In this document: positions 1-40,045 of the stretch, piece after piece
Position numbering within the stretch: position 1 is the first letter of the stretch
How the letters are laid out: each line of letters opens with the position of its first letter
Notes under the pieces: generated by a model
What the model was told of the DNA's origin: nothing
What the model saw: the letters and a program-made list of their open reading frames with translations, nothing else
Database searches by the model: none
Origin: Chloroflexota bacterium
GTDB taxonomy: Bacteria; Chloroflexota; Dehalococcoidia; Lucifugimonadales; UBA3495
Length of the DNA: 40,045 nucleotides
Direction of reading: 5' to 3'
Assembly: GCA_022562475.1 (NCBI GenBank)
Contig: JADFPD010000007.1
Location: 1 to 40,045, forward strand
Translations under genes and position numbers: made by a program

Positions 1-65
1 TGGCTCCTGGCGATTTGCTTACAGGCCCTCCGTTCTGAACATGACTCGCATCGCCCCGGAAGTCC

Positions 66-524
66 TTGATGACCCGATTTTCAACACTCATCAATCGGTC
101 TACGAAAAAACTGGCAGACCGTTTCCGACCGGCCATCTCCGGCTCGCTAGGGTTAACCTTGATGGAGACGGTGATCGCTCTTGCGATGTTTTCATCCGCG
201 GGAACAGCAGTCCTGTTGGGCGTGAGCGCGGCCCACATCTCCAGCGACCGAGTGAAAGCCAGCGCCGTGGCCGAGAACCTGGCCCGTAATCAGATGGAGT
301 ACGTATTGTCGCTGGCGTACGTGGTCCCGCCCGGCAGCTACGCCTCCGTCGCCGATGACGTAGGCCTAAATCTCAGCATCCCCACCGGTTTTGCCGTAAG
401 CGCCGCCGCGCAGACGTATCTTGCCAATGACGGGTTTACCGGATCCATCGAAAAAGTGGTGGTGACGGTCACCAGAGACGGGCAGAGCATTCTCGTCCTA
501 GAGTCCCTGCGTTCGGGGCCGTGA
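66..524 (+). CDS. Type IV pilin-like / pseudopilin (prepilin N-terminal methylation-type protein)
   Basis: N-terminal region SGSLGLTLMETVIALAMFSSAGTAVLLG: prepilin-like G/L-T-L-x-E motif followed by a hydrophobic helix. In-frame starts at 66 (TTG) or 69 (ATG). Confidence 0.7.
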   Translation: MMTRFSTLINRSTKKLADRFRPAISGSLGLTLMETVIALAMFSSAGTAVLLGVSAAHISSDRVKASAVAENLARNQMEYVLSLAYVVPPGSYASVADDVGLNLSIPTGFAVSAAAQTYLANDGFTGSIEKVVVTVTRDGQSILVLESLRSGP

Positions 525-527
525 TCG

Positions 528-1052
528 ATGAAGAAGATCCGTAACATGCTGGCCTCATCGCGGGGGTTCACCCTCGTCGAACTGCTCGTCTCCATCAGTA
601 TCTTAACTGTGGTTGTGGGCATATTTGGGTCCGGAATGTTTCAGGTGCTCTCGATACAGCGGTTCTGGACCGACGATGTAAAAGCGGTCAGAGAGGTCCG
701 CCACGCGGGCAGCTGGTTTGCGGGCGACGCGTTGAACGCAACGGACGTTTTGGACGCCGGCGGCGCTACTCGTCTGACCTGTACGCCCAGCCCCACGGTC
801 CAGCAAATTACCCTTACCTGGACCGACCAATCCGGCGCCACTCACAACGTGGTTTACAGCGTCACAGGAGACGAACTGCGCCGGGACTTCGACAGCAATG
901 GAACACCGTTGGTCATGGCCTCCAGAGTGGTTGCAAATTCAATCAGCTTCACCCTGTGCGGGAGTACGCTTCGATTGAACATGGACGTTCTTGGGGACCG
1001 CGATTCCACCGATAATCTGGACCTGATCACCTACGTGAGGAAACTCTCTTGA
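528..1052 (+). CDS. Pseudopilin (prepilin-type cleavage/methylation N-terminal domain, GspJ/PulJ-like)
   Basis: Canonical SSRGFTLVELLVSISILTVVVGIFG motif at the N-terminus. Confidence 0.85.
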   Translation: MKKIRNMLASSRGFTLVELLVSISILTVVVGIFGSGMFQVLSIQRFWTDDVKAVREVRHAGSWFAGDALNATDVLDAGGATRLTCTPSPTVQQITLTWTDQSGATHNVVYSVTGDELRRDFDSNGTPLVMASRVVANSISFTLCGSTLRLNMDVLGDRDSTDNLDLITYVRKLS

Positions 1053-2473
1053 TCGGGTCCATCATCGACAAGGTCTACCGTAGGGTCCATCGGGCAGAAA
1101 GAGACCAACGAGGCGGGATAGCAATACTCACCGCCTTGGGGTTTCTGCTTTTCTCGGTGCCCTTGATCACTGGGTCGCTTAACCTCGCCCAAAACACCAG
1201 CATCGACGCCCGGGTGAAAACCGACATCACACACCGTCAGTACTGCGGCCTGGCGGTGCAGGAATACCTCAATTACCTGATACTGGACGAAACGCGTTGG
1301 GCCGATTGGCTGACGGCCAACGTGGACCCCAGCGACCCTACAGGCGCCACATCCACGGAAACCGTGGAGCCCTGCGGTAGAAATATCACCATTACCGTTG
1401 CCCAACAATCGGTCCTGCCACCCGGTTCAACCTCCGACCCGATCGGAGATCCTTTGGCCCTCATCCCGCCCCTTTCGGCATACGGCAACAGGGACTTCCA
1501 GACGTCCAAGAAAGTGTCAGACCCCAATCCCAGCGCAGGTGCCTCGGTCACCTACACGATCACAGTGGTCAACCGGGACAATACCGCCACCACGCTCACC
1601 CAGATCGAAGATATGCTGCCGCCCGGGTTCTCTTACGACTGCAACGGTCCGGCGAACCGGTTGACGCTGCCGGGAACGGCGGCTCAAGACATCGTCCCAA
1701 AGGAAGGTCCCTGCCCCGACCCCGAGGACGATGAGATCGTGTGGGACATGCCTCCGGGAACGTCCATTCAGCCGGGCGCGGGGGTCATCTTGACCTTCAC
1801 AGCCGTCACCAGCGTACTCCCGGGCACCTATTGCAACGAGATCGAGGTCGGGCCCGGTGGGACCAAAACCAGGAGCGGCAAAACGGCCATCGTTCAGATC
1901 GGCGCGATCTCCGGTCTATGCGCCGGCGAAGCGGTTGTGGTGACCAAGTCCGTGGACTCCGCGGTCTTGGCATCAACAGACACCACCACTGCTCCCTATA
2001 CCTACACGTTCGACATCGGCTTCACCATCAAGATAGAAAACATCGGCACCGAAGACCTGACGCTGAAGGAATTCATCGATCTGCTGCCGGTGGGCTTTTC
2101 CTACGTCTCCACCAGCCCTTCCGGTGACATCACGGACATCCCGGACCAACTTCATCATGAAAACCAGGTCGACCGCCAACGGGTTACCTGGAAATTTAAT
2201 CCAAACGTCCCCCTGGCATCCGGAACGTCCAAAACCCTGAAATTCTCGACAACCGCGGCCATCACCAAAGGGGATTACTGGAGCGACCTTCTTGTTGACT
2301 TCGGCGGCGGATCATTCTCCGAGGACAGATACACTTGGCCCGCGGCATTGGTCTCGGTTAAAGACGTCTACAACGTGACGGCCACCGACGATGCAGGCAA
2401 CAACCAGATACTCTCGTTGCAGGTGTGGATCGGGGACGAAAATGGCGTGATCAATATCTGGAACCTGCAATGA
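1049..2473 (+). CDS. Membrane-anchored/secreted protein with DUF11-type conserved repeats
   Basis: N-terminal TM segment (GGIAILTALGFLLFSVPLITGSLNLAQ). DUF11-like repeats (VSDPNPSAGASVTYTITVVNRDNTATTLTQIEDMLPPGFSY; KIENIGTEDLTLKEFIDLLPVGFSYVS). TTG start overlaps the stop of the preceding pseudopilin (TTGA). Confidence 0.7.
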   Translation: MIGSIIDKVYRRVHRAERDQRGGIAILTALGFLLFSVPLITGSLNLAQNTSIDARVKTDITHRQYCGLAVQEYLNYLILDETRWADWLTANVDPSDPTGATSTETVEPCGRNITITVAQQSVLPPGSTSDPIGDPLALIPPLSAYGNRDFQTSKKVSDPNPSAGASVTYTITVVNRDNTATTLTQIEDMLPPGFSYDCNGPANRLTLPGTAAQDIVPKEGPCPDPEDDEIVWDMPPGTSIQPGAGVILTFTAVTSVLPGTYCNEIEVGPGGTKTRSGKTAIVQIGAISGLCAGEAVVVTKSVDSAVLASTDTTTAPYTYTFDIGFTIKIENIGTEDLTLKEFIDLLPVGFSYVSTSPSGDITDIPDQLHHENQVDRQRVTWKFNPNVPLASGTSKTLKFSTTAAITKGDYWSDLLVDFGGGSFSEDRYTWPAALVSVKDVYNVTATDDAGNNQILSLQVWIGDENGVINIWNLQ

Positions 2474-2546
2474 TTCAAGCTCAAACCGGTAAAAAGCAGG
2501 GGTTCGCCCAGAGGTTCAGCCAAGGACCAAGGGCTACGAAACGGGG

Positions 2547-3383
2547 TTACTCGTCCTCAGACCAGCCGGTATCCATTTCCTCTTCATCGATGATGTTTTC
2601 TTCTTCGTCTTCATCATCGTCCCCTTCCTCCTCCCGCATGAACCGCACCACCGTCTCGTTCAGGAACACCCGGTCATTTTCCTTGGCCTTGGGCGGAAAG
2701 GAGCACACGTTCTGGAGGCTTCGGTGTTTGAATGTCTCCCGGATGATAACGGAGACACCCTGGTCGTTAACCGTCACCACTGCGGCGGTGTATTTGTTTC
2801 CTCCATCGATCAACCGGGCCAGCCTATTGCCCAGTTTGGGCTCCACCTGACCCAGTAGCTGCCCATCCAACGTTCTGACGGTAACCGTGTTCTTGTCGCG
2901 GGAGAGCGTTACCTGGTCGCTGGGAGAAATGTGGACCACCGCCTTGTTGCCATTGGTGTTTCGCAGGATGGTGGTCCCAGATTTACCGCTCTCTTCAATG
3001 AAGATCTGCGGCGCTCCAGCGGTCTTCTTGGATTGTTTCGAGGAACCTGGACGCCGGGAGTCGGGGTCTGCGGTCAATTGGTCGAGCCGCGCCCGGTTCT
3101 TTTTGGCGATGTTGTTGTAGGGGGCCGCTTCGCAGACCTGGTTCAAGACGGCGCGAGCGTCCAAGTAGTTGCCCAACTCGATCAGCGCTTTTACCAGGCG
3201 GTTCATCGCCTCGACATCGTCGGAGAACAATTCCAAGATTGCCTTGTTAACTTCGGTGGCCCGTTCCCACTCGCCCTGCAGGGCCAGATCTACCGCCTCG
3301 CGGCTGAGGTCCCGTTTCAGCCTGATGCTGCCGGGTGTGCGTATAGCTTCCGAATCCATCCCGTCTCCTGTCCGGTGCTGCAT
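2547..3383 (-). CDS. TPR-like protein with highly acidic C-terminal tail
   Basis: Helical TPR-like N-terminal half (ALQGEWERATEVNKAILELFSDDVEAMNRLVKALIELGNYLDARAVL). C-terminus EEEGDDDEDEEENIIDEEEMDTGWSEDE. Confidence 0.6.
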   Translation of the reverse strand: MQHRTGDGMDSEAIRTPGSIRLKRDLSREAVDLALQGEWERATEVNKAILELFSDDVEAMNRLVKALIELGNYLDARAVLNQVCEAAPYNNIAKKNRARLDQLTADPDSRRPGSSKQSKKTAGAPQIFIEESGKSGTTILRNTNGNKAVVHISPSDQVTLSRDKNTVTVRTLDGQLLGQVEPKLGNRLARLIDGGNKYTAAVVTVNDQGVSVIIRETFKHRSLQNVCSFPPKAKENDRVFLNETVVRFMREEEGDDDEDEEENIIDEEEMDTGWSEDE

Positions 3384-3684
3384 TCCGGTTGACCGGACCC
3401 CCAGATAGGGGCCACATCACAGTTGGGCAAGCCCTACAAGCCTTTTATGCTGGCATGAGATGATATTGATTGCCGAACCCTATTATCGACATCGTGGTCG
3501 ACGCTTAACGAGGCTCGTTTCATGCCTAGGTTCTAACTAGTAATTACACTATCGCCTCGCCAAAGGTCAAGCCCTAATACACGTAAAATATCGAAATTCC
3601 CACCAACTTGTAGCCAACATCCCCAATCTGAGGGCGCATCTGGGCCGATGCAGCCTGGTTTTAGGGACCAATACGAAGACAGTG

Positions 3685-4416
3685 TCACACCGGATTTCGG
3701 TGGCGCCAGCGAATCTTTAGCAGGTCCAGCGTCATGGCCAATGAGTCCTGAATGGGCCGGACTTTGCTTTGGGACCGGTAATACCAGTCCACGCCAACCT
3801 CGGAGTATGTAAGCCCCAGTTTGCGTGCCAGATGCAACAGTTCAACGTCAAAAGCGAACCCGTCCACGGTCAGCCGTGGAAACAGGTTCTGGGCCACCTC
3901 TCCGCGGTAACATTTGAACCCACATTGGGTATCGGCCAAGCCCGGCACAGCCAGAAGGCTCACAAGGTGGTTAAAGACCCGGCCCATGAAGTGACGGCGC
4001 GCCGGTTCCCCGATGCGGGCCGCGCCGGGAGCCTCCCGAGAGCCCAGCACGATGTCGGAACCGGCCCCACCAGGACCGGGTTCGAACAAAGGCAATAACC
4101 GTTCCACCTGCTCGATGGGGACTGATAGGTCAGCGTCGCAAAGCAACCGGTAATCACCTTCCGCCGCCAGCATGCCGTTCTTCACCGCCCAGCCTTTGCC
4201 CCGGTGGGGCAGGCGCAGTACACGTACGTTGCTATGTTCTGCGATCACACGGCCCACCAGTTGGGCTGTGTGGTCCGTGCTGCCGTCATCGGCCACCACT
4301 ACCTCCCACTGGTAATCCTGACTCGCGAGGTACTCGATCACCTGGGAGAGGGTTCCCGCGATCCGAGCTTCTTCGTTGAACGTGGGAATCACGATTGATA
4401 GGAACGGCTGAGTCAA
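3685..4416 (-). CDS. Family 2 glycosyltransferase (dolichyl-phosphate glucosyl/mannosyltransferase-like)
   Basis: FLSIVIPTFNEEARI..., VVADDGSTDHTAQ, LLCDADLSVPIEQ, DTQCGFKCYRGEVAQNLFPR motifs. Confidence 0.85.
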   Translation of the reverse strand: MTQPFLSIVIPTFNEEARIAGTLSQVIEYLASQDYQWEVVVADDGSTDHTAQLVGRVIAEHSNVRVLRLPHRGKGWAVKNGMLAAEGDYRLLCDADLSVPIEQVERLLPLFEPGPGGAGSDIVLGSREAPGAARIGEPARRHFMGRVFNHLVSLLAVPGLADTQCGFKCYRGEVAQNLFPRLTVDGFAFDVELLHLARKLGLTYSEVGVDWYYRSQSKVRPIQDSLAMTLDLLKIRWRHRNPV

Positions 4417-4481
4417 GGGCCTACTCCCTTAGGACCAAAGGCGGACTGGGGGACCGGTGCGCCGGCATCTCATGGGCTGGA

Positions 4482-5732
4482 TTATTTGGTCTCTGGCTCG
4501 TTCACCGGGTCTAGCTCGTCCAATTGAAATCCCCGGTGGAGCAGTCGAACAGCTTCTTGGGCTTGTTCTTCCCTGATGATGCACGAGATGCGAATCTCAG
4601 AGGTAGTAATCATGTCGATGTTTACGTTGCCGTCGGCCAGCACACGGAACATGCGTGACGCGTAGCCCGGAGTGTGCTGCATCCCTGAACCGACGATGCT
4701 CACCGCCGCCAGGTCCGCTTCGCTGATCAGAGCGGCAAATCCGATCTCCTCGGTCAATTCTTCGACCTTGGCCAGTGCCGCCTTAAGATCGTGGCCGCTG
4801 ACGGTGAAGCTGATGTCCGTGGTCCGGTCCTCACTGGTGTTCTGGATGATAGTGTCCACGCTGATCGCGGACTGGGCCAGAGGTTCGAACAGGGCGGCCG
4901 CCACACCGGGGCGGTCCGGAACGCCACGCACGGTTATCTTGGCCACGTTGGTCGTGCAGGCGATCCCCGTTACTTTGATTCTATCTTCCATCTCTCTCTT
5001 GTCCGCGTTGCCGTGTATCAAGGTCCCAGGGGTTTGGTTGAAGCTGGAGGCCACGTATATCGGAATATTGTAGACCGCACCCAACTCGATGGATCTGGGG
5101 TGCATCTTCGCCCCGTAGTTGGCCAACTCCAGCATCTCATCGTAGCTTATCTCGCTCAACTTGCGGGCCTCCGGGACGATCTTAGGGTCGGCGGTGTAGA
5201 TGCCATCGACATCGGTATATACCTCGCAACGGTCCGCCTCCAAGGCCGCCGCCAGCGCCACCGCTGTCGTGTCCGAGCCACCCCTGCCAAGGGTAGTTAC
5301 GTCTTCATCCTCGGTGATTCCTTGGAATCCCGCCACCACGACGATTCGGCCCTCTTTCAGTTCTTTCAGCATCCGGACCGTGTCCACACGGTGGATCCGG
5401 GCCCGTCCGTGGCTGGTGTCCGTGTGGATCCCCGCTTGGGAGCCGGTGAGGCTCACCGCTTCTTGGCCCAGGTCTGCCAGGGCCATGGTCAACAGCGTGC
5501 AGGACACCAACTCGCCGGTGGAGAGCAGCAGGTCCAACTCCCGGGGACGCGGTTGGTCTGAAACGGAGTGGGCCAGATCGATGAGACCGTCGGTGGTGTC
5601 GCCCATGGCTGAAACCACCGCCACCACGCCAGTGCCTTGTTTTCTCACATCGGCGATGCGGCGGGCCACGTTCAGTATCATCCCGGCGTCGGCCATTGAT
5701 GACCCACCGTATTTATGGACTACTAATGGCAT
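4482..5732 (-). CDS. lysC: Aspartate kinase with C-terminal ACT domains
   Basis: N-terminal [46 protein letters not shown]-terminal ACT repeats. Confidence 0.95.
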
Positions 5733-5742
5733 GATGCTATGT

Positions 5743-6666
5743 CTATTCTTGGCCGATCAAATGAGCGCCGCGCACCGTGGGCTGGGTAATGCTAACTTTG
5801 CCCTCAACGCTGGCCTGGCGGGCGGCTTCCGCCATCTCATAGGCCACGGTCATCTCGCGGCCCTTGGTCAAGGCCAACACCGTAGAGCCGCTACCGGATA
5901 GGAAAACCCCCAGCGCGCCCGCGTCCAGGGCGGCTTTGAAGATTACCTTCATGGCCGGGAACAACGGCTGCCGGTAGGGCTGGTGCAGCCGGTCCTGGGT
6001 GGCAATGGCCAGGTATTCCGGATGATTTGTGGCCATACTGGCCACCAGAAGCCCAACGCGGCCCATGTTATGCACCGCGTCGGCCACCGATACCATTTCC
6101 GGGAGAACGGCCCGTGCGTCCTCGGTGGATATTCTTAAGTCGGGTACGAAAACCACGGCGTGCAACTCCGGAGGCACGTTCACCGGCACTGTAAAGAGGC
6201 GCCGGCCATCCTCTGTATGGTCCACGATGACCAACTGCATTCCGCCCATAATCGCGGCGGCAACGTTATCCGGATGACCTTCGATGGTCGCGGCCATCTC
6301 AAGCAAGTCGTTGGCCGTGTAATCCTGGGAACAGATGGCGTTGGCCGCCACCAGTCCCCCGGCGATTGCCGCGGCGCTGCTGCCCATGCCGCGGGCCAAA
6401 GGGATGGCGTTTTCACACCGGATCCGGACAGCGGGCATGTCTTGCCCGGCATCCTGGAACAAAAATTCCATGGACCGGTAAACCAGGTTGTCTCGCCCGG
6501 TTTCCAGTTCTCCGGCGCCCTCACCGGAAATCTCAACCACGGGTTCACCGCTGTCGACAATCTCCACTTCAAGGGTATTCCAGACGTCTATGGCCAGGCC
6601 CAGACAATCATATCCAGGGCCCAGGTTTGCGGTGGTGGCGGGGGCTTTGACGCGGATAAGAGTCAT
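5743..6666 (-). CDS. thrB: Homoserine kinase (GHMP family)
   Basis: [24 protein letters not shown] motif [22 protein letters not shown]; adjacent to lysC on the same strand. Confidence 0.93.
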
Positions 6667-6873
6667 CCCATTCTTTCTTGCCGGGCGTATTTACGAGATT
6701 ATGGCTATCCGAACTCTGCGCAATCAACGCGATTCGGGGCCACGAATGAGACTCTACTCTACCATCAAACGGGCAACATGCCAGGCGGGGAAGCGATGGG
6801 CGGCTAAGGAGACCGCCGCGAGCCGGACGGCCCCTCAAGGGAGTTGCAAGGTCGGGTGACCGAGAGCGGCGGA

Positions 6874-8166
6874 CTAGTCTCCGCTCACCGCGGGTATCCG
6901 GCCGTTAACGTGGGTCCTGGCAACAGTCAGGTAATCCAGGGCCAACCGGGGCAGCAGGAACCTTTGGCGCACGCTCTCTTTGGCTGCTTCGCCGATGCGG
7001 GCGCTCAGCGCTTCGTCTCGAAGCAATTCCACCAGTCTTTGGGCGCATTCCTCCGGCGATGACACCAGGAAACCGCTGACACCGTCATCGATCTGGACGC
7101 GGATGCCGCCGGCGTCGCCGCCGATGACCGGCTTGCCCTTCCACATGCCCTCTGTGACAGTAAGACCGAATCCTTCCCTGGTGGACTTCTGCATCAAGAC
7201 CTGGGACACGACCTGGACGGCATTCACCACCTCGTCCACCGAAGCGGGCATCTCCAGGGGGTCGAAATACAGGTGGATATCCGGGTCGCCGCCGGCGTGG
7301 TCAACGACGGTCTTAAAGACTGCCGCCCCCTCAGGGTCGTCGGTGGCTTGGCTCAACCCCAGGAGGGCCAACTGCAGGCCCGGCACCGATTCTTTGGCGA
7401 TGCGGAACGCGTCGATCACGCCCCAAGGGTCTTTCCACTGGTCGAAACGCGAGACCTGAGTGATAAGTGGACGATCGGTGTCGATCCCCATGGCACGGAC
7501 CATTTTCTGGGCTTGGGGTAGGTCCATGGGGATATTCTTGATCGTAAGCGGGTCGATGGCCGGAGGCGCGATGAGTACCGGGACCTTATCTCCCAGGTCT
7601 TGGGGGACGTAAGCCGCCTGTGAAAAGATCAGCTGGTCGTAGTCCTGGGTCAGGGGCATCAGGGCGTCCAACACCGACATGTTGGGCGTCGTGAGGTCGA
7701 TGTGGCAGATCCAGATCCAGGTCTCACCCTCTTTCTTGGGCAGGAACCGGGCCAGCGGCAGCAGCTGGGGGTCGTGTACAAACCAGACATCGGCCGTAAG
7801 GCCCTTGGACCGCATATCGTCGGCCACCCTCTGGATACAGCCGAAGTAGGTGTCCAATTCCTCGGTCGAGAGTTCACCCTCAGCGCCTTGGAGCAGGTTA
7901 TGGATTTTCTTGGTGACCTGGAAAAACATCGCGGCGTCCGGGTTGATCACGATCCTTTCGGTCTCGATACCCAGGGAGTTCCCCAGGGGCACCATGGACT
8001 GAAGAATCTCAGCGACCCCGCCGCCCGTGGCGGTACTGTTCAGGTGCAACACCCGTAGCTGTCCCATTTCTTGTGCGATGGCGGCCAACTGGTCGGCCAA
8101 CCCGGGGTCCAGAAATGGACGGTAATCTTCGTATGAAACCGGGGGATGTTCAAGCCTGGAATACAT
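6874..8166 (-). CDS. Group 1 glycosyltransferase, trehalose synthase (TreT)-like
   Basis: VLHLNSTATGGGVAEILQSMVPL...VWFVHDPQLLPL...ITQVSRFDQWKDPWGVIDAF...STREGFGLTVTEGMWKGKPVIGGDAGGI. Confidence 0.8.
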   Translation of the reverse strand: MYSRLEHPPVSYEDYRPFLDPGLADQLAAIAQEMGQLRVLHLNSTATGGGVAEILQSMVPLGNSLGIETERIVINPDAAMFFQVTKKIHNLLQGAEGELSTEELDTYFGCIQRVADDMRSKGLTADVWFVHDPQLLPLARFLPKKEGETWIWICHIDLTTPNMSVLDALMPLTQDYDQLIFSQAAYVPQDLGDKVPVLIAPPAIDPLTIKNIPMDLPQAQKMVRAMGIDTDRPLITQVSRFDQWKDPWGVIDAFRIAKESVPGLQLALLGLSQATDDPEGAAVFKTVVDHAGGDPDIHLYFDPLEMPASVDEVVNAVQVVSQVLMQKSTREGFGLTVTEGMWKGKPVIGGDAGGIRVQIDDGVSGFLVSSPEECAQRLVELLRDEALSARIGEAAKESVRQRFLLPRLALDYLTVARTHVNGRIPAVSGD

Positions 8167-8244
8167 CTACGATTTATCCTTGTTTATATGCCGGAATTTA
8201 TGGCGGCAAATTGCGCTGAATCACGCACTTACCGCTAATCATAT

Positions 8245-8273
8245 GATTGCACTGCAGCGGCATTACTGCAATC
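8245..8273. promoter_or_regulatory. Inverted repeat GATTGCA-N15-TGCAATC upstream of the glycosyltransferase gene (operator-like)
   Basis: Perfect 7-bp arms at 8245-8251 and 8267-8273, about 80 bp upstream of the minus-strand start at 8166. A further ATTGCAG lies nearby, around 8289. Confidence 0.3.
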
Positions 8274-8450
8274 CTCTAACCACCAAAATTGCAGGATTTC
8301 GTCCCAATCATAACGCCAACGGAGAAACCAAACCGCTTCTGCGCCGAAATCGGGATGGCAGGCGTCGAAATTAAGCACACGACGTTGCGGCGTGGCGGGG
8401 ACTGGACCTGAGCAGCAGAAAGGGCTGGTGAAGGGGCTGAAAACGTGAAG

Positions 8451-10307
8451 CTATTCGACGGTCACTGACTTGGCCAGGTTCCGCGGCTGGTCCACGTCCC
8501 GGTCCAGCAGGAGGGCGATGTGATAGGCCAGCATCTGCAGCGGCACCGTGGTGAGCAACGGGATCAGATGCTCGGGGGCCTCCGGGATGTACAGGGCATG
8601 GTCCACGGCGGCAGCTAACTGAGTGTCTCCTTCTGTGAGCACCGCCAAAACGCGGCCGTCACGGGCCTTTACCTCTCTCACGTTGTTCACGACTTTCTCG
8701 TAGAGGGAGTCTTTCGGCGCTAACGCAACGGTGACCATGTCGTTGTCGATGAGGGCGATGGGACCATGCTTCATCTCGCCCGCCGGATAGGCCTCGGCGT
8801 GAACGTAGCTAATTTCTTTGAGCTTCAGGGACCCTTCGGAGGCGATCGGCGCGTTCACTCCGCGGCCCAAGAACAAGAAATAATCGGTGCCGACATATTC
8901 CTGAGCCAGGTGCTGGTATACCGCGCTGTCGGCCAGCAATTCGCCGATCAACCTGGGAGCCTGGGCCAAGCCGTCCACCAATTCTTGGCTCTTCGCGGTG
9001 TCCAAGAACCCCCTGGACTGGCCTAAGAAGATGGCCAAAAGATTCAATATGGTCAGGGATGCCAAGAAAGTCTTGGTGCTGGCTACGCCAATCTCGATGC
9101 CGGCCCGCATGTAGAGGGAACCGTCGGCGATGCGGGACGCCTGGCTGCCTTCGGCGTTGCAGATCGTGACCAATCTTCCGCCCTTGTCTTTCACCATCTG
9201 CATGGCGGCAACTGTGTCGGCTGTTTCACCAGACTGGCCGATGGCCACCACCAACGTGCGGGGACTGATGTATGGGTCGCGGTACCGGAACTCTGATGCG
9301 CTCTCGGCCTCAGCAGGCAGGCCACCGTAGCGTTCCACGAGATGGCGGCCCACTTGGGCGGCGTGCAAGCTGGTGCCGCAACCGATCAGTATCACCCGGT
9401 CCAGTTCGGCTATCTCCTGGGAAGAGAGCGGGAAATCCGGAAGGTCCACCCGCCGGGTCTCGAAATTGACCCGTTCCCGCATTGCGCTGGCCACCGCCTG
9501 CGGTTGCTCCATGATCTCTTTCAACATGAAATGCCGGTAGCCCGCTTTGTCCACCTGCACCTCTTCCTGGGAGACCATCCGGGGCTGTTTGTCGATATGG
9601 TTGCCTTCCAGGTCTTGGTACTCAACTCCATCCCGGGTAACCACCACCATCTCACCGGTATCCAAGAAACTCACCTGGCCCATGTTGGACTCGCTCTGGA
9701 GGAGGGGCAACAATGCCGGCAGATCGCTTCCGATCATCGCCTGGCCATCCGCTTGGGCTACGACTATGCCGCCGGCGTGCCCCAAACGGAGGGCGCAAAT
9801 CTCGGCCCCATCACCCTGTAGAACGGCGGAGATGGCCTGTGATCCTTTCACCATCCGGCCCATGCGCCGGAACGCTTCTTGGAAGCTGAGGCCCCGGTCC
9901 ATGCCCTCTTCCACCAGATGGGTGAGTACTTCTGAGTCGGTTTCCGATTCGAATACATGTCCGGCGTCCGCCAACCGCCGCTTTAATTCCAAGTAATTCT
10001 CAACGATTCCGTTGTGGACCACGGCGATGCGCTGTTCGCAGTCGGTATGGGGATGAGCATTCGCGTAGGAGGGGCGTCCGTGAGTGGCCCAGCGGGTGTG
10101 GCCCAGGCCCACCGAACCAAGGGGGTGGTCTCCGGATTCGTCCAGGCCGTTGACTTTGCCAACGGTCTTGCGCAGTTGGATGTCGCCCTGGGGACCGATG
10201 ATGGCGATTCCGGCGCTGTCGTAGCCCCGGTACTCAAGCCGCCTCAGCCCCTCGAAAATGATGGGCCAGGCTTCTTGTTCACCGACGTAGCCAACGATGC
10301 CGCACAC
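8451..10307 (-). CDS. glmS: Glutamine-fructose-6-phosphate aminotransferase (isomerizing)
   Basis: MCGIVGYVGEQEAWPIIFEGLRRLEYRGYDSAGIA; SIS domains; C-terminus NLAKSVTVE. Confidence 0.97.
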   Translation of the reverse strand: MCGIVGYVGEQEAWPIIFEGLRRLEYRGYDSAGIAIIGPQGDIQLRKTVGKVNGLDESGDHPLGSVGLGHTRWATHGRPSYANAHPHTDCEQRIAVVHNGIVENYLELKRRLADAGHVFESETDSEVLTHLVEEGMDRGLSFQEAFRRMGRMVKGSQAISAVLQGDGAEICALRLGHAGGIVVAQADGQAMIGSDLPALLPLLQSESNMGQVSFLDTGEMVVVTRDGVEYQDLEGNHIDKQPRMVSQEEVQVDKAGYRHFMLKEIMEQPQAVASAMRERVNFETRRVDLPDFPLSSQEIAELDRVILIGCGTSLHAAQVGRHLVERYGGLPAEAESASEFRYRDPYISPRTLVVAIGQSGETADTVAAMQMVKDKGGRLVTICNAEGSQASRIADGSLYMRAGIEIGVASTKTFLASLTILNLLAIFLGQSRGFLDTAKSQELVDGLAQAPRLIGELLADSAVYQHLAQEYVGTDYFLFLGRGVNAPIASEGSLKLKEISYVHAEAYPAGEMKHGPIALIDNDMVTVALAPKDSLYEKVVNNVREVKARDGRVLAVLTEGDTQLAAAVDHALYIPEAPEHLIPLLTTVPLQMLAYHIALLLDRDVDQPRNLAKSVTVE

Positions 10308-10402
10308 AGGCCCTCCAGGCCACGCCAGATGCGCTGGCCCTCAGGATCAAGATTAAACGCGCCACGAAATCCCAGCATGGATAGCGAAAAGCGTTTTACA
10401 AC

Positions 10403-10432
10403 AGTATAAGAACCTCTGGAATTTGGTGTCAA
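10403..10432 (-). promoter_or_regulatory. Sigma70-like promoter for glmS
   Basis: Minus strand TTGACA - 18 bp - TATACT, about 95 bp upstream of the glmS start codon. Confidence 0.5.
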
Positions 10433-10465
10433 CGAAACCCAACTGACGGAGCGGAGAAAACCGAG

Positions 10466-10924
10466 TTATTCGGACCCAGAGGCCAGCAGTTTACTCAGGT
10501 TTTTGGAGAACTCTTCCAAAGTGTTGCGGGCCTTTCTGCGGATGATGGGCTGGCCCAGTTCGCCCAGGCGGCCCATGAAAGTGGTGTCGGCCACGATCTC
10601 CAATTCGGTCTCGTTGGGCGACTTGGCGGTCACTTTCATGGTCATGTTGGTCTTGACCCCACCGCCTACCCGCCGGTCGTTGGCTTCAACCAGGAAATGG
10701 GCCTCACCGGCGTCGGCGTCTTGGGACAGAACGGTGATGGTCCCGCTCAGGCTCATACCCATGGGACCGACCCTCGCCTGTAACGTGGCTTGGTACCGGT
10801 TCTCACCGTCCGGGGTGATATCTTTGATCCCTGGAATGCAAGAGGCGGCCCTGGGGATGTCCATGACCAATGCCCAGGTGGCCTCACGGCTGGCGGGAAC
10901 GACCGAGACAATCTCCACTTTCAA
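10466..10924 (-). CDS. coxG: SRPBCC-family CoxG-like carbon monoxide dehydrogenase accessory protein
   Basis: KVEIVSVVPASREATWALVMDIPRAASCIPGIKDITPDGENRYQATLQARVGPM. The ORF track extends to 11071, but that overlaps the upstream gene. TTG at 10924 preceded by gggaag is the likely start. Confidence 0.75.
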   Translation of the reverse strand: MKVEIVSVVPASREATWALVMDIPRAASCIPGIKDITPDGENRYQATLQARVGPMGMSLSGTITVLSQDADAGEAHFLVEANDRRVGGGVKTNMTMKVTAKSPNETELEIVADTTFMGRLGELGQPIIRRKARNTLEEFSKNLSKLLASGSE

Positions 10925-10928
10925 GATG

Positions 10929-11801
10929 CTAACTTCCCACCGGTATGGCGGCGATGGCCTGCTCCACGGCGCGGCGGGCAAAGACCTCGGCCATATCAGT
11001 CTTGTATTCGGCGGACCCCCGGAAGTCTTCCAAGGGATCGACGGCGTCTTTGACCAACGCCGCGGCGGCACGGATATTCTCGTCGGTCAACGGCTTCCCC
11101 CGCAGGGCGTCTTCGGCCTGTTTGGCTCTGATGGGCGTGACACCCACCGAGCCCAGAACGATGCGGACGTCTTTACACGTGCCGTCTTGCTCTTTGGAGA
11201 CCACCGCCGCCACCGTGACGGTGCCGTAGTCGTCGGCGGTGCGGGGCAGAAACTTCAGGTAAACCGAGCCGGAGCCGGCCGGGGCGTGGGGGACCAGAAC
11301 ACTGGTCAGAATCTCGCCCGGCTGCACATCGGTCTCGTAGTAATCTATGAACAAGTCTTCCAGCGGGACCACCCGGTCTCCACCCTTGGAGGTCATCACC
11401 GCAGACGCTCCCAATGCGATCAAGGCGGGTGGCGGGTCCTGGTTGGGATCGCCGTTGACCAGCCCGCCGCCGATGGTGGCCATGTTGCGGATCCGGGGAG
11501 TCGCCACCTTGCGGAAGGTGTCGGCCACCAGGGGTAGTTCTTCCCCGACCAATCGGCTTTTCTCTATCTGACGCTGGGTGCAGAGGGCGCCGATCCTCAG
11601 TCCTTCGGGTGTGGACTCGATGGCGTCCAGATCGCCCACCCGCCGCAATCCGATCACGTGAGACGGCTGGGACAAGCGCTGCTTCATCTGGATGACTAGG
11701 GCGGTGCCGCCGGCCATGATACGGGCGTCATCGCCAAACTGGTCCAAAAGCCCAAACACTTGGTCCAAGCTGGTTGGGGCGTGGTATTCGAAGTCGATCA
11801 T
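10929..11801 (-). CDS. FAD-binding (medium) subunit of a xanthine dehydrogenase/CO dehydrogenase-family molybdoenzyme (CoxM-like)
   Basis: MIDFEYHAPTSLDQVFGLLDQFGDDARIMAGGTALVIQMKQRL; TIGGGLVNGDPNQDPPPALIALGA. Start chosen at MIDFEY rather than the ORF-track start at 11885. Confidence 0.88.
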   Translation of the reverse strand: MIDFEYHAPTSLDQVFGLLDQFGDDARIMAGGTALVIQMKQRLSQPSHVIGLRRVGDLDAIESTPEGLRIGALCTQRQIEKSRLVGEELPLVADTFRKVATPRIRNMATIGGGLVNGDPNQDPPPALIALGASAVMTSKGGDRVVPLEDLFIDYYETDVQPGEILTSVLVPHAPAGSGSVYLKFLPRTADDYGTVTVAAVVSKEQDGTCKDVRIVLGSVGVTPIRAKQAEDALRGKPLTDENIRAAAALVKDAVDPLEDFRGSAEYKTDMAEVFARRAVEQAIAAIPVGS

Positions 11802-12286
11802 TCGCCGCTCCCGGCCGCCTTGTTCATATCCTCCGCCGCGGCGGCGATGGAGTTGAGGATGCCGTAGTAACCGGTGCAGCGGCACAGGTTGCCCATCATA
11901 TATTGTTTGATCTCGTCTTCGGTGGGATCAGGGTTCTCTTCCAGAAGTGAAATGGCGGCAATCACTTGGCCGGGGGTGCAGATGCCGCACTGGAAACCGC
12001 CGTGGTCGATGAAGGCCTGCTGCACGGGATGAAGGTTGCCGTTCTCGGCGATGCCCTCAATGGTGGTGATCTCAGAGCCGTCCACCGCCGCGGCCAGGGT
12101 GATGCATGAGGCGTACATCTCGCCGTCGACCAACACCGCGCAGGCGCCGCAAACGCCAACACTGCAACTCTCTTTGGTGCCGGTGAGGCCGATGTCGTAC
12201 CGGATGCAATCGAGCAGCAGACGCCTGGCCGGGATGTCCAATTCGTGGTCTGTGCCGTTAACTTTGAGGCGGACCTTTTGGTTCAT
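11798..12286 (-). CDS. 2Fe-2S small subunit (CoxS-like) of a molybdenum hydroxylase
   Basis: CSVGVCGACAVLVDGEMYASCITLA and CGICTPGQVIAAISLL...MGNLCRCTGYYGI cluster motifs. Confidence 0.93.
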   Translation of the reverse strand: MNQKVRLKVNGTDHELDIPARRLLLDCIRYDIGLTGTKESCSVGVCGACAVLVDGEMYASCITLAAAVDGSEITTIEGIAENGNLHPVQQAFIDHGGFQCGICTPGQVIAAISLLEENPDPTEDEIKQYMMGNLCRCTGYYGILNSIAAAAEDMNKAAGSGE

Positions 12287-12450
12287 GCCATTCCCTTGCC
12301 GGTCTCATTGAGCGCTAATTTTTCCGGGAAAAACCACGCCCAATGTTATACTACCCCCCAACCTCCGGCAAGCGGCCGGCGCGCCGGGTTTTCATGGGTG
12401 TGATTTACCTCTGGCCTGGCTTCGGATCCTACAGAATCGTGGTGATAACA

Positions 12451-12867
12451 ATGGCGCAGAAGAATGGCGACGCCCCCTCGCAGCACATCGGCAACACCGT
12501 GTTGGTGGTGACCATGGAAGTGGATGAAGCAGACGAAGCAGAGTTCAACAACTGGTACAACGAGCAGCATCTGCCGGAACGCATGGCCATCCCCGGCTAT
12601 GTCTCCGCCCGCCGGTTCAAGCTGGAAGGCGATAATAACAACAACGCCCTCAAGTACCTGTGTATCTGGGAGATGGAATACGGCAGCCCGCTGCAGAGCG
12701 AGATGTACAAGGACCAGAACGCCCACCCAACGGAGCTTTACCTGCGGGTCAATGAAACCATCAAGGCCAGGACCCGGGGCCTTTACCGCCAAGTCTACCC
12801 TGAGCCCGGAACGTCATTCGAAGACCGCTCCGGATTCCACGGAGAGCGTCTGCCGGCCCATCCGTAG
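12451..12867 (+). CDS. EthD/dimeric alpha-beta barrel-like small protein
   Basis: NTVLVVTMEVDEADEAEFNNWYNEQHLPERMAIPGYVSARRFKLEG is typical of DUF4286/EthD-like barrels. ATG at 12451 inside the longer ORF. Confidence 0.6.
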   Translation: MAQKNGDAPSQHIGNTVLVVTMEVDEADEAEFNNWYNEQHLPERMAIPGYVSARRFKLEGDNNNNALKYLCIWEMEYGSPLQSEMYKDQNAHPTELYLRVNETIKARTRGLYRQVYPEPGTSFEDRSGFHGERLPAHP

Positions 12868-12883
12868 CCGAACCACAGGCTGC

Positions 12884-13924
12884 CTACTTGAACGCGGGCA
12901 TCACTTCTTTGGCGAATAATCGCATGGACTTGACCACTTTTTCCTGAGGCATGCCGCCAAAGGAGAAGTTACAGCCAAAGTGTTCGATGCCTTGGTCCTG
13001 CAGCGCTTTAATCTTGGCGATGATCTGGTCAGTGCTGCCGATGAAGGCCCGGTTTTCGTACAAGGAATCGTAGCTGGGCGGAAGCTCCGTACGTGTCTTG
13101 CGGAAGTCTTCCATCTTCTCGTACACTTCGCTGCCGAAATCAAAGGTGCGGCGCCACTGGATCATATCGATGTTCCAGTTCAGCGACTCCTTGGTGTCGG
13201 CCCTGGCCTGTTCTTCGGTCTCGGCCACGTAGAAATAACGGAAGAAGGGTATCTGGCTCATGGCCATATTATTGCCCTTGGATTTAGCCAGATCGACCAT
13301 CGTGTGGCAGAGCGCTACGGCGTCCTCGGTGTCCAATACCACGCCGATGATCAGCGGATGCCCCGATCCGGCAACGAATTCCTGGGTCGCCTTTGTGCGG
13401 GTGGCCGCGATGTAGATGGGCGGATGGGGCTTTTGGACCGGCACCGGGACAAGGTTGGCGCCGGTGATCTTGTAATGTTGCCCCTCAAATGAATAATTCC
13501 TGTTGGTCCAGAGCCCCTGAATCATGGTGATCGATTCTTGAAACCGGGCCTGGCTTTCTTCTCCTGGGACGTTGGCCACCTTGTATTCAGACCCGGCGGC
13601 GCCTCGGCCGAACCCGACATCAACCCGTCCCCCGCTCAATATATCCAGGGTTGCTATCTCTTCAGCCACCCTGGCCGGAAGATGTAGCGGAGATACCAGA
13701 ACGGCAAACCCCAACCTCAAGGTAGTGGTCTTCGCCAAAAGGTTGCTGGCGAGGACCATCGGCGCAGCGCCCAGTCCATACCGGGTAAAGTGGTGTTCCG
13801 CGATCCAGGCGCTTTTAAACCCCAGTTCCTCTCCCAGCAGAAACTCTTCCGTGATGTCGTCGTAGACCTGCTTGGGGTCGGTCCCTTCTGGCCAGGGCAC
13901 ATGAGAAAAAAGGGCAAAATTCAT
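12884..13924 (-). CDS. LLM-class flavin-dependent oxidoreductase (luciferase-like)
   Basis: MNFALFSHVPWPEGTDPKQVYDDITEEFLLGEELGFKSAWIAEHHFTRYGLGAAPMVLASNLLAKTTTLRLGFAVLVSPLHLPARVAEEIATLDILSGGRVDVGFGRGAAGSEY. Start moved in from 14032 to MNFAL. Confidence 0.92.
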   Translation of the reverse strand: MNFALFSHVPWPEGTDPKQVYDDITEEFLLGEELGFKSAWIAEHHFTRYGLGAAPMVLASNLLAKTTTLRLGFAVLVSPLHLPARVAEEIATLDILSGGRVDVGFGRGAAGSEYKVANVPGEESQARFQESITMIQGLWTNRNYSFEGQHYKITGANLVPVPVQKPHPPIYIAATRTKATQEFVAGSGHPLIIGVVLDTEDAVALCHTMVDLAKSKGNNMAMSQIPFFRYFYVAETEEQARADTKESLNWNIDMIQWRRTFDFGSEVYEKMEDFRKTRTELPPSYDSLYENRAFIGSTDQIIAKIKALQDQGIEHFGCNFSFGGMPQEKVVKSMRLFAKEVMPAFK

Positions 13925-14109
13925 CTGTATCGGCTCTCCGAATCGGGTATTTAGTGCTTTTTTCAAAGCCCGAACCATTAGACCACACAACTGATAGCGC
14001 CGCCACCGAAAAAATGGTGACAATCTATCCATTAATCGCCGGGCGTGGGCCGAGGGGGCCGGTGATATAATCCGGCCCGCCAGACCTGCGTTGACTTGGG
14101 GAGTCCGAA

Positions 14110-15105
14110 TTGCCCGTACACCTGCTTCACGGCGACAGTTTCCTGGTGCCCAGACGTCTGAACGAGCTCATCACCGAGGCGGGAGCATCGGAAGTGCTGG
14201 AAGCCAACCGGCACCGTGTCGTTGGGTCGCAGGTTAAGCCTGATGAACTGCTGGCCATGTGTAACGCCCTCCCCTTCATGGACGACTACCGCCTGGTGAT
14301 AGTTGAAGGGCTGCTGGGCACGGCTGAGGTCCAAGGCCGGGGACGCCGGCGCTCTTCTTCCGCGGATTCGGGAGTCGCCAGCCAATGGCAAGCGCTGGGT
14401 GACGCTATTCCTCAGATGCCGGACTCCACGGTCCTGGTGTTCACCGATGGCGCTTTGGGCGCAAACAACCCGCTGCTGCGCCTGCTACGGCCCGTGGCCC
14501 TGGTGGAAGAGTTGACCGCTCCGTCCGGCGAGGCGCTGGCCCGTTGGGTAAAGTCTACCGTCGAAGCCAAAGGCTCATCCATCAGCCCATCGGCCAACCG
14601 GTCGATCACCGACTTGGTGGGCAACGACCTCTGGACCCTGGACCAAGAACTGGAGAAATTGGCCCTCTATTGCTCGGGGCGGGAGATACAGGAGGCGGAC
14701 GTGGGCGAGATAGTCTCTCAGGTCCGAGAGGCCAACATCTTCGTCGCGGTCGATGCCATGATTGACGGCCGCCCCGGCGTGGCTCTGCGCCTGTTGCACC
14801 AGTTGAAAGAGGATGGCAAAGAAGCTCCCCAAATCATCGGCATGGTCGAACGCCAACTGCGCCTGCTGGCTTTGGCCAGGGATGCCATTGACCGCGGAGT
14901 GCCCCAGAGCGAGTTGAAGGCACGGCTGGGAACGTCTTCAGACTTTGTGGTGCGGAAAACCGCGGAGCAAGCCCGGCGTCATTCCATGCCGGAGATCGTC
15001 TGGCGGTACAACCGTCTTTTGGAGACCGATCTGGCCATCAAACGGGGGAGGCTGGAACCCGATCTGGCCCTGGAATTACTGGTGGGCGACGTAGTCTCCG
15101 GATGA
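14110..15105 (+). CDS. holA: DNA polymerase III subunit delta
   Basis: VHLLHGDSFLVPRRLNEL...LPFMDDYRLVIVEGLLG...NDLWTLDQELEKLALYC...ANIFVAVDAMIDGRPGVALRLLHQL. Confidence 0.85.
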   Translation: MPVHLLHGDSFLVPRRLNELITEAGASEVLEANRHRVVGSQVKPDELLAMCNALPFMDDYRLVIVEGLLGTAEVQGRGRRRSSSADSGVASQWQALGDAIPQMPDSTVLVFTDGALGANNPLLRLLRPVALVEELTAPSGEALARWVKSTVEAKGSSISPSANRSITDLVGNDLWTLDQELEKLALYCSGREIQEADVGEIVSQVREANIFVAVDAMIDGRPGVALRLLHQLKEDGKEAPQIIGMVERQLRLLALARDAIDRGVPQSELKARLGTSSDFVVRKTAEQARRHSMPEIVWRYNRLLETDLAIKRGRLEPDLALELLVGDVVSG

Positions 15106-15172
15106 AGTCCGCTCGTCGATAGTTGGATAACTTCGTAATGTTCGACGCTTCTGGCCGCGACATCCTAACCGT

Positions 15173-16156
15173 CTAGTTTTCGTCGGCGGGAACCACCGGA
15201 TTGTAGCAAGCGACCGAGTGCCTTCCTTCAATCTCAACCAGATTGGGCTTGGGATCGGTCCGGCACTGGTTCTGCGCTTTGAAGCAGCGGGGCAGGAAGG
15301 GGCATTCCGGAGGCAATTTAATCATGTCTGGAGGGGTGCCGGGTAATGGCTCTATCCTCTTGTCCGGGTCGTCCAGGCGCGGCAGCGCCTGCAACAGCGA
15401 CCAGGTGTAAGGGTGTTGAGGGCGTTGGAACAGCGGAACGACATCGGCCGTTTCCACGACGTTTCCCGCGTAGAGTACGCCCACCGTGTTGGCCATGGCC
15501 GCAACCACCCCCATATCGTGGGTGATCAACAGGACCGACGCGTTCTGCTCCTTCACCAATTCCCTGATTCGATGCAGTATCTCCGCCTGAAGGGTAACGT
15601 CCAATCCCGAAGTAGGCTCGTCGGCGATCAGCAATTTGGGGCGCATGACCAGGGCCATGGCCATCATCACCCGCTGACACATACCACCGCTCAGGGCGAA
15701 TGGGTACTGGCCCATCACTCGCTTGGGGTCGGCCATTCCCATCTCAGAAAGCATGTCCTGGGCCATTTTGTTGGCGCCGCGGAGAGAGACGCTACTGTGG
15801 GCTAGGATCACTTCTTCCAACTGCGGACCGATGGCCTCGATGGGGTTCAGCGCGGACTGGGCGTCCTGGAACACCAGCGAAATCTCCCGGCCTCTCAGGT
15901 CGCGCATCGTATCCGGCCCGGCCCGAAGCAGGTCTATGTCCCGGTACATGATCCGGCCGTCGGAGATTTCCGTGTTGTGCGGCAGAAGCCCCATGATCGA
16001 CAGCGCCAGGGTGCTTTTGCCGGAGCCGCTTTCTCCCACGATACATAAAACTTCGCCCTCGTTCAGGGAGAGACTCACGTTATTCAGGGCCTTTACCCTT
16101 CCGGCGGAGGTCCCGAAACTCACTGTTAGGTCTTCTATGCGGAGTAGTTCAGTCAT
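15173..16156 (-). CDS. Oligopeptide/dipeptide ABC transporter ATP-binding protein (OppD/DppD family)
   Basis: Walker A GESGSGKST; signature ALSGGMCQRVMMAMAL; Walker B LLIADEPTSGLDVT; C-terminal oligo-HPY domain PFLPRCFKAQNQC. Confidence 0.93.
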   Translation of the reverse strand: MTELLRIEDLTVSFGTSAGRVKALNNVSLSLNEGEVLCIVGESGSGKSTLALSIMGLLPHNTEISDGRIMYRDIDLLRAGPDTMRDLRGREISLVFQDAQSALNPIEAIGPQLEEVILAHSSVSLRGANKMAQDMLSEMGMADPKRVMGQYPFALSGGMCQRVMMAMALVMRPKLLIADEPTSGLDVTLQAEILHRIRELVKEQNASVLLITHDMGVVAAMANTVGVLYAGNVVETADVVPLFQRPQHPYTWSLLQALPRLDDPDKRIEPLPGTPPDMIKLPPECPFLPRCFKAQNQCRTDPKPNLVEIEGRHSVACYNPVVPADEN

Positions 16157-16173
16157 TCGCCAATCAGTCTCTT

Positions 16174-16833
16174 TTAAGCTTCGGGTGCGCTGTTTTGCCT
16201 TAGGTCCACCGGCTGGTAGCGCCCTTTCCGCAGCTCCCGTATCAGGTCATCCAGACAGGCCACCGGCCGGTGGAATTCGGTTGCCACGGTCCCGATCTGT
16301 TCCACTTTATGGGCGTCGCTACCGGCCGTCATATTGGTCCTCAGGCGTCCGCCCAACTCCAGGGAAAATTTGTTCTGGACCGCCAAGCCCCGTCCGTTCA
16401 GCGCTTCGATGCCCTGACACATCCGGAAGAACCCGTCACCGCTGGCACGCTCCAGCATCTCTTCCCTGGCCTCGGGCCGTTCCGCGGGCTCTTCCAGAAA
16501 GCGCCGCCGGTATGGATGTGCCGCAATCATCACGCCTTCTACCTGCTCTACCGATGCTTGCAGATATTCGGGTCTATGCATGCCGAATTCGTAGGCGCTT
16601 AGTCCAAATACCAAGACGTGTCCGGCCTCGGTGTTGATCTCACAGCCAGGCATGACTAGGAAATCGTGCTTGCTGGATAAGTCCCGAATCTCCTCGTCGG
16701 TCCAGAAAGTATCGTGATCGGTGAGGCATATGCCGTCCAGTCCCAACGACTTCGAGCCCTCGATCAATTCATCAACGCTCATGAAACTGTCGTCAGAGTG
16801 GGGATAGCTATGGGTATGAAGATCTATCAGCAA
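16174..16833 (-). CDS. PHP-domain metal-dependent phosphoesterase
   Basis: MLIDLHTHSYPHSDDSFMSVDELIEGSKSLGLDGICLTDHDTFW; AGSDAHKVEQIG. Confidence 0.88.
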   Translation of the reverse strand: MLIDLHTHSYPHSDDSFMSVDELIEGSKSLGLDGICLTDHDTFWTDEEIRDLSSKHDFLVMPGCEINTEAGHVLVFGLSAYEFGMHRPEYLQASVEQVEGVMIAAHPYRRRFLEEPAERPEAREEMLERASGDGFFRMCQGIEALNGRGLAVQNKFSLELGGRLRTNMTAGSDAHKVEQIGTVATEFHRPVACLDDLIRELRKGRYQPVDLRQNSAPEA

Positions 16834-16895
16834 AAACTATCTATTCAACCTGGGCTCACCGTATACGCCAATAATAACAAACCAAGCCGTAGTTG

Positions 16896-16926
16896 AAAAA
16901 TAGTTGGGCGCCGCATAGCGGCGGCG
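16896..16926 (-). terminator. Candidate rho-independent terminator downstream of ftsK
   Basis: Minus strand CGCCGC-TAT-GCGGCG hairpin followed a few nt later by TATTTTTC. Confidence 0.4.
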
Positions 16927-16966
16927 TCTCGGAATTGGCCGCGGGCGCAGCGCGTAAGGGGGCCTG

Positions 16967-19276
16967 CTATCGAGAGTCGAAAAAGCCCTCTTCTGCCAAT
17001 AACTCCATGACCTCTTCAGCCTTGCTGCCGCCAATCTTCAACCGGCGCTCCAGAAATGACCCGGTCAGTTGGGGATTCCTGGCGGCCAGTTCCCTGGCCT
17101 CCTCCATGATGTGGGCGTCCACATCGTCATCATCCTCATCCTCATCCGGGTTCCCCACGTTTATCGGGGCCAACGGTGGGCCTTCTTGGCCCAGCCAGAA
17201 CTCGACTATTTGGTCGATCTCCTGGTCATATACCAAAGTGCCCTGGACTCGGGTAGGCTTGGGCGATTCGTTGTGCAAAAGCAACATATCGCCTTTACCC
17301 AACAGCTTCTCCGCGCCAACGGCGTCAAGAATGACTCTGGAGTCGACCTGGGATGCCACGGCGAAGGCGGCCCGGGCCGGTATGTTGGCCTTGAGCAGAC
17401 CGGTCACCACATTGACCGACGGCCTCTGGGTGGCCAGCACCAGGTGGATCCCGGTGGCCCGGCCCAGTTGGGCCAGCCGCACCAGGTTCTGTTCCACTTC
17501 GAACCCGCCAACCATCATCAGGTCGGCCAGTTCGTCGACTATCAAAACCAGGAAGGGCATCTTCTCTTTGGCCCGTTTGTTATAACCCTCGATATTCCGG
17601 GCCCCGGCTTCTTCCATCAGCTTATAGCGATTCAGCATCTCCCGGATCAGTCCCCGAAGGGCGGGGTTAACCTCTTCGACATCGACGATCACCGGTCCCA
17701 CCAGGTGAGGGATCCCGTTGAAAGGAGTCAACTCGACCCGCTTGGGGTCCACCATGAGGATGCGCAACTGTTCCGGCGTTTTAGTGAGCAGGAATGAGGC
17801 CACGATGGAGTTGATACAAACGCTCTTGCCGCTGCCGGTTGCGCCTGCGATCAGCATATGGGGCAAGGCGGCCAGGTCCAATACCACGGGGCTGCCTCCA
17901 GTGTCCTGGCCCAAGGCTATGGGCAGGCCGCCTTTGGCGACCAACTTGGTGAAGACCGGGGTCTCCATCACCTCTCTCAGGTGCACCTTGCTGGGCGATG
18001 GGCTCGGCACTTCCAAACCCACCAGGGCTTCGCCGGGTACCGGCGCCTCGATCCTCAGGTAGGGCGTCTTCAAAGCCAGGGCCATGTCCTTTTCCCTGGT
18101 CAATATGCTCTGGACCTTAACCCGGCTGCGTTCCAGGGCCGACGGGTCGGCATCACCTGTGTCTAGACCGATGGCGCCACGGCCTGATTCTCTCCGCTTG
18201 GGCACCCAGCCTGGGACCAAGCCAAAGCGCACGATCCTGGGGCCGGCTTTCACTTCGGTAACCTCGACCCGCACTCCGTGATCGCCCAATGTGCTTTCCA
18301 CCAGCCGCGCCATCTCTTGAAGGGCGGCTTCAGGGGCATGATGGGTGTCGGGCGGCGCCAGCAGGTCCACCGCGGGTGTCTGCCAGCCTCTCTTGGTGCG
18401 CTTTCCGGTGTCGGCACCACCGCTGATCGCCCGACTCGGCTTGGGTTCTTTGGTGCTCCAAGCAGGAATCAGCCCGGGTCGGGGCATCTCCCGTTCCTCT
18501 TCTTTGTCTTCATCGAGGCTATCCAGGCCGTTCAGAATATCCGGACTGTCCAGGCCCAGATCTGATTCCCCGGTGGCGGTTTCCGAATCTCCTTGGTAGG
18601 CCAGGGTGCGCGCCGGCGTTTTGGACGGGCCCATCACCAGCATCTTCAGCAGGTCTTTGGGTGAGGACTGGCGGTACATCCCGTAGCGCAAGATCCTGAC
18701 TCTCCGGTCGATGAGACGGGCCGTCTCTTGGACGCTGATATATGAATAAAGCAGGCCAAGCTGTAGTCCGAATAAGACTGCTTTGGTGTACCGCCAATAA
18801 CGAGCGCCGGCACCCTTGGGCTTGACGATAAGCGGAACAACCAGCGCGATAGCAGCTATCTTGGCGGCCGCTAGAATCGCTGGTGTGCCGCCCAAGTAAC
18901 CGCCCCATTTGCCGCCTAGGCTTACGTCTTCCAGGACGCCGTCGGAGGGGAAAACGGTCGAGAGGACGGCAATGGAAATGGCGGCCAGTGCAACAGCGAT
19001 GACCCAGCGTCGCCAGTGAGTGAAAAGAACGTGGTGGTTGTAGCGGAGGGTGACGAGAGTTACGGCAACGAGTAGCCCAGCGGGGACCCAGCCGTAGCCA
19101 AGGCCCTCGATGGCCCATTCCCGCGCACCGCTAGAGAAGCCGAAGTACAGACCCACGGACAGACCAATAGCCAAAATGACTAGAGCGTCTAGCAGCGACC
19201 CGGGGGCTCCGTGGATGAGGTCTTTTATCGATGGCGAAGCAGTACTGTCCCGCTTACGCCCAATTGAACTGGCCAC
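16967..19276 (-). CDS. ftsK: DNA translocase FtsK/SpoIIIE
   Basis: N-terminal TM segments; LPHMLIAGATGSGKSVCINSIVASFLL; RILMVDPKRVELTPFNGIPHL; ATGIHLVLATQRPSVNVVTGLLKANIPARAAFAVASQVDSRVILD; C-terminal winged helix (gamma). Confidence 0.96.
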   Translation of the reverse strand: MASSIGRKRDSTASPSIKDLIHGAPGSLLDALVILAIGLSVGLYFGFSSGAREWAIEGLGYGWVPAGLLVAVTLVTLRYNHHVLFTHWRRWVIAVALAAISIAVLSTVFPSDGVLEDVSLGGKWGGYLGGTPAILAAAKIAAIALVVPLIVKPKGAGARYWRYTKAVLFGLQLGLLYSYISVQETARLIDRRVRILRYGMYRQSSPKDLLKMLVMGPSKTPARTLAYQGDSETATGESDLGLDSPDILNGLDSLDEDKEEEREMPRPGLIPAWSTKEPKPSRAISGGADTGKRTKRGWQTPAVDLLAPPDTHHAPEAALQEMARLVESTLGDHGVRVEVTEVKAGPRIVRFGLVPGWVPKRRESGRGAIGLDTGDADPSALERSRVKVQSILTREKDMALALKTPYLRIEAPVPGEALVGLEVPSPSPSKVHLREVMETPVFTKLVAKGGLPIALGQDTGGSPVVLDLAALPHMLIAGATGSGKSVCINSIVASFLLTKTPEQLRILMVDPKRVELTPFNGIPHLVGPVIVDVEEVNPALRGLIREMLNRYKLMEEAGARNIEGYNKRAKEKMPFLVLIVDELADLMMVGGFEVEQNLVRLAQLGRATGIHLVLATQRPSVNVVTGLLKANIPARAAFAVASQVDSRVILDAVGAEKLLGKGDMLLLHNESPKPTRVQGTLVYDQEIDQIVEFWLGQEGPPLAPINVGNPDEDEDDDDVDAHIMEEARELAARNPQLTGSFLERRLKIGGSKAEEVMELLAEEGFFDSR

Positions 19277-19327
19277 TATATCCCTCCAGTGGCAGTTACT
19301 ATGGCCGGTTTCCGGCGAGTGGCTGGA

Positions 19328-20995
19328 CTAAACCTCCAAAACCACTGGAATTATCATAGGTGAACGGCGAACAGAGCCAGCTATGAAGCTACGGGCAGTT
19401 TCTCTAACTTTAGTCTTTAATCCGCCGTTTTCACTGTTTTCTTTGCTGCCGGACCAGCTGCTGGTCAATTCCTGGGCCACTGCGGCACTCAATTCTTCGA
19501 ATAGATTGCCTGTTTCCGATTCATCCAGGAACCCGCTGGAAACGGCCGCAGGCTCACCCACGAGCTTCCCGCTCTTCTTGTCGGTGGTTACGATTACGAC
19601 CACCACCCCATCCTTGGAGAGGCTGCGCCGCTCGCCTAGCACCGGGCTCTGGATGTCCCGGGTGGTCAGACCGTCCACGAAGATGGGTCCCGCGGAGATA
19701 CGCTCGTCCCTGCGTGCGCCGTCTTCCGACAATTCGAGCACGTCGCCGTCTTCCATCACGAAGATCCCGTCCTTGGCCACGTCCAGGTCCCAGGCCAGTT
19801 GGGCGTGGGCGGTCAGGTGCCGGTATTCGCCGTGCACCGGGACGAAGTATTTCGGCCGCACCAGCCGGAGCACAAGCTTTAATTCCTCTTGGCTGGCGTG
19901 CCCGTGGACGTGGACCGTGGCAATCCGGTCGTAGAGCACCTTGGCCCCCTGGCGGAGCAGGTTGTCGATGGTGCGGCTAACCGCGAGTTCATTGCCGGGT
20001 ATGGGAGTGGCGGAGATAATCACGGTGTCTCCGGACATTATGTTGACGTCGCGGTGTTCCTGCTTGGCGATCCGGACCAGGGCCGAAGTCGGCTCTCCCT
20101 GGCTGCCGGTGGTCATCAGGACCACCTTTTCCGGCGGCAATTTCCTAGTCTCAGCCAAGGGCACCAATGTCCCCGCCGGCGCTTTTAGATAGCCCAGTTC
20201 AGTGGCCACCTTCACCGTGTCCACCATGCTGCGGCCCACGATGCTGACTTTTCGGCCGTGTTTGTCGGCGGCGTCCACCACCTGCTGGACCCTGGACACC
20301 AACGAGGCAAATGTGGCGACCAACACCCGGCCGTCCGCCTCACCGATGGCTCGGTCAAGGGCCTCTCCGACTACTCGCTCCGAGGTGGTGTATCCCGGCA
20401 CTTCGGCATAGGTGGAATCGGAAAACAGCAACAGAACGCCGTCGTCCCCGTAGTGGGCCAAAGACGGCAGGTCAAAGATCCGGCCGTCCACCGGTGTGTG
20501 GTCGATCTTGAAGTCTCCGGTGTGGATCACCGTGCCCAAAGGGGTCCCGATGGCGATGCCCATGGCGTCGGGGATGCTATGACAGACGCGGAACCATGAG
20601 ACCTCAAAGCTCTCGCCGATCTGATGGACCACGCCCGGATCGATGGGATGCACGACCGAGTCGCGGGCCGCCCGCCTTTCCTTCAACTTGGCCGTGATCA
20701 GGCCGTGGGCCAGGCGGGGAGCGTAAACCGGGCACCGCAATTTTGGCAGGATGAAGGGCAACGCCCCGATGTGGTCCTCGTGACCGTGGGTGATGAGGAT
20801 GGCGCGGACCTTATCGGCCCGTTCCACCAAGTAGGAAACGTCGGGGATGATCAGATCGACTCCGAACATTCCTTCTTCGGGGAATTGGACCCCGCAATCG
20901 ACGACTATGATGTCGTCCTCGTACTCCAGGGCCATCATGTTTTTGCCGATTTCCCCGAGGCCCCCCAGAGGAATGATGCGTAGCTGAGATGTCAA
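19328..20995 (-). CDS. rnj: Ribonuclease J (metallo-beta-lactamase fold)
   Basis: LRIIPLGGLGEIGKNMMALEYEDDIIVVDCGVQFPEEGMFGVDLIIPD; ILITHGHEDHIGALPFIL; MTTGSQGEPTSALVRIA. Confidence 0.95.
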   Translation of the reverse strand: MTSQLRIIPLGGLGEIGKNMMALEYEDDIIVVDCGVQFPEEGMFGVDLIIPDVSYLVERADKVRAILITHGHEDHIGALPFILPKLRCPVYAPRLAHGLITAKLKERRAARDSVVHPIDPGVVHQIGESFEVSWFRVCHSIPDAMGIAIGTPLGTVIHTGDFKIDHTPVDGRIFDLPSLAHYGDDGVLLLFSDSTYAEVPGYTTSERVVGEALDRAIGEADGRVLVATFASLVSRVQQVVDAADKHGRKVSIVGRSMVDTVKVATELGYLKAPAGTLVPLAETRKLPPEKVVLMTTGSQGEPTSALVRIAKQEHRDVNIMSGDTVIISATPIPGNELAVSRTIDNLLRQGAKVLYDRIATVHVHGHASQEELKLVLRLVRPKYFVPVHGEYRHLTAHAQLAWDLDVAKDGIFVMEDGDVLELSEDGARRDERISAGPIFVDGLTTRDIQSPVLGERRSLSKDGVVVVIVTTDKKSGKLVGEPAAVSSGFLDESETGNLFEELSAAVAQELTSSWSGSKENSENGGLKTKVRETARSFIAGSVRRSPMIIPVVLEV

Positions 20996-21043
20996 CGTTC
21001 TTTTCGTTCCTAGATATGGATTCTCCGCCCTAGCTTCAGACGT

Positions 21044-21886
21044 TTAGAATAGGGTCAGTTGCTCGGGACGGGTTGCTTCTTCTACGTTGACGGTTGATGT
21101 CTCAGCCTGCGGCGCGGAAACGGCCGCCGGGCCAGGGGCGTCGCCAAAGGACAACTGGGCTGTTTGCGGGGCTTCAGGCATGGTAACGCCAGGCTCCTCG
21201 ACCGTTTCCTCTGTTCCGCCTTCCAATATCTCCGAAATCGTTTTGAAGTCTTCTATCATTGTGGGCCTTAGCTCATCCCGGCGCAACACCGCCGCAGGGT
21301 GAAGCACGGGAAAGATCTTTCGCCCGTCTTTCTCTCTGAGTTTACCCCGGGCCTTGGTGATGCCCTCTCCCGGGAAATACCTCCCAAATGCGAACCGGCC
21401 TAACGTAACGATGAGTTTGGGGTTCACCAACTCTATCTGCCGGTCCAAGTATTTGGTGCAAGCGGCCATCTCCGCGGGGGCCGGGTCCCGGTTGTCGGGA
21501 GGCCGGCATTTGACCATGTTGGCGATGAATACGTCTTTACGGTTGGTGCCGATGGACGCCAGCAGTCCGTCCAGCAATCTACCGGCGGGTCCGACAAAGG
21601 GACGTCCCTGGCGGTCTTCCTGGAAACCTGGAGCTTCGCCGATGAACATCACGTCGGCCTGGGGGTTGCCTTCCCCCGGGACCGCGTTGGTCCGTCCCCC
21701 GGCCAAGGGACAATCGGTGCAATTTCTCACCAGGTCTGCCACCTTATCCAAGGTGCCCATCGGACCAACCCCTACGCCATCCGAACCGGCGCCGCCCGGC
21801 CCTTCAGCCTCCGATTCAATGGATGCCCCGGTGGCGCCGGTCCCGTAATCATTAGCCCCGTAATCGGATGAAGTCATGGTTTCCAA
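21044..21886 (-). CDS. udg: Uracil-DNA glycosylase, 4Fe-4S type (family 4/5)
   Basis: CTDCPLAGGRTNAVPGEGNPQADVMFIGEAPGFQEDRQGRPFVGPAGRLLDGLL; KCRPPDNRDP; VLHPAAVLRR. Confidence 0.93.
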   Translation of the reverse strand: METMTSSDYGANDYGTGATGASIESEAEGPGGAGSDGVGVGPMGTLDKVADLVRNCTDCPLAGGRTNAVPGEGNPQADVMFIGEAPGFQEDRQGRPFVGPAGRLLDGLLASIGTNRKDVFIANMVKCRPPDNRDPAPAEMAACTKYLDRQIELVNPKLIVTLGRFAFGRYFPGEGITKARGKLREKDGRKIFPVLHPAAVLRRDELRPTMIEDFKTISEILEGGTEETVEEPGVTMPEAPQTAQLSFGDAPGPAAVSAPQAETSTVNVEEATRPEQLTLF

Positions 21887-22226
21887 CCTCCCGGTTCGAC
21901 TCAGTTAGCCAACTGGGGTGAGCGGCCCATCTTCGGGGCCGCCGGTGGCGCCATTTGACCGTTCTATCGGGAATGTTCGGCTAGTTCGCAATTACCTTTT
22001 TACTAATCTCCGTGCCTATTCTCAGTGCTTTCGGGCGCGATGAGCACCATTTTTACTCACACCGTCGCGCGGGCCAAACGGCAAGAGATTGGGGGTGTCG
22101 AGCAGCAACCGAGATTGGGTGAGGGGGGAATCGGACCGGTGTTGTGTCCCGAAGTGGTGATCTTCAACGATTGGCTCCCACCGCCGCCTCACCGCATCCC
22201 ATAGCCGGGTACCGCCCAACAGGGCC

Positions 22227-22484
22227 TCAGTCTGTGACGCCGTGCTCCTTGAGATAGGCCACGGCATCGCTAACCGTCGCGATATTGGCAGCGTCCTCAT
22301 CGGAGATCTCCATTTGAGTGCCTCCGGAGGAGAATTCCTCTTCAAACGCCATTATCAATTCCACCAGGTCCAGGGAGTCGGCATTCAAGTTGTCAATGAA
22401 AGACGCGGTTTCGGTGACCTCGTCCTCTTCAACTCCCAATTTATCGACCACGATGGATTTTACTCTGTCATATACAGTGGTCAA
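22227..22484 (-). CDS. acpP: Acyl carrier protein
   Basis: [22 protein letters not shown]...[23 protein letters not shown] (DSL phosphopantetheine site). TTG start at 22484 preceded by an AGGGAG-type RBS. Confidence 0.93.
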
Positions 22485-22488
22485 TTTA

Positions 22489-22953
22489 TCATCTCCCTTC
22501 GGGCACAGGCTCAATGGTGGCGATCTCTCCCGACTCCAGTCCAGACATTGCGGACCCTAAAACCCCGTTGATGAACCGGGCCGAACTTTCGCTACCAAAG
22601 ATTTTTGCCAACTCCACAGCCTCGTTGATGGCCGTCTTTCTGGGAGTCCCAGGGGTGTACATCAGCTCGAATAAAGCGATGCGCAGAATGTTGCGGTCTA
22701 TGATCGACAATTGGCTCACCGGCCACGCCGGAGCATAGCGGGCGATCACATTGTCCAGCCCGAGGCGGCTTTTGGATACGCCGCCCAGCAGTTCCCGAGC
22801 GAACTCTATCGAATTCTCCGGCAGGTCTTCGTCCTCGTCCAACCACTCCAACGGCGGGTCATTCCAGATGCCCCGCACGTCGGCAGCGAACAGGGATTGC
22901 AGCGCCGCCGTTCTTGATTGTCGCCTTTGGTCTGTGTATTTAACCCTAATCAT
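22489..22953 (-). CDS. nusB: Transcription antitermination factor NusB
   Basis: [17 protein letters not shown]...[54 protein letters not shown]. Confidence 0.92.
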
Positions 22954-22978
22954 GGGCCACCGTTAAAAACCGAGCGGT

Positions 22979-23950
22979 CTAGGCTTCGACCTCAGCCAGC
23001 TTCCGCATAGAGGCGGTATCTGACACGGTTGTTACTTTGACTCCTCGGTCGATTCTTTTGATTAGACCTGCCAGCACTCCGCCGGAGCCAAACTCCACAA
23101 ACTGGGTCACCCCAGAATCGACTAGATGGCGGACCGAATCCTTCCACAGGACGCACTGGCAGAGACCATTGATCAACTCGGAGCGAATCTCGTCCGCGGT
23201 GAACAAAGGCCTGGAATTGCAATTGCCAACCAATGGCATCTTGGGTTCCTTGAAATTTAGGGTCTGGACGGCTTCGGCCAGACCTGCTTCCGCTTCAACC
23301 ATCAACGAGGAGTGGAATGCCCCGCTGACGGGCAGAGGTATCGTCTTCTTGGCGCCGCGGGCTGAGGCCAAGTCCATGGCCCGGGCCACGGCAATCTTAT
23401 CGCCGCTGATCACGATCTGGTCGTCGGTGTTGATATTCGCCAGTTCCACACCGGTCTCGTCACAGATCTGGGCAAAGGCCAACTCATTGAGTCCCAGTAT
23501 TGCCGCCATGGCGCCGGGTCGGTTGACCGCAGCCTGGTTCATCAGTTCACCACGTTTGCGGACCAATCGAACGGCATCTGAAAATTCGATGACCTCAGCC
23601 GCCACAAGGGAAGTGTACTCACCCAGGCTGTGGCCGGCGACGGCCTTGGGTTTCGTCACCTGCGGACCCTGCATCTCATGCCAGGCCCGCCAGGCGGCAA
23701 CGCTCACGGTCATGATTGCCGGCTGGGAGTTTGCGGTGTTCTGAAGGTCCTTTGCCGGTCCTTCAAAAATCAAACGGGACAAGGGAAAACCCAAACTATC
23801 GTCGGCTTCCTCAAATGTTTCTCGCGCAGCCTGAGACGACTCGAAGAGTTCGGCCCCCATGCCGACGCTTTGCGACCCTTGTCCAGGGAATACATAGGCC
23901 CAATTATTCGTCTGGTTATTCGCTTCTTTGGTACTCGTAGCTACCTCCAC
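22979..23950 (-). CDS. fabD: Malonyl-CoA-ACP transacylase
   Basis: YVFPGQGSQSVGMGAELFESS; AVAGHSLGEYTSLVAA; SGAFHSSLM. Confidence 0.95.
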   Translation of the reverse strand: MEVATSTKEANNQTNNWAYVFPGQGSQSVGMGAELFESSQAARETFEEADDSLGFPLSRLIFEGPAKDLQNTANSQPAIMTVSVAAWRAWHEMQGPQVTKPKAVAGHSLGEYTSLVAAEVIEFSDAVRLVRKRGELMNQAAVNRPGAMAAILGLNELAFAQICDETGVELANINTDDQIVISGDKIAVARAMDLASARGAKKTIPLPVSGAFHSSLMVEAEAGLAEAVQTLNFKEPKMPLVGNCNSRPLFTADEIRSELINGLCQCVLWKDSVRHLVDSGVTQFVEFGSGGVLAGLIKRIDRGVKVTTVSDTASMRKLAEVEA

Positions 23951-24137
23951 CGGCGCAGGCCGGTTTTCAACACCTTACGGATTTTAGGGCAGCGAGACAA
24001 AAAAGTACAACCCGAAAACAACTCCTCTATTACCCTTTTTTCGTGCTTAGCGTACATAACTCGGTGGTCTGAGCCTGGGACCGATCAACGGCCTTTCGGC
24101 ATACGCCCTATAGGGAGGCATCTGCCTCGAGGACTGG

Positions 24138-24320
24138 CTAGACCGTCTCCTCTATGACCTGACGTCCCCGGTAGAATCCACACTGAGGACACACGACATG
24201 CGGCCTCTTGGCTGTCCGGCAACGGGGGCACAAGGATGGATGCATCGGACTGAGCCTATATGAGGCTATTCGACGCCCTTTCCTCGCCCTGGTCAATTTT
24301 TTTCTGGGTACCGCACCCAT
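24138..24320 (-). CDS. rpmF: 50S ribosomal protein L32
   Basis: MGAVPRKKLTRARKGRRIASYRL...CPRCRTAKRPHVVCPQCGFYRGRQVIE. Confidence 0.93.
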   Translation of the reverse strand: MGAVPRKKLTRARKGRRIASYRLSPMHPSLCPRCRTAKRPHVVCPQCGFYRGRQVIEETV

Positions 24321-24561
24321 GATTGGTCACTTCCTTTTCCTTGGTCAGCACACTAGCCGGCACGCCATAGCTAAATCGCCGCCGGTAATTCTACCAGGCA
24401 AACGCCAAAGCGTACACTTTTCCTACTGTGGGAAGCTGAGAAGGGAGAATAGTTACGGTTTGAGAATATCGTCCGAAGTCCGAGTCTGTTGGGGTTCCTC
24501 AGTAGTGTCTTAAAATCGAGAAGACCGGTTATTCCCGCCTCTCAGTTAACAACTCCGCCAA

Positions 24562-25053
24562 TTATCCCCATCGGGGATCGACTGAAGCTGCATTACATTT
24601 ACATTTTTCCTTGTTTAGGTTGTTCCCACATCCCGGGCACAGGCCCAGGCACTCCTCACAGCACAAGGGTTTTATCGGCGCCTCAGAGAGAACGTATTGG
24701 CGGACCACCTCTGCCATGTCCAGAACATGCTGGGCATCGAGATGAATCACACCCTCCGCCTCTTCCGGGGGTTCTGTCGTCTTACCCGTCGCCGGGTCAA
24801 TCGTCGGGAAGGACTCTTCTTCCATTTTTAATTGGGACTGTAATTCGAACTGGTCGAGGCACCTGCTGCAGGTCAATCTAACCTGGGTCTCCAGCTCGGT
24901 ACGGACCAAGAAACCCTCATGCGTCCGAATCACCCGAACCCGTCCCCGGGCCCGGTCTATCCCATTTTCAGGGCCTACAAACGAGCCGTCTAACTCGTAG
25001 TCTCTCGTCGATCCGGTAGGCTCCTTCAACAACTGAGCCAAGTTGTAATACAT
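24562..25053 (-). CDS. yceD: YceD/DUF177 family protein
   Basis: RVRVIRTHEGFLVRTELETQVRLTCSRCLDQFELQ...CCEECLGLCPGCGNNLNKEKCKC; adjacent to rpmF. Confidence 0.88.
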   Translation of the reverse strand: MYYNLAQLLKEPTGSTRDYELDGSFVGPENGIDRARGRVRVIRTHEGFLVRTELETQVRLTCSRCLDQFELQSQLKMEEESFPTIDPATGKTTEPPEEAEGVIHLDAQHVLDMAEVVRQYVLSEAPIKPLCCEECLGLCPGCGNNLNKEKCKCNAASVDPRWG

Positions 25054-25088
25054 CGAGCCTATCCAAACCCTACTGTTGGCCGATGGTA

Positions 25089-25119
25089 ATTATAGTGACT
25101 CGCCATGGTTGGATGTCAA
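25089..25119 (-). promoter_or_regulatory. Promoter-like element upstream of yceD-rpmF
   Basis: Consensus TTGACA and TATAAT on the minus strand with an unusually long 19-bp spacer, about 36-66 bp upstream of the yceD start. Confidence 0.5.
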
Positions 25120-25236
25120 GTGAAAACGGTTTCAACGGCGTGCAGGTACCTTTATGTTCATCGGTAAGCAGGCGCTGTGCAGAGCCCTGGATTCCTTCTA
25201 AGAAACCGGTGGGGCAAAGAGAAACCTGAAGCCTTG

Positions 25237-25653
25237 CTAGTCTCGAGCTCGGTTCTTGACGGTCTCTTGGATATACTCGACGATGGATCCGGTGGTGGTG
25301 CCCGGGCCGAACACCTCTGATATACCCATGTCTTTCAACGGCTGACGGTCAACCTCCGGGATGATTCCGCCCACCACCACGATCACATCGTCCATGCCCT
25401 GGTCCCGCAACAGGCCCATGATCTCCGGCAGTATCTCAAGATGAGCACCCGACAGGATGCTCATCCCGATCACGTCCACATCCTCTTGGGCGGCGGCCTG
25501 GGTGATCATCTGGGGACTCTGCCTGATACCAGTGTAAATGACTTCCATGCCCGCATCCCGAAGAGCCCGGGCGATCACCTTAGCGCCCCGGTCGTGGCCG
25601 TCCAGCCCCGGCTTTGCCACCAGCACTCTTATGGGACGATCGTTATCTTGCAT
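25237..25653 (-). CDS. Methylmalonyl-CoA mutase small (cobalamin-binding) subunit
   Basis: [63 protein letters not shown] (DxHxxG B12-binding motif). Confidence 0.93.
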
Positions 25654-25683
25654 TATTCCCTGCGCGCTTCTTAATCTCAATCA

Positions 25684-26103
25684 TTATTTTGGACTGCTCT
25701 CCACCAGCTCCGTCAAGATCCCGAATACCGACTTGGGATGGACAAAAGCGATGGTCCCAGACAGGCCTTCCCTTGGGGTCTGGTCGATGAGCTCAACACC
25801 CAACGTTTGCAAAGTTTGCAGCTTCCCGGATATATCTGTGACGTTGAAAGCCAGATGGTGCAGGCCCTCGCCCCGCCGCTCGATGAACCGCCCGACTCCC
25901 GAATCGGGGCCGACGGGCTCCAGCAGTTCCAGCCTGGTCTGGCCCACCTCTATCAAAGTAGCGCGGACGCCCTGGTCTTCCATCAGTTCGATCTTGGCGT
26001 CGGGAACGTCGAAGACCTTCTTGAAGAACGCCAAAGCCGCCTCGATATCTTTAACGGCCACACCCACGTGGTCGATGTAATTAACGGTGCAGACCTCGGT
26101 CAC
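25684..26103 (-). CDS. mce: Methylmalonyl-CoA epimerase
   Basis: NYIDHVGVAVKDIEAALAFFKKVF...LELLEPVGPDSGVGRFIERRGEGLHHLAFNV...HPKSVFGILTELVE. Confidence 0.93.
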   Translation of the reverse strand: MTEVCTVNYIDHVGVAVKDIEAALAFFKKVFDVPDAKIELMEDQGVRATLIEVGQTRLELLEPVGPDSGVGRFIERRGEGLHHLAFNVTDISGKLQTLQTLGVELIDQTPREGLSGTIAFVHPKSVFGILTELVESSPK

Positions 26104-26130
26104 GGTGAAATCCTCTCTTAATGATCAGTC

Positions 26131-26161
26131 CCTTCCCCGTCGCGATGGGGAAGGTTAGGAT
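26131..26161. repeat. REP-like palindromic element (CCTTCCCC-N8-GGGGAAGG with TTAGGAT flank)
   Basis: Perfect 8-bp inverted repeat. Minus strand reads ATCCTAACCTTCCCCATCGCGACGGGGAAGG. The core ATCCTAACCTTCCCC recurs at 34461..34485. Confidence 0.5.
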
Positions 26162-26226
26162 GCGGCGATTTTTCTCCGCCGAACATTCAGGGCCTGGAAT
26201 CGTTCTATTATAGAAAATCCAACCCC

Positions 26227-27384
26227 TTAGACCGGGTACTGCGCCAACAGTTGCTTGGCTATCAGCAATCGCTGGACCTCGGACGTTCCTTCATAGATGG
26301 TGGTGACCCGGGCGTCCCGGAAGATCCGCTCGACACCGGCCTCCCGGAAGTAACCGGCCCCGCCGTGTATCTGTATCGCCTTGTTGGCCACCTCGATGCA
26401 CATCTCCGACGCCATCAACTTGGCGATGGAGGCCTCCTGCAGGAAGGGCTGTCCAGCGTCCATCAAGCTCGCGGCGTTCATGGTCGCCACCCGCGCCGTG
26501 TGGACCCCCACCGCCATGTCGGCCAGCATGAATTGGATGCCTTGGTGCTGGGCTATCGGAACGCCGAAGGTCTCTCGCAACTGGGCGAACCGGACCGCGG
26601 CTTCCAGGGCAGATTGCCCGATTCCCACACTCTGGGCGGCGATGATGATACGGCTTTGAGTCAATATCTCCATGGCGAGATTGAACCCGCGCCCCCGTTC
26701 TCCCAGCAGGTTGTTGGCACTGACCGGCGTGTCCTGAAAGACGATCTCATCGGTGGTGGAACTGCGCATGCCCAGCTTGCCGTGCAAGGGGTTGATGGTC
26801 AGTCCGGGGGAGTCTTTCTGCACCAGGAAGGCGCTGATGCCCTTGTATCCCTTGGAACGGTCCTCGGTGGCGAAGACCACGATGGTCGATGCCACGGAGC
26901 CGTTGGTGATGAACATCTTGCTTCCGTTAAGGAAGTAGGTGCCGTCCCGTTCGGTGGCCGTGGTCTGGAGCGCCGCCGCGTCGGAACCGCCGCTGGGCTC
27001 AGTCAGGGCGAAGGCGGCCACCGCCTCGCCCGTTGCCAGTGGAGTGAGCAAGCGTTCTTTCTGTTCGTCGTTGCCGAACCTGGCGACACAGGCGGTCCCC
27101 AGGGCCAGGTGGGCCAGCCAGCTAACGCTGGTGGAGGCGTCGCCCCGGGCCACTTCCTCGGCGGCGATGGACACCTGCCGGTAGCCGGACGGGCCCTGGC
27201 CACCGTACTTGGTGTCGATGCCCAGGCCCATAAGCCCCATGTCGGCCAGGCCGCGCCAGTTATCCCATTGGAACTCGCCCTTCTCATCCGCCTCTTTGGC
27301 CCTGGGCGCTATCTCGCGGTCGACAAAATCTCTGACCGTGGTCTGGAGCATCTGCTCCTCTTCAGTCAGTATCAAATCAGGCAT
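26227..27384 (-). CDS. Acyl-CoA dehydrogenase
   Basis: FALTEPSGGSDAAALQTTA; KMFITNGSVASTIVVFA; QIHGGAGYFREAGVERIFRDARVTTIYEGTSEVQRLLIAKQLL. Confidence 0.95.
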   Translation of the reverse strand: MPDLILTEEEQMLQTTVRDFVDREIAPRAKEADEKGEFQWDNWRGLADMGLMGLGIDTKYGGQGPSGYRQVSIAAEEVARGDASTSVSWLAHLALGTACVARFGNDEQKERLLTPLATGEAVAAFALTEPSGGSDAAALQTTATERDGTYFLNGSKMFITNGSVASTIVVFATEDRSKGYKGISAFLVQKDSPGLTINPLHGKLGMRSSTTDEIVFQDTPVSANNLLGERGRGFNLAMEILTQSRIIIAAQSVGIGQSALEAAVRFAQLRETFGVPIAQHQGIQFMLADMAVGVHTARVATMNAASLMDAGQPFLQEASIAKLMASEMCIEVANKAIQIHGGAGYFREAGVERIFRDARVTTIYEGTSEVQRLLIAKQLLAQYPV

Positions 27385-27474
27385 GGCATTTCTCCATTTT
27401 TACACAGTTATGTCTAGTTGGCGCATCGATTCGGTGTGTCCGCCGGCAGGTAGAAAACCCGGCATTGCCGGTGG

Positions 27475-29136
<1,662 letters not shown>

Positions 29137-29361
29137 GCCAAACTCCAAAAAATCGCTGAGCCGCCGATTAAAGGGGTCCCACAACCAAACCCAGTCCCCA
29201 GGCCAGCCAAGCCCACCAATTGTACCCATATATATGGGGTGGCTCAAGGTTAGTGGGGGTTGGATGGACAAACTTCCGTTCAGAATCTGAATTCCACCAT
29301 GTTACTATCTTGGGAAGCGCTGCCGAATCCGATTCGATGTTGACAGGTGCCGGGTGTCACG

Positions 29362-31575
29362 ATGGGGTTTGTCGAGTTAGGTCTTGGAATTGCCGGTCTG
29401 GTCGGAAAAGTTATTCCGCCATTGGGTCGCGGGATGGGGCGATGGTTGGGACGGAAGACCAATGGCTACAGCGAATGGAAATCCGAGATTACTTATTGGG
29501 CAGGTTTGCACAGGTCCGTCAAGGGACAATTTTTTGGACGCGATGACGAACTAAAGAAAATCTCTGACTCTCTAAAACGCCTGAATGCTGTGGTTCTCTC
29601 TGGCGGACCCGGAATCGGCAAATCCAAACTTGCCGCTGAGTTCGCCAACAAATCCAAGCGCAAGGCGTTCTGGACTCCGGGCGGCGAAACACCGGAACAA
29701 ACGTTACTCTCGCTAGCCCCGCATCTCGGCATCGAACGCGGAGACAGGAGCGATGACGAGATTCTCGTCCAAACCCGGCGAAGACTCCAAGCACTGCCCG
29801 CCAAAACACTTTGGGTAATCGACAACCTGTCTGACCTGAACCTTTTAAATACCCTACTAAACGAGATCGGGAAAATCTCGATTCTGGTGACTTCTCAGGA
29901 CAGTCGGATCGTTGTCCCTCAAGGAGTCGGATATATCCCGATCGACGTCTTGGGTCCAGAGCCAGCAACCCGCCTTCTTTGTCGAAGCAGCAACTATGAC
30001 TATAGGCAACCGATATTTCTTGAAATAGTGGATGAGGTCGGCCGGCTTCCCCGTGCCGTGGAAGCTTTGGCTGTGCAACTCGAACTACCAGGCGAGACTC
30101 CCGAAACGTTGCTGAAAGAACTACGGGGTAAAGCTAACCCCCTAGAATTTGGCCGTTTCCAAGAGCAAACAGCCGGACTGCAGATTCCTCGGACTGACTC
30201 ATTATTCAACGCGCTGCGTGGTCCCATAGATAAATTGCGGCCTGAGATCAGGGATGCATTAGCTCCCTTGGCCTACACCGCTGACTCGCCCATACCGATG
30301 CCCTTGGCTGAAGCACTGACTGGATTGTCTGGCGGGGCATTGATCAATTTCTTTGATGAATGCTCCGGAAAGTCCGTGTTGTCCGCGATCGGAGAACAGG
30401 TCACAATCCACTCCTTGACTGCGGCGGCAATCGCCGCCACCAATCCCCATGGCAGCCTTCTAACCGCCCTGCTACGTGCTTCATCACGACTCAGCGCAAT
30501 CATCGAAACCCGCAATTTGGTTCCTGGAGGCGAAATGGGCCATTATGAATACATGTTGGCCTGCGCCTCGGTGCAATTAGACCCGGAGGAGAGGGTGATT
30601 TGGAAATTTTCGAACGATCTGGCCAACGCCTATCAATTCAGTGGACGCTTCGAGGACGCGGCCAGCCTCCACCAAGAAAACCTAGTAGTAGTAGATCGAG
30701 TCTTAGGTCCAGAACATCCCGACACTTTGGGAACTACCAACAATTTGGCCTCCGCACTCAATCTAGCCGGACGATTCCAAGAGGCCACCAAACTCCACGA
30801 AGTGAACTTAGAAGTTCTGATGCGGGTTTTTGGGCCGGAGCATCCCACCACCCAGGCAACCGTTAATAATCTTGCCACTGCCTACGAAAGCTCTGGACAT
30901 TTCGAAGAGGCCGTCATACTTCACGAAAAAAACCTGGCGGTCCGTCAGCGGGTTTTTGGGCCAGAGCATCCTGACACTCTGGCAACTATCAACAACCTGG
31001 GCAACGCTTACGCCAGAGCCCAACGTTTCGAAGATGCTATTAGCATGTACCAAGAAAACATGGAGACCACGGAGCGTGTTTTGGGGTTTGAACATCCCGA
31101 GACGTTGATTAGTCGGAACAACCTGGCTGCCGTCTTTGGAGACGCTGAACGCTTCGAAGAAGCCATTATCATCATTCAAGAAAACATAGAAATCATGGAG
31201 CGAGTTTTGGGCCCTGAGCATCCCGACACCCTGAATAGCCGTAACAACTTAGCGGCTGCCTTTCGAAATGTCGGGCGCTATGATGAGGCAATTGTGATTC
31301 ACCAAGATACGCTACAGATTCGACTGAAAGTTTTGGGGCGAGAGCATCCGAGCACCCTTTCCAGTCGTAACAATTTGGCTAACGCCTTCGGTACCGCCGG
31401 ACTCCTTGAAGAAACTGCGATACTCCACCAAGAAAATTTGGAAGTTCGCCAAAGGGTCTTGGGAAATGAGCACCCCGACACCCTGACCAGCCAAATCAAT
31501 CTTGCGACCACCTACCGGCTTCTTGGCCGAGATGCCGACGCCGATGCTTTGTTGGAGCAAGATAGACCTTTATAG
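29362..31575 (+). CDS. STAND/NB-ARC-like ATPase with C-terminal kinesin-light-chain-type TPR repeats
   Basis: Walker A VLSGGPGIGKSKLA; Walker B TLWVIDNLSD; ILVTSQDSRI; GxP-like GRLPRAVEALAVQL; seven 42-aa TPRs (xxLGPEHPDTLxTxNNLAxAxxxxGR). Start could also be GTG 29347. Confidence 0.85.
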   Translation: MGFVELGLGIAGLVGKVIPPLGRGMGRWLGRKTNGYSEWKSEITYWAGLHRSVKGQFFGRDDELKKISDSLKRLNAVVLSGGPGIGKSKLAAEFANKSKRKAFWTPGGETPEQTLLSLAPHLGIERGDRSDDEILVQTRRRLQALPAKTLWVIDNLSDLNLLNTLLNEIGKISILVTSQDSRIVVPQGVGYIPIDVLGPEPATRLLCRSSNYDYRQPIFLEIVDEVGRLPRAVEALAVQLELPGETPETLLKELRGKANPLEFGRFQEQTAGLQIPRTDSLFNALRGPIDKLRPEIRDALAPLAYTADSPIPMPLAEALTGLSGGALINFFDECSGKSVLSAIGEQVTIHSLTAAAIAATNPHGSLLTALLRASSRLSAIIETRNLVPGGEMGHYEYMLACASVQLDPEERVIWKFSNDLANAYQFSGRFEDAASLHQENLVVVDRVLGPEHPDTLGTTNNLASALNLAGRFQEATKLHEVNLEVLMRVFGPEHPTTQATVNNLATAYESSGHFEEAVILHEKNLAVRQRVFGPEHPDTLATINNLGNAYARAQRFEDAISMYQENMETTERVLGFEHPETLISRNNLAAVFGDAERFEEAIIIIQENIEIMERVLGPEHPDTLNSRNNLAAAFRNVGRYDEAIVIHQDTLQIRLKVLGREHPSTLSSRNNLANAFGTAGLLEETAILHQENLEVRQRVLGNEHPDTLTSQINLATTYRLLGRDADADALLEQDRPL
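30649..31530 (+). repeat. Coding tandem repeat: 7 x 126 bp (42-aa TPR units)
   Basis: Seven in-frame units beginning FEDAASLHQ..., FQEATKLHE..., FEEAVILHE..., FEDAISMYQ..., FEEAIIIIQ..., YDEAIVIHQ..., LEETAILHQ...; 7x126=882 bp exactly. Confidence 0.85.
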
Positions 31576-31613
31576 CCAGAAATTGCCCAAAACCTGGCCT
31601 AAGGAACCCCACC

Positions 31614-32447
31614 ATGCAACCAGCCGACCTAAACATGACCACCACCGTCACCGGCCATCAGCTTTTTCTGTTCGTCACTTTGGCTGAAGGTAGGGCCGAC
31701 GGTGAGCTGGCGGAGGCCATCGACCTGCTGGGGCAGGGGATGGAGAACATACATGACGTTGACGGCCCGCCGTCCGACAAAGCGTTTGCGCTGGGGCGCT
31801 TTCAGTTCCTGCGGGCGGAGACTGGGTCTACCAGAGAGCAGCAGATTGTCCATCCGGCAGTGTCCGAGTCCCATGGAATGGTCAGGCTGGAGTGTGCTGA
31901 TTTGAAACCCATCAATGAATACGAGACCAGCCTTCGCACATTGATTGAAGCCACAGGTGGCTCGATTGAAACCCTGGCCGGGGTGATGCGACCGCGCAGC
32001 TACACCAGCCATGCCATGTCCGAGTTCGCCTATGCCCACGCCATGCCGCCTGGGCCGGGCGAGAAGTTCCCGTTGGCGGCCGTAACCCCCATGAACAAGA
32101 CCGACGAATGGTGGCAGATGGACTTCCTACACCGGGAGAGTTTCTTCCTGCCCCGCTACGACGAGAACGAGAACATGGTGGTCAAGGGACACGCCCTGGC
32201 GTCAGCCATGGGAGTCCTCAGTATCAACCGCCGGCTGGTCCACGCCCCGGAGGGCTATGGTCTGGAGGGACACTACGACTTCATCGGCTATTTCGAGTTC
32301 TCCGAGGCCGACGCGCCGGTCTTCCGCGAGGTCATGGCCGGGCTCCGGGACACGGAGCAGAACCCCGAGTGGAAATACGTGGTGGAAGGCCCCGAATGGT
32401 GGGGCCGCAGGGTCAGCGGCGCCGCCGCGTTTTTAGGGATCTCCTAA
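31614..32447 (+). CDS. Conserved-looking protein of unknown function
   Basis: Long ORF with coherent composition; possible start at MTTTV (31635). Stop overlaps the convergent stop of the minus-strand DUF3179 gene. Confidence 0.6.
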   Translation: MQPADLNMTTTVTGHQLFLFVTLAEGRADGELAEAIDLLGQGMENIHDVDGPPSDKAFALGRFQFLRAETGSTREQQIVHPAVSESHGMVRLECADLKPINEYETSLRTLIEATGGSIETLAGVMRPRSYTSHAMSEFAYAHAMPPGPGEKFPLAAVTPMNKTDEWWQMDFLHRESFFLPRYDENENMVVKGHALASAMGVLSINRRLVHAPEGYGLEGHYDFIGYFEFSEADAPVFREVMAGLRDTEQNPEWKYVVEGPEWWGRRVSGAAAFLGIS

Positions 32448-33568
32448 CCGGTTGTAGTCTCGTAAAGCTCAGTCTGGGGGTGGAAATCGCTCCAGGCGAA
32501 CCAGAATGAGTAGTGGGAAGGCAACCGTTCCAGCCTTTCACCGAACAACTCTCCTTCGACCGCCTGGCCGGTCAATACCTGCCAGAAACTGCCCGTTTCC
32601 CGGTCTTGCATCAACGCCACGCCTCCGCGCCCTGGGGCAGGCTCGAAGGTCAGTGTCCTGCCATCCAGCCGCCGCTCGAAGGCCGCTCCGCTTTCTGATG
32701 TCGGGTCGAACGTGATGACAACCTCCTCTCCGGCGAAATGGTCGTTGATCACGGACTGCTGGGAGATTGCGCTGAAGGGATAGGCCTTGGCGAATCCGGA
32801 GACAGTCATGCCCATGACCAGCTCTTTCTTGGGCAGACGCCGGTCCTTGTTGGACTCACCGATGATCCCCGCCGACCCGTTGTCGTAGTAGCCGCTATAG
32901 CTGTCGCTGCCGTAGCTCCCACGTTTGTCCAGTACCAAGGTGTCGGGGTGCAAGTTCAGCCACTGCTGCCAAGTGGTCTGGACGGCGGGGACGATCTCCA
33001 ATTTTTTGTTGAGCAGCGGCCCTTTGACGCCCTGGCTTAGGAATTGGCTCCACAGAGTATTCGATTGATGGTCGTACATGACCAGGGCATTCATGATCAG
33101 CTTGCCCGACACTCCGAATGTGTACACCATTCCCTCTATCTCTCGGGCATATACAATGCCCGTAAAGCAGAGGGGTCACCAGGTGACGGCGATCGGCTTG
33201 CCCCCCACCGTGTCGTTAACGATCTCGTGGCGCGACAGCATATTCAGAGGATAGGCCCGGCTGTCGCCGTTGATGGACACACCGATCACTCTTTCCTCCG
33301 GCCGCATCTGATCACCGGCCCCGCGGCTGCCGAACTCCGGCTCCAGGATCGCCGGGATGCCGTCGCGGCCGAGGATCGTAACGATCTTGACGTCTCGAGT
33401 GCCGTTGGACCCGGGCGTGCCTCGGGCTGACGCGTCGGCGATGGTAACTGTTTCACCACGAAAATTGAGGAAGAACTGACCAATCTTAGGCATGAATATC
33501 ACGGCGGCGACCAGGGCCACCAAAAGTATGATTATGATTGTGCTGGACTTGCCGATTATGTTTCCCAT
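32444..33568 (-). CDS. DUF3179-like protein, candidate selenoprotein (in-frame UGA at codon 131)
   Basis: ORFs 33176..33568 and 32444..33130 are in the same frame, separated by one TGA (33178-33176) and 15 sense codons: ...NDTVGGKPIAVTW-[TGA]-PLCFTGIVYAREIEGMVYTFGVSGKLIMNALVMYD.... DUF3179 proteins normally carry CPLC at this site. Confidence 0.8.
33132..33174 (-). promoter_or_regulatory. Bacterial SECIS-like stem-loop immediately 3' of the in-frame UGA
   Basis: RNA: UGA-C-CCCUCU-GCUUUA-CGGGCAU-UGUAU-AUGCCCG-AGAGAU-AGAGGG. Upper stem 7 bp perfect, lower stem 6 bp perfect, apical loop UGUAU starting 21 nt after UGA with G at loop position 2. Confidence 0.7.
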
Positions 33569-33729
33569 AGCTTAGGCGCTCCCTCACACGCCTCCGGCTG
33601 AGTACGGCCTGCCGGCCTTTTATCTACTTGTCATGAGTTTTGATGCAGCGGCCCAAAGCCGGGTGCGCGGCTGTGCAACTGGATCGGACTTGGGGAATCT
33701 AATCTACAAAGCCCAATCTTCAGCGTCCT

Positions 33730-34455
33730 GTGTTCAACCATACAAAGGAGCCACTCTTGTTTGCTCGTGCCTACCGGAAAGCGCTGATCGCCGTTGGGGG
33801 GAACACCACCTTGCTCCGGGCCATGGCGTTCCTTTGGAAGTCGATTCCATTCCGGCCGCGCCGGGGAGTGACCTTCCTGTTCATAAAGGCCGTACTGTGG
33901 GAAAAGCGGCTCCTCAAGATAGACGAACAAACTGAGATCACCGCCATCAAAGACCTGGGCAGCCTGGCTTACTGGGGAGTGCCCAAAGTGGACCTCGATA
34001 GCTTCCTCCTAACCGTGGATGGGGCCGTGGACCGCCCGCTGTCGCTGTCTTGGCCGGAGCTGCAGGCCATGCACCAAGTGGACCGGCAGGTGCGCATGGA
34101 CTGCGTCGGCGGTTTTCGCAACAACTCGGTCATGGCCGGCGTGCCGGTCCCCCAACTCCTGGACCTGGCAGGCGTCAGCAGCCAGGCCCAACGGGTGGTA
34201 TTCCACTGCCTCGATGGTTATTACGTCTCATTGGAGATAAAGGACTTGCGGGAGGGGGAGGCCTTCTTGGCCAGCACCACGAACGGAGAGGAATTGCCCA
34301 AGTACGGGTTTCCCTTACGCCTAGCCATCCCGCGCAAGTACGGGTACCAATGGGCCAAGTGGGTCAACCGGCTTGAAGTGGTAACCGACGACCGCAAGGG
34401 CTACTGGGCCCAGTTGGGCCTCCCCGACCGGGGAGACGTGGGAGATGTCTGGTAG
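33730..34455 (+). CDS. Molybdopterin-dependent oxidoreductase (sulfite oxidase / YedY-like Moco domain)
   Basis: LTVDGAVDRPLSLSWPELQAM...RMDCVGGFRNNSVMAGVPVPQLLDLAGV...LRLAIPRKYGYQWAKWVNRLEV. Confidence 0.85.
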   Translation: MFNHTKEPLLFARAYRKALIAVGGNTTLLRAMAFLWKSIPFRPRRGVTFLFIKAVLWEKRLLKIDEQTEITAIKDLGSLAYWGVPKVDLDSFLLTVDGAVDRPLSLSWPELQAMHQVDRQVRMDCVGGFRNNSVMAGVPVPQLLDLAGVSSQAQRVVFHCLDGYYVSLEIKDLREGEAFLASTTNGEELPKYGFPLRLAIPRKYGYQWAKWVNRLEVVTDDRKGYWAQLGLPDRGDVGDVW

Positions 34456-34460
34456 CGCCC

Positions 34461-34485
34461 CCATCCTAACCTTCCCCCTTGCGAG
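34461..34485. repeat. Half copy of the ATCCTAACCTTCCCC REP-like element
   Basis: ccATCCTAACCTTCCCCcttgcgag matches the arm plus flank at 26147-26161 (minus strand). Confidence 0.4.
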
Positions 34486-34498
34486 GCAGAAGCGATGA

Positions 34499-34888
34499 TC
34501 AGTCAAGAATCACGATCGCTTCGACTTCCACGTCCAGGCCCGGTTCGGCCAGAGCGCTGATCTCGATGAGCGAGTTGGCGGGGTATTGTTCGTCGAAGTG
34601 CTTGGCGAACAACTCTTTTTGCGCCTGAGAGTCCAACTGGTACTCAGCGATGCTGGTCACGAAACAGGTGATCTTGGCGAAGCTGCCGGGGCCGGCGCCT
34701 TCCGCCGCGGCCACGGCCACCAGACGGCCCAGGGTCACGTCCAGTTGCTCCATCATTGACTTGCCCTGCGAGTCGGTGCCCCGGGCGGTGCACCCGGAGA
34801 TGTACAACGTGTTGCCCGCCTTCACGGCCCGGCTGTAGGTGGGTCCCGCGGGCGCGATGTCCGGATACTGCATTCTTTCCAGTGGCAT
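34499..34888 (-). CDS. RidA/YjgF family protein
   Basis: APAGPTYSRAVKAGNTLYISGCTARGTDSQGKSMMEQLDVTLGRLVAVAAAEG...ITCFVTSIAEY...NSLIEISALAEPGLDVEVEAIVI. Confidence 0.92.
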   Translation of the reverse strand: MPLERMQYPDIAPAGPTYSRAVKAGNTLYISGCTARGTDSQGKSMMEQLDVTLGRLVAVAAAEGAGPGSFAKITCFVTSIAEYQLDSQAQKELFAKHFDEQYPANSLIEISALAEPGLDVEVEAIVILD

Positions 34889-35011
34889 CTTTATGGCTCC
34901 TCGATCGTGTTCTTATGATTCCAAGCGGATTTTAATCAAAACACGGGATGGAGTCATCATCCGGTCTGGCACGGCGCACCCGCAGCCACTATAATTCGTA
35001 AGTCCCGTTAA

Positions 35012-35085
35012 GCGGGTGTAGCTCAGTGGTAGAGCTCCAGCCTTCCAAGCTGGCCATGTGGGTTCGATTCCCATCACCCGCTCCA
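35012..35085 (+). tRNA. tRNA-Gly (anticodon TCC), CCA encoded
   Basis: GCGGGTG acceptor pairing with CACCCGC; anticodon arm CCAGC-CTTCCAA-GCTGG; T arm GGGTTCGATTCCC; TCCA 3' end. Confidence 0.95.
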
Positions 35086-35098
35086 CCTCGCAAAACAA

Positions 35099-35139
35099 AA
35101 GAGGACCTTCCCGATGGAGCAGGAAGGTCCTCTTGTTCT
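35099..35139. terminator. Bidirectional rho-independent terminator between tRNA-Gly and the minus-strand gene
   Basis: Perfect 13-bp inverted repeat AAGAGGACCTTCC-N10-GGAAGGTCCTCTT with T-rich flanks on both strands (gttctttt on +; ttgttttg on -). Confidence 0.85.
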
Positions 35140-35157
35140 TTTCAACAAGCGCGGCTA

Positions 35158-35613
35158 TTAGTCCGCCAGCAGACTCCTGGCCGCCTCCCGGACAGCTTCT
35201 CCGTCCAGGGCCACTTCGTATTTGCCGTCGTCCATCTTTCTGAACGCCGATTCGTTGTTGAAGGTCTTCAGAAGCTCAGCCACCGCCCCTTCCCGCCTGT
35301 CTTCGGGAATCTCGACGGGCCGGTCGGAATCGCCCAGGTGGCGGTTTATCTCATGGACGATGATCTCTTCTTCGACGTACCGCTGTTGGATCAAGTTGAT
35401 CTCACCGGCGTGCCTCCCCAGGTAACACCCGCCGAACTGCATCGACTCACTGTGACGCCCTTCAAAGTCGCCCTCGCTGCGGTATTTGGGCTCCAATTCG
35501 TTGGCTTCCAAGTAGTCACGAATCTCCTGGTCCTCCGGGTCCGGGTTTTCCAGGTTGGCGATCAAGATCACCGTATACATGAAGAAATCGGCCGGTTCTA
35601 CTTTGATGATCAA
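35158..35613 (-). CDS. Hypothetical protein
   Basis: 151-aa ORF ending just inside the terminator on the minus strand; no family recognised. Confidence 0.6.
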   Translation of the reverse strand: MIIKVEPADFFMYTVILIANLENPDPEDQEIRDYLEANELEPKYRSEGDFEGRHSESMQFGGCYLGRHAGEINLIQQRYVEEEIIVHEINRHLGDSDRPVEIPEDRREGAVAELLKTFNNESAFRKMDDGKYEVALDGEAVREAARSLLAD

Positions 35614-35731
35614 CTAGAGTCCCCCGCCATGGTCGTTTAAGGTGCGCCATAACGCAACATATCTTGACATCTGACTTGACGACCAAATAGACTTGAGTTG
35701 TATCCCCCCTGGTGCTTCGGTTCCAGGGCGC

Positions 35732-35762
35732 AAGGTCGCCTTCGGGCGGCCTTAGCTTTTTT
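35732..35762 (+). terminator. Intrinsic terminator-like hairpin (UUCG tetraloop + T6) just upstream of the NYN gene
   Basis: AAGGTCGCC-TTCG-GGCGGCCTT (9 bp incl. one G-T) followed by agcTTTTTT. Preceded by a second hairpin, CCCTGG...CCAGGG (35707-35728), also containing CTTCGG. Confidence 0.7.
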
Positions 35763-35770
35763 GGCTAACT

Positions 35771-36394
35771 TTGAAAACCAACGTCTACGTTGATGGTTTT
35801 AATTTCTACTACGGTTGCATTAGAGGTACGCCTTGGCGTTGGCTCGACCTCGAGAAATTATGCAGATTGCTCCTACCTTCGCACGAGATCAATCGCATCC
35901 GGTATTTTACAGCATTGGTAAATGCCAGGCCGAATGACCCGAATCAGCCTCAAAGACAGCAGACCTACCTACGGGCCCTCAAAACCCTTCCCGTAATTTC
36001 TTTGCACTTCGGCCATTTCCTTTCCAACGAAATCAACATGCCGCTTGCCCATCCACCTCCGGCTGGTCCCCGAACTGCGACAGTGATCAAGACCGAGGAA
36101 AAGGGTTCAGACGTGAATCTGGCAGCTTTCCTTCTGATTGACGCGTTTGATGACGACTGCGAGCAAGCAGTCGTCTTCTCCAACGATTCGGACTTGTTGA
36201 CACCGATTCAAATAGTCCGAGAACGATTTGGGGTACAGGTCGGCATATTCAACCCACAAAAGAACCGGAGTTGGACCCTATTCAATTCCGTCGACTTTTA
36301 CCGGCCAATCCGAAAAGGACCACTGAGCGCAAGCCAATTTCCAAAAACTCTCTCGGATAGCAACGGCACATTTACTAAACCTCAAGGCTGGTAA
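35771..36394 (+). CDS. NYN-domain (LabA/DUF88-like) putative ribonuclease
   Basis: MKTNVYVDGFNFYYGCIRGTPWRWLDLEKL...IKTEEKGSDVNLAAFLLIDAFDDDCEQAVVFSNDSDLLTPIQIVRERFGVQVGIFNP (NYN acidic motifs). TTG is the only possible start because of the upstream in-frame TAG. Confidence 0.88.
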   Translation: MKTNVYVDGFNFYYGCIRGTPWRWLDLEKLCRLLLPSHEINRIRYFTALVNARPNDPNQPQRQQTYLRALKTLPVISLHFGHFLSNEINMPLAHPPPAGPRTATVIKTEEKGSDVNLAAFLLIDAFDDDCEQAVVFSNDSDLLTPIQIVRERFGVQVGIFNPQKNRSWTLFNSVDFYRPIRKGPLSASQFPKTLSDSNGTFTKPQGW

Positions 36395-36424
36395 TCTGCT
36401 CGGTCAGGCGAGGTTGCCCTTGAT

Positions 36425-37474
36425 CTAGCGGCCCACTACCTTTAGGATGCGGTCCACATGGGCATCGCTCTGTTCCAAAGTCTTGTCATCGATGCCGTTC
36501 ATTACCTCGATCACTGCGTCGTTGAAGGGTGTGGGGATGGCCACTTCGCGCCCCTTCTGGGCGACCAGGCCGTTCATCAGATTGATCTCCGAGCGGCGTC
36601 CTTTGTGCACGTCCTGGGCCATGGACGCCAGCCAGTTGACCCGGCCTCCGTGGGCGGACATGAAAGCGTCTAGCTCTTCAAACACATCTCCCTTGTCGGC
36701 GTCGGCCCAAGTCTCGGCGGGCATGCCCTGGATGGCGACCACGTTCAACCCCATGGCCAAGCCAACCTTGGCGGCTTCCTTGGCCAGGTTGATGCGGATC
36801 ATGCGGCAGCGGGGGTCCTCGGCCATCTGCTGCGAGCCCAGTCCGGTGGAGGCGGAGAGTCCGTTGCCCATGGAGTTCTGGCAGAGCTTGGCCCAGCGCT
36901 CACCCCAGAGGTTGTCCGAAGCATAAGCGCCATCGATGTTGTCCAGCAATGCGGCAACTTTTTCGGCCCGTGGCGTGATGCGCCCGTCCTGTTCGCCGAC
37001 CCGGAACACTGTGTGACCCGAGTCCCGGCCCACCGCGCCGCCGCGGGTGACGAGCGCCGGTTCCCAAAGGGCAACCTCGATGTGGGAAGCGATGCAGCCG
37101 AGCTGCCGGGTCGGTCCGACTATCTCCCCCATGGGGACGTCGTTCCAACAGTTCTGCAGGGAAACGAAGAAACCGTCCTCCCGCACGTACCGTTTGATGA
37201 AGTGGGTTGCCCATTCGGTGTCATACGACTTAACCGAGATAAAGACGAAATCAAAGGGTTCCGAGATGCTTTGGGCCTCGGTCAGGTGCATGGCCTTGAC
37301 CGGCACGGTGAACGGGCCCTGACTGCCCGTGACCTGGAGGCCGTCTGTCCGCATCTTCTCAACGTGCTCCGGCCACATGTCGATGAAGGTTACGTCTTCG
37401 CCGGCCCTGCTCAAGAAAGCCCCAACATAGCTTCCCAGAGCGCCTGCGCCCATGATTCCGATCTTATCGCCCAT
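36425..37474 (-). CDS. Ketopantoate reductase (PanE/ApbA) family oxidoreductase
   Basis: KIGIMGAGALGSYVGAFLSRAGEDVTFIDMWPEHVEKMRTDGLQV; C-terminal ApbA_C-like domain with substrate-site residues RRSEINLMNG. Confidence 0.88.
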   Translation of the reverse strand: MGDKIGIMGAGALGSYVGAFLSRAGEDVTFIDMWPEHVEKMRTDGLQVTGSQGPFTVPVKAMHLTEAQSISEPFDFVFISVKSYDTEWATHFIKRYVREDGFFVSLQNCWNDVPMGEIVGPTRQLGCIASHIEVALWEPALVTRGGAVGRDSGHTVFRVGEQDGRITPRAEKVAALLDNIDGAYASDNLWGERWAKLCQNSMGNGLSASTGLGSQQMAEDPRCRMIRINLAKEAAKVGLAMGLNVVAIQGMPAETWADADKGDVFEELDAFMSAHGGRVNWLASMAQDVHKGRRSEINLMNGLVAQKGREVAIPTPFNDAVIEVMNGIDDKTLEQSDAHVDRILKVVGR

Positions 37475-37524
37475 GCTGCTGCTCTCCTAGTGTTTGGCGT
37501 TCCGGCCGCTTGGCCGGCTTCTAA

Positions 37525-39108
37525 TCATGGACCCAAGTGGGCCAACTTAACTTTGTCGATCTGGTCCAAGTTCTGAAACTCCTCCATCACCTCAGGTGGA
37601 ACAGGGTCGTCCAGCCCAATGACCATCATGGCCCGGCCTCTGAGGGCTAGGCGGCCGACTTCCATGAAGCTGATATTGATATTGTGGCGGCCGGCGATCA
37701 TGCCCACCGCGCCGATGGAACCCGGCTGGTCCTGGTTGTCCACGAACAGCAGATAGGGGGTGGAAGGCACAATGTCCAACCAATAATCGTCGATCTTCAC
37801 GATATGGGGCTCGTTCCGCAGGGATGTCCCGGCCAGGGTGATCTTGCCCTCGCTGGTCTCGATAGTGGCACTGATCATGCTGGAGTACTCACGGGCCGAG
37901 GTATTGTGCTGCTCGGTTATGTTGAGGCCACGTTCCCTGGCCAATACCGGCGCATTGATCAGGTTCACCTGTCCGGTGGTGATGGGCGCCAAAAACCCGG
38001 CTAAGACCGCCGCCTGCAGGGAGCGAGTGTCGTGCTCGGCGATCTCGCCTTCGTAGCTGATGGTGATGCGCAAGAACTGCCCCTCCGCCAGGTGGGTCAA
38101 CAGCTTGCCAACCACGGTGGCAACCGGCATGTAGGGGGCCAGTACTGCATGCACCTCGGGGGCAACGAACGGGGCGTTGACCGTGTTCCGGGCCGGTTCG
38201 CCGTTCAACACCGCCAGCACCTGTTCGGAGGCCTCGATGGCAACCTCCCGTTGGGCCTCTTCGGTGGAGGCGCCGAGATGAGGCGTCACCACAACCTTGG
38301 GGTGCCCGATCAGCTCCGTGTTCTGTGGCGGTTCCTGGGCGAAAACGTCCAAGGCTACCCCGCACAATTGTCCCGATTCCAAGCCGTCCAGTATCGCCTG
38401 CTCGTCCACCAATTCGCCCCGCGCCACGTTTATGAGCCGTGCCCCGGGTTTGAGCAGGCCCACCTGTTTGCCGCCGATCATGTGCCTGGTGCTGTCGGTC
38501 AAAGGCGTGTGCAGCGTGATAAAGTCCGACTGGGCCAGCAACTCTTCAAATGAGAGGAGTTCGACTCCCATGCGCTTGGCGAAGTCAGGGGACACAAAAG
38601 GGTCGTAACCCACCAATCTCATCTCGAAGCTCTGGGCGCGGCGGGCCACTTCCGAGCCCACCCGCCCCAGTCCGCAGATGCCCAGGGTCTTGTTGCGGAC
38701 CTCCACGCCCATGAAGGCGCTGCGCTTCCACTCGCCGGATTTCAGTGACTGGTGGGCCGCGGGCACGTTCCTGGACAGGGCCAGCATCAAGGCCATGGTG
38801 TGCTCGGCCGCGGCCACGGTGTTGCCCGTGGGCGCGTTGACCACGGCGATCCCGGCGCTGGTGGCCGCATCCAGGTCTATGTTATCGACGCCGATTCCGG
38901 CGCGGCCGACCACCTGCAGTTTCTTGCCGGTCTCGATGACCTCCTTGGTCACCTTGGTCTCGCTACGGACGACCAAGCCTTCATACTCACCGATCACGGC
39001 CAACAGTTCCGAGGGCTTCATACCCGTTTTAACGTCGACCTCGGCGCGGGATTTCAGCAGTTCGATACCCTCCGCGCCGATGGGGTCTGCTACCAGAATT
39101 CTGGGCAT
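37525..39108 (-). CDS. serA: D-3-phosphoglycerate dehydrogenase with ASB and ACT domains
   Basis: MPRILVADPIGAEGIELLKSRAEVDVKTG; GRAGIGVDNIDLDAATSAGIAVVNAPTGNTVAAAEH; LGICGLGRVGSEVARRA; C-terminal ACT. Confidence 0.97.
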   Translation of the reverse strand: MPRILVADPIGAEGIELLKSRAEVDVKTGMKPSELLAVIGEYEGLVVRSETKVTKEVIETGKKLQVVGRAGIGVDNIDLDAATSAGIAVVNAPTGNTVAAAEHTMALMLALSRNVPAAHQSLKSGEWKRSAFMGVEVRNKTLGICGLGRVGSEVARRAQSFEMRLVGYDPFVSPDFAKRMGVELLSFEELLAQSDFITLHTPLTDSTRHMIGGKQVGLLKPGARLINVARGELVDEQAILDGLESGQLCGVALDVFAQEPPQNTELIGHPKVVVTPHLGASTEEAQREVAIEASEQVLAVLNGEPARNTVNAPFVAPEVHAVLAPYMPVATVVGKLLTHLAEGQFLRITISYEGEIAEHDTRSLQAAVLAGFLAPITTGQVNLINAPVLARERGLNITEQHNTSAREYSSMISATIETSEGKITLAGTSLRNEPHIVKIDDYWLDIVPSTPYLLFVDNQDQPGSIGAVGMIAGRHNINISFMEVGRLALRGRAMMVIGLDDPVPPEVMEEFQNLDQIDKVKLAHLGP

Positions 39109-39347
39109 GAAAATCTTCCTGTTTCTTAATCGGAAATTAAACGCGGCCAGGCTCGAATCTAGCTGTGCTCCAAAGCTGCCGAGACGGCAAATAAACTATA
39201 GCACAGTCGAGGTGGAACGGCCCCTCGAAAGTTGGCGAGGCGAAGGGTTCCGTGCTGGTCAGCCATTTTTTAACAATCAACGTTTGACTTGGTTATAAGC
39301 AGACCTATATTCTTGCTTGATTTGTTGGTACATCGGAATCGGTGGTT

Positions 39348-39404
39348 TCCGTGAGGTCTCCGTGAGGTTCTCCCCCAATAATGTTATCTGAGATAACGAG
39401 AACC
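39348..39404. promoter_or_regulatory. Operator-like region: 11-bp-period direct repeats plus palindrome upstream of the response regulator
   Basis: TCCGTGAGGT at 39348-39357 and 39359-39368; GTTATCT-G-AGATAAC at 39383-39397; outer arms GGTTCTC (39366-39372) and GAGAACC (39398-39404). Confidence 0.45.
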
Positions 39405-39439
39405 GGCCCTCATGGCCGGGTCGAAGGAAGAGCGGTGCG

Positions 39440-40045
39440 TTGAACCCCTCGGAGAGCCTCAAGATTCTTCTTGTAGACGACAAAGCCAACGTGAGGTCAT
39501 TCGTTGGGCCGGCTATCACTGCCGCCGGGTACCAATTCTTAGAAGCGGAGGACGGCCCCACCGCATTGTTTCTCATCGAGGAGGAACAACCAGACCTCAT
39601 CATCCTAGACATCATGCTGGATGACCCTGATTTTGGCGGGCTGGATATCTGCAAGGAGATACGAAGCTCGGGCAACCAAACACCGGTCATCTTCCTGACC
39701 GTGAAAGACCGGGCCGAAGACCCCCGTTTCCTCCAAAGGGCATTCAGTCTGGGAGCGGACGATTACATCACCAAACGGGAAGAACTGCTTCAGATCGAAA
39801 ACAACATGGGAATCCGGCCGGCCGAATATCTGGAGAGCAAGTCCGATGTAGATGAATTGCTTGCCAGGATCCAGGCCCGGCTTCCCCAAGCTCGTCCTGC
39901 TGTGGCCGGAACACGAGAGCGGGCGTTTGGCGGTTCTCTCCAGGTTGATTTCGATACTGGACTGGTCCGGGTCAGGAGGGAATCGGGATGGGAAGAAGAT
40001 ACCCTCACCTTGACCGAGTTGGAGATTCTTAGGCTCCTGGCGGAC
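39440..40045 (+). CDS. Response regulator receiver protein with C-terminal OmpR-like DNA-binding domain (truncated by window end)
   Basis: Translation from TTG 39440: LNPSESLKILLVDDKANVRSFVGPAITAAGYQFLEAEDGPTALFLIEEEQPDLIILDIMLDDPDFGGLDICKEIR...VIFLTVKDRAEDP...LGADDYITK...LTLTELEILRLLAD. Not in the ORF track because the frame runs off the end. Confidence 0.85.
   Translation, partial: MNPSESLKILLVDDKANVRSFVGPAITAAGYQFLEAEDGPTALFLIEEEQPDLIILDIMLDDPDFGGLDICKEIRSSGNQTPVIFLTVKDRAEDPRFLQRAFSLGADDYITKREELLQIENNMGIRPAEYLESKSDVDELLARIQARLPQARPAVAGTRERAFGGSLQVDFDTGLVRVRRESGWEEDTLTLTELEILRLLAD

Follow-up and report, generated by a model that had tools for sequence, protein, structure and literature searches.

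Proteins of the DUF3179 family with a UxxC/T motif are listed among the prokaryotic selenoproteins (PMC9312934, Table 1; PMC13188914), and the entry has been traced to Zhang and Gladyshev (2007) and the Delta1 symbiont of Olavius algarvensis (PMC9312934). The gene described here shares the Pfam family and the UxxC motif type, as compared with that listing. This answers a question that the initial annotation had left open, namely whether a DUF3179 protein containing selenocysteine (Sec) was already described (it was: PMC9312934, PMC13188914). In other respects it differs. The listed family has a deltaproteobacterial host, whereas this locus comes from SAR202-related Chloroflexota; and here several Sec paralogues occur per genome, with four in the source genome.

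SAR202 is an abundant deep-ocean group. A full-text search, most of the subscription literature being outside its scope, returned no paper in which SAR202 and "selenoprotein" occur together, and none that links Lucifugimonas with selenium; literature mentioning SAR202 and selenocysteine together does exist. The spread of several Sec DUF3179 paralogues through SAR202-related Chloroflexota seems to be unreported in searchable papers. The Sec family itself is not new; it is unusually abundant and deeply conserved in SAR202-type Chloroflexota.

The stretch of DNA analysed (the window; 40,045 nucleotides) is contig 132 of an assembly of 2.96 Mb, in 166 contigs and 78% complete. One minus-strand frame (33568-32444) holds a single 374-residue protein plus stop, with a TGA at codon 131 as the sole internal stop. 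The features discussed below are:

32444..33568, minus strand: putative DUF3179 selenoprotein gene, 374 amino acids, ATG start, TAG stop
33176..33568 and 32444..33130, minus strand: the two pieces into which standard ORF calling splits this gene
33494..33556, minus strand: hydrophobic helix near the N-terminus, residues 5-25, probably anchoring the protein in the membrane (AlphaFold2 secondary structure and sequence)
32927..33373, minus strand: first repeat domain, residues 66-214, carrying UxxC
33176..33178, minus strand: in-frame TGA, codon 131, the proposed Sec codon, in the alignment column of the first, invariant Cys of the CxxC motif
33167..33169, minus strand: TGC codon for Cys134, partner residue of U-P-L-C, invariant across 64 aligned proteins
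33144..33162, minus strand: upper hairpin of a bacterial SECIS, CGGGCAU-UGUAU-AUGCCCG, its stem beginning 13 nt after the UGA
32459..32836, minus strand: second repeat domain, residues 245-370, without UxxC

The coordinates, frame, length, TGA position and motif context (VTW-U-PLCFTG) given in the initial annotation are exact. Its view that the two ORFs make up one read-through protein is borne out by a single full-length match to PF11376 (DUF3179; Pfam), which takes in both pieces and spans the TGA (residues 68-366 against profile positions 1-292 of 292; E=1.1e-92). The score of 311 bits, against a gathering cut-off of 27, places the protein within the family; NCBIfam holds no model that matches it. 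As the annotation had also proposed, the TGA falls on the conserved first Cys and creates a UxxC motif: across 64 aligned DUF3179 proteins, taken from the window and related loci, residue 131 is always U or Cys and residue 134 always Cys. Cys-containing (CPLC) DUF3179 proteins are homologous to the window protein over its full length, but have TGC or TGT where the window has TGA. Though apparently broken, this DUF3179 gene is intact, and its internal UGA very probably inserts Sec; from the sequence evidence, we put the probability that it encodes a selenoprotein with Sec at UGA131 at about 0.97.

The source assembly contains all of the genes needed for this reading: tRNA-Sec with anticodon TCA (UCA), selB (E=1e-106), selA (E=5e-168), and selD (E=2e-112). 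The selD gene (L022, G000:C138, 1483-2529) has a UGA of its own, in frame at the active site (CAGU, within HCAGUAAKLS), so that SelD too is probably a selenoprotein. Across the family to which the genome belongs, 44 of 50 genomes have a selB; among those of best quality the count is 18 of 18. In six other loci (L123, L130, L133, L134, L136 and L145) the DUF3179 gene has a selD of the Sec type 2-4 kb away. The neighbouring genes in the window (molybdopterin-oxidoreductase-like, chlorite-dismutase-like, L-PSP family and methylmalonyl-CoA mutase genes) were considered as a clue to function and set aside, as they stay linked in closer relatives only.

DUF3179 is present in five copies in the source genome. 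In four of them a single TGA occurs, each time at the first-Cys codon though in differing contexts: VTWUPLC (the copy described here), VTYUIKC, and LAYUTLC (twice). The fifth (L005) is a Cys version, VTFCPLC. Within the family, 47 of 50 genomes have matches, many of the copies with a single TGA; in the copies that were fetched it lies at the Sec column, except for extra stops in L054, L065 and L074, which fall in run-on or decayed stretches. By motif, the Sec proteins of SAR202-related Chloroflexota fall into at least five subgroups, each of them UxxC. Across a broader sampling of the phylum, full-length copies are mostly stop-free, which places Sec use chiefly close to the window's family. 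Half-length copies with one TGA were seen in another Chloroflexota family (G059, G198, G182, G109, G100 and G158), whose full-length copies have no TGA.

Orthologues retain the codon. The UGA is present in 55 distinct orthologous sequences, the window's included, with the motif WUPLC or WUPVC; this set was picked for U, and its uniformity is not a count of Sec against Cys. The TGA at codon 131 is not a matter of chance, because it occupies the same column in these 55 sequences and in four of the five own-genome copies. Named relatives with the protein include SAR202-cluster, Dehalococcoidia and other Chloroflexota metagenome-assembled genomes (MAGs), the source of most of the sequences, and one closed chromosome, that of Candidatus Lucifugimonas marina strain JH1073 (L133). 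That organism is possibly in culture, because the record was deposited as a strain, which makes direct selenium-labelling conceivable.

A search by protein, regardless of codon, gave 57 loci. Among these, the only Cys version of the orthologue motif that was seen is in a tandem pair (L125), in which one copy has Cys and the other Sec (motifs at 169 and 1339). One further locus (L148), a fragment, is damaged and reads CGA at the site, another (L150) starts past the site, and several MAG copies have frame shifts elsewhere (L106, L142, L151). In a tree of 100 proteins the orthologues stay together, and another Sec group (VITYUPLCNTA) nests near Cys proteins; the Sec and Cys labels on this tree appear to need two changes, with one possible. 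One orthologue group keeps Sec strictly, and the genome has a Cys paralogue as well; the two provide a natural contrast for studying the retention of Sec. There is also a practical consequence: ordinary gene callers split SAR202 Sec proteins, and the orthologues are likely to be wrongly annotated as truncated proteins, as are at least four further groups of Sec paralogues.

The hairpin downstream of the UGA has a 7-bp stem, a 5-nt apical loop (NG[G/U]NN) at a distance of 20 nt from the UGA, and a minimum free energy (MFE) of -11.9 kcal/mol. Loop distance, apical loop, stem length and MFE are all within the limits of the general bacterial SECIS model (PMC13188914), whereas the stem sequence is lineage-specific. 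In 42 orthologue segments, chosen from the distinct ones with near-repeats and the frame-shifted L151 left out, 97.6% of cells are paired and five of the seven pairs show double-sided changes. The covariation score is 0.332; shuffled alignments average 0.079 (0/500), and slid registers do not exceed 0.068. The stem couples amino acids: FTGIVYAR occurs with GGGC...GCCC, and FSAIVYGR with GGCC...GGCC. When codons were resampled with the protein preserved, the native hairpin exceeded the resampled ones in 12 of 12 near orthologues (p <= 0.038; mean z -2.5). In the Cys homologues (n=23), which lack the conserved hairpin, the mean z is only -0.5. Other Sec groups have hairpins at similar places (mean z -0.8 to -2.1), the signal of the LAYUTLC paralogues (mean z -0.8) being weak and by itself not significant. 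In the tandem pair, the TGA copy has an intact stem (CUGGCAU/AUGCCAG); the TGT copy reads CCGGCAU/ACAACCG, which does not pair: the 3' arm is broken, and the stem is gone from the Cys copy.

A UGA at the Cys position of homologues, a bacterial SECIS within limits, and selA, selB, selC and selD, which are among the marks by which a bacterial selenoprotein gene is recognized, occur together here. The initial annotation had pointed to the same tests, and each came out in its favour: the four sel genes are in the window's own assembly, relatives keep the same in-frame TGA, and a SECIS hairpin 3' of the UGA is conserved through compensatory changes. Its selenoprotein interpretation is supported. 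We infer the following route. SelD would make selenophosphate, and SelA would convert Ser-tRNA-Sec to Sec-tRNA-Sec; SelB would deliver Sec at UGA131 by binding the hairpin directly 3' of that codon. The product would be a protein of 374 residues with two homologous beta-domains, the first of which bears U-P-L-C as a redox pair. The same mRNA could also yield a truncated product of 130 residues, without the redox motif.

Three other explanations must be weighed. The UGA might be read as another amino acid (by reassignment to Cys or Trp) or by plain readthrough; a reading as Cys would preserve function, since the Cys homologues have Cys there. Yet the other clear genes in the window are open without any reading of TGA, for example a methylmalonyl-CoA mutase of 598 residues, and Sec insertion is indicated by the full Sec machinery and by a covarying hairpin that is lost in the Cys copy of the tandem pair. 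Such a reading is very improbable. Standard ORF calling, which yields two pieces, would suit a dead gene split by a nonsense mutation, and some relatives (G037, G042 and G043) do have DUF3179 copies in genuine decay, marked by other stops. Their stops, however, lie at scattered places, whereas the identical TGA codon recurs in 55 orthologous sequences across deep divergence, in a frame that is otherwise intact in most; we give a pseudogene scarcely any credence. An error of sequencing or assembly turning TGC or TGT into TGA might be suspected in so fragmented a MAG, but is next to inconceivable given the TGA in independent assemblies, a closed chromosome among them.

Sec encoded by UAG was also considered. 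The DUF3179 copies of two relatives (G040 and G037) have one TAG each, but it lies outside the Sec site (e.g., LIM-O-DRQ), and so reflects ordinary decay or error rather than Sec.

The AlphaFold2 model of the protein, built for 32447-33568, is confident (pLDDT 92, pTM 0.87), with an N-terminal helix (residues 5-25) followed by two beta-rich domains. These are homologous to each other (hhalign E=6e-36), so DUF3179 is an internal duplication; the second domain reads FDPTSESG and has lost the CxxC motif. A search by sequence gave no solved structure as a match. The function with the best support would be that of a membrane-anchored, outward-facing redox protein with a selenol/thiol pair: the N-terminal helix would hold it on the outer face of the membrane, and the redox site would be able to form a selenenylsulfide.

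Rieske domains are among the best fold matches of the model in solved structures (E 0.025-0.1; probability up to 0.99), with a TM of about 0.55 against small Rieske domains. The likeness is in fold only, and is treated as a lead. The Rieske [2Fe-2S] ligand set, CxH...CxxH, is absent, the window protein having SxH...UxxC instead; homology finds no support in sequence, hhalign giving it a probability under 3%. The spacing H114-x16-C131-x2-C134 is Rieske-like, and H114 occurs in 56 of 64 proteins. It is conceivable, if rather unlikely, that SAR202-related Chloroflexota have an expanded DUF3179 set with an ancient dependence on Sec, and that DUF3179 is a duplicated Rieske-fold derivative in which U/CxxC has replaced the iron-sulphur ligands to make a new membrane-anchored redox site.

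One further match to the DUF3179 model, with a TM of 0.56 to the target and E=1.5e-8, comes from the giant virus Indivirus ILV1: the uncharacterised protein BFVD A0A1V0SD44, possibly a viral relative of the family.
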